A stretch of 64,000 nucleotides of DNA, from NCBI GenBank assembly GCA_947630845.1, contig CANRJB010000009.1, positions 1 to 64,000 on the forward strand. Direction: 5' to 3'. The notes under the pieces are model-generated. The model ran no database searches, was not told the DNA's origin, and was given only the letters and a program-made list of their open reading frames with translations. This document shows, in pieces, positions 1 to 64,000 of this stretch. The translations under genes and the position numbers were made by a program. The first letter of the stretch is position 1, and every line of letters begins with the position of its first letter. This DNA comes from an uncultured Clostridia bacterium (GTDB taxonomy: Bacteria; Bacillota; Clostridia; Oscillospirales; Ruminococcaceae).

Positions 1-63
1 GGAAAAATTTTCTTCGGAACTATTTTAGCACATTTTTCTGCCGCTGACAACGTTATGGAATGA

Positions 64-567
64 TTGGCGCTTACGAAAAAAACGCTCCCTGAACAGGAAA
101 GCACAGATTTTCCGGAATTTCCCACGGAAGAAGATTTATTTTCCCGTTATGAAACGCCCACCGAAGCGCTTTTCCGGACGGAGGACGGGGAGTTTGTGGC
201 AATTATATCAATTCCCGATTTAGGGATAGAATTGCCAGTGCAGTCAGAATGGAGTTATCCTGCGCTGAAATATTCTCCATGCCGTTACAAAGGAAGTTAT
301 TTAACGGGAGATCTGATTCTTGCGGCACACAACTATCAGTCGCATTTCGGGCGGATACGGGAACTGAACACAGGTGCGGAGATTCTTTTAACGGACGGAA
401 CCGGGAAAATCCATCATTATGAAGTTGTCCAGACGGAAATTATCCCCGGTCAGGACGTGGAAGCAATGGAATTTGGCTCAGCGGAAAACTGGGATCTGAC
501 GTTATTTACCTGCACATTAAGCGGACAAAGCCGTGTGACCGTCCGGGCAGTGGAGCAGACAGCGTGA
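64..567 (+). CDS. Sortase-family transpeptidase, N-terminus missing or interrupted
   Basis: The protein matches the catalytic core of membrane-anchored sortases, which cleave sorting signals and attach proteins to the cell wall. The visible signatures are IPDLGIELPV, then GDLILAAHNYQSHFGRI with the catalytic His, then LTLFTCTLSGQSRVTVRA with the TLxTC-type Cys and a downstream Arg. The 167-residue ORF starts at TTG without a good ribosome binding site and lacks the N-terminal membrane segment. The same frame is open from base 1 to a single TGA at 61-63, so the gene may be interrupted by one nonsense codon or may restart there. No sorted substrate or pilin is visible in the window. Sortase identity is fairly sure; intactness is not. 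Confidence 0.75.
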   Translation: MALTKKTLPEQESTDFPEFPTEEDLFSRYETPTEALFRTEDGEFVAIISIPDLGIELPVQSEWSYPALKYSPCRYKGSYLTGDLILAAHNYQSHFGRIRELNTGAEILLTDGTGKIHHYEVVQTEIIPGQDVEAMEFGSAENWDLTLFTCTLSGQSRVTVRAVEQTA

Positions 568-593
568 CGGCGGCGCAGGCAGCGTCACGCTGT
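559..593. terminator. Hairpin between convergent genes
   Basis: ACAGCGTGACG pairs with CGTCACGCTGT around a GC-rich loop. It overlaps the stop codons of both the sortase and the convergent ATPase gene, so it could terminate either. The right arm GCAGCGTCACGCTG recurs near 8333. Confidence 0.55.
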
Positions 594-1958
594 AAAATAA
601 AGTGTTCTCCCGTCGATCAGTTCATATTCCCCTGTATTTTCAAACGCAAATCCACCCGTGCAGACAAATCCCACGCCCGAAACGGCAAGACCCCTGATAC
701 TGTCAAGCTGTGCCTTTTCCTGACGGCATTCCGCAAGAGTCATCGGTCTGTCAAAATACTTGCATTCGTAGAGATCATACTGCTCCCCTCGCCGTATCAC
801 GCAGTCAAATTCACCATTGGTTTTCGTGATCGGGTCATCATACCAATAGCTTCCAAAGTCGTCCATATTGGGATATTTGCCAAGCAGGGCGGCTCTGTGA
901 AAATATTGCAGGGCGATACCCTCCAGCCGTCTGCTGACAAATTGCTCCAGTACAGCATCGATATTCCGGCTGTAAAACTGCTCTTCACCAATTCGAGCGA
1001 TCGTTCCCGCCTTGCCGAAAATGAACGTAAAATAAAACCGCATCAGATTATCCACGATTTCATAAAATTGCTTTTTCTTGTCATTACGGCGGTTAATTGG
1101 CTCGGTCTTTTGGATCGTTTCCATATCAAGGAGAATTTTCAATTGCTTGTCAAGCAGACCTGTTTCACTGTTTGCAATTTTATCCCGTATCTCGCTGTAA
1201 CGATTTTTGCCGTTGCCGAGGATTTCCAGTATCCGTGCATCAAAAGTTTTCTGAATTTCCCTGAGCATGACATTTTCGATATGTGACCGCACCAGACCTG
1301 TTTCGGGCAAAAGCAAATGTTCGATATTTTCACGGAGCGTCCGGCTTGTGTCGAGATTTTCCAGAACATAGGGACTTCCGCCGAACACGGCATAGAAAGC
1401 GACTTTGTCACGCACGGAAAGTTCGGGATAGAATTTTGCCGCATCCAAATAATCAAAATCACGGATATGCTGTATCAGCGAGAACCTACCGAACAGCGGA
1501 TCACCCTCTTCAAGCAGCTCTTTCATGACTGTGATATACGAACCACAGAGGATCAGCTTGACATTTTCGGGAAGTTTGTCGATGACCGCCTGCATATAGG
1601 AATCGACCTCGTTTTTCTTTTTGGTTTGCTTGAGGTAGGGATATTCGTCGATGATGAGCAGTATTTTTTTGTCAAGCGTTTTCAGGTAGTCCATCATTTC
1701 AGACAGCGAACCGAAGCGGATATCCGGCAGTCCCAGACCTTCCGAAACGCTCCGGTAGATCAGTTCGAGATTGCCCTCAAAAGTGCTTGTCACGCACATA
1801 TGGTTGATGACGGTGCCGTCAAAACTCTTTGCGGCTTCACGGAGCAGTGTGGTTTTCCCGACTCTGCGCTTGCCGTAGACCAGTACCGCTGTCCTGCGTT
1901 TCCACGAGGATAATTCTGCGGTAAGCTGTCGGAGTTCTTTTTCTCTGCCGATGAACAT
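585..1958 (-). CDS. AAA+ ATPase with C-terminal DUF234 nuclease-like domain
   Basis: This 457-residue protein begins FIGREKEL, as in archaeal-type ATPases of COG1672. It has a Walker A GKRRVGKTT (about residues 29-37), a Walker B LLIIDEYPYL (about 100-109) and a GSY sensor near 140. The C-terminal third contains GEFDCVIRR followed by LYECKYF, the D...ExK pattern of the PD-(D/E)xK-like DUF234 domain. Such proteins are widespread in accessory regions of anaerobes and their function is poorly known; a role in mobile-element or defence biology is only inferred. It is monocistronic, with AAGGTGTG as ribosome binding site and its own promoter. The frame looks intact. Confidence 0.85.
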   Translation of the reverse strand: MFIGREKELRQLTAELSSWKRRTAVLVYGKRRVGKTTLLREAAKSFDGTVINHMCVTSTFEGNLELIYRSVSEGLGLPDIRFGSLSEMMDYLKTLDKKILLIIDEYPYLKQTKKKNEVDSYMQAVIDKLPENVKLILCGSYITVMKELLEEGDPLFGRFSLIQHIRDFDYLDAAKFYPELSVRDKVAFYAVFGGSPYVLENLDTSRTLRENIEHLLLPETGLVRSHIENVMLREIQKTFDARILEILGNGKNRYSEIRDKIANSETGLLDKQLKILLDMETIQKTEPINRRNDKKKQFYEIVDNLMRFYFTFIFGKAGTIARIGEEQFYSRNIDAVLEQFVSRRLEGIALQYFHRAALLGKYPNMDDFGSYWYDDPITKTNGEFDCVIRRGEQYDLYECKYFDRPMTLAECRQEKAQLDSIRGLAVSGVGFVCTGGFAFENTGEYELIDGRTLYFTA

Positions 1959-2013
1959 AGCATCACACCTTTTCTGAAAATATTTTCTCTGAATTATTTT
2001 TCAGTATGTTTAT

Positions 2014-2042
2014 ATTATACCATGATAAATTGATGTTGTCAA
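2014..2042 (-). promoter_or_regulatory. Sigma-A promoter for the DUF234 ATPase
   Basis: On the minus strand TTGACA (2042-2037) is followed after 17 bases by a perfect TATAAT (2019-2014), about 55 bases upstream of the ATPase start. Confidence 0.8.
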
Positions 2043-2109
2043 GGTTTTTCATATAAATTCAGTGAAAAGTGATCCGGAAAACAATTTCACTGATCTGTTG
2101 TTCATAGTA

Positions 2110-2308
2110 TGTCGTCGGCACGCTGTCGGTGCAGAGCTTGCGCTCCCATCTTCCTCCCACCGGCAAGCTGCCGGCTCCGTTCTGCCTCCCAATGCCGCCT
2201 TTGGCGGCAAAGGTCGGCTTGCTCGACTGTTACGTAAACTTACCTGAGAGCAGTCGCCCTTTGCGCCGTAAGGCGCATTGGGCGACAGATGGGTGCACAG
2301 GCACTGTG
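2110..2308. repeat. Palindrome-rich intergenic segment
   Basis: This gene-free stretch is more GC-rich than its surroundings and carries several hairpins: a near-palindrome CCGGCAAGCTGCCGG, a perfect TGCCGCC-ttt-GGCGGCA at 2193-2209, and a nested CGCCC...GCGCC-gtaa-GGCGC...GGGCG at 2255-2284. Pieces recur near 8300-8345 (CGGCAAGCTGCCGGTGGGA, AGATGGGTGCA), so it is probably a degenerate REP-like or mobile-element-derived sequence. Short ORFs here have no ribosome binding sites and no recognisable product. Confidence 0.5.
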
Positions 2309-2356
2309 TCGCTATGAGAGATGTTGCGGAGAGGCTGCATATAAAGGCATAACAAA
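2309..2356 (+). repeat. 48-bp direct repeat, copy A
   Basis: TCGCTATGAGAGATGTTGCG and the following bases recur in the same orientation at 7454-7501, with about six mismatches in 48. The two copies bracket the AlbA_2 gene and the two decayed genes beside it. Confidence 0.75.
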
Positions 2357-2448
2357 CGCAGAATTAAACGCAGAATTCTGCGTTTAGCGGTATTGACATA
2401 ACGCAGATTATGTGTTATAATAGTATAAACAACCTATATTCTGCGTTT
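2354..2448. promoter_or_regulatory. Operator cluster: repeated AAACGCAGAATT half-sites
   Basis: A perfect 20-bp palindrome AAACGCAGAATTCTGCGTTT lies at 2366-2385. An extra direct half-site AAACGCAGAATT precedes it at 2354-2365. A degenerate inverted pair AACGCAGATTATGTGTT sits inside the promoter spacer at 2400-2416, and an inverted half-site ATTCTGCGTTT at 2438-2448 abuts the ribosome binding site. The sites surround the promoter of the AlbA_2 gene, which is what autorepression would look like. The binding protein is inferred, not shown. Confidence 0.75.
2393..2421 (+). promoter_or_regulatory. Consensus sigma-A promoter of the AlbA_2 gene
   Basis: TTGACA (2393-2398), a 17-base spacer, then TATAAT (2416-2421). 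Both hexamers are perfect, and operator half-sites lie before, within and after the promoter. Confidence 0.85.
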
Positions 2449-2460
2449 GGAGGTACGAAA

Positions 2461-4101
2461 ATGAATATTGGATTTCAGGAAGATCTGTTGAACGAGTTTA
2501 AGAGCGACCGGAAAAAACTCAGTGATTCGGAGATCATAGATGCCATTGTTGCTTTTGCAAATACGGATGGGGGTAACTTTTATCTGGGTATTGAAGATAA
2601 CGGTGAGATCACTGGACTGCATACAGCTCATCAGGATACCACACAGCTTGCGGCTTATATCGCCAACAAAACGGTTCCCCCTGTCGCTGTCAGAATTGAA
2701 AAACAGGAGGATAATTCCTACCTTAAAATCATTGTCACCAAATCCCGCAATGTTGTGGCAGCATCTTCCGGTAAGGTGCTGCGCAGGAGATCAAAAGCGG
2801 ACAGCACGCCTGAAAATGTGCCAATGTACCCGTTTGAGATCAATTCAAGGCTTTCTGATCTGGGTATGCTGGACTTCTCCTCGCTTCCGGTACCGGATTC
2901 GGAATATTCCGATCTGGACAGTATAGAGCGGGAAAGGCTTAGAAATATTATCCGCAAAAACCATGGTGAAGCAAATCTTCTGGAATTGACGGACGAGGAA
3001 TTGGACAAATCTCTGCGGCTGGCTGTATCTGTAAACGGAAAGCTCATGCCGACTTATTGCGGTATGCTTCTCATAGGGCGACAGGATAAGCTCAAAGAGC
3101 ATATGCCGACTGCCGAAAGTGCGTTTCAGGTAATGAGCGGCACAGAGGTAATTATGAATGAAACGTATGTTATGCCAATTCTCTCTGTTTTTGAAAAAAT
3201 CGAATTGAATATGAGTGCAAGAAATTCTGAAATGGAAATTGAGGACGGATTGTTCAGAATATCCGTACCGGATTTTGACAAGCGGGCTTTCAGAGAGGCT
3301 GTTGTAAATGCCTTTTCGCATCGGGATTATACGATGATGGGAATGGTCAGAATACTGCTCGATGATAACGGTCTGACCATAAGCAATCCGGGTGGATTTA
3401 TCGAAGGAATATCCATGGACGATCTGCTCAATGCAGAACCACGAGGACGAAATCCTGCACTTGCGGATGTACTCAAGCGGATAGGTCTTGCAGAAAGAAC
3501 AGGCAGAGGTATTGACAGAATATATGAGGGTTCTTTGGTGTACGGTCGCCCGCTTCCCGATTATTCGGAGTCATCCGGTGTTATGGTAAAGCTGTTCATT
3601 CCGAGAAGTCTGCCGGATGAAACATTTATTAAAATGATTTCTGAAGAACAACGTCGGCTGGGACATTCACTTCCCATCAATACGCTTCTGATTCTGAACG
3701 AGCTGAAGCGTAACAGAAAAGCGACGATAGCAGAATTATCACGCTCCATTCATATAGGTGAAGCGAGAGTGAGAAATTCAGCCGAAAGTCTTGTCGAAAC
3801 AGGAATTCTGGAAGCGACAGGGCAAGGCAGGAGCAGGGCATATATGCTCAGTGCAAAGATATATAAACGCTCCGATAATGTGGAGGGTTACGTCCGCCAA
3901 AAGGGAATAGACAGGGTGCGTTTTCCTGAAATGATCATGCAGTTTGCAGAAGCCAACCATGGTCAGATCAGCCGGGGGGAAGCGGTAGATCTTTTGCGGA
4001 TAAACGAGGCACAAGCCTATTATCTGCTCAAAAAATTGGTAAAGGATAACAGGCTCAGATCCGTGGGAAAAGGCAAGAATGCCCATTACGAAGTGGTGTG
4101 A
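2461..4101 (+). CDS. AlbA_2 (Schlafen-like) DNA-binding / HATPase_c_4 regulator
   Basis: A 546-residue protein of the COG2865 type. The N-terminal part (about 1-125) is an AlbA_2/Schlafen-like domain, with EFKSDRKKLSDSEIIDAIVAFANTDGG typical of the family. A GHKL-type ATPase segment follows at about 265-375, with FREAVVNAFSHRDY as N-box and SNPGGFIEG as G1 box. The C-terminus carries two winged-helix units, about 406-450 and 494-535. ATG 2461 is chosen because GGAGG lies seven bases upstream; the ORF-track start at 2410 lies before the likely transcription start. The palindromic cluster over its promoter suggests autoregulation. Family members are annotated as transcriptional regulators or ATP-binding proteins and their ligands are unknown. 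Confidence 0.85.
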   Translation: MNIGFQEDLLNEFKSDRKKLSDSEIIDAIVAFANTDGGNFYLGIEDNGEITGLHTAHQDTTQLAAYIANKTVPPVAVRIEKQEDNSYLKIIVTKSRNVVAASSGKVLRRRSKADSTPENVPMYPFEINSRLSDLGMLDFSSLPVPDSEYSDLDSIERERLRNIIRKNHGEANLLELTDEELDKSLRLAVSVNGKLMPTYCGMLLIGRQDKLKEHMPTAESAFQVMSGTEVIMNETYVMPILSVFEKIELNMSARNSEMEIEDGLFRISVPDFDKRAFREAVVNAFSHRDYTMMGMVRILLDDNGLTISNPGGFIEGISMDDLLNAEPRGRNPALADVLKRIGLAERTGRGIDRIYEGSLVYGRPLPDYSESSGVMVKLFIPRSLPDETFIKMISEEQRRLGHSLPINTLLILNELKRNRKATIAELSRSIHIGEARVRNSAESLVETGILEATGQGRSRAYMLSAKIYKRSDNVEGYVRQKGIDRVRFPEMIMQFAEANHGQISRGEAVDLLRINEAQAYYLLKKLVKDNRLRSVGKGKNAHYEVV

Positions 4102-4170
4102 ATGATTTGTATTCTTAATGAATGCCGTGCAGGTTTTTCTGCACGGCATACTTTTCTACTGTTTTATGGA

Positions 4171-5443
4171 TCATTGCAAATCAGGAGAATGCCGGTGCAG
4201 ATGCAGTTCGGGGAGTACGAGTGCGTATTCATTGGTGTCGGAAATTTCCGTGCTTCTCCACGCAACAATAAATCGTATCTTTGCGGCTGTGACCTGATAG
4301 CCTTTTTGATTCAGCTTTTCAAGCTTTTCCCGTGCTTTCGCTGAAAGTTTGACAACCGGAGGATTTTTGCTGTTATTTTTAACGCAAAGATAACAGCCAT
4401 TCAGATATAAAGGCTCACCACTCTGGAATTTCAGAATCAAATTCTTTTTATTTTTAATAAAATCAAGAACAACATCCCTGTGTGTGAGCTGCAAGATCAT
4501 TTCATCCGGTTCCGGATACAGTGTCATATCACGGCTGACCGGATAGCCGGAATCCTCAAAAAGGCCATTATTATAGTGTATGTACAATTCCGAACGTGCC
4601 CTTGTCATAGCAACATAGAGCATACGTTTATTTTCAAGAATACTGCTGTCAATGCGGTTCAGCAGCATATAAACGCAGTCAAATTCATGCCCCTTTGCTT
4701 TGTGCATGGTTGAAACAGTGACTTCCTTTTTCGTGGGGTGACACAAGTCCGAAAGATTGGATTCCCGGATAAACGTCTCTAAATCTGAACGGTATTTCTT
4801 TTCATTCACGCTTGCAAATTGGGCAAGCAAATCAAGACACAGGGCAAGACATTCGCTCTTGCTGTAATATTCTTTTAAGCCGATTATTGCAGATTCCCAT
4901 TGTGCATCGCTGATAACAGGCTGCATTTCACCATTTTCTGTGAGTTTCAGAAACATCCGCAATTCAGCAAGATCATACAGCGAAAAGCCGTCATTCGACT
5001 GGATCAGCCTGCACGGGATGCCCCTTTGATGCAACGATCCTATAACGCTCAGGGCTTCTTCATGCAGCGACCTCGTCCATGAACAGCTCCATGGATTTTA
5101 TGGAATCATCCAGCGGATTGCTGAGCATATCGGTCTGCAATTTATCATCTTTCAGCAAACGGTGATACGGTTTTTTCGGGAACAAAAGCGGAGACAGACA
5201 CAGGGTGTCGATGTAATGCACAGTTTGATTTTTGGGCATTGCCGAACCGAGATATTCCAGATCACAGGCAAAAATATTATGTCCGCCTATGTAATCATAC
5301 TTCGCTATAAAATCAGTAAAATCGGCAATTTTTATGCTGTGAAATTCTTTCCCGTCAAGGTCTGCCGCACCAATGTCCAGAATTTTTCCGCTTTCGGGAT
5401 CTATTTCCGAATCAAAAAATACGATCGGTTTCATCAAGATCAA
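4171..5443 (-). pseudogene. Decayed DEDD-exonuclease / RecQ-UvrD helicase fusion
   Basis: The 5' part (5443-5060) encodes a DEDD exonuclease domain: VFFDSEIDP, GHNIFACDLEYL, then KPYHRLLKDDKL and NPLDDS. It stops right after the MELFMDEVAA segment. In another frame, SLHEEALSVIGSLHQRGI begins at once and runs to 4171 as the C-terminus of a UvrD-like helicase, with VSTMHKAKGHEFDCVYML (motif V) and RMLYVAMTRARSELYI (motif VI). From memory, intact relatives are very large proteins annotated as RecQ-family helicases with this N-terminal exonuclease. Here the whole helicase middle appears deleted, with a frame change at the joint. The start overlaps the end of the upstream ATPase remnant, so the two were probably an operon. 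Confidence 0.8.
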
Positions 5444-7249
5444 CTCCCGTAATTTGTGTGGCTTGTTGGATGATGGAATGATTTTCTGCCTTGTTCAATA
5501 TCCACAGAATTGGTGGTCTATTGTTTATGTCGTGACTTTCTGCAAGGATGGAATAGCAGTCCCGGCGGTGTGTCAGGATAAAAAGTTGTGCAATCGTATC
5601 TGAACAGATCAGTTTTTTCAGCATGGCAATTACTATATTTGCAGTTTCTCTGTCAAGCCCTGTAAACGGGTCGTCGATCACAGCAATTCTTTTCGTGTTT
5701 CCTTTTAATTCAGAACCGAGCAGATCATAAAAATATAAAAATGCAAGAAACCGCTGTTCGCCCTCGCTAAGCTGCGAAACAAGCGCACCGTTTTCACGAA
5801 TGACCTCATAAGTATGATCGTATCGTGTGCTTTGTCTAAGTGAGAATCCGGTAAATCCTGCTTTGGCAAGCAGTGTGTTGATATGTGATACAGCATCGGC
5901 AGTGTTTGTGATTTGATTTTCAATTTGAACAAGCTGATCTGAAATGATCCGGCAGCTCTCCTGAAAGTTTTTGAGCTTTCCTGTATAGGTGTGCTTTTTT
6001 GCCGATAACTCCTATTTTTTTATTCTGTACTCTCTGATTTCATTTTGCAGACAATAGGCCATATATGCCATAATATTGTTTTTACAAGTCTCCTGTGCAT
6101 TTTTTATGTTGTCAGCCATTTTGTTATGATTTTCAATTTCAGTATTGATCGCAGCTATTTCCGTGTTGATCTGTTCCATCAGTTCATGCGTATGTTCCAG
6201 TGTAATGACCGAGGACGGGCTTTCGATTTTCTTCCGTATGCTTTCCAGATTCGAGCTGATGATTTGTTTCAGGAGTTTCATCAGACTGATCAATCTGGCA
6301 TGGTCTGTTTTTTCAAAACGGCTGTATTCTTTCAGATTGTTCTGTAGTGGGATGAACATTTCATTTGCCGATCTACGGTACCGTTCCAGAATTTTTTGCA
6401 GATCATCCAGAGAACGCTTGTATGCCTCATCAAAACAGGCGGCAAGCTGTTCCTCAAAATCGTCAGGAAGTGCCTGCTGACAATAGGGGCAGATATTTCC
6501 TGCCTTGTGCAAAAAATTGGCATGACCGTTTTTTACCCAATCCACGGCATGAATTTTTTCATAAATGCCGAAAAGAGCGAATCACCGCTTCCAAGCAGCG
6601 GCGTGCGAAGAAGTTCGTCTTCGTCTATTGTGTCCAGTACCATCGTGTCCGATATCATATAGTAAAACGGAAACGGTTTTATTTCAGAAATAAAGACTGC
6701 ATCATAGAGCTGTGACAGTTTCATTTTGTCTTGCTGCTGCGGTGAAATACAGACACAAGCCTCTGCAAATTTCTGCTTTGTTTTTTTGCCGCTTAGAGCC
6801 TTTTCAAATTCTTTTCGCAATTCTTTTGTTCTTCTCCAACATTTTTCCCGGAATTGTTCATCTGAATTCGCACACGCTTTATTCAGTGAACTGATCATAT
6901 CCGTCAGGATGCGGATATCCGTTTCTTCTTCCTGAAGCTGTTCTTTCAATGCCTTCTGTTCACGAAGCAATTCGGCATTCTGTGTACTGACGGTCACAAT
7001 GCCGGGCATTCCCGCATAATGCTGTATGTTATGCTCTATAAACTGCTTGTCAAAAATGAAAAATTCGCAGTCCTCACCCGCATTATTTTCACCGAAAGTG
7101 AACCTGTCTGTATGATAAAATAGATTTGCGATCGTTGATTTGCCGGTGCCGTTTCTTCCGAAGATAATGTTGATTTTTTGGGGAGAAAATTTGTCGGTGA
7201 GAAAAATTTCGGGCGGCAGTGCAATTTGAAAAATGATATTTGCTGTCAT
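5412..7249 (-). pseudogene. Decayed AAA_13-like ABC-class ATPase
   Basis: Pieces read as one protein: INIIFGRNGTGKSTIANLFY (Walker A) near the N-terminus, a coiled-coil middle with GNICPYCQQALP, the LSEGEQRFLAFLYFYDLL signature, and IAVIDDPFTGLDRETAN (Walker B). Two lesions break it. One is a frame change near 6540 at an A-run (upstream frame ...FMKKFMPWIG, downstream frame YEKIHAVDWVKNG). The other is an in-frame TAG at 6012-6014, after which the same frame stays open to 5412. ATG 7249 follows GGAGG. The domain order resembles AAA_13 proteins, the group containing PrrC/RloC-like ATPases; no anticodon-nuclease domain is seen. Sequencing error cannot explain both lesions comfortably. Confidence 0.8.
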
Positions 7250-7289
7250 ATATCTACCTCCATGTGAAACATAAGGTATTGCTATATAC

Positions 7290-7318
7290 ATTATACCACA
7301 TCGCCATGGATTTGTCAA
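7290..7318 (-). promoter_or_regulatory. Promoter of the decayed ATPase operon
   Basis: On the minus strand TTGACA (7318-7313), a 17-base spacer and TATAAT (7295-7290). The promoter has stayed perfect although both genes behind it are broken, which argues for recent decay. Confidence 0.8.
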
Positions 7319-7396
7319 TATAATTTACGGAAAGCTTTTACGATATATTCGTGAATTCCTATAACTGCGGACATCGGGATTGGCAGACACTTCGCT

Positions 7397-7447
7397 GAAT
7401 ATTTCGGAAATTTCGGTAAATACTAACTTTGCAGACGGAATACTCCT
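7397..7447 (+). repeat. About 50-bp repeat, copy 1
   Basis: GAATATTTCGGAAATTTCGG followed by TAAATACTAAC...GCAG...CTCC is closely similar to 8355-8401, upstream of spoVT. It probably marks a duplication or small element flanking the DUF1893-TetR segment. Confidence 0.65.
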
Positions 7448-7453
7448 GCTGCA

Positions 7454-7501
7454 TCGCTATGAGGGATGTTGCGGAGGGACTACATATAAAAGCATAAAAA
7501 A
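7454..7501 (+). repeat. 48-bp direct repeat, copy B
   Basis: TCGCTATGAGGGATGTTGCG and the following bases match copy A at 2309-2356 in the same orientation. Confidence 0.75.
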
Positions 7502-7526
7502 GCACCCGAAATATTTTCCGAGTGCT
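7494..7526 (-). terminator. Terminator of the DUF1893 gene
   Basis: AGCACtCGG-aaaatatt-tCGGGTGCT followed by TTTTTT on the minus strand, just past the DUF1893 stop codon. Confidence 0.8.
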
Positions 7527-7544
7527 GTTAAATATTCTGTTGTA

Positions 7545-7967
7545 TTATTTTGAAAGAACAGCGAGTTTATTTTTTATTGCCTTTGCTCCCAAAACAGGGT
7601 CGTCAATTTCCTGATCCGCTTGTTCCATAGGGCAAATTCCGTCGCCTTTTCGGTTGATGATGTTTTCGGTAAGCTCACCGCATTCGTAAGCAATTTTATA
7701 TTTTGAAAAAACTTCCGCTCCCGCACGGCTTAACACTTGTGCGTAAACTTCTTTCACGCCCAACAGAACGTAAAGCATCGCTGCCGCTTTTCCGACGATT
7801 TTATCAGCAGCCGAAAATCCGTTCAGATTTTCAGTACCGTCCAGCATATCCACAAGCGGCTTTACATCACGCTTTGTGCTTGTCATAATTGTCTCGCCCC
7901 TGCACAAAACGCAGGTGTAATTTTCATCTTCGAGCAGGGTTTTCGCACGTTGCAGATCAGTCATCAT
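7545..7967 (-). CDS. DUF1893 domain protein
   Basis: A 140-residue protein covering the whole DUF1893 family pattern: NYTCVLCRGETIMTSTKRDVKPLVDML, then SAADKIVGKAAAMLYVLLGV, then NRKGDGICPMEQ. The family is related in fold to cytidine deaminase-like proteins, and its function is unknown. Conserved Cys residues sit in CVLCRG and GICPME. Two adjacent ATGs (MMTD) could start it. It stands alone between remnants and ends at a clean terminator, so it is one of the few intact genes of this accessory stretch. Confidence 0.85.
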   Translation of the reverse strand: MMTDLQRAKTLLEDENYTCVLCRGETIMTSTKRDVKPLVDMLDGTENLNGFSAADKIVGKAAAMLYVLLGVKEVYAQVLSRAGAEVFSKYKIAYECGELTENIINRKGDGICPMEQADQEIDDPVLGAKAIKNKLAVLSK

Positions 7968-8037
7968 TTTTCTTCAGATTCTCCACACGGTAGACGATAA
8001 GCGGCAGTAACGCCCATTGCAGTGCAAGTCCGAACAG

Positions 8038-8188
8038 TCCGTTACATCGCCGAAATGCTCACTGTCCAGAAACGTCTCTTTTCTTCCCGTCAGAATCTAT
8101 GCGGATAGCACTGGTGCGACACGTCAAACACCATTTTATCTTTGGGAGAATCAAAAACATAGTGGAGTGCAACTGCTATTTCGAACAT
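8038..8188 (-). pseudogene. dxs: Fragment of 1-deoxyxylulose-5-phosphate synthase (dxs)
   Basis: Minus-strand translation gives [31 protein letters not shown] and then, after a frame change, [20 protein letters not shown]. Both match consecutive parts of the DXS N-terminal thiamine-binding region (family pattern ALHYvFd.P.Dk.v.DVsHQ.Y.HK.LTGRk..F). About 50 residues of a roughly 600-residue enzyme remain, so this is a relic, not a gene. It overlaps the end of the TetR remnant, so the two were joined by a rearrangement. The intact dxs presumably lies elsewhere. Confidence 0.75.
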
Positions 8189-8301
8189 GTGCCGTTCGAT
8201 ACACCGCAGGCTTTTGTTATTTCTTCAATTGATGTGTTCACCAATCCCCTTTCGGATATGATTTTTTTTGCCGCTTCAATCAGTTTCTTTCTGGTTTCCA
8301 T
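8176..8301 (-). pseudogene. Truncated TetR-family regulator (HTH only)
   Basis: ATG 8301 opens METRKKLIEAAKKIISERGL followed by [18 protein letters not shown], a textbook TetR N-terminal helix-turn-helix. It stops after 41 residues, where FYHYFKSKE is expected. The ligand-binding domain is absent and replaced by dxs-like sequence. The HTH alone is unlikely to be functional, though binding of a peptide this short has not been excluded. Confidence 0.75.
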
Positions 8302-8354
8302 AGCGGCAAGCTGCCGGTGGGAGGCAGATGGGTGCAGCGTCACGCTGCCTCCAC

Positions 8355-8401
8355 GAATATTCTGTAAATTTCGGCAAATACTAACACCGCAGGGTAATTC
8401 C
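8355..8401 (+). repeat. About 50-bp repeat, copy 2
   Basis: GAATATTCTGTAAATTTCGG followed by CAAATACTAACACCGCAGGG matches 7397-7447. It lies directly upstream of spoVT and marks the border between the decayed region and conserved chromosome. Confidence 0.65.
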
Positions 8402-8438
8402 CGGCAGAATTTCAGTTAAATCTTACGGAGGTAATATC

Positions 8439-8975
8439 ATGAAAGCAACAGGCATTGTCAGACGAATTGATGACCTCGGCAGGGTCGTCATCCCCAAGGA
8501 GATCCGCCGCACCATGCGGATCAGGGAGGGCGACCCCCTCGAGATCTACACAAGCAGCGATGGCGAAGTGATCTTCAAGAAATACTCTGCCATTGGTGAG
8601 CTGAGTGAAAATGCCAATCAGGTCGCTGACATCATGCATAAACTTGCCGGATGTCCGGTGGTGGTGTTTGACAGAGATCACGTGGTGGCAACTTCGGGCG
8701 TGACAAAGCGTGAGTTTCAGGAGCGACGTGTCTCGCCGGAACTCGAAGAACTGATGGAGACACGCAGACAGTATTTTGCGGAGGACAGCGAGCATATGCT
8801 CCATCCGGTCGAGGGAATGGAGCAGACCTCGCTTGCAGCGATGCCGATTCTGTCGGCAGGGGACGTGACCGGAGCGGTGACGTTCCTGTCGAACGGCAGC
8901 AAACAGACCGTATCGGAACTGCAAAAATCTCTGGTGAATGCAGCGGCACAGTTTCTCGGCAGACAGGTGGAATAA
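8439..8975 (+). CDS. spoVT: Stage V sporulation protein T
   Basis: A 178-residue transcription factor. The N-terminal AbrB swapped-hairpin DNA-binding domain (MKATGIVRRIDDLGRVVIPKEIRRTMRIREGDPLEIY, residues 1-50) is followed by a GAF-like domain (about 55-175) with VVVFDRDHVVATSG. Length and order equal those of known SpoVT, which modulates late forespore gene expression. CGGAGG lies eight bases before ATG. It is a single gene ending in a strong hairpin. Its presence indicates a sporulating lineage, although spoVT is also kept by some asporogenous Clostridia. Confidence 0.93.
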   Translation: MKATGIVRRIDDLGRVVIPKEIRRTMRIREGDPLEIYTSSDGEVIFKKYSAIGELSENANQVADIMHKLAGCPVVVFDRDHVVATSGVTKREFQERRVSPELEELMETRRQYFAEDSEHMLHPVEGMEQTSLAAMPILSAGDVTGAVTFLSNGSKQTVSELQKSLVNAAAQFLGRQVE

Positions 8976-8981
8976 TGCACG

Positions 8982-9006
8982 ATGCCCCCATGCAGCATGG
9001 GGGCAT
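8982..9006. terminator. Bidirectional terminator spoVT / Na-Pi transporter
   Basis: ATGCCCCCATGC-AGC-ATGGGGGCAT is an almost perfect palindrome between convergent stop codons, followed by TCCTTTAT on the plus strand. Confidence 0.8.
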
Positions 9007-9010
9007 TCCT

Positions 9011-10801
9011 TTATATTGTGGAGATTTTATATTTTTCAGAAAACCGCTCGAAATTGTCATTGAAGTTTTTATTGCCGAATTTGACTTTGCTGAGGTAGTT
9101 GTGTGTCTCGAACATGTTGTGGGAAGTCTCGATGACGGAGACGGCAATATTGGAGCAATGGTCGGACACACGCTCATAATTGTTCAGGATATCGGCAAGC
9201 ACAAAACCAGTTTCGATGGTACATGTGCCTTTCTGGAGACGTTTGACATGATTTGCCTTGATGTCCCGGGTGAGATAGTCAATGACCTGTTCCAGCGGCT
9301 CGATATTGGCAGCATCCTTTTCATTGAGACTGGTGTAGACCTCACAGGTATTGGTGAGAATTTCATTGATGGCATCGGTCAGGGTACTCATTTCTTTTGT
9401 TGCGCCGTCGGAGAAGTTGAGCTGTTTGTCATGAATTTCCTTTGCATTTTCAGCTAAATTGATGGCATGGTCGCCAAGCCGTTCAAAGTCACCGATGGCA
9501 CGCAGCACACGAGTGGAGATCTGGCTGTCATGTTCTGAGAGGGCTTTGGTGCTGAGCTGGACGAGGGTCGAACCGATCCTGTCCTCATAGCTGTCGAGCT
9601 TGTCCTCATTTTTATAGACATTCTTTGCGATTTTTTCGTCATAATTTTTCAGGAGAGAAATACTCATCATGACAGTTTCTCTGGCAAGCTGTGCCATTCT
9701 CCGGGAAGCTGCCTCACATTCCGCAACGGCAACAGAGGGCGTTGTCAGCACACGTTTGTCAAGCAAGGTATGCTGCCGTTTCGGCGTTTCGCTTTCCGTG
9801 GTCTTGTCACGCAAAATCTGGTTCGCCATGCGTTCAAGCTGTTTCGTAAAGGGAAGCAGAAGTACCATTGTTGCCATATTGAACACGGTGTGTACCACGG
9901 CGATTCCCACCGCATCGACCGGCATGGAGGAGAATGCAAACCCGACTGTCTTATCAATTACCTCATAGAGTGTGAGAAGTATGGCTGTCCCGATGATATT
10001 GAAGGCAATATGAATCGCACTGACCTTCTTGGCATTTCGGTTGACACCGATAGCGGAGAGCAGTGCCGTCACGCAAGTACCGATGTTCTGCCCCATGATG
10101 ATGGGAATTGCCATCGAGAAGGTGATGGTATCTGTGCTTTCGGCGAGGGTCTGGAGGATGCCGATGGAAGCAGCAGAACTCTGGATGATGCCGGTCACGA
10201 CCGTACCGACGAGGACACCGAGGATGGGATTGTCAAAGCGGGTCAGGAGATTCTGGAAGTCGGGGGAGTTTTTCAGCGGTTCAACGGCATCCTTCATGAG
10301 TACCATACCATACATCAGCACGGCAAAGCCGACAAGGATGCTGCCGATATCTTTCTTTTTGCTGTTGTCAGAGTTTTTGGACATCATCAGAATTGTACCG
10401 ATGAGTGCAAAGATGAGGGAGAAATATTCAGGATTGAGCAGCGACAGCCACAAAGGTCCTCCCGTATCCACACCCATAAGGCAAAGCAGCCATGTTGTGA
10501 AGGTCGTACCGATATTGGCACCCATGATGACGAGTACTGTCTGACTGACCTCCATCACGCCGCAGTTGACAAGCCCCACGAGCATGACGGTCAGGGAGGA
10601 GGAGGATTGCAGGACGATGGTGATGCCTGTCCCGAGGAGGAGACTGAGAAGCCAGTTGGAGGTCAGTTTTTTGAGAGCCTGCTCCATTCTGCCGCCTGCC
10701 ATCTTTTCCAGTCCTGCGGACATGACATGCATGCCGTACAGAAAAAAAGCAAGTCCCCCGATCACCATGATGATCGCAAGCACGACATCCTTATAATCCA
10801 T
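9011..10801 (-). CDS. Na/Pi cotransporter family protein with PhoU-like tail
   Basis: A roughly 596-residue inner-membrane protein. The membrane half holds the inverted repeats of Na/Pi-cotransporter II proteins, with TIVLQSSSSLTVML and GIIQSSAASIGIL as the paired QSS motifs and about eight to ten hydrophobic segments. From about residue 360 the protein is a cytoplasmic PhoU-like helical domain with ISTRVLRAIGDFERLGDHAINLAENA and YERVSDHCSNIA. It probably imports phosphate with sodium. ATG 10801 is preferred over 10807 because AAGGCGG lies a normal distance upstream. Single gene, convergent with spoVT. Confidence 0.9.
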   Translation of the reverse strand: MDYKDVVLAIIMVIGGLAFFLYGMHVMSAGLEKMAGGRMEQALKKLTSNWLLSLLLGTGITIVLQSSSSLTVMLVGLVNCGVMEVSQTVLVIMGANIGTTFTTWLLCLMGVDTGGPLWLSLLNPEYFSLIFALIGTILMMSKNSDNSKKKDIGSILVGFAVLMYGMVLMKDAVEPLKNSPDFQNLLTRFDNPILGVLVGTVVTGIIQSSAASIGILQTLAESTDTITFSMAIPIIMGQNIGTCVTALLSAIGVNRNAKKVSAIHIAFNIIGTAILLTLYEVIDKTVGFAFSSMPVDAVGIAVVHTVFNMATMVLLLPFTKQLERMANQILRDKTTESETPKRQHTLLDKRVLTTPSVAVAECEAASRRMAQLARETVMMSISLLKNYDEKIAKNVYKNEDKLDSYEDRIGSTLVQLSTKALSEHDSQISTRVLRAIGDFERLGDHAINLAENAKEIHDKQLNFSDGATKEMSTLTDAINEILTNTCEVYTSLNEKDAANIEPLEQVIDYLTRDIKANHVKRLQKGTCTIETGFVLADILNNYERVSDHCSNIAVSVIETSHNMFETHNYLSKVKFGNKNFNDNFERFSEKYKISTI

Positions 10802-10961
10802 TGACATTACCGCCTTTCACATTTTACATGATACCTGTATTATCGCACGGAAAGCTGAAACCAATCTTGATTTCCATCATAGTTTAGCATAGTTATGTAA
10901 AGATACGGGGAAGTTTATGTTAAATCCATGTAAAATGATGAAAAGAAATTGAAAAAACCCC

Positions 10962-10990
10962 TTGACAAATGTAAAAAAGTATGATATACT
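10962..10990 (+). promoter_or_regulatory. Promoter of the GntR-ABC operon
   Basis: TTGACA (10962-10967), a 17-base spacer and TATACT (10985-10990), upstream of the GntR gene. Confidence 0.8.
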
Positions 10991-11040
10991 ATATCTGTAT
11001 TACAACAAACAACACAACTATTGCAGAAAGGAGGAGTACG

Positions 11041-11421
11041 ATGTTTGACATTGATATGATGAGCCGCATCCCCATTTATGAGCAGCTTTGCCGGAAAGTG
11101 ACAGAGCTGATCCTGAAAGGTGTCCTGAAAGAGCATGACAAACTCCCTTCCGTCCGCAGCCTTGCGGCTGAACTGGGAGTGAACCCGAACACCGTCGCCA
11201 AGGCATATGCCTTGCTCGAACGGGACGGCATCATCTATTCCCTGCCCGCACGTGGCAGCTTCATCGCAACGCCCAATCTTGAGATCACGCATGCGATCAT
11301 GCTGAAAGATTTTGACGAATCCGTCCGGCATGCGCTCAGTACGGGCATCAGCAAGGATGTCCTGACCAAAAGAATCGAAACTCTGGAACAAGAAATCGAA
11401 AAGGAGGATACGTCAACATGA
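11041..11421 (+). CDS. GntR-family regulator, YtrA subfamily
   Basis: A 126-residue repressor-type protein: MSRIPIYEQLCRKVTELILKGVLKEHDKLPSVRSLAAELGVNPNTVAKAYALLERDGI is the GntR winged helix, followed by a short helical tail (about 80-126) in place of a large effector domain. That size is characteristic of the YtrA group, which control ABC operons in which they are encoded. ATG 11041 follows AAAGGAGG; the ORF-track extension at 10981 lies before the likely transcription start. The stop overlaps the ABC ATPase start by four bases, indicating translational coupling. Confidence 0.92.
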   Translation: MFDIDMMSRIPIYEQLCRKVTELILKGVLKEHDKLPSVRSLAAELGVNPNTVAKAYALLERDGIIYSLPARGSFIATPNLEITHAIMLKDFDESVRHALSTGISKDVLTKRIETLEQEIEKEDTST

Positions 11422-12326
11422 TGACATTGAAGGGAACGGTCAAGCGATTCGGCGAATTTGCGGCACTTGACGGTGTAGACCTGGAGATACCAAAGGGGAC
11501 AGCCTTCGGATTGCTCGGGTCGAATGGTGCAGGAAAATCAACGATCCTGCGTCTGTTCAGCGGTATCTATCAGGCAGAGAACGGCGAGGTACTGATCGAC
11601 GGAGAGAATGTCTATGACAATGTGAATGCCAAGCAGAAGGTCTTTTTCATTAACGACGAAACCGTGCAGTTTTCCAACTTCACGCTCATTCAGCTCAAAA
11701 ATTTCTATAAGCAGTTTTATCCGAATTTCTCAGAGGATATCTTTGCCCATTTGCAGGGCATCATCCGTCTGCCTGCCAACCGCCGCATCAGCACCTATTC
11801 CAAAGGCATGAAGCGGCAGGCGATCGTCATTACCGGCATTGCCTGCTGTACGCCGTATCTGCTGCTTGATGAGGCGTTTGACGGACTTGACCCGACCATG
11901 CGTATCATCGTCAAGCGTATGCTTGTGGATGCGATGTGTGAACGGGAGCTGACTGTCGTCATCTCCTCCCATAACCTGAAAGAGATCAACGAACTCTGCG
12001 ACACCGCCGCCCTCCTCCACCACGGCAAGATCGTTTTCAACCGGCAGCTTGACAGCCTCAAAGGCGCAGTCCATAAGGTGCAGGTGGCATTTGCCGACAG
12101 GGAGCGTGTGTTCACAAAGGACGATTTTAAGGAGCTTCCCGATATTCTGCACTTTTCACAGTCGCAGAGCATTTACCACATCATCGCCAAGGGCAGCGAG
12201 GAGGACATCCGGAAGGCACTCGAACCCTTCCATCCTGTGGTGGCAGACATGATACCGCTGACACTGGAGGAGATCTTTATTTATGAACTGGAGGTGCTTG
12301 GCTATGACAGCAAAGTTTTTGCATAG
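11418..12326 (+). CDS. ABC transporter ATP-binding subunit
   Basis: A 302-residue ATPase of the YtrB/BcrA-like type with Walker A GSNGAGKST near residue 34, a degenerate signature STYSKGMKRQ in place of LSGGQ, Walker B YLLLDEAFDGLD and switch ISSHNLKE. About 80 further residues form a C-terminal regulatory domain. It powers the large permease encoded next. Substrate is unknown; relatives respond to cell-wall antibiotics or envelope stress, which is only an analogy here. Confidence 0.92.
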   Translation: MMTLKGTVKRFGEFAALDGVDLEIPKGTAFGLLGSNGAGKSTILRLFSGIYQAENGEVLIDGENVYDNVNAKQKVFFINDETVQFSNFTLIQLKNFYKQFYPNFSEDIFAHLQGIIRLPANRRISTYSKGMKRQAIVITGIACCTPYLLLDEAFDGLDPTMRIIVKRMLVDAMCERELTVVISSHNLKEINELCDTAALLHHGKIVFNRQLDSLKGAVHKVQVAFADRERVFTKDDFKELPDILHFSQSQSIYHIIAKGSEEDIRKALEPFHPVVADMIPLTLEEIFIYELEVLGYDSKVFA

Positions 12327-14760
12327 TTTCCCTGCCCGGAACACGCTCCGGGTGGTGAACCAGAACCTGAAAATGACCATCGTGACGGGCATTCTGTACA
12401 TCCTCGGCATTCCGCTCGGCATGGGTGCATTCATGCTGGAGATGATTTTTGAAAGCAGGGATACCCCCTACAGCATCATGATCGCTCCGTATTTCCTGAT
12501 CGCATCGACATGTCTGACCGGAGCGGTATTCATGGGCTTGATCGCCGCCATCAATTCCTTCACGGAGCTGCACAACAAGACCAAGGTTGACATGCTCTAT
12601 TCACTCCCCCTGACCGGACGGCAGCGGTTCTTCTCCGACTACATAGGTGGGATATGCATGTACATCCTGCCCTATGTGCTGTCGGTCATCTTAGGGTGGA
12701 TCGTGATCGGTGTCATGTATCCGTTCATTGACAGAGAATCGGCAGATATGGTCATGGAAGAAGGGACATTACTCGGCGAGATCAGCAAGTATTATGCGCT
12801 GCTTTCCTTTGGTCTGCTTGCGCTGATGCTGCTGTACTATGCGCTGAGTGCGTTTGTGACAGTCTGCTGCGGCACACTGTTTGAGAGCATCTACACCAAC
12901 CTGCTGCTGAATCTGCTCATTCCGGGCACGATCGCAGCGGTCACCGGCGTGATCTCAGCGAATGTGGAGCTTGACTTTTCCTACATGTGGCAGATCATCG
13001 GCTTTATTTCGCCCATCGGCGGACTGATCTACATGTTTTACATCATACTGGATTTTCCGCTCGAATTCTATAGCAGCAATTATGCGATCTCGGCAACACA
13101 GACCACACAGCATGAAATGCTGCCGTCCTATCTGCGGTGGATCGCTGTCATCGTGGCGGTGGCAGTCCTGCTGACAATTGCGGCATGGCAGCTCTATGTC
13201 CGCCGCAAGGCAGAGCATGTCGGCAAGCCCTTTGTTTACCTTGCAGCCTACTATGTCATGCTGACACTCGGCACATGCCTCATCCTTTGTCTGATGGAGA
13301 CAGGCGTGGTCGGCGCAGCCATTCTGTTTGCAGCGATCGTGTACTTCGTGATGGAAGTCATCCGCAAGCGTGGATTCAGGCGGTTCTGGGTGTCCCTCAT
13401 CACCTTCGCTGTCACTGTCGGCGCAGCGGTCGGCATGTACCTGCTGATCGTGAATACCGGATGCTTTGGCAGGGTGAACTATGTTCCGGCATCTGCGGCA
13501 GTCAATTCCGTCAGGGTGAAAATGGATCTGTCTGATTATTGGTATTATCATAATGAACTCGTACTGGAATATACAGACCGGGATGTGATCTCTGCCGTCA
13601 CTGCCGCACACAAGGAGATCGTGAATGCCCGGAAGAAGGGTAACGACCCCGTCAAGGACATCAACCAGAAACTCTCTGATGAGCGGATGTACAATATGAC
13701 GTGGAACGAGTCTGACTATACGCTGTATGCACCTGATCTGACTCTGATGATCGATGACTGTGACGAATACTGGGATACCTACGATTACTATGACCAGAGT
13801 CCGTCTGAATACGAAAAGGCACTTGGGGAAGGTCAGATCGGCGATTACTGCGAAACGATCGGCGTGCAGATCGACTACTACACCCTGACAGGCAGTGTCA
13901 TTCACCGGTCTTATGATGTGACACTGGATGAGTATGTCTCACTTCTCCTTGCGGTACAGGGAACGGAGCTGAGTGCGCAGGCATATGGCGATGCCCTGAA
14001 ATCACGCATCACAGATGCAGTGGAAGTGTACAGCGATGTCACACATACCTACAAGATTCCGGAAAAAGCTGATCTGACGATCAAGAGCAATTATGCCAAT
14101 GACAAAACGATACAGATCACGAATGTGCAGAATTTTATTGACAAGCTGACGGAAACGTATGTGAAAGAGCTGTCTGCCATGACCGCAGAGCAGCTTCTGA
14201 AAGAGAAGGTCGCATGCCGCATAGAATCCATACCGGTATACGAAACCTGCACGGAGACGCTGACACTGCTGAAAACCTATGGATTTGAGGAATACAGTCT
14301 GATGGACAGATATGGACTGAACAGCACAGGTACGTCAGCCGCTGCCATCCGGATCTATCAGCCGGGGACATATTCGGTTCCGTCGATGGCATACCCCTGT
14401 TCCACATCGACGCTTGCGACCACCTATGTCAAGAATGTGGAACCTGCCTATGAGGATGTTTGCCCCTATCCTGCGAGCATACTTTACTCCTATCCGGAAA
14501 TGACAGAGCTGATGAAGGCAGCACGGACGGATTACATCACAGCCGATGACTGCTATCTGCTTGTGGTGAACGGGAATTACTTCACCATTCCGGCAGAGGA
14601 CAGCGACCTTGCCGAAGCGGTCATTGCCAAGGGGAGCGGCTATCTCATGAGCGATGCATTTGAGCCGGACATGGGTGCGTATTCTGATGGCACAGAATCA
14701 CCTTACGGCTTCTGGGATTACAACAGCGACTGGTACGGCAGCGTTGGTTCTGAGGCATAA
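12304..14760 (+). CDS. ABC-2 type permease with large extracytoplasmic domain
   Basis: An 818-residue membrane protein. About eight hydrophobic segments in the first 385 residues (for example VTGILYILGIPLGMGAFMLEMIF and LALMLLYYALSAFVTVCCG) are followed by a soluble part of about 430 residues rich in Tyr, Asp and Thr, likely outside the cell. ATG 12304 is chosen because GGAGG lies nine bases upstream; it overlaps the ATPase gene by 23 bases. The very long external domain is much bigger than in ordinary ABC-2 permeases and may be a sensing or lipid-handling module. Three-gene operon with the GntR regulator. Confidence 0.85.
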   Translation: MTAKFLHSFPARNTLRVVNQNLKMTIVTGILYILGIPLGMGAFMLEMIFESRDTPYSIMIAPYFLIASTCLTGAVFMGLIAAINSFTELHNKTKVDMLYSLPLTGRQRFFSDYIGGICMYILPYVLSVILGWIVIGVMYPFIDRESADMVMEEGTLLGEISKYYALLSFGLLALMLLYYALSAFVTVCCGTLFESIYTNLLLNLLIPGTIAAVTGVISANVELDFSYMWQIIGFISPIGGLIYMFYIILDFPLEFYSSNYAISATQTTQHEMLPSYLRWIAVIVAVAVLLTIAAWQLYVRRKAEHVGKPFVYLAAYYVMLTLGTCLILCLMETGVVGAAILFAAIVYFVMEVIRKRGFRRFWVSLITFAVTVGAAVGMYLLIVNTGCFGRVNYVPASAAVNSVRVKMDLSDYWYYHNELVLEYTDRDVISAVTAAHKEIVNARKKGNDPVKDINQKLSDERMYNMTWNESDYTLYAPDLTLMIDDCDEYWDTYDYYDQSPSEYEKALGEGQIGDYCETIGVQIDYYTLTGSVIHRSYDVTLDEYVSLLLAVQGTELSAQAYGDALKSRITDAVEVYSDVTHTYKIPEKADLTIKSNYANDKTIQITNVQNFIDKLTETYVKELSAMTAEQLLKEKVACRIESIPVYETCTETLTLLKTYGFEEYSLMDRYGLNSTGTSAAAIRIYQPGTYSVPSMAYPCSTSTLATTYVKNVEPAYEDVCPYPASILYSYPEMTELMKAARTDYITADDCYLLVVNGNYFTIPAEDSDLAEAVIAKGSGYLMSDAFEPDMGAYSDGTESPYGFWDYNSDWYGSVGSEA

Positions 14761-14770
14761 TGCAGACAAT

Positions 14771-14796
14771 CAGGGCGGAGCAAATGCTCCGCCCTG
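14771..14796 (+). terminator. Terminator of the GntR-ABC operon
   Basis: CAGGGCGGAGCA-aa-TGCTCCGCCCTG, followed by TTCCTGTTTATG, ten bases after the permease stop. Confidence 0.8.
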
Positions 14797-14818
14797 TTCC
14801 TGTTTATGTTGATCCGTA

Positions 14819-15388
14819 TCAGACGGATGAAGGGGACTTGGAATCGGAGCGACCTTGGATCGGTGAATATTCATCCGAGATCAGACCGCCCGCATACTTG
14901 AACTTGATGAGTACGCCCTTCTTATGGGTCAATGCGCCCTCCTGATTGAAGGGGACTTCCTTGAATGCTGCACGGGAGGTGACGAGATGCAGGGTTTCGC
15001 CCTTCTTCGTCTCAAACACCAGCTCGAAGTATTCATCATACAGTGTCGAATGTCCGCTGCTGTCCACCACTCTGCGCCTTTCATCAATTTTCTGCTGCAA
15101 GAGTGCCATTTCCGTATAAGCCTGCTTGGGATTGCGGCGAACGGTTCTGGATGCAGACTTTCCGTTCTTACCGGACGCACCCTTTCTGCCCGGTTTCTGC
15201 GCAGCTTTCCCATCCGGACGGATGCCCTGCCGCAGATTCTGAAAGGAGAGATAGGGCTTTGACGGCGGCATATCCGCATCCTCTACAAAAAAACCAATGA
15301 CCTTCGCCCTGTTCTGCTTACCGCTGAACGCAAACACCAACAGCAGCAGCACACAGACGATCAGTAATATGATAAAAAACAAAAGCAT
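14819..15388 (-). CDS. Membrane-anchored DUF2500-like protein
   Basis: A roughly 189-residue protein with one N-terminal membrane helix (LLFFIILLIVCVLLLLVFAF), a basic Lys/Arg-rich linker (about 55-95), and a C-terminal domain DEYFELVFETKKGETLHLVTSRAAFKEVPFNQEGALTHKKGVLIKF. That domain fits DUF2500, in which a short domain with an F...L...GdkG.L.yKG.rF pattern follows a membrane anchor. Function is unknown. ATG 15388 has GAAGGGA upstream; an alternative GTG at 15415 would overlap the galE stop. It follows galE and is probably cotranscribed with it. Confidence 0.65.
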   Translation of the reverse strand: MLLFFIILLIVCVLLLLVFAFSGKQNRAKVIGFFVEDADMPPSKPYLSFQNLRQGIRPDGKAAQKPGRKGASGKNGKSASRTVRRNPKQAYTEMALLQQKIDERRRVVDSSGHSTLYDEYFELVFETKKGETLHLVTSRAAFKEVPFNQEGALTHKKGVLIKFKYAGGLISDEYSPIQGRSDSKSPSSV

Positions 15389-15411
15389 GTTCGGGATTCC
15401 CTTCTTCCGGA

Positions 15412-16422
15412 TCACAGACCGTTTGGATTCTGCTGCATGAACCGCCAGCTGTCTTCACACATCGTTTCAAGCGTTTCCTGTGCCTCCCAACCGAGCAGCT
15501 CTTTTGCACGGCTTGCATCCGCATAGGATGTGGCAATATCTCCTGCACGCCGTGGAGCGATGCGGTAGCTGATGGCATGACCGCAAGCCTTTTCGTAGGC
15601 ATGCACCATCTCCAGTACGGAGACACCATTGCCAGTGCCGAGATTGATCGGCATGAATCCCTCATGCGCCATCGCATAGGCGATCGCACATACATGTCCC
15701 TTAGCCAGATCGACAACATGGATATAATCACGCACACCCGTCCCATCCGGCGTATCGTAATCATCACCAAAGACGGACAGCTGTTGCAGTTTCCCCACAG
15801 CGACCTGACCGATGTAGGGGAGCAGGTTGTTCGGGATGCCGTTCGGGTCTTCGCCGATCAGACCGCTCTTGTGTGCGCCGATGGGGTTGAAGTACCGCAG
15901 TGCAACGGCAGAGAAGTCCGGCTGGGCATGGCAGATATCCTGTAACATCTGCTCGATCATGACCTTTGTATAGCCATAGGGATTGGTTGCCGAGGTCGGC
16001 ATATTCTCCACATACGGAACGGGGTTATGCATGCCGTAGACCGTTGCGGACGAGGAGAATACAATTCGCTTGCATCCTGCCTCATGCATGGCATTGAGCA
16101 GCACAAACGTGCCGTTCAGGTTATTCTCATAATAGGCAAGCGGCTTCTCCACGGATTCACCGACCGCTTTCAGCCCTGCAAAATGGACAACTGCGTCGAT
16201 CGGGTGCGCCTTGAAGATGGCACGCACTGCCGCAGCATCACGCATATCTGCCCGATAGAACTTCACATGTTTCCCCGTGATCTGTTCGATGCGGCGGATG
16301 CTTTCCTCCTTGGAATTACTGAGGTTGTCGAGTACAACGACCTCATAGCCACGTTCTAAAAATTCCACGCATGTATGACTGCCGATAAAGCCGGCACCGC
16401 CTGTGACAAGAATTTTTCCCAT
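15412..16422 (-). CDS. galE: UDP-glucose 4-epimerase
   Basis: A 336-residue short-chain dehydrogenase-type epimerase. It has the NAD-binding VTGGAGFIGSHTC at the N-terminus, SSSATVYG with the active-site Ser, then NPYGYTK with the Tyr-x3-Lys pair, and RDYIHVVDLAKGH. It interconverts UDP-glucose and UDP-galactose, feeding galactose use and surface glycan synthesis. ATG 16422 follows GGGAGG; the longer ORF-track start is unnecessary. It has its own promoter. Confidence 0.95.
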   Translation of the reverse strand: MGKILVTGGAGFIGSHTCVEFLERGYEVVVLDNLSNSKEESIRRIEQITGKHVKFYRADMRDAAAVRAIFKAHPIDAVVHFAGLKAVGESVEKPLAYYENNLNGTFVLLNAMHEAGCKRIVFSSSATVYGMHNPVPYVENMPTSATNPYGYTKVMIEQMLQDICHAQPDFSAVALRYFNPIGAHKSGLIGEDPNGIPNNLLPYIGQVAVGKLQQLSVFGDDYDTPDGTGVRDYIHVVDLAKGHVCAIAYAMAHEGFMPINLGTGNGVSVLEMVHAYEKACGHAISYRIAPRRAGDIATSYADASRAKELLGWEAQETLETMCEDSWRFMQQNPNGL

Positions 16423-16487
16423 GATATCCTCCCTTATACGATAACCAAAGTCCGTCCATGCCATGCAGGACGGGTTCACCATTTATA

Positions 16488-16516
16488 AGTATATAACACT
16501 CACGTTTTTTTTGCAA
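16488..16516 (-). promoter_or_regulatory. galE promoter
   Basis: Minus strand TTGCAA (16516-16511), 17-base spacer, TATACT (16493-16488). A GATATC-centred palindrome GCTTACGATATCGTAAC lies just upstream and could be an operator. Confidence 0.7.
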
Positions 16517-16592
16517 GTCTTTTGTTACGATATCGTAAGCTTTTCGGCATTTCTCCCAAAATTTCAGAAAAAACAGGCTGTACTTTGGGCAG

Positions 16593-17195
16593 CTACATCT
16601 CGCTGCGATTCTCCAGTGCCTTATAGAGCGTGACTTCGTCCGCATACTCCAGCATGCCGCCGACCGGCAGACCGAATGCCAGTCTTGTCACACTCACGCC
16701 CAATGGTTTGAGAAGCTGTGAAATGTAGGCAGCCGTTGTATCTCCCTCGACCGTGGGATTTGTCGCCATGATGACTTCCGAAATACCGCCCTCACGCACC
16801 CTGTCGATAAGGGAGCGGATGCGCAGATCATCCGGCATCACGCCACGCAGCGGCGAGATCAGCCCATGCAGGACATGGTACAGCCCCTTGTATTCTCCCG
16901 TGCGTTCAAACGCCGAGATATCCTTCGGTGATTCCACCACGCAGACCGTGGACGGGTCACGTGAAGGGTCGTCGCAGATCGGACACAGCTCACGGTCAGT
17001 CAGGTTCTCACAGCACCGGCAGTAATGCAGTGTGTTCCGGGCATTGAGGAGTGCCTGTGCAAATTCCTCCACCTCACTGCTGTCCATCGACATCACATGA
17101 TACGCAAGCCGGGCAGCGGATTTCATCCCGATACCCGGCAGCTTTGCAAATTGTTCTGTCAGAACGACCAGCGGCAATGCGTCATGATTCGCCAT
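16593..17195 (-). CDS. recR: Recombination protein RecR
   Basis: A 200-residue protein: helix-hairpin-helix with LPGIGMKSAARLAYHV, the Cys4 zinc finger CRCCENLTDRELCPIC, and the Toprim domain beginning VCVVESPKDISAFERTG. RecR works with RecF/RecO in loading RecA at gaps. Length is standard. It starts two bases after the ybaB stop in the conserved dnaX-ybaB-recR operon. Confidence 0.97.
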   Translation of the reverse strand: MANHDALPLVVLTEQFAKLPGIGMKSAARLAYHVMSMDSSEVEEFAQALLNARNTLHYCRCCENLTDRELCPICDDPSRDPSTVCVVESPKDISAFERTGEYKGLYHVLHGLISPLRGVMPDDLRIRSLIDRVREGGISEVIMATNPTVEGDTTAAYISQLLKPLGVSVTRLAFGLPVGGMLEYADEVTLYKALENRSEM

Positions 17196-17197
17196 AC

Positions 17198-17545
17198 TTA
17201 AAACAGACCCGGCAGAGAAACACCGCCCGTGATCTTGCTCATTTCTTCCTCGGTGGTGTTCTCGATCTGTGCAACGGCATCATTGACGGCACTGATGATG
17301 AGATCCTGAAGCATTTCAATATCTTCGGGATCAACGATCTCAGGCTTGAGGGTCAGGGACTTGAGGGTCTTTTTCCCCGTCATCACCAGCTCAACCGCAC
17401 CGCCGCCGGCGGTCGTTGAAAATTCACGGCTCTCGATATCGTCCTGAAGATCAGTGATCTGATCCTGCATCTTCTGTGCCTGACGGATCATCTGATTCAT
17501 GTTCTGTGCGTTATTTCCCGCACCCTTCGGAACTCTTGCTTTCAT
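17198..17545 (-). CDS. YbaB/EbfC nucleoid-associated protein
   Basis: A 115-residue protein with the family core MNQMIRQAQKMQDQITDLQDDIESREFSTTAGGGAVELVMTGKKTLKSLTLKPEIVDPEDIEMLQDLIISAVNDA. It forms a dimeric DNA-binding protein encoded between dnaX and recR in most bacteria. GGAGAAG precedes the ATG. Confidence 0.95.
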   Translation of the reverse strand: MKARVPKGAGNNAQNMNQMIRQAQKMQDQITDLQDDIESREFSTTAGGGAVELVMTGKKTLKSLTLKPEIVDPEDIEMLQDLIISAVNDAVAQIENTTEEEMSKITGGVSLPGLF

Positions 17546-17573
17546 ACTCGCTTCTCCTTTTGATTAAATTCAT

Positions 17574-19130
17574 TTATGTGACAGCGGTCGTCTTGATACC
17601 GCTGTTTTTCGCTTTTTCAAGCATCTCCTCCGATGCATTGGGTCTGACGGCAGCCTGTGAGCATTTTGCCCGGATGACATAGCGTTTTCCTGTTACCTTC
17701 TGGATGGCATCGCCGAGAGAGACAGCATTCTCCTTGACCTTGAACATATCCAGAAAGAACCGGTTCTCTGCCACAATGAGCATGACATTGGCATACTCCA
17801 CAGCATTGGAACCTTTGAGCGTTCCCTGCACCGCAGGGTTGATCCTGCCGCATTCTTCGAGGATCTCCTGCCATTGTAAGACGGGCTTGAAATCCGAAGT
17901 ACGGAGCTTACGGATATCGACTTCCGGCACAGGTTCAGGCACAGGCGGCGGCTGCGGCTTTGTCAGCTCTGATGGAACCGTTTCCACAGGTCTGTTTTCA
18001 AGGGCAGTGATGCGGTCGCTGATCGCCTGTATCTCCGCAGCAGGGATATCCGCATTCTGTGTGATGCGGATCAGTGTCATCTCCATCTCCACACGGCGGT
18101 TGACGGCACGTCCCATGCGTTCCCGGCAGCTCTGGAGTTTCCGGAGCGCATCCATGATCTGCGGCATTCCGGTTTCCTGCGCAAGCCTTTGCAGCACAGT
18201 CAGCTCCTCTCCCATGCAGTTGGTCAGATTCGTACTGCCGCCGGCTTTCAGCAGCATCATATCCCGGTACATCAGAATCAGCTCATCGCAGAGTCTTGTC
18301 AGGTCTTTCGATGCATTGTGCATCTCCGAGACAAGAGCCATGGCGTTAGCCGTATCCTTTGTATGGAGTGCTTCCATGAGTTTCAGGATGTCGCCCCTTC
18401 CGGCAGCACCCGCAGCTTCGGCAGTGAGCTGTGCGGTGATGGTATCGCCGAGTGCGGCGCATCTGTCGAGCAGTGAGATGGCATCACGCATACCGCCGTC
18501 TGCCAGTCTTGCCATCAATTCGGCAGCATCCGGTTCAAGGGCGATATGCTCCTCTCCGGCGATATATTCCAGCCTTGTGACAAGATCTTCCAGCCGGATA
18601 CGGCGGAAGTCATAACGCTGACATCGGGAGATGATGGTTGCAGGGACTTTATGAATTTCCGTCGTGGCAAGGATGAACTTGACATAATCCGGCGGTTCTT
18701 CCATAATTTTCAGCAATGCATTGAAGGCACTTGGCGAGAGCATGTGTACCTCGTCGATGATGTAGACCTTGAACCGGCAGCGTTCCGGCGTATAGACAGT
18801 TGCTTCCCGGAGATCACGGATATCCTCGACACTGTTGTTAGAGGCAGCATCAATTTCAATGAGGTCGGACAGCACACCGGCTTCGGCATCCTTACAGATG
18901 CTGCATTTCAGGCAGGGATTGCCGTCCGCATCCGGATGCTCACAATTCACAGCCTTTGCAAGGATCCTTGCGCAGGTCGTCTTACCCGTACCCCGTGAGC
19001 CTGTGAACAGGTAGGCATGTGCAGTTGTGCTGTGCCGCACCTGATTACGCAAAGTCGTTGTGACCTGCGGCTGGGACAGGACATCATCAAATGTCATTGG
19101 TCTCCATTTCCGGTACAGTGCCTGATACAC
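17574..19130 (-). CDS. dnaX: DNA polymerase III gamma/tau subunit
   Basis: A 518-residue clamp-loader ATPase: QALYRKWRPMTFDDV, Walker A GSRGTGKTT, the zinc-binding run CEHPDADGNPCLKCSICKD, Walker B IIDEVHML, and SRC sensor (TIISRCQRYDF). The C-terminal part is short compared with long tau proteins. GTG 19130 is chosen because GGGAGGG lies eight bases upstream; the ORF-track extension to 19274 runs through the SRP RNA gene. First protein gene of the dnaX-ybaB-recR operon. Confidence 0.95.
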   Translation of the reverse strand: MYQALYRKWRPMTFDDVLSQPQVTTTLRNQVRHSTTAHAYLFTGSRGTGKTTCARILAKAVNCEHPDADGNPCLKCSICKDAEAGVLSDLIEIDAASNNSVEDIRDLREATVYTPERCRFKVYIIDEVHMLSPSAFNALLKIMEEPPDYVKFILATTEIHKVPATIISRCQRYDFRRIRLEDLVTRLEYIAGEEHIALEPDAAELMARLADGGMRDAISLLDRCAALGDTITAQLTAEAAGAAGRGDILKLMEALHTKDTANAMALVSEMHNASKDLTRLCDELILMYRDMMLLKAGGSTNLTNCMGEELTVLQRLAQETGMPQIMDALRKLQSCRERMGRAVNRRVEMEMTLIRITQNADIPAAEIQAISDRITALENRPVETVPSELTKPQPPPVPEPVPEVDIRKLRTSDFKPVLQWQEILEECGRINPAVQGTLKGSNAVEYANVMLIVAENRFFLDMFKVKENAVSLGDAIQKVTGKRYVIRAKCSQAAVRPNASEEMLEKAKNSGIKTTAVT

Positions 19131-19154
19131 GACCGATCCCTCCCATCTTCCGGA

Positions 19155-19290
19155 TAGCACAATTCGGAACATAGGTGTGCAGGCTTGCTGCGGCACATGA
19201 AACGATCCGCTTAATGCTGCTCGGTTCCCCGCCTGACATGGTTCACAGTGCTCCATTGCACAGGGCCCGCACACCTATATTCCGAACACT
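19155..19290 (-). ncRNA. ffs: Signal recognition particle RNA (4.5S-like)
   Basis: The minus strand forms one long hairpin: GTTCGGAATATAGGTGTGC at the 5' end pairs with CACACCTATGTTCCGAA at the 3' end. The conserved core is TGTGAACCATGTCAGGCGGG followed by GAACCGAGCAGCA, the Ffh-binding GTCAGG...AGCAGC pattern. The visible length of about 135 bases leaves no room for an Alu domain, so this is the short form. Its position just before dnaX is the classical scr-dnaX order. Exact ends are estimates. Confidence 0.9.
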
Positions 19291-19320
19291 TTTGCTCTTG
19301 CTCTGACATTATCCTTCATG

Positions 19321-19349
19321 ATTATAACATATTCTCAGACTTTTTGCAA
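19321..19349 (-). promoter_or_regulatory. SRP RNA promoter
   Basis: Minus strand TTGCAA (19349-19344), 17-base spacer, TATAAT (19326-19321). Transcription would start about 20 bases before the SRP helix, implying 5' processing. Confidence 0.75.
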
Positions 19350-19511
19350 GTGCAAACCACAAATTCGGATATTATATACAAAAAATATACATGCGTTTTG
19401 TGCATCTATACAATCTTTTTGTTTTTTTCAAAATCTCTTGTAATATACAAAATTTTCTGGTATAATGAAAAAGGAAAATGATTTCTAACCTCTTTCTCTT
19501 ACTTTAGTTGG

Positions 19512-19540
19512 AAAAGACACGGTTTCGACCGTGTCTTTTT
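19512..19540 (-). terminator. Terminator of the AT-hook protein gene
   Basis: AAAAGACACGG-tcgaaa-CCGTGTCTTTT with T-runs on both strands. It serves the minus-strand gene ending at 19599. Confidence 0.85.
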
Positions 19541-19598
19541 CATTTTTCTGCAACTGAAAAAATATCCTCTGCCGGAGCAGAGGATACAGGATCTTATC

Positions 19599-20411
19599 TT
19601 ACTTCTTGGTACTCTTTCTGCCTCTCTTCTTCGGAGCAGCAGTTTCCTCTGCCTTCTTGGCAGCAGGCTTTCTGCCTCTTTTCTTCGGTGCAGCTTCCGC
19701 AGCAGCGGTTTCTTCTGCCTTCTTAGCGGCAGGTTTTCTGCCTCTCTTTTTCGGAGCAGCCGGAGCAGCTTCCACCGGAGCAGCAGCTTCCACCGGAGCA
19801 GTCTCGACCGGAGCAGCAACTTCTGCCGGAGCGGCTTCCACCGGAGCAGTTTCGACCGGTGCAGCTTCTGCCACAACAGTCTCCTCGACTTTCTTAGCAG
19901 GTTCTTCTGCCTTCTTAGCGGTTTCTTCTACCTTCTTGGCAGCAGGTTTTCTGCCTCTTTTCTTCGGAGCAGCTTCCGCAGCAGTCTCTTCTGCCTTCTT
20001 GGCAGCAGGCTTTCTGCCTCTCTTTTTCGGAGCAGCCGGAGCAGCTTCTGCTGCAGTCTTCTTTGTCTCCTTCTTGGCAGCCGTCTTTTTCATCGGGATC
20101 GTGTCGCCGAGTACCAGTGTCTTTTCCCAGTCACCCTCATGAGAGATCTTGCCCTCATTCACAGCATCTTCGAGGGAGACTTTGCCCTGTGCAACAGCAA
20201 GCACATCTGCGCCGTCTGCTGTCAGCAGTGCATCACGGTCATTGTAGTCATAGGGGGCAACATAGAGGACCCCGTCTGCAATTTCCATGTAGAATGCACC
20301 CTGTGCTTCACCGGTCACATTGACCTGTACGGCAACATGTTCCTCTACTTTGGAAGCATCAGCTTTCGCAAGAGCAGTCTGCACTTTTTTTACCAGTTCA
20401 TGATATGTCAT
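19599..20411 (-). CDS. SCP2-like domain fused to five AT-hook repeats
   Basis: A 270-residue protein. Residues about 1-105 (MTYHELVKKVQTALAKAD...GAFYMEIADGVLYVAPYDYNDRDALLTADGADVLAVAQGKVSLEDAV) resemble the SCP2 sterol-carrier fold, which binds lipids or acts in dimerisation. The remaining 165 residues are a low-complexity Lys/Ala/Pro/Glu tail containing RGRKPAAKK four times and RGRKSTKK once. RGRKP is the core of the AT-hook, a minor-groove binder of AT tracts, and the tail also resembles histone H1-like proteins. An acidic/neutral AAPVETAPVEAAP block separates hooks 2 and 3. ATG 20411 has AAGGTGA upstream. A chromatin role is inferred; no partner is visible. Confidence 0.8.
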   Translation of the reverse strand: MTYHELVKKVQTALAKADASKVEEHVAVQVNVTGEAQGAFYMEIADGVLYVAPYDYNDRDALLTADGADVLAVAQGKVSLEDAVNEGKISHEGDWEKTLVLGDTIPMKKTAAKKETKKTAAEAAPAAPKKRGRKPAAKKAEETAAEAAPKKRGRKPAAKKVEETAKKAEEPAKKVEETVVAEAAPVETAPVEAAPAEVAAPVETAPVEAAAPVEAAPAAPKKRGRKPAAKKAEETAAAEAAPKKRGRKPAAKKAEETAAPKKRGRKSTKK

Positions 20412-20470
20412 GTCGATCACCTTTCCTTCATCCGTTTTAGCGGAATGCATAATATAATTTTGCTATGAAT

Positions 20471-20499
20471 ATTATACAGGAAATTGCGGATTTCGTCAA
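20471..20499 (-). promoter_or_regulatory. Promoter of the AT-hook protein gene
   Basis: Minus strand TTGACG (20499-20494), 17-base spacer, TATAAT (20476-20471). The rest of the 384-base AT-rich gap to glgA holds an AACGTT-centred palindrome near 20680 and the glgA promoter, with nothing else recognised. Confidence 0.8.
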
Positions 20500-20729
20500 T
20501 GAATATTCCGCAATTTCTGCATATCATACAATAAATTGTACTTTATAGCCCTTATTTTTGGGCAAAAGTACGGATTTTACCGGAAAATATTCTGCCTTTT
20601 CATGGAATTTTCCGTCACTGATAAAAGAATGGACAGCAAAAAAAGATTTATACAGCCGGAGTGTTTTTTTTTACGAAAACGTTTTTTGTTGACCTTGAAC
20701 AAAAAAATGAAAAAATGTGAAAAAATCTC

Positions 20730-20758
20730 TTGACGAGAGAAAGGAAAAGGAGTATAAT
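20730..20758 (+). promoter_or_regulatory. glgA promoter
   Basis: TTGACG (20730-20735), 17-base spacer, TATAAT (20753-20758). Confidence 0.8.
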
Positions 20759-20795
20759 AAAAACAGAAACTTAAATTCAAAAGGAGGGTTTCACC

Positions 20796-22244
20796 TTGAC
20801 CAATATTTTATTTGCAGCATCCGAATGTGTGCCGTTCGTTAAGACCGGAGGTCTGGCTGATGTTGTCGGTGCGCTTCCGAAGTATCTGGATAAGAATCGT
20901 TTTGATGTCCGTGTCATCATTCCGTACTATACCTGTATCCCCGGCAGATACCGCAATTTCTTCCACTATCGCCACCATTTCTATATGGATTATGCAGGGA
21001 GACAGGAACATGTCGGCATCATGGAATATGAGTTTGACGGCGTCAAATTCTATTTCGTTGACAATGAGTATTATTTCAACGGCGAATCTCCCTACAGCAG
21101 TAATCTGAAATGGGATATCGAACGCTTTACTTTCTACTGTAAGGCAGTGCTTGCCATGATGCCTGTCATCGGTTTCCATCCGGAGATCATCCACTGCCAT
21201 GACTGGCAGACAGGTCTTATCCCTGTGCTGCTCCACAGCACCTTTGCGACCCATCCGTTCTATCAGGGCGTGAAGTCCATCATGACCATCCACAATCTGC
21301 GCTTTCAGGGTGTCTGGGACATCAAGACATTCCAGCAGAATACCGGTCTTCCGGGCTATATGTTCACCCCCGATAAGCTTGAATTTCACAAGGATGCCAA
21401 CATGCTCAAAGGCGGTCTGGTCTATGCCGACTATATCACCACCGTCTCCGAAACCTATGCTGAGGAGATCAAGACTCCTGAGTACGGCGAACACCTCAAC
21501 GGTCTGCTCTCTGCCCGGTCGCAGTCACTGCGTGGCATTGTAAACGGCATCGACTACGGCGTGTTTGACCCGGCAACTGACAAGAAAATTTTCTTCAATT
21601 ATAACGCTGAAAACTGCCTGCAGGGCAAAGCAGAAAACAAGCATCAGTTACAGGCTGAACTTGGTCTGCCGCAGGATAACCGCATCATGCTTATCGGCAT
21701 CATCTCCCGTCTGACCGATCAGAAGGGACTGAATCTGCTGGGCGATGTGTTTGAACGGTTTCTGGATGAGAACACGCAGTTTGTGGTCATCGGTACAGGA
21801 GAACCGGGGTATGAGAATATGTTCCGCTACTTTGCCGGACGTTATCCCGATCGCTGCTCTGCCAACATCTGCTACAACGATGCCCTCGCACGCAAGCTCT
21901 ATGCAGGGTCGGATATGATGCTTGTGCCGTCCCGGTTTGAACCCTGCGGACTGACACAGCTCATGGCACTGCGCTACGGTTCTGTGCCGCTCGTGCGTGA
22001 GACAGGCGGTCTGAAAGACACCGTTCAGCCGTACAATGAATTTGATCTGACCGGCACAGGCTTTACCTTCGGTCCGTTCAATTCCGGCGACTTTCTGAAC
22101 ACCGTCAACTACGCAAAATCCGTTTTCTTCAACTACCGTGACAACTGGAATGCCATGGTCAGACGTGGCATGGAGACTGATTTCTCGTGGAACAGCTCTG
22201 CAAGACAGTATGAAGGTATGTATGAGTGGCTGCTCGGTAAATAA
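20796..22244 (+). CDS. glgA: Glycogen synthase (ADP-glucose type)
   Basis: A 482-residue GT5 enzyme that extends alpha-1,4-glucan from ADP-glucose. It has the substrate motif FVKTGGLADVVGALP near the N-terminus, IIHCHDWQTGLIPVLL, and the GT-B C-terminal signature SRFEPCGLTQLMALRYGSVPLVRETGGLKDTV. The start is TTG 20796, eight bases after AAGGAGGG. Length is normal. It is transcribed alone here; the other glg genes are not in the window. Confidence 0.95.
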   Translation: MTNILFAASECVPFVKTGGLADVVGALPKYLDKNRFDVRVIIPYYTCIPGRYRNFFHYRHHFYMDYAGRQEHVGIMEYEFDGVKFYFVDNEYYFNGESPYSSNLKWDIERFTFYCKAVLAMMPVIGFHPEIIHCHDWQTGLIPVLLHSTFATHPFYQGVKSIMTIHNLRFQGVWDIKTFQQNTGLPGYMFTPDKLEFHKDANMLKGGLVYADYITTVSETYAEEIKTPEYGEHLNGLLSARSQSLRGIVNGIDYGVFDPATDKKIFFNYNAENCLQGKAENKHQLQAELGLPQDNRIMLIGIISRLTDQKGLNLLGDVFERFLDENTQFVVIGTGEPGYENMFRYFAGRYPDRCSANICYNDALARKLYAGSDMMLVPSRFEPCGLTQLMALRYGSVPLVRETGGLKDTVQPYNEFDLTGTGFTFGPFNSGDFLNTVNYAKSVFFNYRDNWNAMVRRGMETDFSWNSSARQYEGMYEWLLGK

Positions 22245-22321
22245 CCGGGATAACAACTGATGATAAGGATGCTGGTGTTTCCGGCATCCTTTTTCTGTTA
22301 TGCCATATTTTTGCGTTTCTG

Positions 22322-22350
22322 TTGACTTTACGGAAATTTTGGGGTATAAT
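22322..22350 (+). promoter_or_regulatory. Promoter of the polysaccharide permease gene
   Basis: TTGACT (22322-22327), 17-base spacer, TATAAT (22345-22350), then AAGGAAAGGAGGG before the ATG. Confidence 0.8.
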
Positions 22351-22380
22351 ATCATTGATATGAAGGAAAGGAGGGTCTGC

Positions 22381-23160
22381 ATGATACAGCAGATCAGAGA
22401 ACTTTTTGCCTACAGACAGATGATCATCAGCCTTGTCCGGAAAGATCTGCGTGGACGCTACAAGGGCAGTGTGCTTGGATTCCTGTGGACATTCATCAAT
22501 CCGCTGTTTCAGCTTGTGGTGTATACATTGGTGTTCTCCTTCATTCTGAAAAGCAATATCGACAAATACTATCTCTATCTCTTTGTGGCACTCATCCCGT
22601 GGATTTTCTTTTCTGCCTCCATCACAGGCGGCTCATCAAGCATCATCGCACAGAAAGATCTGGTCAAGAAGATCTACTTCCCCCGGCAGGTCATCCCCAT
22701 TTCCTATGTGACAAGCTGTTTTGTGAACATGCTGCTGTGCTTCCTTGTCATCATGGCAGTGGTGCTGCTGTCAGGCATCCGGCTGCATCCGGTCGGGCTG
22801 CTCTGTCTTCCGGTCATCATGGCAGTGGAATACCTGCTTGCGCTCGGCATGGCACTGCTTGCATCGGCAGTGACCGTGTATTTCAAGGATTTAGAGCATA
22901 TCCTCGGCATTGTCTCCATGGCGTGGATGTACCTCACGCCGATCATGTACGACAAGTCCATTGTCCCCGCAGAGATGCTCCCGTTCTTCAACCTCAATCC
23001 CATGACCCACATCATCGACTGTTACCGTGCTGTGCTGTACAGCGGAGAGGTTCCGCAGCTTGGCTCACTGCTTTCATCTTTTGTGCTGGGGATGTTGTTT
23101 TTGGCGGTGGGATGGATAGTGTTTGCACGGCTGCAAAAGCATTTTGCAGAGGTGCTGTGA
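22381..23160 (+). CDS. Wzm-like ABC permease for polysaccharide export
   Basis: A 259-residue ABC2-type permease with six hydrophobic segments. The start LVRKDLRGRYKGSVLGFLWTFINPLFQLVVYTLVFSFIL is typical of Wzm/TagG/RfbA proteins that export O-antigen or teichoic acids, and LNPMTHIIDCYRAVLY near the end is the matching C-terminal signature. ATG 22381 follows AAGGAGGG. The partner ATPase (Wzt/TagH) normally lies next door but is absent; a repeat tract and a glycosyltransferase follow instead. The window does not show which ATPase it uses. Confidence 0.88.
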   Translation: MIQQIRELFAYRQMIISLVRKDLRGRYKGSVLGFLWTFINPLFQLVVYTLVFSFILKSNIDKYYLYLFVALIPWIFFSASITGGSSSIIAQKDLVKKIYFPRQVIPISYVTSCFVNMLLCFLVIMAVVLLSGIRLHPVGLLCLPVIMAVEYLLALGMALLASAVTVYFKDLEHILGIVSMAWMYLTPIMYDKSIVPAEMLPFFNLNPMTHIIDCYRAVLYSGEVPQLGSLLSSFVLGMLFLAVGWIVFARLQKHFAEVL

Positions 23161-23176
23161 CCGGATTCTGATACGA

Positions 23177-23211
23177 CCCTGATGAATCTGATGCCTGTCA
23201 GATTATCAGGG
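23177..23211. repeat. Dispersed palindrome, copy 1 (after the Wzm gene)
   Basis: CCCTGATgAATCTGA-tgcctg-TCAGATTATCAGGG forms a long hairpin. Three relatives occur at 39398, 45590 and 46730. It may act as a terminator, though only a short CTTTG follows. Confidence 0.8.
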
Positions 23212-23230
23212 CTTTGTGCCATCCGCAAAT

Positions 23231-23466
23231 TGTCGAATATTGTCGGATAGTGTCGAATATTGTCGGATAGTGTCGTATTTGGATACTGTCGAATATTGTC
23301 GAATGTGAATGTTATCATATTCGAATACTGTCGTATATTGTCGGATAGTGTCGAATAATGTCGAATACTGTCGGATTTGAATGTTATCATATTCGGATAC
23401 TGTCGTATATTGTCGTATAACGTCGAATCATGTCGAATAGTATCGTATTCGGATACTGTCGAATCA
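23231..23466. repeat. Tandem decamer tract TGTCGNATAN
   Basis: About 16 copies of TGTCG(A/G/T)ATAN run head to tail. Most are spaced exactly 10 bases apart (for example starts 23231, 23241, 23251, 23261, 23271). Two 16-base variants and two 32-base units TGTCG...GAATGTTATCATATTCGRATAC (23297 and 23369) interrupt the series. The tract fills most of the gap between the permease and glycosyltransferase genes. No promoter is obvious in it. The minus strand stays open through it, giving a repetitive peptide considered non-coding. Confidence 0.9.
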
Positions 23467-23490
23467 TAGAAAATGAGGAAAGGAATGCCC

Positions 23491-24456
23491 ATGAAACTTA
23501 TTATTCAGATACCCTGCTTCAACGAGGAGGAAACACTCGGACTTGCCTACAATGACCTGCCCCGGCAGATCGACGGCATTGATACCATCGAATACCTCAT
23601 CATCAACGACGGCAGCACTGATCATACCGTCGAAAAAGCAAGAGAACTCGGTTTTCATCACATCGTCTCCTTCCGCCGCAACAAGGGTCTGGCTATGGGA
23701 TTCATGGCAGGGCTGGACGCTTGTCTGCATCTGGGAGCAGATATCATCGTCAACACCGATGCCGATAATCAGTACTGCGGCGCAGACATTGCAAAGCTTG
23801 TGCGCCCCATCCTTGACGGGAAAGCTGACATCGTCATCGGCGAACGCCCCATTGACCAGACAGAACACTTCTCATGGAAAAAGAAAAAATTCCAGCACAT
23901 CGGCAGTTGGGTGGTGCGTGTGGCATCCAGTACCGACATCCCCGATGCCCCCTCCGGTTTCCGTGCCTATTCAAGAGAAGCCGCACTGCGGATGAATGTC
24001 GTCAATGAGTACACCTATACCCTCGAAACCATCATTCAGGCAGGGCATAACAAAATCGCCATGTCCTCCGTCCCCATCCGCACCAATGCGGAGACTCGCC
24101 CCTCCCGGCTTTTTTCAAGTATGTGGCGATACATGAAGCGTTCTGCTGCCGTCATCATACGGTCATTCGTGATGTACCAGCCGCTGAAATTTTTCACGAT
24201 GCTCGGACTGGTGCTGATCTTGTTCGGGAGCGTGCTTGGGGTGCGGTATCTGATACTGCTGTTTTCCGGCGATGGCGGCGGTCATATCCAGTCGCTGATC
24301 CTGACGGCGATCCTGTTAATGGCAGGATTTCAGACCATCACCATCGGGCTGCTTGGCGACACCATTGCTGCCAACCGCAAGCTCATTGAGGACATGCAGT
24401 ATCGTATCCGCAAGATGGAATGCGGCTCTGCTCACGATGAGGACAAGCGGACATGA
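23491..24456 (+). CDS. GT2 glycosyltransferase, DPM1/GtrB-like, two C-terminal TM helices
   Basis: A roughly 321-residue protein with a GT-A domain (KLIIQIPCFNEEETL; YLIINDGSTDHT; NTDADNQY as the DxD-type metal site), then two membrane helices near the C-terminus (FTMLGLVLILFGSVLGVRYLILLF and SLILTAILLMAGFQTITIGLLG). This is the layout of polyprenyl-phosphate sugar synthases. It likely charges a lipid carrier with a sugar at the inner membrane face for surface glycan assembly. ATG 23491 is preferred; AGGAAAGGAA precedes it. Its stop overlaps the next gene by four bases. Confidence 0.9.
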   Translation: MKLIIQIPCFNEEETLGLAYNDLPRQIDGIDTIEYLIINDGSTDHTVEKARELGFHHIVSFRRNKGLAMGFMAGLDACLHLGADIIVNTDADNQYCGADIAKLVRPILDGKADIVIGERPIDQTEHFSWKKKKFQHIGSWVVRVASSTDIPDAPSGFRAYSREAALRMNVVNEYTYTLETIIQAGHNKIAMSSVPIRTNAETRPSRLFSSMWRYMKRSAAVIIRSFVMYQPLKFFTMLGLVLILFGSVLGVRYLILLFSGDGGGHIQSLILTAILLMAGFQTITIGLLGDTIAANRKLIEDMQYRIRKMECGSAHDEDKRT

Positions 24457-25397
24457 AAAAAATCCCTGAGCTTGTTCGCATAGCCGGCAATCTGGTCATG
24501 CTCCTTGCACTGGGATTTCTGGTAAAGCGGTTTCTTGGAATGGGACTGCGGTGGACGGATCTCCGGTCATGGGGTGTGATGGGGGCATTTCTGGTGTGCA
24601 TGACCGGGCAGGCGTTTCTGTTCTGCATCCAGTGCATCCCGTGGATGAATTTCACACGCTCACTTTCCGGCGTAAAGATCCCGTTCCGCCGTGCCATGCC
24701 GGTCTACACCCGTTCCAATATCTACAAATATCTGCCCGGCAATGTGTTCCAGTATGTCGGACGCAATCAGCTTGCTGCCGATATGCACATCAGTCATGTG
24801 GATGTGGCATGTGCGACGATTCTGGACATTCTGTTCTGTCTGGTGTGGATGTGTCTGTCAGCGGCAGTTCTGCTCCGGCAGAAGGCAGCGGAATTATTGG
24901 TGCAGTATCTGAACCGTTTCCTCATCATTGGCGGCATCGGTGTGGGGATAGCAGTGGTGGCGTTTGCTGTTTTCTGGCTGAAATTCCGTGACAAACTCAT
25001 TGCCTGTTTCCGGCGTTACAGAAAGGCATTTGCTCCTGAAAACCGGAACGCTCTGCTCTGCGGCATTTTCTATTATCTGCTGCACAGCAGCCTGTTGGCA
25101 GCGATGTATTTTGTCTGCCTGAAGCTCATGTTCCCGGCGGACACGCCGCTCTCCACACTCATCATGCTGACAGGAGCATTTGTGTTTGCATGGATCGTGG
25201 GTTTCATCACACCGGGCGCACCGGGCGGCATCGGCATAAGGGAATCGGTCATGATGCTTGTCAGCGGTGCAGAACATGAGCAGGAAGTGCTGCTGTTTGT
25301 ACTTGTGATGCGTGCAGCATCCGCTGCGGCGGATGTGCTGGCGTTTGCTGCCGGGGCAGTGTATCTGAAATGCAGCGGAGGGAAAAATGAAGAATAG
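24453..25397 (+). CDS. LPG-synthase-TM / YbhN-type membrane protein
   Basis: A 314-residue integral membrane protein with about eight hydrophobic segments. KYLPGNVFQYVGRNQLA and GFITPGAPGGIGIRESVMMLV are hallmarks of the lysylphosphatidylglycerol synthetase membrane-region family (flippase-like, UPF0104). It lacks the cytosolic aminoacyl-transferase domain of MprF, so it is a stand-alone membrane unit. Coupling by ATGA overlap to the GT2 gene suggests it handles the lipid-linked sugar that the GT2 makes, probably its movement across the membrane. Confidence 0.85.
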   Translation: MKKIPELVRIAGNLVMLLALGFLVKRFLGMGLRWTDLRSWGVMGAFLVCMTGQAFLFCIQCIPWMNFTRSLSGVKIPFRRAMPVYTRSNIYKYLPGNVFQYVGRNQLAADMHISHVDVACATILDILFCLVWMCLSAAVLLRQKAAELLVQYLNRFLIIGGIGVGIAVVAFAVFWLKFRDKLIACFRRYRKAFAPENRNALLCGIFYYLLHSSLLAAMYFVCLKLMFPADTPLSTLIMLTGAFVFAWIVGFITPGAPGGIGIRESVMMLVSGAEHEQEVLLFVLVMRAASAAADVLAFAAGAVYLKCSGGKNEE

Positions 25398-25406
25398 AGA
25401 GTCGTT

Positions 25407-25808
25407 CTATGCTCTGTGGGCATCCTTCAGCCGGAATGCCAGAGGGAGCAATTCTCCGAGGGTATGCACGCCGTCGGCGAGGATGATGCGGAAGTCATCA
25501 TCACACAATTCTGCCAATACCTGACGGCAGGCACCACATGGCGGACAGGACTTGACCGGTGTTTCGCCTTCGGGTGCGCCGCAGATGGCAATTGCACGGA
25601 ATTGCCTGTGCCCTTCTGATACTGCCTTGAAAAAAGCCGTGCGTTCCGCACAGTTGCCGAGCGGATAGGCAGCATTCTCCACATTACATCCTGTAAAGAC
25701 CGTGCCGTCTGCCGTCAGCAAAGCAGCACCGACCGCAAAACGGGAATACGGACACCATGCGTTCTCCCGTGCCTGTAAGGCAATTTCCATCAATTTATCA
25801 TCATTCAT
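25407..25808 (-). CDS. cdd: Cytidine deaminase
   Basis: A 133-residue enzyme of the homotetrameric type that deaminates cytidine and deoxycytidine for salvage. It has NVENAAYPLGNCAERTAFFKAV with zinc-binding Cys and catalytic Glu, and CPPCGACRQVLAEL with the other two zinc Cys residues. Length is normal. Single minus-strand gene, convergent with the polysaccharide genes. Confidence 0.95.
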   Translation of the reverse strand: MNDDKLMEIALQARENAWCPYSRFAVGAALLTADGTVFTGCNVENAAYPLGNCAERTAFFKAVSEGHRQFRAIAICGAPEGETPVKSCPPCGACRQVLAELCDDDFRIILADGVHTLGELLPLAFRLKDAHRA

Positions 25809-25828
25809 AACAAATTCTCCCGAAATAC

Positions 25829-25857
25829 TTGCAATTTTCTGACAAATATGCTATAAT
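25829..25857 (+). promoter_or_regulatory. Strong plus-strand promoter facing the ackA 3' end
   Basis: TTGCAA (25829-25834), 17-base spacer, TATAAT (25852-25857). It points into a terminator hairpin two bases downstream and then antisense to ackA; no plus-strand gene follows. Confidence 0.6.
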
Positions 25858-25858
25858 G

Positions 25859-25884
25859 AAAAGGCAGGTGAAAACCTGCCTTTT
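25859..25884. terminator. ackA terminator
   Basis: AAAAGGCAGG-tgaaaa-CCTGCCTTTT, symmetric with T-runs on both strands, seven bases beyond the ackA stop. Confidence 0.85.
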
Positions 25885-25891
25885 CGTATGC

Positions 25892-27091
25892 TTACTTCGT
25901 GATGAGTGCGAGGGTATCTCTTGCAATGAGCAATTCCTCATTGGTAGGAACGACCCAGACTTCAACTTTGGAATCGGACTGAGAGATTTTACAGAGCTTG
26001 CCCCTGACACCGGCATTTGCGACGGTGTCGATCTTGATGCTGAGGACATCCATCTCAGAGCAGACAGCCTCACGCACATCCGGTGCATTCTCACCGATAC
26101 CGCCCGTAAACAGCACGGCATCCAGACCGTTCATGGCAGCGGCATACGAGCCGATGTACTTCTTGATCTCATAGACGAGCATTTCCTTGGTGAGGGCAGC
26201 TTTTTTGTCGCCGTGTTCAGCGGCAGCGGATACGTCCCGGTTGTCAGAACCCACACAGGATACCCCAAGGAAGCCGGACTTCTTGTTCATATAGTCGGAC
26301 ATCTGTTCAGGGGTCATGTTCCGCTTTTCCATGATGTAGGTGACAGCGGACGGGTCAAGACTGCCGCAGCGTGTGCCCATGATAAGACCGTCAAGCGGAG
26401 TGAAGCCCATCGAAGTATCAACGGACTTGCCGCCGTCAATGGCAGTGATGGAAGAACCGTTGCCGAGGTGGCAGGAGACGATTTTCAAGTCCTTGGGTTC
26501 TTTGCCCATCGCCTTGGCAAGGGCAGCGGAGACGAAGCGGTGTGATGTGCCGTGGAAGCCGTACTTTCTGACGTGATATGTCTCATAATCATCATAGGGA
26601 AGGGCATACATGTAAGCCTTCTCCGGCATGGTCTGATGGAAGGCAGTGTCGAATACAGCAGCCATCGGTGTCCCTTCCGGCATCACCTGCTTGCAGGCAC
26701 GCAGTGCAAGGGCATGCGCATGGTTATGTACCGGTGCAAGCTCACGCAGTGCATCAATTTTGTCAATGATCTCATCCGTGATGAGCATCGTTTCGGAGAA
26801 CTGTTCACCGCCGTGTACGATACGATGTCCGACAGCAGCGATCTCGCTCATGTCCTTGATGACAGCGGCATCGCCGGTAGTAAGCACCTCAACGAGTTTC
26901 ATGAAGGCTTCGGTATGGGTCGGGAAAGCGCAGTCTGCGGCATATTCTCTGCCGTCTGCGGTTTTGTGGGCAATGTGTCCGTCAATTCCGATACGGTCGC
27001 AGTTGCCCTTGGCAAGGACGCTTTCATCGTCCATGTTCAGCAGCTGGTATTTGAGAGAGGAGCTGCCGGCGTTGACTACTAAAATCAGCAT
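25892..27091 (-). CDS. ackA: Acetate kinase
   Basis: A 399-residue ASKHA kinase interconverting acetyl-phosphate plus ADP with acetate plus ATP. It shows VNAGSSSLKYQL, HRIVHGGE, FDTAFHQTMP, YGFHGTSHRFV, LGNGSSITAI and FTGGIGENA, all family signatures. ATG 27091 follows AAAGGAAG; the ORF-track start at 27157 lies within the promoter. No pta is adjacent. It supports acetate formation as a fermentative route. Confidence 0.97.
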   Translation of the reverse strand: MLILVVNAGSSSLKYQLLNMDDESVLAKGNCDRIGIDGHIAHKTADGREYAADCAFPTHTEAFMKLVEVLTTGDAAVIKDMSEIAAVGHRIVHGGEQFSETMLITDEIIDKIDALRELAPVHNHAHALALRACKQVMPEGTPMAAVFDTAFHQTMPEKAYMYALPYDDYETYHVRKYGFHGTSHRFVSAALAKAMGKEPKDLKIVSCHLGNGSSITAIDGGKSVDTSMGFTPLDGLIMGTRCGSLDPSAVTYIMEKRNMTPEQMSDYMNKKSGFLGVSCVGSDNRDVSAAAEHGDKKAALTKEMLVYEIKKYIGSYAAAMNGLDAVLFTGGIGENAPDVREAVCSEMDVLSIKIDTVANAGVRGKLCKISQSDSKVEVWVVPTNEELLIARDTLALITK

Positions 27092-27146
27092 GGGTATTCT
27101 TCCTTTCGGTAACAAATTTGTCCGTTTTGCGGACGTTCCATATAAT

Positions 27147-27174
27147 ATTATACACATTTTTTCAAAAAAATCAA
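27147..27174 (-). promoter_or_regulatory. ackA promoter
   Basis: Minus strand TTGATT (27174-27169), 16-base spacer, TATAAT (27152-27147). Confidence 0.7.
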
Positions 27175-27222
27175 GAGTTTTTTGATTTTTTTACAGAAAT
27201 TATATAATTGGAGGTCATCCAA

Positions 27223-28029
27223 ATGGGCTTTGTCGATAAACTCCGGAATGCGCTCGACATCCCGAAGTTCACAGAGGACGGTCTGAAATATCAGGTCGCC
27301 GGAAACGAGATCAGAATTGTCGGATTCAGGAAGAATATCAGTATTTCTGCACTTCCGTCCCATATTGAGGATCTGCCGGTGGGCATCATTTCCGGCTTGC
27401 AGAGTCTTCCGTTTACAGGAGAGCTGTACATTCCGGACACAGTACACACCATTGAGGGCAACTCACTTGATCTCACAAAAGGCATTACCAAAATCTATAT
27501 TCCGGACAGTGTGAAAGAAATCGGAAACAATGCATTTGGTTTCAGCGAGGCACTGGAGGAGATACGTTTTCCGGAGGGCATGGATTTTTCGGATGCGCTG
27601 GAGGGCATTGTCAGCTCATGTGAAAAGCTGAAAATCGTTCATCTTCCGTCCACAATGACAAGGATTCCGATCGGCTTTCTGGGCAGCTGCACAACGCTGG
27701 AGGAGATCGACATCCCAGACGGGGTGACAGTGATCGACGATTGTGCGTTTTCCTACTGCGAAGGTCTGAAAAACGTCCACTTGCCCAAAGCCCTGAAACG
27801 TCTGAATGAAATGACTTTTTCCGACTGCGTAGCACTGGAGGAGATACAGCTCCCGGAGGGATCGGAATACATCGGAAAGCGGGCATTTTCCGGCTGTGAA
27901 AATCTACAGCACATCCATATTCCCTCCACTGTGAAAAAAATTGATAAGTACGCCTTTCAGCAATGCCCGAAGCTCGTCAGACCGGAGATCCCGACAGGCT
28001 GCGAGGTACACGAAAAAGCGTTCGATTGA
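27223..28029 (+). CDS. BspA-type leucine-rich repeat protein, cytoplasmic
   Basis: A 268-residue protein of LRR_5/BspA repeats: units such as LYIPDTVHTIEGNSL, IYIPDSVKEIGNNAFGFSEALEEIRFP and VHLPKALKRLNEMTFSDCVALEEIQLP, about nine in all with 21-24 residue spacing. There is no signal peptide or anchor, unlike surface BspA proteins, so it probably acts inside the cell in protein binding. ATG 27223 follows TTGGAGG. It is divergent from ackA and upstream of tmcAL. Confidence 0.85.
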   Translation: MGFVDKLRNALDIPKFTEDGLKYQVAGNEIRIVGFRKNISISALPSHIEDLPVGIISGLQSLPFTGELYIPDTVHTIEGNSLDLTKGITKIYIPDSVKEIGNNAFGFSEALEEIRFPEGMDFSDALEGIVSSCEKLKIVHLPSTMTRIPIGFLGSCTTLEEIDIPDGVTVIDDCAFSYCEGLKNVHLPKALKRLNEMTFSDCVALEEIQLPEGSEYIGKRAFSGCENLQHIHIPSTVKKIDKYAFQQCPKLVRPEIPTGCEVHEKAFD

Positions 28030-28085
28030 CCCGCCATCCGAAAGACAGGGATGGCAAATATTTTATAAAAAAGGAGACAAATACC

Positions 28086-29285
28086 ATGAAAGTCAGTGCC
28101 ATTATCTGTGAATACAATCCGCTCCATAACGGACATCTGTACCACATTCAGGAAACCAGACGGCATGGTGCAACACATATCGTCTGTGTCCTGAGCAGTA
28201 ACTTTGTCCAGAGGGGCGATGCGGCACTGCTGAGCAAATTTGACCGTGCCGGGCTTGCCGTCAAGGCAGGGGCAGACCTTGTACTGGAGCTGCCGACACC
28301 CTTTTCCTGCGCTGCGGCAGAGGTCTATGCTTCGGGGGCAGTGTCTTTGCTTGACCAGCTCGGCATTGTGGATGAGCTGTCGTTCGGCAGCTCCATGGGG
28401 GACATCGAGAGCATTGCGCTGCTCACGGAAGCATCCCTCTCCACCACACGCATTTATGGCGAACGCATCCGGGAGCGGATGAAGCAGGGGGATTCCTATC
28501 CGGCAGCCGTCTGGGAGATCATCCGGCAGCGGTATGGCAGTCAGGTCGCCGACAAGATGCAGGATCCCAACAATCTGCTTGCCATCGAATATATGAAGGC
28601 AATGCAGAAGCAGAAAGTAACTTTCTCTGCCTATACCATCCCACGCCGCATCGTGCTGCATGACAGCGAGAAACCGTCCGGACATTATGCGAGCGCAAGC
28701 TTTATCCGCAAGTCCGTTATGGAGGGGGAGAATTATGCCGACTTCATGCCGCCTTTTGCAGCAAAGCGGCTTGCTGACTGCATCCGTGAGGGGAGCGTGG
28801 CATCGTTCCGGCAGCTTGAACGTGTTTCACTGTACCGGATGCGCACGGCATCGCCGGAGTATCTGCTTGCCCTTCCCGATGCGAACGAAGCACTTGTGAG
28901 CCGCTTTATTGCCGCACGTTCAGCCAACAGCCTTGAGGAGATGCTCATGCAGGTCAAGACCCGGTGCTACACCATGGCACGCATCCGGCGCATCGTGATA
29001 TCCGCACTGCTTGGCATCCGGTCGGATTCCGCCAAGACCCCTGTCCCCTATGCAAGGGTACTGGCATTCAGTGACCGGGGACGGGAACTGATGGGAATAG
29101 CCAAAGGAAAGAGCCGCATTCCCATCAGCACATCCCTTGCCAGACTCCGGCAGGAGGGCGGAACTGCCGAAGCTTTCGTGAAGATGGAGGAGCGTGCATC
29201 CCATGTCTACGGACTTGCACAGCGCCGCATTTCCTCCGCAGAGGAAGATTTCCGGGCACGTATCGTCATGGAGGACAGGGCATGA
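28086..29285 (+). CDS. tmcAL: tRNA(Met) cytidine acetate ligase
   Basis: A 399-residue YlbM-family protein with the HIGH-class nucleotidyltransferase motif IICEYNPLHNGHLYHI, VLSSNFVQRGDAAL, KAGADLVLELP and PSGHYASASFIRKSV. TmcAL activates acetate with ATP and forms N4-acetylcytidine at the elongator tRNA-Met wobble position. ATG 28086 follows AAAAGGAGA. Its stop overlaps the HAD gene start by four bases. Confidence 0.93.
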   Translation: MKVSAIICEYNPLHNGHLYHIQETRRHGATHIVCVLSSNFVQRGDAALLSKFDRAGLAVKAGADLVLELPTPFSCAAAEVYASGAVSLLDQLGIVDELSFGSSMGDIESIALLTEASLSTTRIYGERIRERMKQGDSYPAAVWEIIRQRYGSQVADKMQDPNNLLAIEYMKAMQKQKVTFSAYTIPRRIVLHDSEKPSGHYASASFIRKSVMEGENYADFMPPFAAKRLADCIREGSVASFRQLERVSLYRMRTASPEYLLALPDANEALVSRFIAARSANSLEEMLMQVKTRCYTMARIRRIVISALLGIRSDSAKTPVPYARVLAFSDRGRELMGIAKGKSRIPISTSLARLRQEGGTAEAFVKMEERASHVYGLAQRRISSAEEDFRARIVMEDRA

Positions 29286-29983
29286 ATTTCCGTGGTGTGA
29301 TCTTTGACATGGACGGAACGCTCATTGACTCCATGCCCATCTGGCATGAGATCGACATCCGGTTTTTTGCGGAGCATGGGCTGGATGTGCCGGAGGGGCT
29401 GTCGGAGATGGTCAACAAGATGTCCATGGAGGAGTGGGCAGACTACTTTGTCCGGGAATTTCCCATTGCTTCCACACCGGCAGAGGTCATCCGCCGCATT
29501 GAGGAAATGGCAGCGGACTATTATCAGGAGCGCATCCCCCTGAAACCCCATGTGCCGGAGCTGCTTGACCTGCTTGATGCAAGGGGCATTCCTTATGGTG
29601 TTGCAACGGCGACCTATCGCAGCTCCGCAGGAGCTGCCCTGAAACGGCTTGGTATTCTTGAACGGATGCAATTCGTTCTCACCGCAGAGGATGTACCCGG
29701 CGGCAAGACGACCCCTGCCATGTACCGGCAGGCTGCTGCGCTGCTCGGGACTGCACCGGAGGAAACACTTGTGATCGAGGATGCTCTGCACTGCGTACAG
29801 ACGGCAGTGGGGGGAGGATTTCCGGTCGCAGGGGTACGGGATGCATGCTGTCCGGCAGAGGAATGGGATGAGATCTGCCGGCTTGCGGTATGTTCCGGAA
29901 ATTCCCTGCATGATATTGCTGTCTGGCTGACGGCGACCGGTGCAGGGGGATCCTGTCAGTCTGAACATCTTCACCGGATGTGA
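29282..29983 (+). CDS. HAD hydrolase, beta-phosphoglucomutase-like
   Basis: A 233-residue subfamily I HAD phosphatase with FDMDGTLIDSMPIWHEID (nucleophile Asp), a helical cap (about 17-85), ATATYRSSA (motif II Thr), GGKTTPAMY with the motif III Lys, and LVIEDALHCVQTA (motif IV). It dephosphorylates an unidentified sugar phosphate or nucleotide. The ATGA overlap with tmcAL indicates coupling. The C-terminal tail after about residue 210 is not conserved-looking. Confidence 0.88.
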   Translation: MNFRGVIFDMDGTLIDSMPIWHEIDIRFFAEHGLDVPEGLSEMVNKMSMEEWADYFVREFPIASTPAEVIRRIEEMAADYYQERIPLKPHVPELLDLLDARGIPYGVATATYRSSAGAALKRLGILERMQFVLTAEDVPGGKTTPAMYRQAAALLGTAPEETLVIEDALHCVQTAVGGGFPVAGVRDACCPAEEWDEICRLAVCSGNSLHDIAVWLTATGAGGSCQSEHLHRM

Positions 29984-29995
29984 TGGGACAAAATG

Positions 29996-30032
29996 AGCTG
30001 CTGTACTGTTTTCGCAGTGCAGCAGCTTTTTT
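29996..30032. terminator. Bidirectional terminator
   Basis: AGCTGCTGtaCTG-ttttcg-CAGtgCAGCAGCT followed by TTTTTT, between the convergent HAD and PH-domain genes. Confidence 0.85.
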
Positions 30033-31489
30033 CAGGATTCACTTGTCTGTTCCAGTATTTCGGAAAGCTGTTTCTTGACCTTATCATAATTCATGCTCCA
30101 GATGACACAGCGTTTTGTGACTTCCGACCGGAAGTACAGCACGACATGGCATTTGTTTGCCCACTTCTGCCAGAGGAACTGCTGAATGCGCACCTTCACC
30201 ACGCTGTCCGTATCGGCAATGATGGTGTGGAAAGTCAGCCCCTTGCAAAAGCGCACGCAGATGCGCCCCTTTGAGCCGCTGATGCCTGTCGTCAGGAGGG
30301 CTGTGATCTGGATGATCAGCTTCCAGATGATCGGTATCTCAAACATGATCTGAAAGAATGCCAGCACCTCATCAAGCTGTGGGATCAGCTTCCGTGCCAG
30401 AATGACGGCAGGAATTACCCCTGCTGCTGCGATCACCGGCAGCATGGTGTAGGACAGCCATGATGTCCACGGCGGACGCAGGCGGTTTTTCGTGAGATGA
30501 CTGCCCGGAAAGATCATGGGCATTGCCTGCTCCATTTCCTTCTGCGTAAGGATGGGCAGACAGATGGGGATGCTGCCTTTCTGGTTGCCGTAGCCGGGGC
30601 AGTTGACAGCAAGCGAAAAAATGCGGAACAGCTTCGTCAGCAGATTCTGCCGCAGGTCAATGAAATTGATCTTGCGGCTGACCAGATAGAAGTGCCGCCG
30701 TGTCACCAGTCCGCTGCGGACATGCAGCATCCGTTTGTCGCTCTCCATGTCGAAACCGCCGTAACGGATGAGGTTTGCCATGAAGGACAGCAGCCATGTG
30801 GACAGGATCACAATGCCTACCGTCACCGCAGCCGGAGGGATTCCCATGAGCCTTTTTGCCACCTCTTCGGAAACGGTATTCAGGCGTTCTGTGATTTGCA
30901 GCTGCTCAATGATGTCCCGGGCAATGCGTCCGCCCTGAAACCAGAACATTGCCATATAGATCGACCCTGAAAAACTGCTTGAAAAGATGATGGAGAACAG
31001 CAGGATGCGCCACAATCCCACCTGATGCGAAAAATGATGTCTTTTCCCCTGCCGCAGACGGGGCAGTCCGTTCAGAAACATCTGCTCATCACGCTGCCAG
31101 ATGAGCAGCCGCACATCCGTAGACTGTCCCACGCCCGATGCCGTGTCTGCGTAGACGTATGCCCCCCGGAAGGGCTGCAGCCAGAGAGGATGTTCGATGG
31201 TGACGGCAGACAGGTTTTTTACGGGCAGATAGCGGCGGCGTGTGAAAAAGATGCCCTCCTGTACAAAGAGCTGTCCGTCCTTGACGATAAATTCCCGGAA
31301 GAACCAGTTCAGCCACCCGTAGCCGAAGATGGCAAACAGGATCAGCAGCTCAAACCATGTACCCTTCAGCCAGTCGATGATGTCCTCCTGTGTTGCAAAA
31401 TGGTATGCCCCACGGATGATGGGGAAGATCAGCAGCCAGAGATTTTTCAGGCTGTAGCGCATGATGCGCAGCGGATGTTCACGGCACAT
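30032..31489 (-). CDS. PH-domain membrane protein (YdbT-like)
   Basis: A 485-residue protein with two or three bacterial PH (bPH_2) units separated by paired membrane helices. GYGWLNWFFREFIVKDGQLFVQEGIFFTRRRYLPVKNLSAVTIEHPLWLQPFRGAYVYADTAS is the first PH unit; MESDKRMLHVRSGLVTRRHFYLVSRKINFIDLRQNLLTKLF is the second. In Bacillus, YdbS/YdbT pairs have been linked to tolerance of bacteriocins; that role is not shown here. ATG 31489 is used; it overlaps the upstream partner gene by 11 bases. Confidence 0.82.
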   Translation of the reverse strand: MCREHPLRIMRYSLKNLWLLIFPIIRGAYHFATQEDIIDWLKGTWFELLILFAIFGYGWLNWFFREFIVKDGQLFVQEGIFFTRRRYLPVKNLSAVTIEHPLWLQPFRGAYVYADTASGVGQSTDVRLLIWQRDEQMFLNGLPRLRQGKRHHFSHQVGLWRILLFSIIFSSSFSGSIYMAMFWFQGGRIARDIIEQLQITERLNTVSEEVAKRLMGIPPAAVTVGIVILSTWLLSFMANLIRYGGFDMESDKRMLHVRSGLVTRRHFYLVSRKINFIDLRQNLLTKLFRIFSLAVNCPGYGNQKGSIPICLPILTQKEMEQAMPMIFPGSHLTKNRLRPPWTSWLSYTMLPVIAAAGVIPAVILARKLIPQLDEVLAFFQIMFEIPIIWKLIIQITALLTTGISGSKGRICVRFCKGLTFHTIIADTDSVVKVRIQQFLWQKWANKCHVVLYFRSEVTKRCVIWSMNYDKVKKQLSEILEQTSES

Positions 31490-31925
31490 GGAATACCCCC
31501 TTCTGACAGAGGAATGCCGCAAGCTCCTTCCGGTCAGCCTTGCTCAGGAACAACACCGCAAGCTGTCCGCCGTAGACATGAAGAATGACAAAATTCATCC
31601 CCAGTATCCCGTCAAACGGTCCTGAAATGATCTGTACGAACTGCACCGTATTCAGCCGTATGGACTGTTCACGCCGCAGGATGATGCCCGAATGCACCGT
31701 GACCTGTGTCGCTGTCACCACACACCGCAGATTCCGGAACAGCAGCGGCAGCAGGAAAAACCCTGCAAGTACCCCGATGCCTGCGAATATCCCGGCAGCG
31801 ATCCACATAAAAATAGGAAAAGACGAAAGAAACAGAGCAGCCAAAGCCGTCAGTCCGGCTGCCATCAGGCAGAGTATGATCTGAATGGTGCGCAGTGCGG
31901 TAATGTCGGCATGGTATTCCCTCAT
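31479..31925 (-). CDS. PH-domain membrane protein (YdbS-like)
   Basis: A 148-residue protein: two N-terminal membrane helices (TIQIILCLMAAGLTALAALFL, FMWIAAGIFAGIGVLAGFFLLPLLF) followed by one bPH_2 domain, VTATQVTVHSGIILRREQSIRLNTVQFVQIISGPFDGILGMNFVILHVYGGQL. It forms a two-gene unit with the larger YdbT-like protein and probably a complex with it. AGGAAAGGAA precedes the ATG. Confidence 0.82.
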   Translation of the reverse strand: MREYHADITALRTIQIILCLMAAGLTALAALFLSSFPIFMWIAAGIFAGIGVLAGFFLLPLLFRNLRCVVTATQVTVHSGIILRREQSIRLNTVQFVQIISGPFDGILGMNFVILHVYGGQLAVLFLSKADRKELAAFLCQKGVFHVP

Positions 31926-32014
31926 GTTCCTTTCCTCCCTTCGCCAGCCTGTTTCTATTATAGCATAAAACGGATGCTGAATGCAAGGGGAAAAGAGAAA
32001 AAAGAGGTGTGTTC

Positions 32015-33328
32015 ATGACAGATCTTTTCGGACGGCTCAATCAGGTGTTGTGGGGGAACGGACTGGTGCTTCTGCTGCTGGGGACGGGGGCATATTGTCT
32101 GGTGCATGACAGATGTGTACCGCTGCGCAGTCTGTTTTCCTTCCGGCGGCACACGCAGGGAAGCGGACATGCGCATTCTCCCTTTCAGGCATGCATGACG
32201 TCATTGGCAGCAGCGATGGGAACGGGAAACATTGCCGGCGTGGCAACGGCATTGACTCTGGGCGGTGCAGGGGCTGTGTTCTGGATGTGGGTGGCTGCCT
32301 TGCTCGGGATGGGGTTGATCTATGCGGAAAATGTCCTGAGCTGCCGTTTCCGGAAGAATGGCATTACGGGTGCTGCGGCATATCTCCGCTATGGTCTGCA
32401 AAGTCCTGCTTTGTCGGGGATATTTGCGGTATGCTGTGTGGCAGCATCGTTTGGCATGGGCAACATGACACAAAGTCATGCGATGGCACAGATCCTTTCC
32501 GATGCATGGCATGTACCTGCGCTTGTGACCGGACTGCTTACGGCAGGAGTTGTGGGGGCAGTCATTTCAGGCGGTGCGAAGCGTATCGGCAGATTTACAG
32601 CAGCAGTCGTTCCGCTGCTTTCCGTGATCTATCTCGGAGCGGCAGTGATCGTGATCTTCCGGTGCAGGGCGCATCTGGGGGATGCGCTCGCATCGGTTTT
32701 CCGGGAGGCGTTCGGGATGGATGCGGTCGGCGGCGGCATCAGCGGTGCAGCCGTCAGCAGGGCAGTTTCAGTCGGGGTACGGCGTGGCGTATTTTCCAAC
32801 GAAGCCGGACTTGGCAGCAGCGGTTTGCTGCATGGTGAGGCAGACAGCAATGACCCGTCCTTTCTGGGGGTATGCGGCATGATCGAGGTGTTTGTTGACA
32901 CCTTTGTCTGCTGTACGGCAACAGCTCTGGCGATCCTCTGTGCAGATGTGCAGGGGGCAGACGGAGCAGGGCTGGTGCTGCTTGCCTTCCGCAGGGGACT
33001 GGGAACTGCTGCGGACTGGATGCTGCCGCCTGTTGTGGCAATGTTTGCACTCTGCACACTTATCGGCTGGTCTTACTGCGGATGCAGCGCACTTGGCAGC
33101 ATTACCGGAGGAAAGTTTCTGATGGTTTACCGGATGGTGTTCTGCATGTCTGCGGTACTTGGTGCAGTGATGCGGCTTGACATGGTCTGGACAATGGCTG
33201 ACATGGCAAATGCATGCATGGCGTACTGTAATCTGCCGGGGTTACTGCTGCTGTATCCGGCAGCATGCAGGACGGCGGAGGACAGAAACGCAGGCACATC
33301 TCATAAAAGCAGGGGGAAAACCGTATAA
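32015..33328 (+). CDS. AGCS-family sodium:amino acid symporter
   Basis: A 437-residue transporter with about ten membrane segments. SLAAAMGTGNIAGVATALTLGGAGAVFWMWV and VRRGVFSNEAGLGSSGLLH are the two signatures of the alanine/glycine:cation symporter family; ATG 32015 follows AGAGGTG. It imports a small neutral amino acid such as alanine or glycine with sodium. It has no visible partner and is followed after 57 bases by the pseudoenzyme gene on the same strand. Confidence 0.92.
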   Translation: MTDLFGRLNQVLWGNGLVLLLLGTGAYCLVHDRCVPLRSLFSFRRHTQGSGHAHSPFQACMTSLAAAMGTGNIAGVATALTLGGAGAVFWMWVAALLGMGLIYAENVLSCRFRKNGITGAAAYLRYGLQSPALSGIFAVCCVAASFGMGNMTQSHAMAQILSDAWHVPALVTGLLTAGVVGAVISGGAKRIGRFTAAVVPLLSVIYLGAAVIVIFRCRAHLGDALASVFREAFGMDAVGGGISGAAVSRAVSVGVRRGVFSNEAGLGSSGLLHGEADSNDPSFLGVCGMIEVFVDTFVCCTATALAILCADVQGADGAGLVLLAFRRGLGTAADWMLPPVVAMFALCTLIGWSYCGCSALGSITGGKFLMVYRMVFCMSAVLGAVMRLDMVWTMADMANACMAYCNLPGLLLLYPAACRTAEDRNAGTSHKSRGKTV

Positions 33329-33385
33329 TTTCCTGAAGACTGCCCATACTTATCGAAAAAGGTACGAAAGGCGGTTTTCAGACCC

Positions 33386-35266
33386 ATGCAAGCAATACTA
33401 TTCTGTGAGAAACAGACCGACTGTATCCCCATGCAGGACTGCCCGGAGGCACTCCTGCCCTTCTGCAATGTGCCGCTTCTGGAGCATCTGCTCCGGTATA
33501 TGGAGAAAAGCGGTTTTGAGGAGGCAGTGCTGCTCGCTGCAAATGAGCGCATACGGCGGATGCTGGATGGTCTTTCGCTGCAAATGCCCATCCGGTTTGC
33601 ACGTTCGCTTGCCTCGCTGCGTGCAGAATCTCCCACTTTGCTGATACGGCGGCTCTGTCTGCCGGAATGGGATATGGGGGAGCTGCATGCCCTTTGCGGA
33701 AGAAATGCAGTGCGGCTCATCCATGCAGACGGCAAGCCCTGTTATGCGGAGCTGCATCCGACCGGTTCAGCACTTCTGGAACCGGCAGAGACGGCTGTGG
33801 CGGAGGAATCTTTTTTCCGGCGTGCAGACGATCCCGGCGAGTACAGGGAGCTATGCCGGAAACTGCTTCACGACGGCATGACCCCGAAACGCATTGCTGA
33901 CGGTGTGCGCATCGGCAAGGAGACAGAGATCGACACAGCAACTGTGATCGGAACGGACTGTGTGATCGGCGACAGGGCAGTACTCGAAGGGTGCGTGATA
34001 GGAGATGGTGTACAGGTCGGCGCAGGGGCAGTGCTGCGCAATTGTGTGGTGTGCCGTCATGCACTTGTTGACCGGGAGGCACATCTGGAAAATGGCGTTG
34101 TCCCCGAAGGCAGCATTCTGCCGCCGCATGCCCGTATGACGGAGACACGCCGTCTGCTTGTGCTGCCGGAGGACGGCATCTGCTGGCGTGACCCAAGATG
34201 GAATACAGCAGAAACAGCACTGCGTGCCGGAGCGGCAATGACGGTACTCGGACGGCGGATTGCAATCGGTTATGGCTATCCGGCAGGGGAAGGTCTGGCA
34301 ATGGCAGCCGCCGCAGGGGCAGTGTCGCAGGGAGCGCATGTATGGCAGGTCGGCAGATGTGTGCTGTCGCAGCTCATCTATGCGGCACATCTGACAGGCT
34401 GTGATGCGCTGCTCTGGGTGTCAGGGGAGGACACGGTGCTGCTCTGTCCTTGCGGAGCGGAGGGCATGCCGCTGACCGGCATCCAGACATCCCGGTTACA
34501 GCGTGCGCTTGATGCAGAATTGTCAGCACGTATCGTGGACAGCGGCAGACTGGCGGATGCAGGCGGACTTTTGCCGTTATGGGAAGAATCCTGCCGGGAG
34601 CTGCTGCCGGAACAGATGCCGGAGATCAAGGTGAGCTGTGCCAATGCTGCCCTGCGCACGGCTGCGGAGGAGATCTTCTGTGCGGATGTGCATTCCCCCG
34701 ATGAGCAGCGCATCACCCTCACGCTCTCCGAGGACGGCACGCAGGCAACAGCGTTTTCGATGGAAGCAGGACTGCTCCGGCAGGAACAGCTTCTGCTGTT
34801 GTCGGCACTCTCTTTACAGGAAAGGGGGCAGCCCCTTGTGCTGCCGGAAAGTTTTCATCCGGCTGCGGAGGAATTTGCATCCCGCCACCATGCACGCATT
34901 CTGCGGCTGAACCATAGCAGTTCCTCTGCGGCACGGACACTGTACACGGAACAGGGGGTCTGCACGGATGGGGTGCGGCTGTTTGCGCATGTACTGCGTG
35001 TGCTGCATGGACGCAGACTGACACTCCGGCAGGCATCCGGACTGCTGCCGAAACTCTGCACAGTGAACCGCTCACTTGCCACAGCACTCCCAAGACAGGC
35101 AGTCGAACGCCTCTCACGATGCAATCCGGATGCTGCTGTGCAGATGGTGCTGCCGCCACAGGGGAGACTGCTGCATCTGCGTGTGCATGCGGATTCGATG
35201 GAGGCAGCAGCGGAGCTTTGTGCGTTCTGGGAAAAGAGAGTGCGCAATGCGGAACGAACAGAATAA
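33386..35266 (+). CDS. Sugar nucleotidyltransferase / phosphohexomutase-like fusion, apparently catalytically dead
   Basis: A 626-residue protein laid out like GDP-mannose pyrophosphorylase-phosphomannomutase fusions. Residues about 1-160 are NTP-transferase-like (MQAILFCEK...LLPFCNVPLLEHLLRYMEKSGFEEAVLLA). Residues about 165-255 are a left-handed beta-helix (VRIGKETEIDTATVIGTDCVIGDRAVLEGCVIGDGVQVGAG). The rest resembles alpha-D-phosphohexomutase domains. The nucleotide-binding GGxGTRL and its PKP lysine are absent, and where TASHNP should be the sequence reads LLWVSGEDTVLLC. Length is below the roughly 800 residues of active fusions. A regulatory or scaffold role is more likely than enzyme activity. 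Confidence 0.7.
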   Translation: MQAILFCEKQTDCIPMQDCPEALLPFCNVPLLEHLLRYMEKSGFEEAVLLAANERIRRMLDGLSLQMPIRFARSLASLRAESPTLLIRRLCLPEWDMGELHALCGRNAVRLIHADGKPCYAELHPTGSALLEPAETAVAEESFFRRADDPGEYRELCRKLLHDGMTPKRIADGVRIGKETEIDTATVIGTDCVIGDRAVLEGCVIGDGVQVGAGAVLRNCVVCRHALVDREAHLENGVVPEGSILPPHARMTETRRLLVLPEDGICWRDPRWNTAETALRAGAAMTVLGRRIAIGYGYPAGEGLAMAAAAGAVSQGAHVWQVGRCVLSQLIYAAHLTGCDALLWVSGEDTVLLCPCGAEGMPLTGIQTSRLQRALDAELSARIVDSGRLADAGGLLPLWEESCRELLPEQMPEIKVSCANAALRTAAEEIFCADVHSPDEQRITLTLSEDGTQATAFSMEAGLLRQEQLLLLSALSLQERGQPLVLPESFHPAAEEFASRHHARILRLNHSSSSAARTLYTEQGVCTDGVRLFAHVLRVLHGRRLTLRQASGLLPKLCTVNRSLATALPRQAVERLSRCNPDAAVQMVLPPQGRLLHLRVHADSMEAAAELCAFWEKRVRNAERTE

Positions 35267-35338
35267 CCATCGGTTTTACAGAACATGCAGGAAATTTAGA
35301 CAAACTGCCCAATTCCGGAGGACATTGCAGAAATGTGC

Positions 35339-35367
35339 TTGACAAATGGTAAATTTTATTTTATAAT
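35339..35367 (+). promoter_or_regulatory. Promoter of the RNase J gene
   Basis: TTGACA (35339-35344), 17-base spacer, TATAAT (35362-35367). Confidence 0.85.
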
Positions 35368-35373
35368 GAATGT

Positions 35374-35583
35374 ATGTATCATCTTCCGGATCATGAAGAT
35401 GCAGAGCGACAGAAGAAGCCGGTGTTCCGGCTTCATTACTTAAAACAAAAACAGACTACAGCCATCGGAAACAAAGTCGGAACAAATGCCTTAGCTCCCA
35501 TTTGTGCAGCATTTCTGCTTATTTCAAAAAAGAAGAAAATTTGTTCGGACTTATGGATCCCACAATAAAAAGGAGGTTCTCTA
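35374..35583 (+). promoter_or_regulatory. Long 5' leader of the RNase J mRNA
   Basis: About 210 untranslated bases lie between the predicted transcription start and the TTG start. They contain AGAAGCCGG-tgtt-CCGGCTTC (35413-35435) followed by ATTACTTAAAAC, an A-rich stretch, and AAAGGAGGTT as ribosome binding site. No known riboswitch class is recognised. It could be a target of feedback by RNase J itself. Confidence 0.5.
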
Positions 35584-37419
35584 TTGAATCATAACCAGAC
35601 AAATCCACCCCGTAAAAGCCGCCCTGCCGCACAGACAGGGGGCAGAAAACGCTATGTCGTACAGCGTCCGAAAAAACAGCAGACTGCCAATGCACCGCAT
35701 CGTCCGCCGCATCAGGAGCCTGCACCGCAGAACAAAAACAGATCTGTCCGTGAACAGCGGCGCACTCCTGTCAGGATCATTCCGCTCGGCGGACTGAATG
35801 AGATCGGCAAGAATATGACTGTGTTTGAATGCAGCAATGATATGTTCATCCTTGACTGCGGTCTTGCCTTTCCGGATGCGGAGATGCCGGGCGTGGACAT
35901 CGTCATTCCGGACTTCACCTATGTGGAGCGCAATAAGGATAAGCTCCGGGGCATCGTTATCACCCACGGACATGAGGATCATATCGGCGGACTTGCCTAT
36001 CTCCTGAAAAAGGTCAATGCCCCCGTCTACGGTTCAGGCATGACCATCGGACTCATCAAACACAAGCTTGAAGAACAGGGACTTCTCAACAAAGTTGCTC
36101 TCAATGTTGTGGAATCCCGGAAAACCGTGCGCATGGGCTGCATGGCAGTGGAGTTTATCAAGGTCAACCACTCCATCCCCGGTGCGATGGGTATGGCGAT
36201 CCATACGCCTGCCGGCGTGTTGGTGCATACGGGCGACTTCAAGGTGGACTTCTCTCCGATCGACGGCGGTCCGATCGACCTTGCCCGGTTCGGTGAACTG
36301 GGAAGCAAGGGTGTGCTTGCGCTGATGGCGGATTCCACCAATGCCGAACGCCCCGGCTATACACAGTCCGAACGCAAAGTCGGAGATTCCTTTGAACGGC
36401 TTTTTGCCAAGGCAGGAAACCGCCGCATCATCATTGCAACATTCTCGTCCAACATCCACAGAGTACAGCAGATCATCAATATGGCTTCCAAGACCGGCAG
36501 AAAAGTCGCTGTCCTCGGACGGAGCATGATCAATGTCATCGCAACGGCTCTGGAGCTTGGGTATCTTGATGTGCCGAAGAATACCATCATCGACATCGAA
36601 AACATGAATCAGTATCCGCCTGAACAGATGGTACTCATCACCACCGGCAGTCAGGGCGAACCCATGTCCGCACTTACCCGGATGGCAATGCATGACCACA
36701 AGAAGGTCAACATCACGCCACTTGATTTTATCATCATTTCGGCTACTCCCATCCCCGGTAATGAAAAGCATGTGACGAAGGTCGTCAATGAGCTGCTCAA
36801 ATCCGGTGCGGAGGTCATCTATGAGAGCATGTATGAGGTGCATGTCTCCGGACATGCATGTCAGGAAGAGCTGAAACTCATGCTTGCCCTTACACGCCCG
36901 AAGTATTTCATCCCCGTACACGGCGAATACAAGCATCTCGTCAAGAACCGGGGACTTGCCATTGAAATGGGCATCCCGAAGGCGAATATTTTGCTTGCCT
37001 CCATCGGCAATGTCATTGAGACAGACGGCACAAAGCTTGATGTCGTTGCGCAGGCACCGTCCGGCAGAGTGCTGGTGGATGGGCTTGGCGTGGGCGATGT
37101 AGGGTCGATCGTGCTGCGTGACAGAAAACATCTGTCCGAGGACGGGCTTATCATTGTCGTGGTCGGCATCAATAAGGCATCCGGCGATGTGGTCGCAGGA
37201 CCGGATATTATTTCGAGAGGCTTCTGCTATGTCCGTGAGGCAGAGGAGCTGATCGTACAGGCAAAGCAGCTGATGAGCCATGCCCTTTCGGAATGCTCTG
37301 TCTATGAGCTGAAGGAATGGACGTCCCTGAAGGGAAAACTCCGGGATACGCTGTCGGATTTCATCTTTGAGAAAACCAAGCGCAGCCCGATGATCCTGCC
37401 GATCATCATGGAGGTATGA
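35584..37419 (+). CDS. rnj: Ribonuclease J
   Basis: A 611-residue beta-CASP metallo-beta-lactamase RNase with endonuclease and 5'-3' exonuclease activity in mRNA decay and rRNA maturation. It shows IPLGGLNEIGKNMTVFE, the zinc motif THGHEDHIGGLAYLL, VHTGDFKVDFSPIDG, ADSTNAERPG, and the C-terminal VHVSGHACQEELKLMLALTRPKYFIPVHGEY. A basic, proline-rich N-terminal extension of about 55 residues (PPRKSRPAAQTGGRKRYVVQRPKK) precedes the core and may bind RNA. Start TTG 35584 follows AAGGAGG at nine bases. Confidence 0.95.
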   Translation: MNHNQTNPPRKSRPAAQTGGRKRYVVQRPKKQQTANAPHRPPHQEPAPQNKNRSVREQRRTPVRIIPLGGLNEIGKNMTVFECSNDMFILDCGLAFPDAEMPGVDIVIPDFTYVERNKDKLRGIVITHGHEDHIGGLAYLLKKVNAPVYGSGMTIGLIKHKLEEQGLLNKVALNVVESRKTVRMGCMAVEFIKVNHSIPGAMGMAIHTPAGVLVHTGDFKVDFSPIDGGPIDLARFGELGSKGVLALMADSTNAERPGYTQSERKVGDSFERLFAKAGNRRIIIATFSSNIHRVQQIINMASKTGRKVAVLGRSMINVIATALELGYLDVPKNTIIDIENMNQYPPEQMVLITTGSQGEPMSALTRMAMHDHKKVNITPLDFIIISATPIPGNEKHVTKVVNELLKSGAEVIYESMYEVHVSGHACQEELKLMLALTRPKYFIPVHGEYKHLVKNRGLAIEMGIPKANILLASIGNVIETDGTKLDVVAQAPSGRVLVDGLGVGDVGSIVLRDRKHLSEDGLIIVVVGINKASGDVVAGPDIISRGFCYVREAEELIVQAKQLMSHALSECSVYELKEWTSLKGKLRDTLSDFIFEKTKRSPMILPIIMEV

Positions 37420-37451
37420 CCTGAGGAAAACTGCGGAAGGAAGGTGACGGG

Positions 37452-39395
37452 GTGAAACCAAAACTGCATATTGTGATCTGGATCCTTACGGTTCTGATGC
37501 TTGCAGCAGCGATCCTGCCGTCAGCCGTCCTGTTCTGGCGAGGCGATCCGTTCGGGTTCGTCTACTGCATCCCGGAGGCACTGATCGCCATTGTGTCGGC
37601 GATCATGCTGCTGTATGCAAGGAGCAACCAGATCCGCTTTGTGGCAAAACTGGACGAGGACTGTGCCCATACGGAACGTTCTGCCATCCGGCATCTGCCG
37701 ATGGGGTTCTGTGTCCTGAATGACATGGGCATTGTGGTGCAGTGCAATGAGCATTTCCGTTCGGAGATCATGGAAGGTGCGGATATGTTCGGCAGGAATC
37801 TCTATGACCTGATCCTGTTCAATCCCACCGCAGCCGAGCAGGAAGTGAGCTGGCAGCAGCACACTTACCGTGTCCATGCTCTGCCCTATGAAGAAGGGGA
37901 AAACAAGCTTGCAGCATTTCTCTGGACGGATGTGACCGAACAGGAGAATTTGCGGCAGGAGTATGAAAACACCCGTCCCTGCGTGATGCTGATCGTTGTG
38001 GACAATTATGAGGATCTCATCCAGACCGCCAAGGAAAGCGAACGTTTGCAGGCAGGCGTTGCCATCGAAAAGCTCATGGAGGACTTCATCTCCCAGACAA
38101 ACGGTATTCTGCGGCGGCTCAAAAATGACAGGTTCATTGCTGTCATCGAGGAACAATATGTGCAGCAGCTCATCGCCGGAAAGTTCAAGCTCCTTGACGA
38201 TGCACGGAACATCCATGTCAACGAGCGCAACTGTGTGACATTTTCCATTGGCGTGGGGCATGGGGCTGCAAGCTTGCAGGAGAGCGATGCCTATGCGGCG
38301 CAGTCGCTGGACATGGCACTCGGCAGAGGCGGCGATCAGGCTGCCGTCAAGACTGAAAACGGCTTCCGGTTCTTCGGCGGTGTCTCGAAGGGCATCGAAA
38401 AGAAATCCCGTGCCAAGACCCGTATTGTTGCCGGAGCGATTCAGGAGCTGATACAGGACAGCCGTCAGGTCTATCTTATGGGGCACAGGTTCGGCGATCT
38501 TGATTCCGTGGGCGGATGCTGCGGACTTGCCGGAGCGATCCGTATGATGGACGTGCCGGTGTATGTCGTGGTCGATCCGCAGAAGAATCTGTCAGGACAG
38601 CTCATTGACCTTGTGGATTTTGAGGTCGGGTCGGATCTGTTCCTGACACCGGAGGAGGCACTTGACTCCCTCACCAATGACACCCTCCTGATCATCGTGG
38701 ATACCCACAACAAGGATATCCTCGAAAGCATGGAGCTGTATAAGGCAGCAAAGCGTCTGGTCGTGATCGACCATCATCGGAAAACCGTTAATTTTGTCGA
38801 TAATGCCGTGGTGTTCCACCATGAACCATATGCTTCTTCTGCCTGTGAGATGATCACAGAGCTGATTCAGTATTTTAAGCTGAATGAAACAGTGGATTCG
38901 GTCTATGCGGACTGTCTGCTTGCCGGCATCACGCTTGATACCAAGAATTTTGTGATGCGCACGGGCGTGCGGACATTTGAGGCAGCGGCATATCTGCGGA
39001 AGATCGGGGCAGATACCGTCAGGGTGAAAAACCTCTTTTCCGGCACGATCGAAGCCTACCGCAGCAGGACGGATATTGTCGGTTCTGCGGAGTTTCATGG
39101 CTGCCATGCTGTTGCCGTCGTGCCGCCGGACACACCGGATATCCGTCTGGTCGCTCCGCAGGCAGCGGATGAGCTGCTGAGTATCTCCGGCATTTCGGCA
39201 GCGTACGTCATTTACAGCGTGAATAAGGTCGTGAACATATCTGCACGTTCCTTCGGCACGGTCAATGTACAGGTCATCATGGAACAGCTCGGCGGCGGCG
39301 GACACCAGTCCATGGCTGCCACCCAGATACCGAACAGCACGGTGATCGAAGCAAAGAACAGATTGCTGAATGTGCTGTCGGAATTGTCAACATAA
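37452..39395 (+). CDS. gdpP: Cyclic-di-AMP phosphodiesterase GdpP
   Basis: A 647-residue membrane protein. Two N-terminal helices ([43 protein letters not shown]) precede a PAS-like region (about 75-155), a degenerate GGDEF region (about 170-300, no GGDEF motif), a DHH domain with [17 protein letters not shown] and VVIDHHRK, and DHHA1 ending [13 protein letters not shown]. It hydrolyses c-di-AMP, controlling osmotic and cell-wall homeostasis. GTG 37452 follows GGAAGGAAGG. The gdpP-rplI-dnaB order is conserved in Firmicutes. Confidence 0.95.
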
Positions 39396-39397
39396 GA

Positions 39398-39432
39398 CCC
39401 TGATGATCTGGCAGATAGCAGATCCATCAGGG
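39398..39432. repeat. Dispersed palindrome, copy 2 (gdpP-rplI gap)
   Basis: CCCTGATGATCTGgcagatagCAGATCCATCAGGG begins two bases after the gdpP stop codon. It is one of four related elements in the window. Confidence 0.85.
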
Positions 39433-39459
39433 AACGGTACAAGGAAAGGAGAAACCGGG

Positions 39460-39906
39460 ATGAAAGTCATTTTTACACAGGATGTCAAGGGCTCCGGCAA
39501 AAAGGGAGAAATGAAGGAAGTCTCCGATGGCTACGCTCGCAACATGCTCCTGAAAAAGGGGCTTGCTGTTGAGGCAACACCGGAGAATATCAACCATCTC
39601 AAGGGACAGCAGGCATCCGCACAGCATAAGATCGACACCGAGAAGGCAGCTGCACAGGCTGCCAGAGAAAAGCTTGACGGCAAGACTGTCACCATCAAAG
39701 CCAAAGCTGGTACGGGCGGCAGACTGTTCGGTTCTGTCACTTCCGGTCAGGTCGCACAGGCGATCAGTGAACAGTATGACTGCCCGATCGACAAAAAGAA
39801 GATCACACTCAAATCGGAAATCAAGGCATTCGGTACTTTTTCCGCAGAGCTGCGGCTCTATACGGGCATCGCAGCTACGGTTACGGTAGAGGTCACTGAA
39901 GCCTGA
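39460..39906 (+). CDS. rplI: 50S ribosomal protein L9
   Basis: A 148-residue protein with the L9 signature [40 protein letters not shown] (N-domain), a central charged helix rich in Ala/Lys, and a C-domain [34 protein letters not shown]. It binds 23S rRNA. ATG 39460 follows AAGGAAAGGAG; the ORF-track extension runs through the palindrome. Confidence 0.97.
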
Positions 39907-39918
39907 ACATATTGTGTC

Positions 39919-39943
39919 AAAAGCAGTCCGACGGGCTGTTTTT
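39919..39943 (+). terminator. rplI terminator
   Basis: AAAAGCAGtCC-gac-GGgCTGTTTTT, 12 bases after the rplI stop. A second small hairpin CATGCCGTCGGCATG follows near 39967. Confidence 0.75.
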
Positions 39944-40039
39944 GGCATGTCTGTACTGTCCCTCTCCATGCCGTCGGCATGAACCTTACAGTGTCTGCTG
40001 TACGGGAGGTATCACAGTTTTTCTGAACGGAGGTTTGTC

Positions 40040-41386
40040 ATGCCAGAGCTAAATGCCAGTGATATGCCTTACAGTCTTGAAACCGAACAGGCTGTGCTTG
40101 GTGCTATCCTTATCGATCCGGAGGTACTCAGTACGGTGCTTGAACAGGTCAAGCCGGAATGCTTCTACATTGAACAGCACAGAAATCTGTTCGTCATCAT
40201 GGTGCAGATGTTCACAAGCGGTGAAAAAGCCGATGTGGTGACTGTCCTTGATGAAGCACTTTCCATGCATATCTTTGAAACGGCACAGGAAGGCAGAAAT
40301 TACCTTGCCAACCTTGTCAATACCGTGCCGGCAGTTTCAGGCATCAGTAAATACTGCCAGATCATCGTCAACAAATATTACATCCGTTCTCTTGCAGAGA
40401 CGGCAAAGAGTATCCTGACCGATATCCAGAGCGGTGAGTCCGATGCACAGCTTCTGCTCGATGCCGCAGAGCAGCGCATCTATGACATCCGGCAGGGGCG
40501 TGATGTGACGGGACTGGTTCCGCTGCGTGAAGCGGTTTCGGACACCTATGTCCATGTCGGACAGCTTGCATCGCCGGACAGGGAGAAATACCTTGGCATC
40601 CGCTCCGGATTTTCCTATCTGGACTCCATGATCTCCGGACTGAACCGCTCCGATCTCATTCTGATCGCAGCAAGACCTGCAATGGGAAAGACAGCCTTTG
40701 CCTTGAATATTGCACAGAATGTTGCAAAAAATAATGCGGACAAGGCAGTGTGTATCTTCTCGCTGGAGATGCCACGGGAGCAGCTTGCCTCCCGTCTGCT
40801 GTCATCGGCATCACAGGTGGATTCCTTCAAGCTGCGCAACGGCAGACTAAACGGCGATGAATGGGTGCGGCTTGCCGCAGGGGCATGCTACCTCAGCGAT
40901 CTGCCGATCTATATTGATGACACAGCAAGCATCACCGTGCAGCAGATCAAAGCAAAGCTGCGCCGGATGAAGAATCTCGGACTGGTCGTCATTGACTATC
41001 TCGGTCTTATCCAGACCACCCTGCGCACGGAAAACCGGGTGCAGATCGTCGGCGAGATCACAAGACAGCTCAAGATCATGGCAAAAGAACTTGATGTGCC
41101 GGTCATCCTGCTGTCGCAGCTCAGCCGTGGACCGGAGAGCCGGACGGATAAGCGTCCGATGCTTTCGGATCTGCGTGATTCCGGTTCGATCGAGCAGGAT
41201 GCGGACATTGTCATGTTCCTCTATCGGGATGCCTACTACAACAAGGACTCCCAGCAGCAGAATGTGGCAGAATGCATCGTGGCGAAAAACCGGCATGGTG
41301 AGACAGGCACGATCAAGCTCATCTGGGATGGGCAGTATACACGTTTCACCACGATGGAGACTTCTGATGCAGTACCTGCACCGTGA
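40040..41386 (+). CDS. dnaB: Replicative DNA helicase DnaB
   Basis: A 448-residue hexameric helicase (called dnaC in Bacillus). The N-terminal DnaB domain starts PYSLETEQAVLGAIL; the RecA-like motor shows LILIAARPAMGKTAFALNIA (Walker A), FSLEMPREQLASRLL, LVVIDYLGLIQ (Walker B) and LLSQLSRGPESR. It ends with VAKNRHGETGTIKLIWDGQYTRF. CGGAGG precedes ATG 40040. tilS starts inside its 3' end. Confidence 0.97.
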   Translation: MPELNASDMPYSLETEQAVLGAILIDPEVLSTVLEQVKPECFYIEQHRNLFVIMVQMFTSGEKADVVTVLDEALSMHIFETAQEGRNYLANLVNTVPAVSGISKYCQIIVNKYYIRSLAETAKSILTDIQSGESDAQLLLDAAEQRIYDIRQGRDVTGLVPLREAVSDTYVHVGQLASPDREKYLGIRSGFSYLDSMISGLNRSDLILIAARPAMGKTAFALNIAQNVAKNNADKAVCIFSLEMPREQLASRLLSSASQVDSFKLRNGRLNGDEWVRLAAGACYLSDLPIYIDDTASITVQQIKAKLRRMKNLGLVVIDYLGLIQTTLRTENRVQIVGEITRQLKIMAKELDVPVILLSQLSRGPESRTDKRPMLSDLRDSGSIEQDADIVMFLYRDAYYNKDSQQQNVAECIVAKNRHGETGTIKLIWDGQYTRFTTMETSDAVPAP

Positions 41387-42710
41387 CCCCATACAGGCAG
41401 TCAGGACGTTCCTGATGCAGGAGCGCATCCGGGATACTGTCATCACAGCAGCACTTTCGGGTGGGGCAGACAGCGTATGCCTGCTGTACTGTCTGCTTGC
41501 GCTGCGTGAGGAATGCGGTCTGACGATCAGGGCACTTCATGTACAGCATGGACTGCGTGGGGAGGAGAGCATACGGGATGAGCAATTCTGCCGGAAACTT
41601 GCGGCGGAGTGGCATGTGGAGCTGACGGTCGTTCCGGTGGATGTGGCAGGATACCGCAGGGAGCATGGCGGTTCGGTCGAGGAGGCAGCAAGAGTATGCC
41701 GGTACAAGGCATTTTCGGAATGTGCGGATGGCTTTGTTGCGACGGCACATACGGCATCGGATAATTTTGAGACGATGCTGTTCCGGCTTACAAGGGGTTC
41801 GGGTCTGAAAGGTCTTGGCGGCATCCCTCCTGTGCGTGACCGTTACCTGCGTCCGCTCCTTACCGTCACACGGGGGGAGATCGAACAGTTTCTTCTCGGA
41901 AAGGAAATTCCCTGCGTGACCGATTCCACCAACTTTTCGCCGGAATACACACGCAGCTATCTGCGGCAATATGTTGTCCCCATGCTTCGGGATGTCAATC
42001 CTGCCCTTGACAGGACGGCTTGTGAAACGGCTGCACTGCTCCGGGATGAAGAGGATTATCTTGCAGCACAGGCAGATGCGGCATATGAACAGGCAAGGCA
42101 GCCGGACGGTTCGCTCCGGGGTCTGACTTTGCTGCATCCGGCATTACAGCGGCGGTGTGTGCGGCGGTTCTTGCAGGAACAGGGGCTTCCGGACGGCTTT
42201 ACACAGGTGGCAGCGATCCTTTCCCTGATGCAGAAGGGCGGCAGAACAGAGCTGAACGGCATCTGGATCTGTTTCAGCAGGGGACATCTGTTTGCGGAAC
42301 GGCAGATAAATGCAGTGGAGACTGTGCTGAAAATCGGGGAAAACAGTATTTTTCCGGGGCATTTCGTCAGGGCAGAGCTGATTTTGCGCTCGGATGCAGA
42401 GAAATTTTCAAATGTTCACAAAAAGTTTACAGATTCTGTCCTCGATTATGATACAATAAAAGGGTATGCTGTATTGCATGCACGGAAGCCGGGACTGAAG
42501 ATACGGACAGATGGACGGCAGCATCATGTCTCCGTCAAGAAATGGCTGAATGATTCCTGCTTACCGGCAAGGCGGCAGACACTTCATTTCCTTTCGGATG
42601 CACAGGGGCTGCTCTGGGTCGAAGGGCTTGGGACTGCAGCACATGCGGCTGTCACGGAACAGACACAGACAATGCTTCTGCTCCGGGTCTGTCACAATTT
42701 TAACACATGA
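41367..42710 (+). CDS. tilS: tRNA(Ile)-lysidine synthase
   Basis: A 447-residue N-type ATP pyrophosphatase that converts C34 of tRNA-Ile2 to lysidine. It has the PP-loop AALSGGADSVCLLYCLLAL near residue 28, HVQHGLRGEES, ATAHTASDNFETMLFRLTRGSG and the C-terminal substrate-binding domain ending HVSVKKWLNDSCLPARRQTLHFL. ATG 41367 follows GGAG at seven bases and overlaps the dnaB 3' end by 20 bases, so translation is coupled. hpt, often found between tilS and ftsH, is missing. Confidence 0.95.
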   Translation: MQYLHRDPIQAVRTFLMQERIRDTVITAALSGGADSVCLLYCLLALREECGLTIRALHVQHGLRGEESIRDEQFCRKLAAEWHVELTVVPVDVAGYRREHGGSVEEAARVCRYKAFSECADGFVATAHTASDNFETMLFRLTRGSGLKGLGGIPPVRDRYLRPLLTVTRGEIEQFLLGKEIPCVTDSTNFSPEYTRSYLRQYVVPMLRDVNPALDRTACETAALLRDEEDYLAAQADAAYEQARQPDGSLRGLTLLHPALQRRCVRRFLQEQGLPDGFTQVAAILSLMQKGGRTELNGIWICFSRGHLFAERQINAVETVLKIGENSIFPGHFVRAELILRSDAEKFSNVHKKFTDSVLDYDTIKGYAVLHARKPGLKIRTDGRQHHVSVKKWLNDSCLPARRQTLHFLSDAQGLLWVEGLGTAAHAAVTEQTQTMLLLRVCHNFNT

Positions 42711-42819
42711 ATACCGCTGACACGTCACATCGGTACAGTATACTATAAACTGCGGTTATCCGTACAGAAGAGAAAAAGCGGTTTCTGCCGCAAGTAATAC
42801 ATGAAAAGGAGTGGATGAT

Positions 42820-44739
42820 TTGACACCAAGAAGAAACAGAGGAATCACTGCGTACCTGTTGGTTGCAGCGATCCTGATTTTCCTTGCAGCCTTCATGCTG
42901 CCCCGCCTTAACCAGAAAGAACCGGAGTACACGTATTCTGAGATCATGCAGCATTTTGATGATCTCGAAGTGACTGCCTATACGCTTGACCTCGGTTCCG
43001 GTGAGCTGAAAATGAAGCTCAAGGGCGGCGAGGAGCTGGAATATGAAGTGCCCTACGTTGCCAAGTTTCTGGATGAAACGGAAAACTACCGCCATGACTA
43101 TAACAAGGCGAATCCCAAAGAGCCGCTCGATCAGGATTATTACAAGATCACAGATAATTCGTGGATCATCACTTATATCCCGACTCTTATCATCCTTATC
43201 ATGGGCATTGTGCTGTTTATCTTCATGATGAGACAGGCTGGCGGCGGAAGATATAACAATTTCGGCAGAGCCAATATCAAGGCACAGCCTTCCAACAAGA
43301 AGGCAAGCTTTGCAGATGTTGCCGGTGCGGAGGAAGAAAAATTCGAGATGGCTGAGGTCGTGGATTATCTCAGAAATCCCCGGAAATATGCCGAGATCGG
43401 CGCACGTATCCCGAAGGGTGTGCTGCTGTTAGGTCCTCCCGGAACCGGTAAGACCCTGCTTGCAAGGGCGGTTGCAGGTGAAGCGGGTGTACCGTTCTAT
43501 CCGATCTCCGGTTCGGATTTTGTGGAGATGTTCGTCGGCGTGGGTGCATCCCGTGTGCGTGACCTCTTTGAGACGGCAAAGCGCAATGCTCCTTCCATCA
43601 TCTTCATTGACGAAATTGATGCGGTCGGCAGACACCGTGGCGCAGGTCTTGGCGGCGGTCATGACGAACGTGAGCAGACCCTGAACCAGTTGCTTGTGGA
43701 GATGGACGGCTTTGCAGGCAATGAGAGCGTCATTGTCATTGCAGCGACCAACCGGCGTGATATTCTTGATCCGGCTTTGCTGCGTCCGGGACGTTTCGAC
43801 AGACAGATCGTTGTGGGGTATCCGGATATCAAGGGGCGTGAGGATATTCTGAAAGTCCACACCAGAAATAAGCCCCTTGCACCCGATGTCAATCTTGCGA
43901 CGATCGCAAAGGGAACTGCCGGCTTTACCGGTGCTGACCTCGAAAACCTTGCCAACGAAGCAGCACTTCTTGCGGCAAGGGCTGACCGTAAGGCGATCAC
44001 CAATGAGGATATTGAGGAAGCGACGATCAAGGTGGTGGCAGGTCCGGAGAAGAAATCACGTGTCAAGACAGAACGTGAGATCAAACTTACTGCCTACCAT
44101 GAAGCAGGTCATGCAGTCTGCACCTATTATTGTCCGCATCAGGATAAGGTGCATCAGGTGTCCATCATCCCGAGAGGTATGGCAGGTGGCTATACGCTGT
44201 CTTTGCCGGAGAATGACAAGTCCTATGTCAGCATGATGGAGATGCATGAAGAGATCATCGTGCTGCTTGGCGGACGTGTGGCAGAAAAGCTCATCATGGA
44301 TGATATTTCCACCGGTGCTTCCAATGACCTCGAACGTGCCACTTCTACAGCACAGAAGATGATAAAGCGTTATGGCTTCAGTGACAAGCTTGGTCCGGTT
44401 GTCTATGGCAACTCCAATAATGAGCCTTTCCTTGGCAGGGATTTAGGCGGTACACCGGATTATTCCGATAAGGTAGCTGCTGAGATCGATGCAGAGGTGC
44501 GCAATTTTGTAGAACAGGGCTATGAGAAGGCAGAGAAGATCCTGACCGAACACATGGATCAGCTCCATCAGGTGGCGCAGTATCTGATCAAGCATGAGAA
44601 AATTGATGCAGATGAATTTGAAGCACTCATGAAGGGAGAACTTGTGGAGACGGACACTGTGCCGGATGCTGCTCCGGCTGCGGATCTGCGTGAGGATACC
44701 GCTCCGGTGACCGAAACGCAGGACTTTACAGAAGAATAA
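42820..44739 (+). CDS. ftsH: ATP-dependent zinc metalloprotease FtsH
   Basis: A roughly 639-residue membrane protease. Two N-terminal membrane helices ([34 protein letters not shown]) flank a small extracytoplasmic domain. The AAA module has [19 protein letters not shown] and an arginine-finger region, and the protease domain has HEAGH as zinc site. It degrades misfolded membrane and regulatory proteins. The start is probably TTG 42820, eight bases after AAGGAG; GTG 42811 sits on the ribosome binding site itself. The acidic tail after about residue 600 is variable. Confidence 0.95.
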
Positions 44740-44745
44740 GGGGAG

Positions 44746-44786
44746 ATGCTCTGCCCATATGCCGGAAGGTGCATGGGGCAGAGCAT
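44746..44786 (+). terminator. ftsH terminator
   Basis: ATGCTCTGCCCATaTGC-cggaaggt-GCATgGGGCAGAGCAT, followed by TTGTTTGTGG, seven bases after the ftsH stop. Confidence 0.8.
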
Positions 44787-44807
44787 TTGTTTGTGGTGAG
44801 CTGCAAA

Positions 44808-44838
44808 AAGAGCCTCTGCTGTGATGGCAGAGACTCTT
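44808..44838 (-). terminator. Minus-strand terminator without an assigned gene
   Basis: On the minus strand AAGAGtCTCTGC-catcaca-GCAGAGgCTCTT is followed by TTTTGCAG. It would end a transcript from the 44840-45103 region. Confidence 0.7.
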
Positions 44839-45103
44839 CTATCGGAAAGCAGCGTCAGGTGCTTTCCGAATGCGAAAGCGGGCAAGTCTGCGGACACTCC
44901 CGGGGGCGTGTCACCCCCTTTCCGGCAAGCACGATCTTCTGCTGATGTTATTCTATGCAGAAATCCGGATTTTGCGCATGGAAATGTATGGTCATACCGC
45001 TCTCTTTCATCCGATAGGCGAAGTCTGCCGGAATTGAGCTGCCGCAGGCAGTCACAGCAGAAGTTATCCCATCCGCCTGTTTCCATAGGGCAATAGAAAA
45101 TGT
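44808..45103 (-). ncRNA. Candidate structured small RNA or tiny gene
   Basis: This 300-base stretch between ftsH and a small membrane protein has a minus-strand -10-like TATGAT at 45115-45110 and a clear minus-strand terminator. Internal hairpins include GGAAAGC-acctgacgct-GCTTTCC and GGGGGTG-aca-cGCCCCC. One minus-strand frame reads protein-like (IALWKQADGITSAVTACGSSIPADFAYRMKESGMTIHFHAQNPDFCIE then stop) but has no start codon or ribosome binding site. It does not match 6S, tmRNA or RNase P by eye. Unknown; the RNA reading is an inference. Confidence 0.3.
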
Positions 45104-45146
45104 GTGTGAATCATAAATTTTTTTTGAATTTTTTTTGAATAAAGGG

Positions 45147-45175
45147 TTGCTTTTTCAATGGGAATGTGCTATACT
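45147..45175 (+). promoter_or_regulatory. Promoter of the small membrane protein gene
   Basis: TTGCTT (45147-45152), 17-base spacer, TATACT (45170-45175), then AAGGAGATGATG before the ATG. Confidence 0.75.
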
Positions 45176-45197
45176 AACAATAAGGAGATGATGTGCT

Positions 45198-45560
45198 ATG
45201 AGTTTAGGAATCGGAATTATGATCGCAGGCGGACTGGTTGCTGTGCTGGGTTTGCTGTTGCTGTTCAACCGCAGCGGTACTGGCATGCTGATACTTGGGA
45301 TCGTGCTTGCTGCCGTAGGACTTGGAGGAGTTGGTGTCGGCTATACTATGGATCAGCAGAGGGAAGTCACTTATACTGTAGTGGAGATCACCGATGTCAG
45401 CGTCAGAGACGATAACAAGCAGTATCGTGTCACCCTCAAATCCGAAAGCGGTACAGAAACATGGATCTATGTCAATGACAACCAGCTTATGAATTTCCCG
45501 AAGGATTCGCAGATAACAATGCAGAAACGGGAACTGAAAACTTACAAGGAACAGCAATGA
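45198..45560 (+). CDS. Small membrane protein of unknown function
   Basis: A 120-residue protein with two adjacent Gly-rich hydrophobic segments (IGIMIAGGLVAVLGLLLLF and GMLILGIVLAAVGLGGVGVGYTM), then a soluble beta-rich domain of about 65 residues: EVTYTVVEITDVSVRDDNKQYRVTLKSESGTETWIYVNDNQLMNFPKDSQITMQKRELKTY. The soluble part could be an OB-like or DUF-type beta barrel, but no family is recognised. It has its own promoter and a palindrome plus terminator downstream, so it is monocistronic. Confidence 0.75.
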   Translation: MSLGIGIMIAGGLVAVLGLLLLFNRSGTGMLILGIVLAAVGLGGVGVGYTMDQQREVTYTVVEITDVSVRDDNKQYRVTLKSESGTETWIYVNDNQLMNFPKDSQITMQKRELKTYKEQQ

Positions 45561-45589
45561 TCCGTCATGCAGCCTGTGCATCAGACAAT

Positions 45590-45623
45590 CCCTGACAATC
45601 TGGCAGACATCAGATTGTCAGGG
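45590..45623. repeat. Dispersed palindrome, copy 3
   Basis: CCCTGACAATCTGgcagacatCAGATTGTCAGGG, a perfect stem 30 bases after the small membrane protein gene. Confidence 0.85.
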
Positions 45624-45652
45624 ATTTGTATGAAATCGTATCTTTTATGCTG

Positions 45653-45700
45653 AGAGCAATTCTATCCGTGGAAAACTACCGGTTGAATTGCTCTTTTTTT
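45653..45700 (+). terminator. Terminator
   Basis: AGAGCAATTC...GAATTGCTCT followed by TTTTTTT. The inner part CCGtggaaaactaCCGG adds further pairing. It ends plus-strand transcription before the convergent ADP-ribosylglycohydrolase gene. Confidence 0.8.
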
Positions 45701-45802
45701 GCCTTGCCTTTATGGATTCGGGTTCTTCCTCTCAATGCTTGAATCCTTCTTGGCGATGATATTTTTGTAGATTGCAATTGCTTTCTTGAGGAAAGTACTG
45801 TC

Positions 45803-46684
45803 TTACAGCAATTCTTCCGTGATCGGCACATCCGGTATTGTGTATTCCTCGGCTCCGTCAGGAAATGCATCATGGGACGGTGAGACAGCCGATTTTTTCT
45901 TCTTATTGAAACGATCAAGTACGGCGATGATATCCTCCGGCAGTCTCCTTCTGCATTCTGCGGACAAATCATCGGGAACACCATAGAAGGCTTCTGCCAT
46001 GCTGCCTGCAATGCAAGTGAGTGTATCACAGTCTCCGCCGAGGGATACTGCTGTACGAATTACGTCTTCAAAGTCCTTCCCTTCCATAAAAGCAGTGATC
46101 GCTTCCGGTACAGTTTCCTGACAACTCTCTACATGATGATATCCCGGTCTGATCTCATCACAGGTGCGTGAGAGGTCGTAACCGAATTCATGGATAATGT
46201 AGCTCCGGATATTTTCCTTGCTTCTGCCGTTTCTGGCAAAAAAGATTGCGCTGGCGACTGCCTCTGCGCCCTTGATGCCCTCCGGATGGTTGTGCGTTAC
46301 CGAAGCGGTAAGTGCTGCCATGTGCCTTGTCGTTTCAATATCGTCAAAGAGCCAGCCTGCCGGAGATACCCGCATTGCAGAGCCGTTGCCGAAGCTGCCA
46401 TACGGCTTTGGTTTTCTGTCATGCAGCCACTTGCTGAATTTCACGCCATATCCGGCATTCGGATATTTCCTGCCCCACTTTTGCATAGAAGCAACCAGTG
46501 CCGCAGTGATTGTTTTATCGGACTGTCCGAGGGTGTCAAGCAGTGCCTCAGCAACAGCAGTTGCCATAACTGAATCATCCGTAAATTCGGAATACTTGCT
46601 GAAAAGCTGAAAGTCCTTTGTTTTGTTGCCCCTGTCAAATTCAAAGGGTGCGCCTATCATATCACCTAATAAAGCTCCGATCAT
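45803..46684 (-). CDS. ADP-ribosylglycohydrolase family protein
   Basis: A 293-residue ARH/DraG-type hydrolase. SEFTDDSVMATAVAEALL provides the first metal-binding TDDS/T motif, and GGDCDTLTCIAGSMAEAFYG provides the second (the D-x-D-T pattern). It removes ADP-ribose from proteins, nucleic acids or small molecules; the target is unknown and no ADP-ribosyltransferase is in the window. Past the TAA stop the same frame continues as DSTFLKKAIAIYKNIIAKKDSSIERKNPNP before another stop, so the C-terminus may have been shortened by a nonsense mutation. Confidence 0.9.
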   Translation of the reverse strand: MIGALLGDMIGAPFEFDRGNKTKDFQLFSKYSEFTDDSVMATAVAEALLDTLGQSDKTITAALVASMQKWGRKYPNAGYGVKFSKWLHDRKPKPYGSFGNGSAMRVSPAGWLFDDIETTRHMAALTASVTHNHPEGIKGAEAVASAIFFARNGRSKENIRSYIIHEFGYDLSRTCDEIRPGYHHVESCQETVPEAITAFMEGKDFEDVIRTAVSLGGDCDTLTCIAGSMAEAFYGVPDDLSAECRRRLPEDIIAVLDRFNKKKKSAVSPSHDAFPDGAEEYTIPDVPITEELL

Positions 46685-46729
46685 ATCAAAAGATCTCCTT
46701 TCCTCTGTTGCAGACTATTATAATACAAT

Positions 46730-46762
46730 CCCTAACGATCTGATGACATCAGATCATTAGAG
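46730..46762. repeat. Dispersed palindrome, copy 4 (degenerate)
   Basis: CCCTAACGATCTGatgacatCAGATCATTAGAG retains the CGATCTG...CAGATC core. It lies between the decarboxylase and ADP-ribosylglycohydrolase genes. A second hairpin ATCCCAtcggggTGGGAT at about 46795-46813 lies closer to the decarboxylase stop and may be its terminator. Confidence 0.75.
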
Positions 46763-46821
46763 AACGCCTGCTGCGCAAACGATGTTTTCCTGCCATCCCA
46801 TCGGGGTGGGATGATAAGGCA

Positions 46822-48090
46822 TTATTTCAGATATTTGTCCATGATATCGCAGAAATCAAATGTAGCAAAGTAGTCTGCCGGAGTCTCTGCACGGCGAATC
46901 AGCTTCACACTGCCATCCTCACACAGCAGCAGCTCTGCTGAACGAAGTTTGCCGTTATAGTTGTAGCCCATGGAGAACCCATGCGCACCGGTATCATGGA
47001 TGACAAGCAGATCACCGATCTCTGTCGGGGGCAGCATACGGTCTATGGCGAATTTGTCGTTATTCTCACAAAGTCCGCCAGTTACATCACACTTGTAAGT
47101 ACATGGTTCATGCTCCTTCCCCAGTACAGTGATGTGATGATAAGCTCCATACATCGCCGGACGCATGAGATTGGCAGCACAGGCATCCACACCAACATAT
47201 TCTTTGTAGATGTGCTTCTTGTGCAGTACCCTTGTCACAAGCTGTCCGAAGGGAGCAAGCATGAAACGCCCCATCTCCGTGAAGATCTTCACATGCCCCA
47301 GTCCGGCAGGGACAAGGATCTCATCAAATGCCTTGTGTACCCCCTCACCGATTGCCATGATGTCATTGGGCGTATCCTCCGGACGATATGCCACACCTAC
47401 GCCGCCGGAAAGATTGATGAACTGAATGTCTGCGCCGGTTTCCTGTTTGAGTGCGGCAGCAAGCTCAAACATCTGCCGTGCAAGGGTGGGATAGTAATCG
47501 TTGGTCAGTGTGTTGGATGCAAGGAAAGCATGGATGCCAAAATGCTTTGCCCCCTTCTTCATGAGCATGCGGAAGCCTTCAAACATCTGCTCTCGTGTGA
47601 AGCCATATTTCGCATCCTCAGGGCTGTCCATGATCTGTGTGGAGATGGTGAACTTACCGCCTGCATTGAAACGGCAGGAAATCGTCTCCGGGATACCGGT
47701 GAGCTGTTCAAGATAATCAATATGTGTGATGTCGTCGAGGTTGATGTACGCACCGAGTGCATAGGCAAGCTGATAATCCTTTGCAGGGGTGACATTGGAC
47801 GAAAACATGATGTCGCTCCCCGAAAAGCCGCAGGCATCACTCATTTGCAGCTCCGTGTAAGATGAGCAGTCCACACCGCAGCCTTCCTCTTTGAGTATCT
47901 TCAGAAGAAAAGGATTGGGGGTCGCCTTGACAGCGAAGTATTCCTTGTAGCCTTTGTTCCATGCAAATGCCTTCTGGACGAGCCGTGCATTCTCACGGAT
48001 GCGCTTCTCATCATAGATATGGAAGGGGGTAGGATAGGTTTTGCAGATCTCCTCCGCCTGTGCTTTTGTCAGAAAAGGAATTTTTTCCAC
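46822..48090 (-). CDS. PLP-dependent decarboxylase, diaminopimelate decarboxylase family
   Basis: A 422-residue fold-type III enzyme. YFAVKATPNPFLLKIL holds the PLP lysine, INLSGGVGVAYRPED the glycine loop, TEMGRFMLAPFGQLVTRV the EPGR-like segment and CDVTGGLCENNDKFA the active-site Cys region across the dimer. It is most simply LysA (meso-DAP to lysine). It is, however, the last gene of an operon with an acyl carrier protein, and BtrK of butirosin biosynthesis is a relative that decarboxylates an ACP-bound amino acid, so an ACP-linked substrate is possible. GTG 48090 is preferred, eight bases after AAGGAG. Confidence 0.82.
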   Translation of the reverse strand: MEKIPFLTKAQAEEICKTYPTPFHIYDEKRIRENARLVQKAFAWNKGYKEYFAVKATPNPFLLKILKEEGCGVDCSSYTELQMSDACGFSGSDIMFSSNVTPAKDYQLAYALGAYINLDDITHIDYLEQLTGIPETISCRFNAGGKFTISTQIMDSPEDAKYGFTREQMFEGFRMLMKKGAKHFGIHAFLASNTLTNDYYPTLARQMFELAAALKQETGADIQFINLSGGVGVAYRPEDTPNDIMAIGEGVHKAFDEILVPAGLGHVKIFTEMGRFMLAPFGQLVTRVLHKKHIYKEYVGVDACAANLMRPAMYGAYHHITVLGKEHEPCTYKCDVTGGLCENNDKFAIDRMLPPTEIGDLLVIHDTGAHGFSMGYNYNGKLRSAELLLCEDGSVKLIRRAETPADYFATFDFCDIMDKYLK

Positions 48091-48121
48091 TTCACTCACT
48101 CCTTATTGATTTTCTACCACT

Positions 48122-48373
48122 TTACCGGTTCGCTTTACCACGTGCCATGACAATGTCTGCCATTTCACCGACATTCTTCATGCCGCTGACTTCTTTCATG
48201 GTGAAACGCATCCGGAAAGCCTTCTCCACGGCTGCGATCAGGTTGATATGTTCAAGACTGTCCCAGTCTTCAATATCCTTTGCACTGGTGTTTACTGTGA
48301 GTACGATGCTTTCATCATCAAACACATCCCGGAAAATCTCCGTCAGCCTTTCCATTACCTGTTCCCTGTTCAT
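48122..48373 (-). CDS. Acyl carrier protein
   Basis: An 83-residue carrier protein with the phosphopantetheine site DWDSLEHINLIAAVEKAF (Ser39). It differs from fatty-acid ACPs, which have ADSLD, and looks like stand-alone carriers of specialised pathways. ATG overlaps the FkbH-like gene stop by four bases, so it is translationally coupled to its presumed loading enzyme. A dedicated 4'-phosphopantetheinyl transferase is not in the window. Confidence 0.92.
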   Translation of the reverse strand: MNREQVMERLTEIFRDVFDDESIVLTVNTSAKDIEDWDSLEHINLIAAVEKAFRMRFTMKEVSGMKNVGEMADIVMARGKANR

Positions 48374-50160
48374 AATATAGCCTCCTCCTTGATTCGTATC
48401 ACTTGATTTTTCGGCACATAGTCTGTGACCGCCAGCTCCCAGACGGTGTTCCCGTCCGCATCTTCGGATACCTTCGTGAATCCGAAACTCTCGTACAGAT
48501 CTTTTACCATGCCGTTTTTCGGAGTCGGGAAATAATACCCGAAAATTCTGCTTATATTCTGCTCCCGTGCGGTTCTGACCAACTCATCGAGCATCGCAAG
48601 CTCCATGTCCCGTTTCAGTACCCGGCAGCTCATGAGCCATAGCTCCATGTGCAGTGTGTCTCCTTCTTTCCTGCCGATCACAACAGACACAATGCCGTTG
48701 TCCCCGAACTTATCCTTCAGCCGTCCGCACAGCCGGATGTACTCACTGCTTGCGGCAGTTTCTTCCATTTCGGACTGGGTATAGCGTTTGGTCGTAAGGT
48801 TAAACTGGTTGCTCTTGTTGGTGAGCTGTGTGATCCTCGGCAGACTGATGGCATCAAAATCCTGTATCTCTGCTGTCATCTCCAGACTTTTCAGAAAGTC
48901 CGCATAGTTGGCAAACTGCTGTGCTGCTGCCTGACGCTGTGCATTTTCCTTGTACATGGCATTGCGCTTGGCATCATCGGCAGACAGGGTCGTCACCTCA
49001 AAATAACCGCTCCTGTCCAGCGCAAGAATGCAGTCCTCTACAGAAGAAAATGCCACCACTGCCGTATCCGGCAGCTGCGCCTGCACGATCGCACGCTCTG
49101 CCGGGTTATCATCCACAAACACAAAACTCTCCGGCAGCAGATTCAACTCATTGGCACTGTCAAGAAGATTCTGTGATTTTGGCTCCCAGTTTGCCTTGAT
49201 GAGGGTGAAGTCATCCGGTTTCAGGATGCCGTCGGGATGGTTAAGTCCGGAAATGGCATTTTCGGGGTCATTTTTAGAGCAGACTGTCAGCAGCACGCCA
49301 ATGTCCTCATGGGCTTTGAGATAGCCCTGCAATTCTGCATATGCCTGTCCGACGGAAGTTTCTTGTCCGATCTCGATGCCTGCCTGTCCGTCGTCGCCGA
49401 TCACGCCGCCCCAGAGCGTATTGTCCAGATCAAGAGCAAGCACCTTTTTGTTTCTGCCCATGAGGGAACAGATGATATTGCTCAGATTGTAGGCAAATTC
49501 CGGTATTGCCGGAACTGCAAGGGCATATTTGTACAGATGCCAGTAGGTGGGATCCAGCCACTTGTCCAATCCATAGCATGCCGACAGATACTGGATATCA
49601 TGGATGTAGAAGTTGTTATGGGATGCGGCATAGTCATAGAACATAACATTCAGCCGGCTGATGAAGTCGATTCTTCCCTGTGGACAGCCGACTTCCCGGT
49701 TTCCAAGAAGTCTCGTCATGGGCAGCTCAAAATTATTCTGGATGACAGGGCAGCCATAGACGGCATTCAGGTGTTCCCACATCTGCTCAAAATGCGTATA
49801 GGTCTGGTGGAGCTTGTGTTCGCATAGCTCCGCAGAATCCCTTACCTGCGGAAATTCCCGGATGTTGCGGCTTGAAGTGTGGATGAAGATCAGCTCCGGA
49901 TGAAATGCCGCAAGCTCTGGATTGTCAAACATGGCATCTTCCCAGTACTGTGCATACTCCGACTCGTAAAATTCCGGTACGATCCCACGGTTGCGCAGAA
50001 ACAGCTCCAGCATCTTCACAATGTCACTTGTTGTGGAACCGCCCAACACGGCAATGCGCAGATTCACACCGCCCTGCTGCTCCTTTAGCTGCCGCAGGAG
50101 TCTGCGGCGTTTCTGCATAATGGCATCAGCATCGAACGGATAACAAAGTTCTTGCAGCAT
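48370..50160 (-). CDS. HAD-IIIC FkbH-like protein with N-terminal SGNH-like and C-terminal GNAT-like domains
   Basis: A 596-residue protein. The N-terminal third contains LRIAVLGGSTTSDIVKMLELFL, an SGNH-like element of FkbH-family proteins. The HAD core has VLALDLDNTLWGGVIGDDG (nucleophile Asp near 243), VCSKNDPENA and FVFVDDNPAERAIV. A GNAT-like C-terminal region (about 450-590) carries RFGYY-type sequence ISRIFGYYFPTPKNGMVKDLYESFGF. FkbH proteins load a glyceryl group from 1,3-bisphosphoglycerate onto an ACP; the ACP gene next door fits that. ATG 50160 follows AAAGGAG at eight bases. The donor here is inferred, not shown. Confidence 0.85.
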   Translation of the reverse strand: MLQELCYPFDADAIMQKRRRLLRQLKEQQGGVNLRIAVLGGSTTSDIVKMLELFLRNRGIVPEFYESEYAQYWEDAMFDNPELAAFHPELIFIHTSSRNIREFPQVRDSAELCEHKLHQTYTHFEQMWEHLNAVYGCPVIQNNFELPMTRLLGNREVGCPQGRIDFISRLNVMFYDYAASHNNFYIHDIQYLSACYGLDKWLDPTYWHLYKYALAVPAIPEFAYNLSNIICSLMGRNKKVLALDLDNTLWGGVIGDDGQAGIEIGQETSVGQAYAELQGYLKAHEDIGVLLTVCSKNDPENAISGLNHPDGILKPDDFTLIKANWEPKSQNLLDSANELNLLPESFVFVDDNPAERAIVQAQLPDTAVVAFSSVEDCILALDRSGYFEVTTLSADDAKRNAMYKENAQRQAAAQQFANYADFLKSLEMTAEIQDFDAISLPRITQLTNKSNQFNLTTKRYTQSEMEETAASSEYIRLCGRLKDKFGDNGIVSVVIGRKEGDTLHMELWLMSCRVLKRDMELAMLDELVRTAREQNISRIFGYYFPTPKNGMVKDLYESFGFTKVSEDADGNTVWELAVTDYVPKNQVIRIKEEAIL

Positions 50161-50212
50161 AGACCTTTCTCCTTTGAAGAGGAGCAAGAGACGACTGTCC
50201 CTTGCCCCTGCT

Positions 50213-51622
50213 TTATTGATTTAGTAACGTTTGCAGATCATCAGAATTGGTACCTGTTGCACTGAACGTATTCATGGCAAAGAGTACATCTGTCACACCC
50301 TTCTCCTGCATGAAGTCAATGATGTTCGGGGTAAAGAACCGCATGTCGATCACCCAGATCTCCTCAAACGAATTGGTCAGGCATGGTACGAGGGCATTGC
50401 CATAGCTATCCTTGATGATGCAGAGTGTCCTGCCATTCTTGCAGTCTGTCTCTACATGCGTCACCCTCTCATCGCCGCCCATGAACACCAGATACCAGTC
50501 CGAAACATCAAGATGATCCAATGACGACAGCAGCAGTGCCCCCTCACGTTCATTGGTCATATCAATGTCATAGTAAGTGGTCGTGTAGGAATTTTGGGGT
50601 TTGTAGTAGATGAAATCCTCCGGGTTATCCTTGATATCAGCACTGCCGGTGTAGCCGTAGAGCGTACCGACATAACCCTCGAGGACAACTGTCTCATAGT
50701 CCGAAAGCGGTGCAAACGGCACACCTGCTTCTTCCGCAAATGCCTGTGCTGCGTAGTATGCACCAAGCGGCTGCCAGTGATGATCTGTCCGGGAATAGAT
50801 GGCTTCCGACTTATGCTCCTCCAGCAAGCTGTAAGCATCCACAGGTATCACACCAGACAAACAGCTGTTGATATGGTCAATGTGATCCTTCTCACTTGCA
50901 GAAGCATTCTGAAATTTCTTCGGCAGATAGAAGGAGACTGCTGTAGGTGCGACCATCGAATAGACATTCACATCCGGACCAAGCTTTTCCTTATAGGTAT
51001 TCAGCGTTCTGGCATAAGATTCTCCCTGCTCGTAATTTCCGCCATAGAGCATGATTCCTCTGTGCTTGACAATAAGGATGTTATTGGTCATTTCCCCATC
51101 TGCATCCTCATAGTCATCCTCTGTCTCTGCTTCAGTGGGAGCTATTGTTTCTTCTGTGGACGCTTCTGTCAGCATCTCCGCTTCAGAAGGCTTCACGACC
51201 GGAACGGGTGCATCTGTTGTCGGCGGTTCTGTTTCCTCCGGTTTGGCGGGGCGGCTGCTTTCGATCGTCGGGATATTGCCGATCAGTGTTCCGTCCTCAT
51301 AGGGGATGCCGAGATGTCCCCGGAAATCCGAGATCCATCCCTTGAACACACTGCGCAGCGGCACAGAATCATTGAAAAACGCAGCAAAATTCTCTGTAAA
51401 GCTGCCGTCCAGATAGGCTTCTATCGTGAATTTCGGACATTTCGCCAGATCACGCTTTTCCTCTGCGGAATAGGTGGGGCGTTTTCCAAAAATCAGAAAC
51501 AGACTCAGCAGACAGAACAGGATGCCGATCGTCAGGACATTGATCTTAAACAGCTTGTTTTCCTTACGGCGTTTTTCGGATTCTGCATCTTTGAGCGTCA
51601 CATCGATCTCATGTTCTTGCAT
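50213..51622 (-). CDS. DHHW-motif extracytoplasmic protein (AlgX/DltD-like role)
   Basis: A roughly 469-residue protein with one N-terminal membrane anchor (INVLTIGILFCLLSLFLIFG), an acidic Thr/Glu/Pro linker (about 125-175) and an external SGNH-like domain. YSRTDHHWQPLGAYYAAQAF is the DHHW signature, and CIIKDSYGNALVPCL resembles the catalytic Ser segment of AlgJ/AlgX. Such proteins pair with MBOAT transporters to transfer acyl groups onto exported polymers. ATG 51622 is preferred because AGGAGG lies eight bases upstream, overlapping the MBOAT stop codon. Confidence 0.88.
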   Translation of the reverse strand: MQEHEIDVTLKDAESEKRRKENKLFKINVLTIGILFCLLSLFLIFGKRPTYSAEEKRDLAKCPKFTIEAYLDGSFTENFAAFFNDSVPLRSVFKGWISDFRGHLGIPYEDGTLIGNIPTIESSRPAKPEETEPPTTDAPVPVVKPSEAEMLTEASTEETIAPTEAETEDDYEDADGEMTNNILIVKHRGIMLYGGNYEQGESYARTLNTYKEKLGPDVNVYSMVAPTAVSFYLPKKFQNASASEKDHIDHINSCLSGVIPVDAYSLLEEHKSEAIYSRTDHHWQPLGAYYAAQAFAEEAGVPFAPLSDYETVVLEGYVGTLYGYTGSADIKDNPEDFIYYKPQNSYTTTYYDIDMTNEREGALLLSSLDHLDVSDWYLVFMGGDERVTHVETDCKNGRTLCIIKDSYGNALVPCLTNSFEEIWVIDMRFFTPNIIDFMQEKGVTDVLFAMNTFSATGTNSDDLQTLLNQ

Positions 51623-51634
51623 CTGCATGACCTC

Positions 51635-53035
51635 CTAAAAACGATAGTACAGGAACGCTACCGTTGTCGCATCTACCAGCAGCAGGCTGCTCAGCAGCAG
51701 CAGCACTGCACAGCCGACAGTCCCTGCAACGGAAATGCCTGCTTTGAGAGTTCCGTGCTTTTCGGCAAGCTTTTTCGGCAGCTCCAACAGCGGAAAACAA
51801 CATGCGATCGCTGCAATGATGAGGAACAGATTGTTGTAAAGTGACATCTGTTCCGCAAAGCTGAAAAAGCCGTTCGGGTTGAAAATCGTCAGATTGCGCA
51901 GGAACATTCCCAATTTTTTGAAGTCCTCAAAGTAAAAAATGCCGAACCCGATGATAATGACGAGTTTATTATAAATATGTCTTGCCCAGAGGGGAAAGCT
52001 GCGCATTTTCTTTTTTCCTATCTTTGCTTCAAGCAGGATGAATGCGCCGTAATACAGCCCCCAGAGAATGTAGTTCCAGCTTGCGCCGTGCCAGATACCT
52101 GTACACAGCCACACCAGCCCCAGACTCAGGTATTTGTTCCGGATGCCGAATACCGGCAGCGGCAGCAGATAGTCACGGAAAAAGCTGCCCAGCGAAATGT
52201 GCCATCTCTGCCAGAATTCCGTGATGTCCTTGCAGAGGAACGGATGCCGGAAGTTTTCATCAAAGTGAAATCCGAAAATGCGTCCGAGTGCGATCGCCAT
52301 ATCCGAATACCCCGAAAAATCAAAGTAGACATACAGTGAATACAAGATCACACCATACCATGTACCGAGTATCGTCTGACTGTCGATGTTGCCCAGAAAC
52401 TGCTCCACGATCTGAAACAGGTTGTCTGCCAGTATGACTTTCTTTGCCAGACCCACAACGAATCGGGAAAAGCCATAGCTCAGATCTGCCAGTGTTGTCC
52501 TGCGGTCGTCGATCTCCTCTGCAATGGTGCTGTAGCGGACGATCGGTCCGGCGATCAGTTGCGGGAACAGCGACACATACAGCAGAAATTTCAACGGATC
52601 ACGCTGCGGTGTGACCGTCTCCCAGTAGCAGTCGATCACATAGGACATGACCTGAAAGGTATAGAAACTGATGCCGATCATCTGGACGATGCCGGTCAGG
52701 GGGATGTCTTGTCCGAAGATAAAGTTGATGTTACTGATCAGGAAGTCCGCATACTTGAACACGCCGATCATGCAGAGGTTGAACACAAGGCTCACGCCCA
52801 GTGACAGTTTCCGCACCACAGATTTCTGTTCTGCACCTGCACCGATGCCGCATAAGTAATTGACTGCCACGCTGAGCAACAGGTACAGGATCCTTGTCGG
52901 CTCTCCCCACGCATAAAAGAGCAGGGAGAAGATGACAAGCACCAGATTCCTGCTCCTGATCCTTTTGCATGCCGAATAGCTGAGGATGCAGAGCGGCAAG
53001 AAAAGGTACAAAAATATCAGACTCGAAAAAATCAT
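51635..53035 (-). CDS. MBOAT-family O-acyltransferase (AlgI/DltB-like)
   Basis: A 466-residue membrane protein with about eleven hydrophobic segments. FPQLIAGPIVRY, DFSGYSDMAIALGRIFGFHFDENFRHPF, EFWQRWHISLGSFFRDYL and GIWHGASWNYILWGLYYG (catalytic His) are MBOAT/AlgI signatures. It moves an acyl group from a cytoplasmic carrier across the membrane for transfer outside. First gene of the operon MBOAT-DHHW-FkbH-ACP-decarboxylase. ATG 53035 is used; the ORF-track extension crosses the promoter region. Confidence 0.93.
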   Translation of the reverse strand: MIFSSLIFLYLFLPLCILSYSACKRIRSRNLVLVIFSLLFYAWGEPTRILYLLLSVAVNYLCGIGAGAEQKSVVRKLSLGVSLVFNLCMIGVFKYADFLISNINFIFGQDIPLTGIVQMIGISFYTFQVMSYVIDCYWETVTPQRDPLKFLLYVSLFPQLIAGPIVRYSTIAEEIDDRRTTLADLSYGFSRFVVGLAKKVILADNLFQIVEQFLGNIDSQTILGTWYGVILYSLYVYFDFSGYSDMAIALGRIFGFHFDENFRHPFLCKDITEFWQRWHISLGSFFRDYLLPLPVFGIRNKYLSLGLVWLCTGIWHGASWNYILWGLYYGAFILLEAKIGKKKMRSFPLWARHIYNKLVIIIGFGIFYFEDFKKLGMFLRNLTIFNPNGFFSFAEQMSLYNNLFLIIAAIACCFPLLELPKKLAEKHGTLKAGISVAGTVGCAVLLLLSSLLLVDATTVAFLYYRF

Positions 53036-53074
53036 TTTGCTGCCTCTTGTTCTACATTTTTCGGGTGCAGATTC

Positions 53075-53103
53075 TCTATCTGTTACTTTTTGCCAAACGT
53101 CAA
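53075..53103 (-). promoter_or_regulatory. Possible promoter of the MBOAT operon
   Basis: Minus strand TTGACG (53103-53098), 17-base spacer, GATAGA (53080-53075). The -10 is weak, so an activator or another sigma factor may be needed. Confidence 0.4.
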
Positions 53104-53131
53104 AAATTGTATATAATTGTACAGTATGGCA

Positions 53132-53170
53132 AGAAAAATGAAAGCCAACCGCATCGGCGGCATCGGCTTT
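53132..53170 (-). terminator. Terminator of the DUF951-to-plsC operon
   Basis: Minus strand AAAGCCGATGCCGC-cgat-GCGGTTGGCTTT followed by CATTTTTCTT, about 120 bases past the PlsC-like gene stop. The 120 bases between are AT-rich and hold nothing recognised. Confidence 0.75.
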
Positions 53171-53291
53171 AGCACCCTGTAATAATATTGTACACCATTT
53201 TCTTTTTTTCTGCAATAGCAAAATAGCAGCTTTGAAAATTTCAGCACTTTATACAGTTTTCCGGCAAAATTGTGGTGATTTCACACAAAAA

Positions 53292-54554
53292 TCAGACATT
53301 TGGCGAAATATCGGCATAAAAATACTCGGCAGCAAACTCCGCCTTCGTCACCAGAAATGCAGGGTCGTCAGAGTATACATAATAGCAGCAGAATGGTGTA
53401 GAAAGCACCAGACATTTACCACGTCCACGGTAATCATACTCCGTCTGCACCGATGTAAGCTGACGTGACGGCAGATGCAGCGGAAAGCGGTCACGGATGC
53501 CTTCCGGCACATTGTCCGGCATAAGGGTAAAGCCCCCGGCATCATGCACCAGCGTTCCTTTCCCCAATGGGATAAATCCCTTCTCATTCGGCAGAGCCTC
53601 AATGCGGACATGTACCTGTAAATGATACCTCCCTGCCTTGCATTCTGCCTGTGTCTGCTGCCGTTCCCATCTGTACCAGTCAGGGATGCGCTGCAATATG
53701 CCTTCCTCCGCTTTCAGATCACCGTCCGGCAGCAGTTCCCATGCCGTGCCGCATGACTTACAAAACAAGCGGCTTCCGCCGCTTGCCATCTGCCCTTCTT
53801 TGCCGCACCGGATACATTGGTACAGCGGCAGATGCAGCCCCTGTGCCCGATCGGGGGAGGATATGAGAAGATGCTGCTCTGCCTGCCATGCGTACTCATC
53901 ATATTGCAGATGCTGTACAATGTTCTTTTGCAGCACATCCGCCGGTATTGCCTGTAGCTCCTCCTGTGTATAGAGCAGCTCCAATGTTGCTGCCATGCGT
54001 GATCTCCGGGTATGCCCTTCATCCCAGAAGGGATTGGCAAGATAGCTCCCATGTGCCGACAGTATCACCAGCGGCACACCGAGTACCTTTACCAGCCGTC
54101 CCAGATTCTCCGGCAGCGTGGATGTCACTCCGGCATCGCAGTGACGGGATTCCGGAAAGAGTACAACGGGCTGATGAAGTGTAAAGAGCGCATAGCGGAT
54201 GTTGTTCATCACGGAGATATCCGGCGTATACCGCCGTTTCCCGATGCATCCTCCATGTCTGTAGAACCATTTGCCGTAGCCTGCAAAGCCCTCCATATCG
54301 GACACATAATTCGCCCGGTACGGAAACAATGCCCTCGGTGCAATGAAATAATCCGAAAATCCCTGATGCGTTGCCAGCACCAGAAAGGGCGGTTTCAACC
54401 CCTTCATGCGGATTTTCCTGATATGCAGCCCGAATCTTGCCGTCATCACCCATGATGCCCCCCATAACAGCGGCATCAGCAAGGGATGCTGTCTGACAGG
54501 CTTTTCCGCCATGTCAAACGGCGTAAAATCGGCATGTTTGTTTACCAGTGCCAT
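53292..54554 (-). CDS. PlsC-like acyltransferase with internal zinc ribbon
   Basis: A 420-residue protein. Residues about 50-200 are a glycerolipid acyltransferase domain: THQGFSDYF is the H-x4-D catalytic motif and VVLFPESRHCDAG the second, E-containing motif. Then CIRCGKEGQMASGGSRLFCKSCGTAWELLPDGDL (about 255-290) forms a Cys4 zinc ribbon, followed by an unassigned 130-residue domain. 1-acyl-glycerol-3-phosphate acyltransferases are usually about 240 residues, so this is a larger variant and may acylate another acceptor. Last gene of the DUF951-prfA operon. Confidence 0.8.
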   Translation of the reverse strand: MALVNKHADFTPFDMAEKPVRQHPLLMPLLWGASWVMTARFGLHIRKIRMKGLKPPFLVLATHQGFSDYFIAPRALFPYRANYVSDMEGFAGYGKWFYRHGGCIGKRRYTPDISVMNNIRYALFTLHQPVVLFPESRHCDAGVTSTLPENLGRLVKVLGVPLVILSAHGSYLANPFWDEGHTRRSRMAATLELLYTQEELQAIPADVLQKNIVQHLQYDEYAWQAEQHLLISSPDRAQGLHLPLYQCIRCGKEGQMASGGSRLFCKSCGTAWELLPDGDLKAEEGILQRIPDWYRWERQQTQAECKAGRYHLQVHVRIEALPNEKGFIPLGKGTLVHDAGGFTLMPDNVPEGIRDRFPLHLPSRQLTSVQTEYDYRGRGKCLVLSTPFCCYYVYSDDPAFLVTKAEFAAEYFYADISPNV

Positions 54555-54575
54555 ACTTTCCCCCTGAAATCTCCG

Positions 54576-55325
54576 TCAGATATCAATTTCCAGTCCCACC
54601 GGACAATGGTCGCTCCCCATAACTTCCGGATAGATCTCTGCCTTTGTGATGCGGTCAGCAATGCGGTTCGACACCAGAAAATAATCGATCCGCCATCCCA
54701 CATTCTTCTCCCTTGCATGCCCCATGTATGACCACCATGAATAGGCATCCTTCTGCTCAGGATGCAGATAACGGAATGTGTCCGTAAAGCCTGCCTTCAG
54801 CAGCTCTCCGAACTTGCCCCTCTCCTGATCGGAAAAGCCGGCATTTCCGACATTTGCCTTTGCGTTTTTCAGGTCGATCTCCTTGTGGGCAACGTTCAGA
54901 TCGCCGCACAGGATAATGGGTTTGTCCTTGTCCAGCTCCGTCAGGAACGCACGCAGATCATCCTCCCACTGCATCCGGTAGTCAATTCTTGTCAGACCAC
55001 GCTGTGCATTGGGAACATAGATATCCACCATCCGGAATTTCTCATACTCTGCAATGATCGCACGCCCCTCGTCGGTATGTCCCTCAAAATTGAAGGTCAC
55101 AGACAGCGGCACTTCCTTTGTGAAAATCGCCGTGCCGGAGTATCCTTTTTTTACCGCACTGTTAAAATACTGCGTCCATCCGGCAAATTCTGTCGTCACC
55201 TGTTCGGGCTGCATCTTTGTTTCCTGAATGCAGAAAATATCCGCATCAAATTTCCGGAACTGCTCCTCGAATCCCTTCGTCAGACATGCCCGGAAACCGT
55301 TCACATTCCACGAGATCAGCTTCAT
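54576..55325 (-). CDS. xth: Exodeoxyribonuclease III
   Basis: A 249-residue AP endonuclease/3'-5' exonuclease for base excision repair. MKLISWNVNGFRA, IFCIQETKMQ, IYVPNAQRG, CGDLNVAHKEIDL and MGSDHCPVGLEI cover all metal and catalytic motifs. Length is normal. Its start overlaps the preceding small gene by four bases. Confidence 0.96.
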   Translation of the reverse strand: MKLISWNVNGFRACLTKGFEEQFRKFDADIFCIQETKMQPEQVTTEFAGWTQYFNSAVKKGYSGTAIFTKEVPLSVTFNFEGHTDEGRAIIAEYEKFRMVDIYVPNAQRGLTRIDYRMQWEDDLRAFLTELDKDKPIILCGDLNVAHKEIDLKNAKANVGNAGFSDQERGKFGELLKAGFTDTFRYLHPEQKDAYSWWSYMGHAREKNVGWRIDYFLVSNRIADRITKAEIYPEVMGSDHCPVGLEIDI

Positions 55326-55525
55326 CCTTCATCATCCTCCATGATCACGACTGTACAGCGGTTGGTGGAAATCATGTAAATGACCTTGCCTGTGCGATCC
55401 ATGATCAGAATGGTGCTCTGCTTTGACTCTATGGTAACATCCTCAAAGCTCCAGTCCTGCACGCATTCAAATTTGTCATTGTAGGCATACAGGTTGTAAT
55501 TTCCATACCTATACTCTGCATTCAT
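55322..55525 (-). CDS. Small conserved-looking protein of unknown function
   Basis: A 67-residue protein, NAEYRYGNYNLYAYNDKFECVQDWSFEDVTIESKQSTILIMDRTGKVIYMISTNRCTVVIMEDDEG. It is beta-strand-rich and acidic with no membrane segment. AGGAGGAAAGCC precedes the ATG, and the stop overlaps xth, so it is a real translated gene of the operon. No family recognised. Confidence 0.7.
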   Translation of the reverse strand: MNAEYRYGNYNLYAYNDKFECVQDWSFEDVTIESKQSTILIMDRTGKVIYMISTNRCTVVIMEDDEG

Positions 55526-55536
55526 GGCTTTCCTCC

Positions 55537-56940
55537 TCAGGATGCCAGAAATGCCCTGAATGCCTGATATGCCGCATAGACATCCGTCTTAGCGACCAGC
55601 TCATAGGGCGCATGCATCGAAAGTACCGGTACACCAATGTCAATGGTGTCAATATCAAGGTTTGCAATATAAGCTGCGACTGTGCCGCCGCCGCCCATGT
55701 CCACTTTGCCAAGCTCTCCGGTCTGCCAGATCACATCCGCATCGTCCAGCATGCGGCGGATCTCTCCGACATATTCCGCAGATGCATCCGATGTGCCTGA
55801 TTTGCCCCTTGCACCTGTGAATTTTGTCACGCAGACACCGTGATTGAAGAAGGCGCAGTTATTCTTTTCCGTCACTTCGGGGAAAGTCGGGTCAAATGCA
55901 GCATTCACATCCGCTGACAGACACTTCGATGCGCTCATCACTGCTCTGCCGTTCAGCCCGAAACAATCTCCCAGATCCATCAGGAAGAATTTCAGATAGG
56001 ATGACTGCAAGCCTGTGTTGCCGTCACTGCCGGTCTCCTCTTTGTCAGTCAGAATGACAACGCTCGTATGCACCGGTGCAGGAGTCGCCAGTGCCGCTGC
56101 AAATGCCGGATATGCACACACTCTGTCATCATGTCCATACGCTCCGATCATGCTCCTGTCAAAGCCCACATCCTGCGCCCTGAATGCCGGAACGGCTTCC
56201 AGCTCAGCGGAGAGAAAGTCCCCCTCAGTGATGCCGTACTTCTCATACAGAAGCTGCATCAGACCAAGCTTGACAAGCTCGCTCCCTTTATCGTCCCGGA
56301 ACGGCATCGAACCGATGACAATGTTCAGCTCCTCGCCCTTGATCCCCTGTGCCAGTTTGCGGTTCATCTGGTCATTGGCAAGATGCGGCAGCAGGTCGGT
56401 GATATAGAACACCGGGTCGCTTTCATCCTCACCAATGCAGACTTCTGCCTTTGTGCCGTCTCTGCGGATGATAACACCGTGCAGTGAGAGCGGTATTGCT
56501 GTCCATTGGTATTTCTTGATACCGCCATAATAATGCGTCTTGAAATAGCCGATTTCCTCCTGCTCATACAGCGGATGCTGTTTCAGGTCAAGACGGGGCG
56601 AATCAATATGTGCCGCACACAGCCGTACTCCCTCTGTCAGGGGTGCTGTTCCGATGGTCGCAAGGATGATCGCCTTCCCACGGTTGTTGAGATACACCTT
56701 GTCGCCTGCATGCAGTTTCATGCCGGGAGTGAACGGCACATAGCCCTGTGCCGTCAGATTTCTTTCAAAAAACGCTGCTGCTTCACGCTCAGTCTTGCAT
56801 GCATTCATGAATGCCTTGTACTCCTCACAGAATGCATCACAAGCTTTGAGCGCATCCTCTGTCATGCGGATACCGGCATGTTTTCTCTGGAGAAAGAGTT
56901 TCTCTTTCCATTCCTGCACCTTGTTGGTTTCTTCTGCCAT
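55537..56940 (-). CDS. apeB: M18-family aminopeptidase
   Basis: A 467-residue cytoplasmic zinc aminopeptidase. AAHIDSPRLDLKQHPLYE carries the first metal His and Asp, ILTDKEETGSDGNTGLQSSYL the catalytic and metal Glu residues, and VLSMHAPYELVAKTDVYAAYQAF the last metal His. It trims N-terminal residues of peptides in a dodecameric complex. ATG 56940 follows AAAGGTGG. Symbol given by family analogy. Confidence 0.9.
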   Translation of the reverse strand: MAEETNKVQEWKEKLFLQRKHAGIRMTEDALKACDAFCEEYKAFMNACKTEREAAAFFERNLTAQGYVPFTPGMKLHAGDKVYLNNRGKAIILATIGTAPLTEGVRLCAAHIDSPRLDLKQHPLYEQEEIGYFKTHYYGGIKKYQWTAIPLSLHGVIIRRDGTKAEVCIGEDESDPVFYITDLLPHLANDQMNRKLAQGIKGEELNIVIGSMPFRDDKGSELVKLGLMQLLYEKYGITEGDFLSAELEAVPAFRAQDVGFDRSMIGAYGHDDRVCAYPAFAAALATPAPVHTSVVILTDKEETGSDGNTGLQSSYLKFFLMDLGDCFGLNGRAVMSASKCLSADVNAAFDPTFPEVTEKNNCAFFNHGVCVTKFTGARGKSGTSDASAEYVGEIRRMLDDADVIWQTGELGKVDMGGGGTVAAYIANLDIDTIDIGVPVLSMHAPYELVAKTDVYAAYQAFRAFLAS

Positions 56941-56972
56941 GATAATTCCACCTTTCTCATAATTCATACAGA

Positions 56973-57590
56973 TCAATTCTCATACAATGCCCCGATCTTA
57001 TCTGCGATCTCCTCTGCCAGAGAGGAGAGCTGTGCAAGATCGGCGTTATTCCGGATCAAAAAATCGGAGTGGCTGATAAAAAAGTCCTCATCATGCTGCG
57101 CATTCATCCGTTCATGTGCAGCCTCCACTGTCAGTCCGTCACGCTCCATGATGCGCTGACACCGCCGCTCCGGTTCTGCCAGCACGGATACGATCACATC
57201 GCAGAGATCCGATGCTCCGCTTTCAAACAGAGTCGGCGCATCCAGTAAAACCAGATGCTTCCCGCTCTCCGCATAATGAGCAATGCGTGACTGGATCTCC
57301 TCCATGATATAAGGATGACAGATGCTGTTCAGCTTTTCCAGCTTTTTCTGATCTGTAAAGACCAGTTTCGCAAGCATCCGGCGGTTCAGCGTGCCGTCAG
57401 GATTGCGGATGGTGTGCCCGAAAAAAGCAAACAGCTCCTCCAGACATGGTTTGCCCAACGCAGCTACCTCCCGGGAAACACGGTCCGCATCGATCAGTTC
57501 AAATCCCTTTCTGACAAATATCTTCGATACCGTACTCTTTCCTGCACCTGTCTGTCCGGTCAGTCCGACGATCATCGTTCGGCTGCTCAT
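56973..57590 (-). CDS. coaE: Dephospho-CoA kinase
   Basis: A 205-residue P-loop kinase for the last step of CoA synthesis. VGLTGQTGAGKSTVSKIF is the Walker A region, ELIDADRVSREV and LVLLDAPTLFESG are family signatures, followed by a lid segment with RCQRIMERD. ATG overlaps the sua5 stop by four bases. Confidence 0.95.
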   Translation of the reverse strand: MSSRTMIVGLTGQTGAGKSTVSKIFVRKGFELIDADRVSREVAALGKPCLEELFAFFGHTIRNPDGTLNRRMLAKLVFTDQKKLEKLNSICHPYIMEEIQSRIAHYAESGKHLVLLDAPTLFESGASDLCDVIVSVLAEPERRCQRIMERDGLTVEAAHERMNAQHDEDFFISHSDFLIRNNADLAQLSSLAEEIADKIGALYEN

Positions 57591-58603
57591 AGCGTGATCA
57601 CCTCAAATCCTGCTGCCCTCATCAGCCGGTTGTAGACCGACAGGGAAGTGCCTGTCTGCTCCGGCATACGGACATAGACCGTATGCGCTCCGGCTTCGTC
57701 AAGCTCCCGGAACCGCCGGAACAACAGATGTGCCTGCGTCCTGCCGTCATCACCATAGCGCATGGTGGGGATGTTCTCTATCACCGGGTCGCTGTCGAAC
57801 AACAGCACATAGTCCCCTGTCTGTGCATGTGTTGTGACCCATGCCGAAAATGATGCAAAATCAGGCGCATCGACAGGAAGGATCTTTGCATGCGGGGCAT
57901 AGTGGCGGTACTTCATGCCGGGCGAAGCGACCTTTGCCTCCGGAGAGAGCTGCGAATAGACTGCCCTGTCCACATAGACCTTCCCGGCATAGGGGGCAAG
58001 CATTTCTGCCGAAACAAGTCCGGGACGGAGAATATGAATGGTTTCCGGGTCGTCAAAACAGATCACTGTCGATTCCACGCCCCCCTCACAAGCACCGCCA
58101 TCAAGTACGGCAGCGATCCTGCCGTCCATATCCGCCATGACATGGGCAGCTGTCGTGGGGCTGGGTCTGCCGGAACGGTTGGCAGAGGGAGCTGCCACCG
58201 GACAGCCTGCCGCCTTCAGCAGGGCATTTGCTGTCGGATGGGACGGCATCCGGATGCCGACCGTATCCAGTCCGCCGGAAGTCACATAGGGGATGTCCGG
58301 ACGCTTCGGGAGTACCATTGTCAGCGGTCCCGGAAAGAAAACCTGTGCCAGTTTCCATGCGATTTCCGGCACATCCGCTGCGATCTCCGGCAACATGTCG
58401 GCAGATGCGATATGCACGATCAGCGGATTGTCTGCCGGTCTGCCCTTTGCGGCAAAGATGGCATGCACAGCATCCTCCTGTCTGGCATCCGCACCAAGTC
58501 CATAGACTGTCTCCGTCGGAAACGCTACGATCTCACCCTTTTGCAGCAGTGCAGCGGCAAGAGCGATATCTTCCTCCGTATCGTGTAACAGTTTTGTTCT
58601 CAT
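57587..58603 (-). CDS. sua5: Threonylcarbamoyl-AMP synthase (Sua5 type)
   Basis: A 338-residue protein making the threonylcarbamoyl-AMP used for t6A37 of tRNAs. The YrdC domain (about 1-205) has [27 protein letters not shown] and [18 protein letters not shown] linker with [14 protein letters not shown] leads to a Rossmann-like Sua5 C-domain (about 230-338). The extra domain distinguishes it from short TsaC. It overlaps prfA and coaE by four bases each. Confidence 0.95.
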
Positions 58604-59679
58604 GTCTGCTGCCCTGCCAGTCTTGCTGCCTGATCTGCCGAGCCGAGTGCATCGAACACCTCATCCAGATCACCGTTCATGATCGCTTCCAGACGGTACA
58701 GCGTCAGTCCGATGCGATGGTCTGTCATGCGTCCCTGTGGAAAATTATACGTGCGGATGCGTTCGGAGCGATCTCCCGTCCCAACCTGCATCCGGCGTTC
58801 AGAGGCGATCTGATCATTCTGCTCCTGCAATTTTGCTTCAAACAGCCTTGCACGGAGTACCTTCATTGCCTTGTCCTTATTCTTATGCTGACTGCGTTCA
58901 TCCTGACATTCCACCACCAGTCCTGTTGGCAGATAGGTGATGCGAACGGCAGATTCCGTCTTGTTGATATGCTGACCGCCTGCGCCGCTTGAACGGAACA
59001 CATCAATTTTCAGGTCGGTCGGATTGATCTCCAGTTCCACTTCATCCGCTTCCGGCAGTACTGCAACGGTCACAGTGGAGGTGTGTATCCTGCCCTGTGA
59101 TTCCGTCTCCGGGACTCGCTGCACCCGATGCACACCGCTTTCATATTTCAGACGGGAATACGCACCTTCGCCCTCGATGGAAAAGCTGATTTCCTTGAAG
59201 CCGCCCAATTCCGTGGGATTTGCGTTCATGACCTCCTGTTTCCAATGATGCGCCTCAGCGTACATGCTGTACATCCGGTACAGGGAATTGGCAAAGAGTG
59301 ATGCCTCCTCACCGCCTGCACCGCTGCGTATTTCGACGATGACATTCTTCTCATCGTTGGGGTCTTTGGGGAGCAGTAAAATGCGAAGCTCCTGCTCCAG
59401 CTCCTCCATGTTCCCTTTTTCTTCCTCCATCTGCTGCTGTGCCATTTCCTTCAGCTCAGCATCCTGCTCGCCGGCATCAAGCAGCTCCCTTGCTTCCTCA
59501 CAGCTTGCCTTTGCCGCCTGATACCGCCGGAACACGTCAATGATCGGAGTCAGGTTCTTATGCTCCTTCATAAGCGCAGCATACTGTTCCCGGTCGCTGA
59601 TGATGTCCGGGTCAGACAGATGCTGATTGATCTCCTCATAATGCTCTGCCATCGCAAGGAGCTTTTCATACATACTCAT
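58600..59679 (-). CDS. prfA: Peptide chain release factor 1
   Basis: A 359-residue class I release factor. [26 protein letters not shown] contains the GGQ motif that triggers peptidyl-tRNA hydrolysis. [19 protein letters not shown] contains the PxT-type stop-codon reading tripeptide, here PET where PAT or PVT is usual. It recognises UAA and UAG. prmC, which methylates GGQ and often follows prfA, is absent here; sua5 follows directly. Confidence 0.96.
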
Positions 59680-59864
59680 TCACCATCCTGATGTGTGATC
59701 TTCTTGATATTTTTCTCGATTTTCAGTCTTGGTATCATAAATTCCCTGCCGCAGCCTGTACATCGCAGACGAAAGTCCATCCCGGTGCGCAGGACAAGCA
59801 TTTCCTTTGCGCCGCAGGGATGCTGTTTCTTCATTTGCAGCAAATCATTTACTCTGACATCCAT
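59676..59864 (-). CDS. DUF951 family protein
   Basis: A 62-residue protein [56 protein letters not shown], matching DUF951 over its full length. HPCG and CTGCG suggest a zinc-ribbon-like fold. Function unknown. ATG 59864 follows GGGGG at eight bases, and the stop overlaps prfA. First gene of the eight-gene operon. Confidence 0.88.
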
Positions 59865-59909
59865 ATACACTGCCCCCTTTGTCAGGCATCAGAATGCATA
59901 ACCTTATTT

Positions 59910-59938
59910 ATTATACCGCATTTTTTCTGAAAAGGCAA
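59910..59938 (-). promoter_or_regulatory. Promoter of the DUF951-prfA operon
   Basis: Minus strand TTGCCT (59938-59933), 17-base spacer, TATAAT (59915-59910). Confidence 0.8.
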
Positions 59939-60045
59939 CATCTTCCCTGTATATTTCTTTGTTTTTGTTGAATAATCATAAAAAAATACCCCATAACCTA
60001 TTCAAGGTGACGGCAGGAACTGCCGGAAAGAAAGGATGAAATTCT

Positions 60046-60393
60046 ATGGAACTTTGCAGAGTGCATGGTGAATTTGAATCTGAGGAGATGGCAGAGCTTG
60101 CTGCCGGACGTATCCGGCGCAATGTCAGAGGGATACGGCGCATCACAGTGCATCCGCTCGGTCATGCCGTCCCGGCGGCAAGGGGCAGAGAACGCTTTAC
60201 CATGCTGCCAGCCAATCTGCGGATGATGAACTACGCCACAGATGTGATGTATTCCGACATCAGCAAGGACACTGTCCCCGAACCCATGCGCCGGAAGTCA
60301 ACAGAGCTTCTTGTCATCTGTGATGCACTGTATTCCGGCAATGTGTCTGCCATCATGCAATCCATGGGTGCTGTCCGTATGAGGTTGACATAA
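60046..60393 (+). CDS. Unknown 115-residue protein
   Basis: ATG follows GAAAGGATG. The N-terminal half, ELCRVHGEFESEEMAELAAGRIRRNVRGIRRITVHPLG, has a strand-helix-strand pattern reminiscent of heat-stress or ferredoxin-like proteins (F.sEe.AE.Aa..lr). The middle (RGRERFTMLPANLRMMNYATDVMYSDISKDTV) is Met- and Arg-rich. No membrane segment, Cys cluster or known family is seen. It is transcribed alone, divergent from the prfA operon. Confidence 0.65.
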   Translation: MELCRVHGEFESEEMAELAAGRIRRNVRGIRRITVHPLGHAVPAARGRERFTMLPANLRMMNYATDVMYSDISKDTVPEPMRRKSTELLVICDALYSGNVSAIMQSMGAVRMRLT

Positions 60394-60483
60394 ATCACGG
60401 AAGCTTTCTGTGCAGATTGTATAAAAACAACAGTTGTTAGACAATATCTGTCTAAAAATTATAAAAAATGACTTAAAAAGCAC

Positions 60484-60512
60484 TTGACAAATCCCTGAAA
60501 ATGTGATAGCAT
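60484..60512 (+). promoter_or_regulatory. Promoter of the S1-domain protein gene
   Basis: TTGACA (60484-60489), 17-base spacer, TAGCAT (60507-60512). A leader of about 100 bases follows, containing the imperfect inverted repeat CGGTTCTAACAGGAACTG. Confidence 0.65.
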
Positions 60513-60616
60513 AAAAGTAATAAGGTTGATGTAAAAAATCCCGGTTCTAACAGGAACTGTCAATGCATAAGATGTATTGGGACTATTCCTGAAATAATAA
60601 ATCGGAGGTCGAAAGC

Positions 60617-61558
60617 ATGTATACTCATATTTTCCGTCCTGAAGGCGCTCTTCTGGATACACCGGAAAACCAGTCTGCCATCTCCTCGCCGCAGACTCTC
60701 GCACAGGCACAGATCACCGGTAAGATCCTCGAAGCAAGAGTCAGCATGTGCGACAGCAGCCATAATCTGTGGGTGGAACTGCCCTGCATGAAAGGCATGA
60801 TCCCCCGTGAGGAGGGAGCGATCGGGATCGCAGAGGGAGAGCTACGGGACATTGCTCTCATCGCAAGAGTCGGGAAGCCTGTCTGTTTTATCGTCCTGCG
60901 CATCGAGACTGATGAAGACGGCAATGCTCTGGCGATCCTGTCCAGAAGAGCAGTACAGGAGCAGTGTCAGAGCCAGTTTCTTGCTGCCCTCATCCCCGGC
61001 GATATCATTGAGGCAAGGGTGACACATCTTGAACCGTTCGGTGCATTTGTGGACATCGGGTGCGGCATTGCTTCCATGATACCCATTGATGCCATCTCGG
61101 TATCACGCATTGCCCATCCTTCCGACCGGTTTACTGTCGGGCAGTGCATCCGGGTCATCATCAGGGGCGTGCAGGGAAAGCGCATCTGCCTGTCCCACAA
61201 GGAGCTGCTCGGTACGTGGGAAGAGAATGCGGCACTCTTTCATGTCGGAGAGACAACGACCGGCGTTGTCCGTTCAGTGGAAAAGTACGGCGTCTTTATT
61301 GAGCTGATGCCGAATCTTGCTGGTCTTGCCGAGCTGCGGCAGCCTGTGGAGATCGGTCAGCGGTGCAGCGTCTACATCAAGGCACTGATTCCCGAAAAGC
61401 TCAAAGTCAAGCTCATCCTTGTGGATGTCTGTGAGCAGAGTACCAAGGCTGCCCCCCTTCATTACTTCTATCATGAAAATCATATTGACAAGTGGGTATT
61501 TACGCCGGAAGGTTCGGGAAAGTACATAGAAACTGTCTTTGACGGCGTGTTGGTATAA
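60617..61558 (+). CDS. Three-S1-domain RNA-binding protein
   Basis: A 313-residue protein with three OB-fold S1 units at about 32-115, 124-200 and 210-275. The second, GDIIEARVTHLEPFGAFVDIGCGIASMIPIDAISVSR...QCIRVIIRGVQGKRICLSHKELLGTWEENA, is the best match; the third is GETTTGVVRSVEKYGVFIELMPNLAGLAEL. This is the layout of the short S1-like proteins of Gram-positives (YpfD/RpsA-like), which bind mRNA and sometimes the ribosome. CGGAGG precedes ATG. Single gene with its own terminator. Confidence 0.88.
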   Translation: MYTHIFRPEGALLDTPENQSAISSPQTLAQAQITGKILEARVSMCDSSHNLWVELPCMKGMIPREEGAIGIAEGELRDIALIARVGKPVCFIVLRIETDEDGNALAILSRRAVQEQCQSQFLAALIPGDIIEARVTHLEPFGAFVDIGCGIASMIPIDAISVSRIAHPSDRFTVGQCIRVIIRGVQGKRICLSHKELLGTWEENAALFHVGETTTGVVRSVEKYGVFIELMPNLAGLAELRQPVEIGQRCSVYIKALIPEKLKVKLILVDVCEQSTKAAPLHYFYHENHIDKWVFTPEGSGKYIETVFDGVLV

Positions 61559-61581
61559 CAGATGCAAAGTGCAATGATAAA

Positions 61582-61616
61582 AGCGGCAGAGTGCGTATTT
61601 CTGCCGCTCTTTTTTT
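61582..61616 (+). terminator. Terminator of the S1-domain gene
   Basis: AGCGGCAGA-gtgcgtatt-TCTGCCGCT followed by CTTTTTTTAT. Confidence 0.88.
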
Positions 61617-61649
61617 ATTTTTGTATCATGGTGTCAGGCATGCCCACGA

Positions 61650-61994
61650 TCAGCATTGCCGATCGCTGTCTTTCTCCATCTTTAACGCTGCAACTGCAGC
61701 TGCAATGTCCTCTATCCTGATCTCACCTTCCCAACGCTGCTCCGTCCCCCGGTACAGCATCAGTATCACGGGGAGTTTGTCCACGGCATACTGCTCTGCA
61801 ATTTCCGCATCGGTATCGGTATTGACCGCATAGGCAGAAAGCACCTCTGCATAACGATCACTCAATGCATCCAGTGCCGGCGCAAGTGCCCGGCAAGGTG
61901 CGCACCATCCTGCGTAAAATTCCAGCAGTACCGGCTTATTCCGGCTTTCTTCCAACACTTCATGAAAATGTACTTTATTGGTATGAAACAGCAT
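61650..61994 (-). CDS. Thioredoxin
   Basis: A 114-residue thioredoxin fold with the redox-active FYAGWCAPCRALAPAL and the cis-Pro segment DKLPVILMLYRG. WCAPC differs from the WCGPC of housekeeping thioredoxins. The second ATG (61994) is better spaced from AAGGAG, which overlaps the upstream gene's stop codon; it starts 13 bases after the PASTA gene and is cotranscribed with it. It probably reduces cytoplasmic proteins, since no signal peptide or anchor is seen. Confidence 0.9.
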   Translation of the reverse strand: MLFHTNKVHFHEVLEESRNKPVLLEFYAGWCAPCRALAPALDALSDRYAEVLSAYAVNTDTDAEIAEQYAVDKLPVILMLYRGTEQRWEGEIRIEDIAAAVAALKMEKDSDRQC

Positions 61995-62006
61995 CATGCG
62001 CTCCTT

Positions 62007-64000
62007 TTATCCGACCGGCATCGGCGGCGGTGTCAGATCACCCTGCGGCGGTTCCGGTACAGGCGGCTCTGCAACAGGCGGTGCCTCTGTAGCAGGCGGT
62101 ACATATGGTTCTGTCGGCTGCGGTTCCGGCTCAGCAGGAGGCTCTGTGGCAGGAGGGTATGTCTGTTCAGGTTCAGGTTCTGTTTCCTGTTCCGGCTCTG
62201 TCGTTTCTTCCTCTCCGAAGGTGGGCAGTTCGCCCCCGGTCCATCCGCCTGTGCTTGCCACATGGCTCTCTGTTCCTACGCTTGCTGTCAGCCAAACCTC
62301 TGAACGCACCGGCACAAGTGTCCCTTCCTTGACACTCTGCGTCAGCACACAGTCCATGACATGACTGTCCGATACATAGCACACCATGCAGATCAGCCCA
62401 GCCGATTCAAGCAGCTCCCTTGCTGCATTCGCATTCATCAGCAGAACACCCGGTACTCGTGTGGTCTGCACGCCCTTGCTGACAGTCATATTGATGATCG
62501 TTCCCTGCGGTACTTCCTCCCCTTCGTCAATATCCTGTGAGATGATGACGCCAGCCGGTACATCGGGATCATAGATGGTTTCCGTCTGCATGGCATAGAG
62601 AAAGAGATCGGAAAGCTGTTCCTTCGCTTCCTCAAAATCCATACCCACATAATTGCCGACAGTGGCAGTCTGATCCGGGTCAAGGTCTGTCCGTCCGAGC
62701 GAGACTGTCAGGTGGATCACCGTATCCCGGTTCAGCTTTGTCTCCGGCTTTGCATCCTGCGAAATGACCGTGCCGGGGGCATCGCCGGGACTGATGATCT
62801 CCTCATACTCCACTGTAAAGCCCAATGCCTCCAGTTCCGACTTCGCCTCTCCGATCAGCAGATTGCAGACATCCGGAACATAGCTCGTCCATCCGTCGCT
62901 CAGAGAGAGTGTGACCACATCTCCGGCATGCATCAATGTGCCTGCATCGGGCTGCTGCGTAATGACACAGCCCTCCGGGACGATGGGATTATCCTCACGG
63001 CTCGCAAGGATCACACGCAGCCCCATCTCCTCAAGCTGCTGCATGGCATCCTCCTGTGTTTGGCTCAGCAGCTCCGGCATCCGCAGTTCCCCTTCAGACA
63101 GGGCATAGCTGACATCCGCTACTTTCGTCACAGCCACCGGAATGGCTGCCTGCTTCTCCTCCCGAACCCGTACATGCCACAGCACCAGAGGTACAGCAAT
63201 ACACAGCACACAAAACACAGCAGTTATGATCGGCATAAGCATCTTAGGTGCATGCCTTTCGGGCGGTGTCCCTGCTTTGGTACGGGCAGCAGGCTTAACG
63301 GCATGGAGCTGCTCCCACAGTGCAGCGATCGTCATCTCAGGGTCATACATGCCGTTATAGAGCGCATTCCTGATCACTGCCGGCAATGATGCTGCCGTCA
63401 GACTCCGGTAAACGGTTTCCCCCGTCATCATCTGCCAGAGCAGGAAACTGATTGCCCGGACATCTGTTCCGGCATCTGCTGTCCCCTCATTACTGTTCCA
63501 GTCCCACAGCTCACATCCTGTTTCCGAAAACCGGATGGAGGATGCCGTGATCGCACCATGATACAGCCCTTCATCATGCAGTCCGGCAAGCGTATCCATC
63601 ACAGGTGCCAGCATGCTGACTGCCTTGTCCGGCGCAATGATATGCTCTGCCATCTCCTGACGCAGAGATCGTGTCTCATGGTAAACTGCCGCATACCAGA
63701 TCGTTCCTCTGTCTTCAAACAGTGCGGTCAGCTCCGGCAATGCGCCGTCCTCCTCTCCGGACATACGGTCGATCCTTCTGTATGCTGTATTTTTGATCAG
63801 CTCCCACTGCATCCCGGCATCTTCCTGATAGGGGACAAAATACCCCGTCTCATCAGGCATACACCATTGCAGCGGCAGCAGCTCACAGAGACAGATCTCT
63901 TCCCCCGTTTCGATATCCTGTGCAAGGTAATACAATTCTCTTCCGCTGACATGCAATGCATGCCGGATGCAAAACCGCCCGGCAACATAAGTCCCCTCCG
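62007..64000 (-). CDS. PASTA-domain pseudokinase (5' end beyond window)
   Basis: At least 664 residues are visible; the frame is open to the window edge (GTYVAGRFCIRHALHVSGRELYYLAQDIETGEEICLCELLP), so the N-terminus is missing. The kinase-like domain (first 230 visible residues) lacks the VAIK lysine, HRD (reads YHGAI) and DFG (reads WDWN). Then come one membrane helix (MLMPIITAVFCVLCIAVPLVLW), four PASTA domains (for example MPELLSQTQEDAMQQLEEMGLRV and VPDVCNLLIGEAKSELEALGFTV) and a Pro/Glu-rich tail. Active relatives (PrkC/Stk1) sense muropeptides; this one more likely serves as a sensor or scaffold without phosphorylation. Confidence 0.88.
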   Translation of the reverse strand, partial: EGTYVAGRFCIRHALHVSGRELYYLAQDIETGEEICLCELLPLQWCMPDETGYFVPYQEDAGMQWELIKNTAYRRIDRMSGEEDGALPELTALFEDRGTIWYAAVYHETRSLRQEMAEHIIAPDKAVSMLAPVMDTLAGLHDEGLYHGAITASSIRFSETGCELWDWNSNEGTADAGTDVRAISFLLWQMMTGETVYRSLTAASLPAVIRNALYNGMYDPEMTIAALWEQLHAVKPAARTKAGTPPERHAPKMLMPIITAVFCVLCIAVPLVLWHVRVREEKQAAIPVAVTKVADVSYALSEGELRMPELLSQTQEDAMQQLEEMGLRVILASREDNPIVPEGCVITQQPDAGTLMHAGDVVTLSLSDGWTSYVPDVCNLLIGEAKSELEALGFTVEYEEIISPGDAPGTVISQDAKPETKLNRDTVIHLTVSLGRTDLDPDQTATVGNYVGMDFEEAKEQLSDLFLYAMQTETIYDPDVPAGVIISQDIDEGEEVPQGTIINMTVSKGVQTTRVPGVLLMNANAARELLESAGLICMVCYVSDSHVMDCVLTQSVKEGTLVPVRSEVWLTASVGTESHVASTGGWTGGELPTFGEEETTEPEQETEPEPEQTYPPATEPPAEPEPQPTEPYVPPATEAPPVAEPPVPEPPQGDLTPPPMPVG

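What the first reader, a model, noticed from the sequence alone, without database searches (positions are those of the whole stretch)
2354..2448. Perfect 20-bp palindrome and phased half-sites over the AlbA_2 gene promoter
AAACGCAGAATTCTGCGTTT plus one direct half-site, one degenerate pair and one inverted half-site surround a perfect promoter. Few AlbA_2/HATPase_c_4 proteins have assigned DNA sites. The layout predicts cooperative autorepression and would give a ready sequence motif for the whole family.
Basis: partly seen in the sequence, partly recalled or inferred. Interest (0 to 1): 0.65.

Follow-up and report, generated by a model that had tools for sequence, protein, structure and literature searches.

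The report
Self-operator array of a bacterial Schlafen
The repeats in front of this gene are almost certainly the gene's own control switch: related genes in many gut bacteria carry the same helically spaced layout in different spellings, and the spelling follows two amino acids in the protein's last DNA-binding domain, so the switch looks self-made and its reading rule can be tested.

Summary
A perfect 22-bp palindrome (2365-2386), a direct half-site 12 bp upstream, a degenerate pair over the -10 box and an inverted half-site next to the Shine-Dalgarno surround a 12/12 promoter. The exact half-site occurs three times in the 2.03-Mb genome, all here. In about 80 orthologues from several phyla the same promoter position carries half-site arrays on one DNA face: distances peak at multiples of 10.5 bp, and operators abut the -10. 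The letters differ between orthologues (AACGCACG, AACTCGA, TTGCACA, AACGCAGAA), so there is no universal motif. The change in letters follows the second C-terminal winged helix (residues 488-546), not AlbA_2. Residue 521 is the best predictor of all 546 columns: R521 goes with inner CG, Y521 with inner GAA. E/Q522 goes with AACTC. Twelve of 12 later-fetched orthologues agree (read by eye). I conclude it is a dedicated autoregulatory, most likely autorepressing, operator read by wHTH2. The protein is a stand-alone, patchily distributed Schlafen-HATPase-wHTH protein that keeps the SLFN13 RNase carboxylates; a 48%-identical homologue sits between brxC and pglX. Binding, repression and RNase activity are inferred, not shown.

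The parts
2354..2365 (+). direct half-site 1, AAACGCAGAATT
   Evidence: exact; one of only 3 exact copies in the genome
2365..2386 (.). operator 1: perfect 22-bp palindrome TAAACGCAGAATTCTGCGTTTA, just upstream of the -35
2393..2398 (+). -35 box TTGACA
   Evidence: 12/12 promoter match
2400..2416 (.). operator 2: degenerate pair AACGCAGATTATGTGTT; its right arm embeds the TGn extended -10 and abuts TATAAT, a geometry repeated in orthologues
   Evidence: (I5)
2416..2421 (+). -10 box TATAAT
2438..2448 (-). inverted half-site ATTCTGCGTTT in the predicted 5' leader, next to the Shine-Dalgarno GGAGG (2449-2453)
   Evidence: I8, I12
2461..4101 (+). gene: 546-aa SLFN_AlbA_2 - HATPase_c_4 - tandem wHTH protein (P0001)
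2482..2796 (+). SLFN_AlbA_2 domain (residues 8-112); with E7 just before it, E7/E12/D46 align with the SLFN13 RNase residues E205/E210/D248
3346..3576 (+). HATPase_c_4 domain (residues 296-372)
3619..3849 (+). wHTH1 (residues 387-463)
   Evidence: AlphaFold2 model
3922..4095 (+). wHTH2 (residues 488-545), predicted DNA reader
4021..4026 (+). codons of Y521 and L522, predicted specificity residues in the recognition helix (516-528)
4122..4149 (+). intrinsic terminator-like hairpin after the gene (monocistronic)

Best explanation
The array is a dedicated operator through which the protein controls its own single-gene transcription unit, most likely as a repressor. The protein probably binds as a dimer or higher oligomer. 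Its second C-terminal winged helix (residues 488-546) reads half-sites that all face one side of the DNA: one pair upstream of the -35, one pair across the spacer and touching the -10, and one half-site in the leader. Bound protein would cover the -35/-10 and block RNA polymerase. The N-terminal AlbA_2 domain is more likely the effector (a Schlafen-type RNase) and HATPase_c_4 a sensor or switch, so autorepression would keep a potentially harmful protein scarce until it is needed. Shown by computation: conserved position, helical phasing, uniqueness in the genome, and covariation with residues 521/522. Inferred: binding, repression, oligomeric state, RNase activity, trigger.
For: Promoters of 80 orthologues: best-palindrome score mean 8.1 against 4.4 (shuffles) and 3.6-3.9 (CDS and far-upstream controls); score >=7 in 49/80 against 1/80, 0/80 and 2/71. 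Phasing in 56 non-redundant promoters: same-direction distances peak at 10-12, 21-22, 30-32, 41-42, 52-54 and 62-63 bp, inward pairs at 16 bp (49 seen, 1.1 expected) plus whole turns; best period 10.3-10.5 bp. Arrays abut the -10. Operator similarity, after controlling for the rest of the protein, tracks wHTH2 (partial r 0.21; permutation maximum 0.11), not AlbA_2 (0.05). R521 with inner CG: 50/52 promoters with the trait and 2/24 without; column 521 ranks first of 546; E/Q522 with AACTC: 11/14 and 0/62. Later-fetched orthologues: 12/12 consistent. No other exact half-site in the genome; no shared partner gene.
Against: No binding or expression data. The DNA traits were defined after seeing the promoters. 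Tree-independent contrasts are few: R521/CG 5 for and 0 against (p 0.06), Y521/GAA 3:0, E/Q522/AACTC at most 2:0. For AACTC, columns 505 and 242 associate as well as 522, and three AACTC-type promoters lack E/Q522. wHTH1 shows a weaker signal (partial r 0.13). Position cannot by itself separate repression from activation. The genome is about 92% complete, so a second target could be missing. Single-mismatch half-sites elsewhere number about 19, against 2 for the reversed-pattern control.
Confidence: 0.8

Rival explanations
1. The protein binds its own array but activates, or both activates and represses, its promoter depending on a signal.
For: Operator 1 lies upstream of the -35, where activators can sit; the HATPase_c_4 domain could be a signal switch.
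Against: The promoter already scores 12/12 with an extended -10, so it should not need an activator; in most orthologues a further operator spans the spacer and abuts the -10, which should exclude polymerase.
Confidence: 0.12
2. The sites belong to an unrelated host regulator.
For: Perfect palindromes at promoters are typical of many regulators; binding by P0001 is not shown.
Against: Exact half-sites occur nowhere else in the genome; the letters change from orthologue to orthologue in step with residues 521/522 of this protein, with similar GAATTC-type spellings alongside Y521 in Ruminococcaceae, Elusimicrobium and Actinobacteria.
Confidence: 0.04
3. The array is an iteron or a mobile-element end used in replication or recombination, not transcription control.
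For: Phased direct and inverted repeats resemble iterons; integrase-like genes lie in the flanks of up to 14 of 80 loci.
Against: Arrays are anchored on the -35/-10 of this gene; no replication gene is shared by the loci; flanks of many loci are ordinary chromosomal genes.
Confidence: 0.03
4. The palindrome works as an RNA hairpin (attenuator or leader structure).
For: A perfect inverted repeat can form a hairpin.
Against: The main palindrome lies upstream of the -35 and is not in this transcript; half-sites also occur as direct repeats spaced by whole helical turns, a DNA-face property.
Confidence: 0.01

Closest known systems
[quoted passage not shown] that preprint is not held and was not read)
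   Same: Same domain order; a 48%-identical homologue in this set (L112, Marinobacter) sits between brxC and pglX; Schlafen triad conserved.
   Different: The window's gene and most orthologues are stand-alone with their own promoter and operator array; no BREX gene lies next to it. In the passages of PMC12839542 retrieved no operator or recognition rule is described.
TrlG of Photorhabdus (PMC7554251)
   Same: AlbA_2 + HATPase_c_4 protein; accessory and patchily distributed; mutations in it, or deletion of its operon, relieve growth restriction at 36 C, as expected for a harmful effector.
   Different: TrlG is in a three-gene operon with a separate regulator, TrlR; the retrieved passages describe no self-operator. 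I did not align TrlG with P0001.
Solved structure 3LMM (DIP2311, Corynebacterium diphtheriae)
   Same: Best full-length fold and sequence match.
   Different: About 20% identity; deposited as uncharacterised; I found no DNA site for it.
BrxR/CapW WYL-domain defence repressors (PMC9122601)
   Same: Repression of defence genes, including the repressor's own promoter, through inverted repeats, shown by EMSA and reporters in that paper.
   Different: Unrelated protein; BrxR is a separate regulator, whereas here effector-like and reader domains are in one chain and the array is longer and helically phased.

Membership tests
AlbA_2 / HATPase_c_4 proteins (PF04326 + PF13749) | both Pfam domains above the curated cut-offs | tested here: met
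   59.1 bits (cut-off 25.3) and 57.6 bits (cut-off 26)
Schlafen-type RNase | three carboxylates aligned with SLFN13 E205/E210/D248 | tested here: met
   E7 82/82, E12 82/82, D46 77/82 (rest N)
Schlafen-type RNase | tRNA/rRNA cleavage | not testable with these tools
   needs a biochemical assay; mammalian SLFN13 uses a pseudo-dimer of two lobes, here only one AlbA_2 domain per chain
Autoregulator with a promoter operator | conserved operator over the own -35/-10 in orthologues | tested here: met
Autoregulator with a promoter operator | the operator co-varies with the protein's DNA-reading residues | tested here: met
   12/12 later-fetched loci; the tree-independent pairs alone do not reach p<0.05
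Autoregulator with a promoter operator | protein binds the site and lowers transcription | not testable with these tools
   no bench data
BREX component | encoded inside or next to core BREX genes | tested here: not met
   window neighbours are ATPase_2/DUF234 and broken UvrD_C and AAA_13 genes; only homologue L112 was found in a BREX operon
BrxR/WYL regulators | WYL domain | tested here: not met

The most novel reading that the evidence does not exclude
A one-gene defence device: a single Schlafen protein is both RNase effector and sequence-specific repressor of its own gene, bound along a helically phased array. A signal through the HATPase domain would both release the operator (self-induction) and arm the RNase. 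Its operator specificity drifts quickly but predictably, set by residues 521/522 of wHTH2, so stand-alone copies spread with private, non-cross-talking switches.
Probability: 0.3. Interest if true: 0.8.

Novelty: new variant of a known kind. Interest (0 to 1): 0.63.

Why it matters
Few bacterial AlbA_2/HATPase_c_4 proteins have any assigned DNA site or function, and I found none described in the papers searched. This gives (1) a concrete, unusually well-conserved operator architecture, (2) the part of the protein that should read it, with a two-residue code that can be tested by swaps, and (3) a link between self-controlled stand-alone Schlafens and the BREX-associated ones. It also warns that searching for one shared motif would miss the family, because the spelling changes while the geometry stays.

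Tried and rejected
AlbA_2 as DNA reader: rejected because its partial correlation with operator similarity is 0.05, within the null. A regulon: no other exact half-site or near-perfect palindrome in the genome; the 3-mismatch hit at 56434 was not pursued. A universal motif: rejected, spellings differ. A conserved partner gene: none; PADLOC hits to P0001 itself are to pAgo, CARF and Csa3 models that match through shared domains. Phage origin: only 3 viral contigs encode relatives, at 32-45% identity. Literature searches for an operator or autoregulation of this family found nothing, but the library lacks the 2025 preprint.

Full report
WHAT IS THERE. The palindrome is 22 bp, TAAACGCAGAATTCTGCGTTTA at 2365-2386. 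A direct copy of the 12-base half-site precedes it by 12 bp (2354-2365). AACGCAGATTATGTGTT (2400-2416) lies in the promoter spacer, and its last T is the first base of TATAAT. ATTCTGCGTTT (2438-2448) abuts GGAGG. The promoter is TTGACA-17-TATAAT with TGn. In the genome the exact half-site occurs three times, all here, and no other place matches the 18-bp core with fewer than 3 mismatches. The main palindrome is upstream of the -35, so it is not an RNA element of this transcript.

THE GENE. P0001 (546 aa) has SLFN_AlbA_2 and HATPase_c_4 by Pfam. The AlphaFold2 model (63-row alignment, mean pLDDT 88.7) adds two winged helices, 387-463 and 488-545, which Pfam does not report. The closest full-length fold is 3LMM (DIP2311, uncharacterised), and the N-terminal part matches SLFN13. 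In the profile alignment with SLFN13 E7, E12 and D46 fall on E205, E210 and D248, the three carboxylates whose mutation diminished or abolished RNase activity (PMC5862951); the chain-to-residue offset is my own count. They are E 82/82, E 82/82 and D 77/82 in the orthologue set.

ORTHOLOGUES. The gene is accessory: 17 of 398 genomes of the same family have a full-length match, and none of the 7 listed other genomes of the same genus does. A scan of GTDB genomes returned 80 loci at 48-69% identity from Bacillota, Spirochaetota, Elusimicrobia, Planctomycetes, Verrucomicrobia, Actinomycetota and Proteobacteria, mostly gut or rumen (several are MAG contigs, so individual taxon labels may be wrong). 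Their flanks share no partner gene; the only recurrent class is integrase-like (up to 14 loci). One member, L112 (Marinobacter, 48%), lies between brxC and pglX and has no array in front of it, which fits regulation by the BREX operon. PMC12839542 describes Schlafen-minimal-kinase-wHTH proteins as BREX-linked RNases.

PROMOTERS. Nearly all other orthologues have palindromes or half-site arrays over the promoter. The best-palindrome score averages 8.1 against 4.4 in dinucleotide shuffles and 3.6-3.9 in CDS and far-upstream controls; scores of 7 or more occur in 49/80 promoters against 1/80, 0/80 and 2/71 controls. In 56 promoters from proteins under 85% identical, same-direction half-sites lie 10-12, 21-22, 30-32, 41-42, 52-54 and 62-63 bp apart, and inward-facing pairs span 16 bp or 16 plus whole turns. 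With 35 promoters under 70% identical the best period is 10.3-10.5 bp, resultant length 0.51-0.57, nominal Rayleigh z 64; the coding controls show no such period. The half-site pattern was chosen after seeing the promoters, but it says nothing about spacing, so the phasing is independent evidence. The -10-abutting arm is mostly TGTT/CGTT/AGTT joined to ATAAT. The TGn of the extended -10 explains why that arm is the 'degenerate' TGTGTT rather than TGCGTT (inference).

WHO READS IT. Spellings differ: AACGCACGCGTGCGTT is commonest; others are AACTCGACA.. (Treponema, some Lachnospiraceae), TTGCACATGTGCAA, AACGCATAAATGCGTT, ATCTCTGAATTC.. and the window's AACGCAGAATTC... Similarity of operators between orthologues, with the rest of the protein held constant, correlates with wHTH2 (0.21) and its recognition helix (0.23; permutation maximum 0.09), more weakly with wHTH1 (0.13), and not with AlbA_2 (0.05) or HATPase (-0.10). 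At residue 521 (after Q-A-Y/F) Arg goes with inner CG (50 of 52 promoters that have it, 2 of 24 that lack it); Tyr goes with inner GAA in the window, in L078 (Elusimicrobium) and in L094/L111 (Actinobacteria). At 522 Glu/Gln goes with AACTC (11 of 14, and 0 of 62 others). Column 521 ranks first of 546 for the CG and GAA traits. For AACTC, 505, 242, 523 and 522 are close together, three of them in wHTH2. Tree-independent contrasts all agree in direction (5:0, 3:0, up to 2:0) but are too few to reach p<0.05. Orthologues fetched outside the training set, read by eye, agree 12 of 12: L010, L011, L117-L120, L166, L171 and L177 (R521, CG present), L129 (Q521, no CG), L159 (S521, AACTC arrays without CG) and L130 (Y521, AACTCTGAA). 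L010 and L171 are close relatives of each other, and L010 and L011 had been seen before the rule was framed, so the strictly blind number is 10.

LIMITS OF GENERALITY. Relatives at about 41-50% identity outside this clade (L013, L131, L160-L163, L178, phage L113/L114) show no array in the 190 bases examined; some are clearly downstream genes in operons. More distant relatives at about 28% (L122, L123, L126, L127) have a different repeated element, ATGATGCAAT/TGCATCAT, upstream of the gene, so self-operators may be wider than this clade; not tested.

MECHANISM. Conserved placement over the -35/-10, one-face phasing, absence of other targets and co-change with wHTH2 make an autoregulatory operator by far the best reading, and overlap with the -10 of an already strong promoter makes repression the likely direction. 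What the protein does beyond controlling itself is not shown. The conserved Schlafen carboxylates, the BREX-embedded homologue, the patchy distribution and the TrlG growth phenotype (PMC7554251) point to a defence-type RNase effector kept low by its own operator.

Noticed in passing
window 2181-2224 and 2252-2292: The region upstream of the operator contains small hairpin-forming elements (CCAATGCCGCC..GGCGGCAAAGG) with 11 other partial matches (85-92%) around the genome: a REP/MITE-like interspersed repeat.
   Followed up: partly
window 4171-7318, minus strand: Pieces of a UvrD_C helicase and of an AAA_13 ATPase in several broken frames: the remnant of a helicase/ATPase cassette next to the gene.
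   Followed up: partly
window 585-1958 (-) and promoter 2042-2014 (-): The upstream neighbour, transcribed away, is an ATPase_2/DUF234 protein with its own 12/12 TTGACA-17-TATAAT promoter; ORFs that cluster with it by BLAST lie near two other orthologues, L063 and L103.
   Followed up: no
L112:1-7617: A 48%-identical homologue in Marinobacter sits between brxC and pglX and lacks the promoter array.
   Followed up: partly
L122, L123, L126, L127 upstream regions: AlbA_2/HATPase_c_4-type proteins at about 28% identity carry repeated ATGATGCAAT/TGCATCAT elements upstream: a possible separate self-operator family.
   Followed up: no
L099, L101, L104, L106, L107 flanks: In Treponema the gene lies in a shared element with a ParB-like gene about 110 bp upstream and small HTH and replication-like genes downstream: probably a mobile element.
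   Followed up: no
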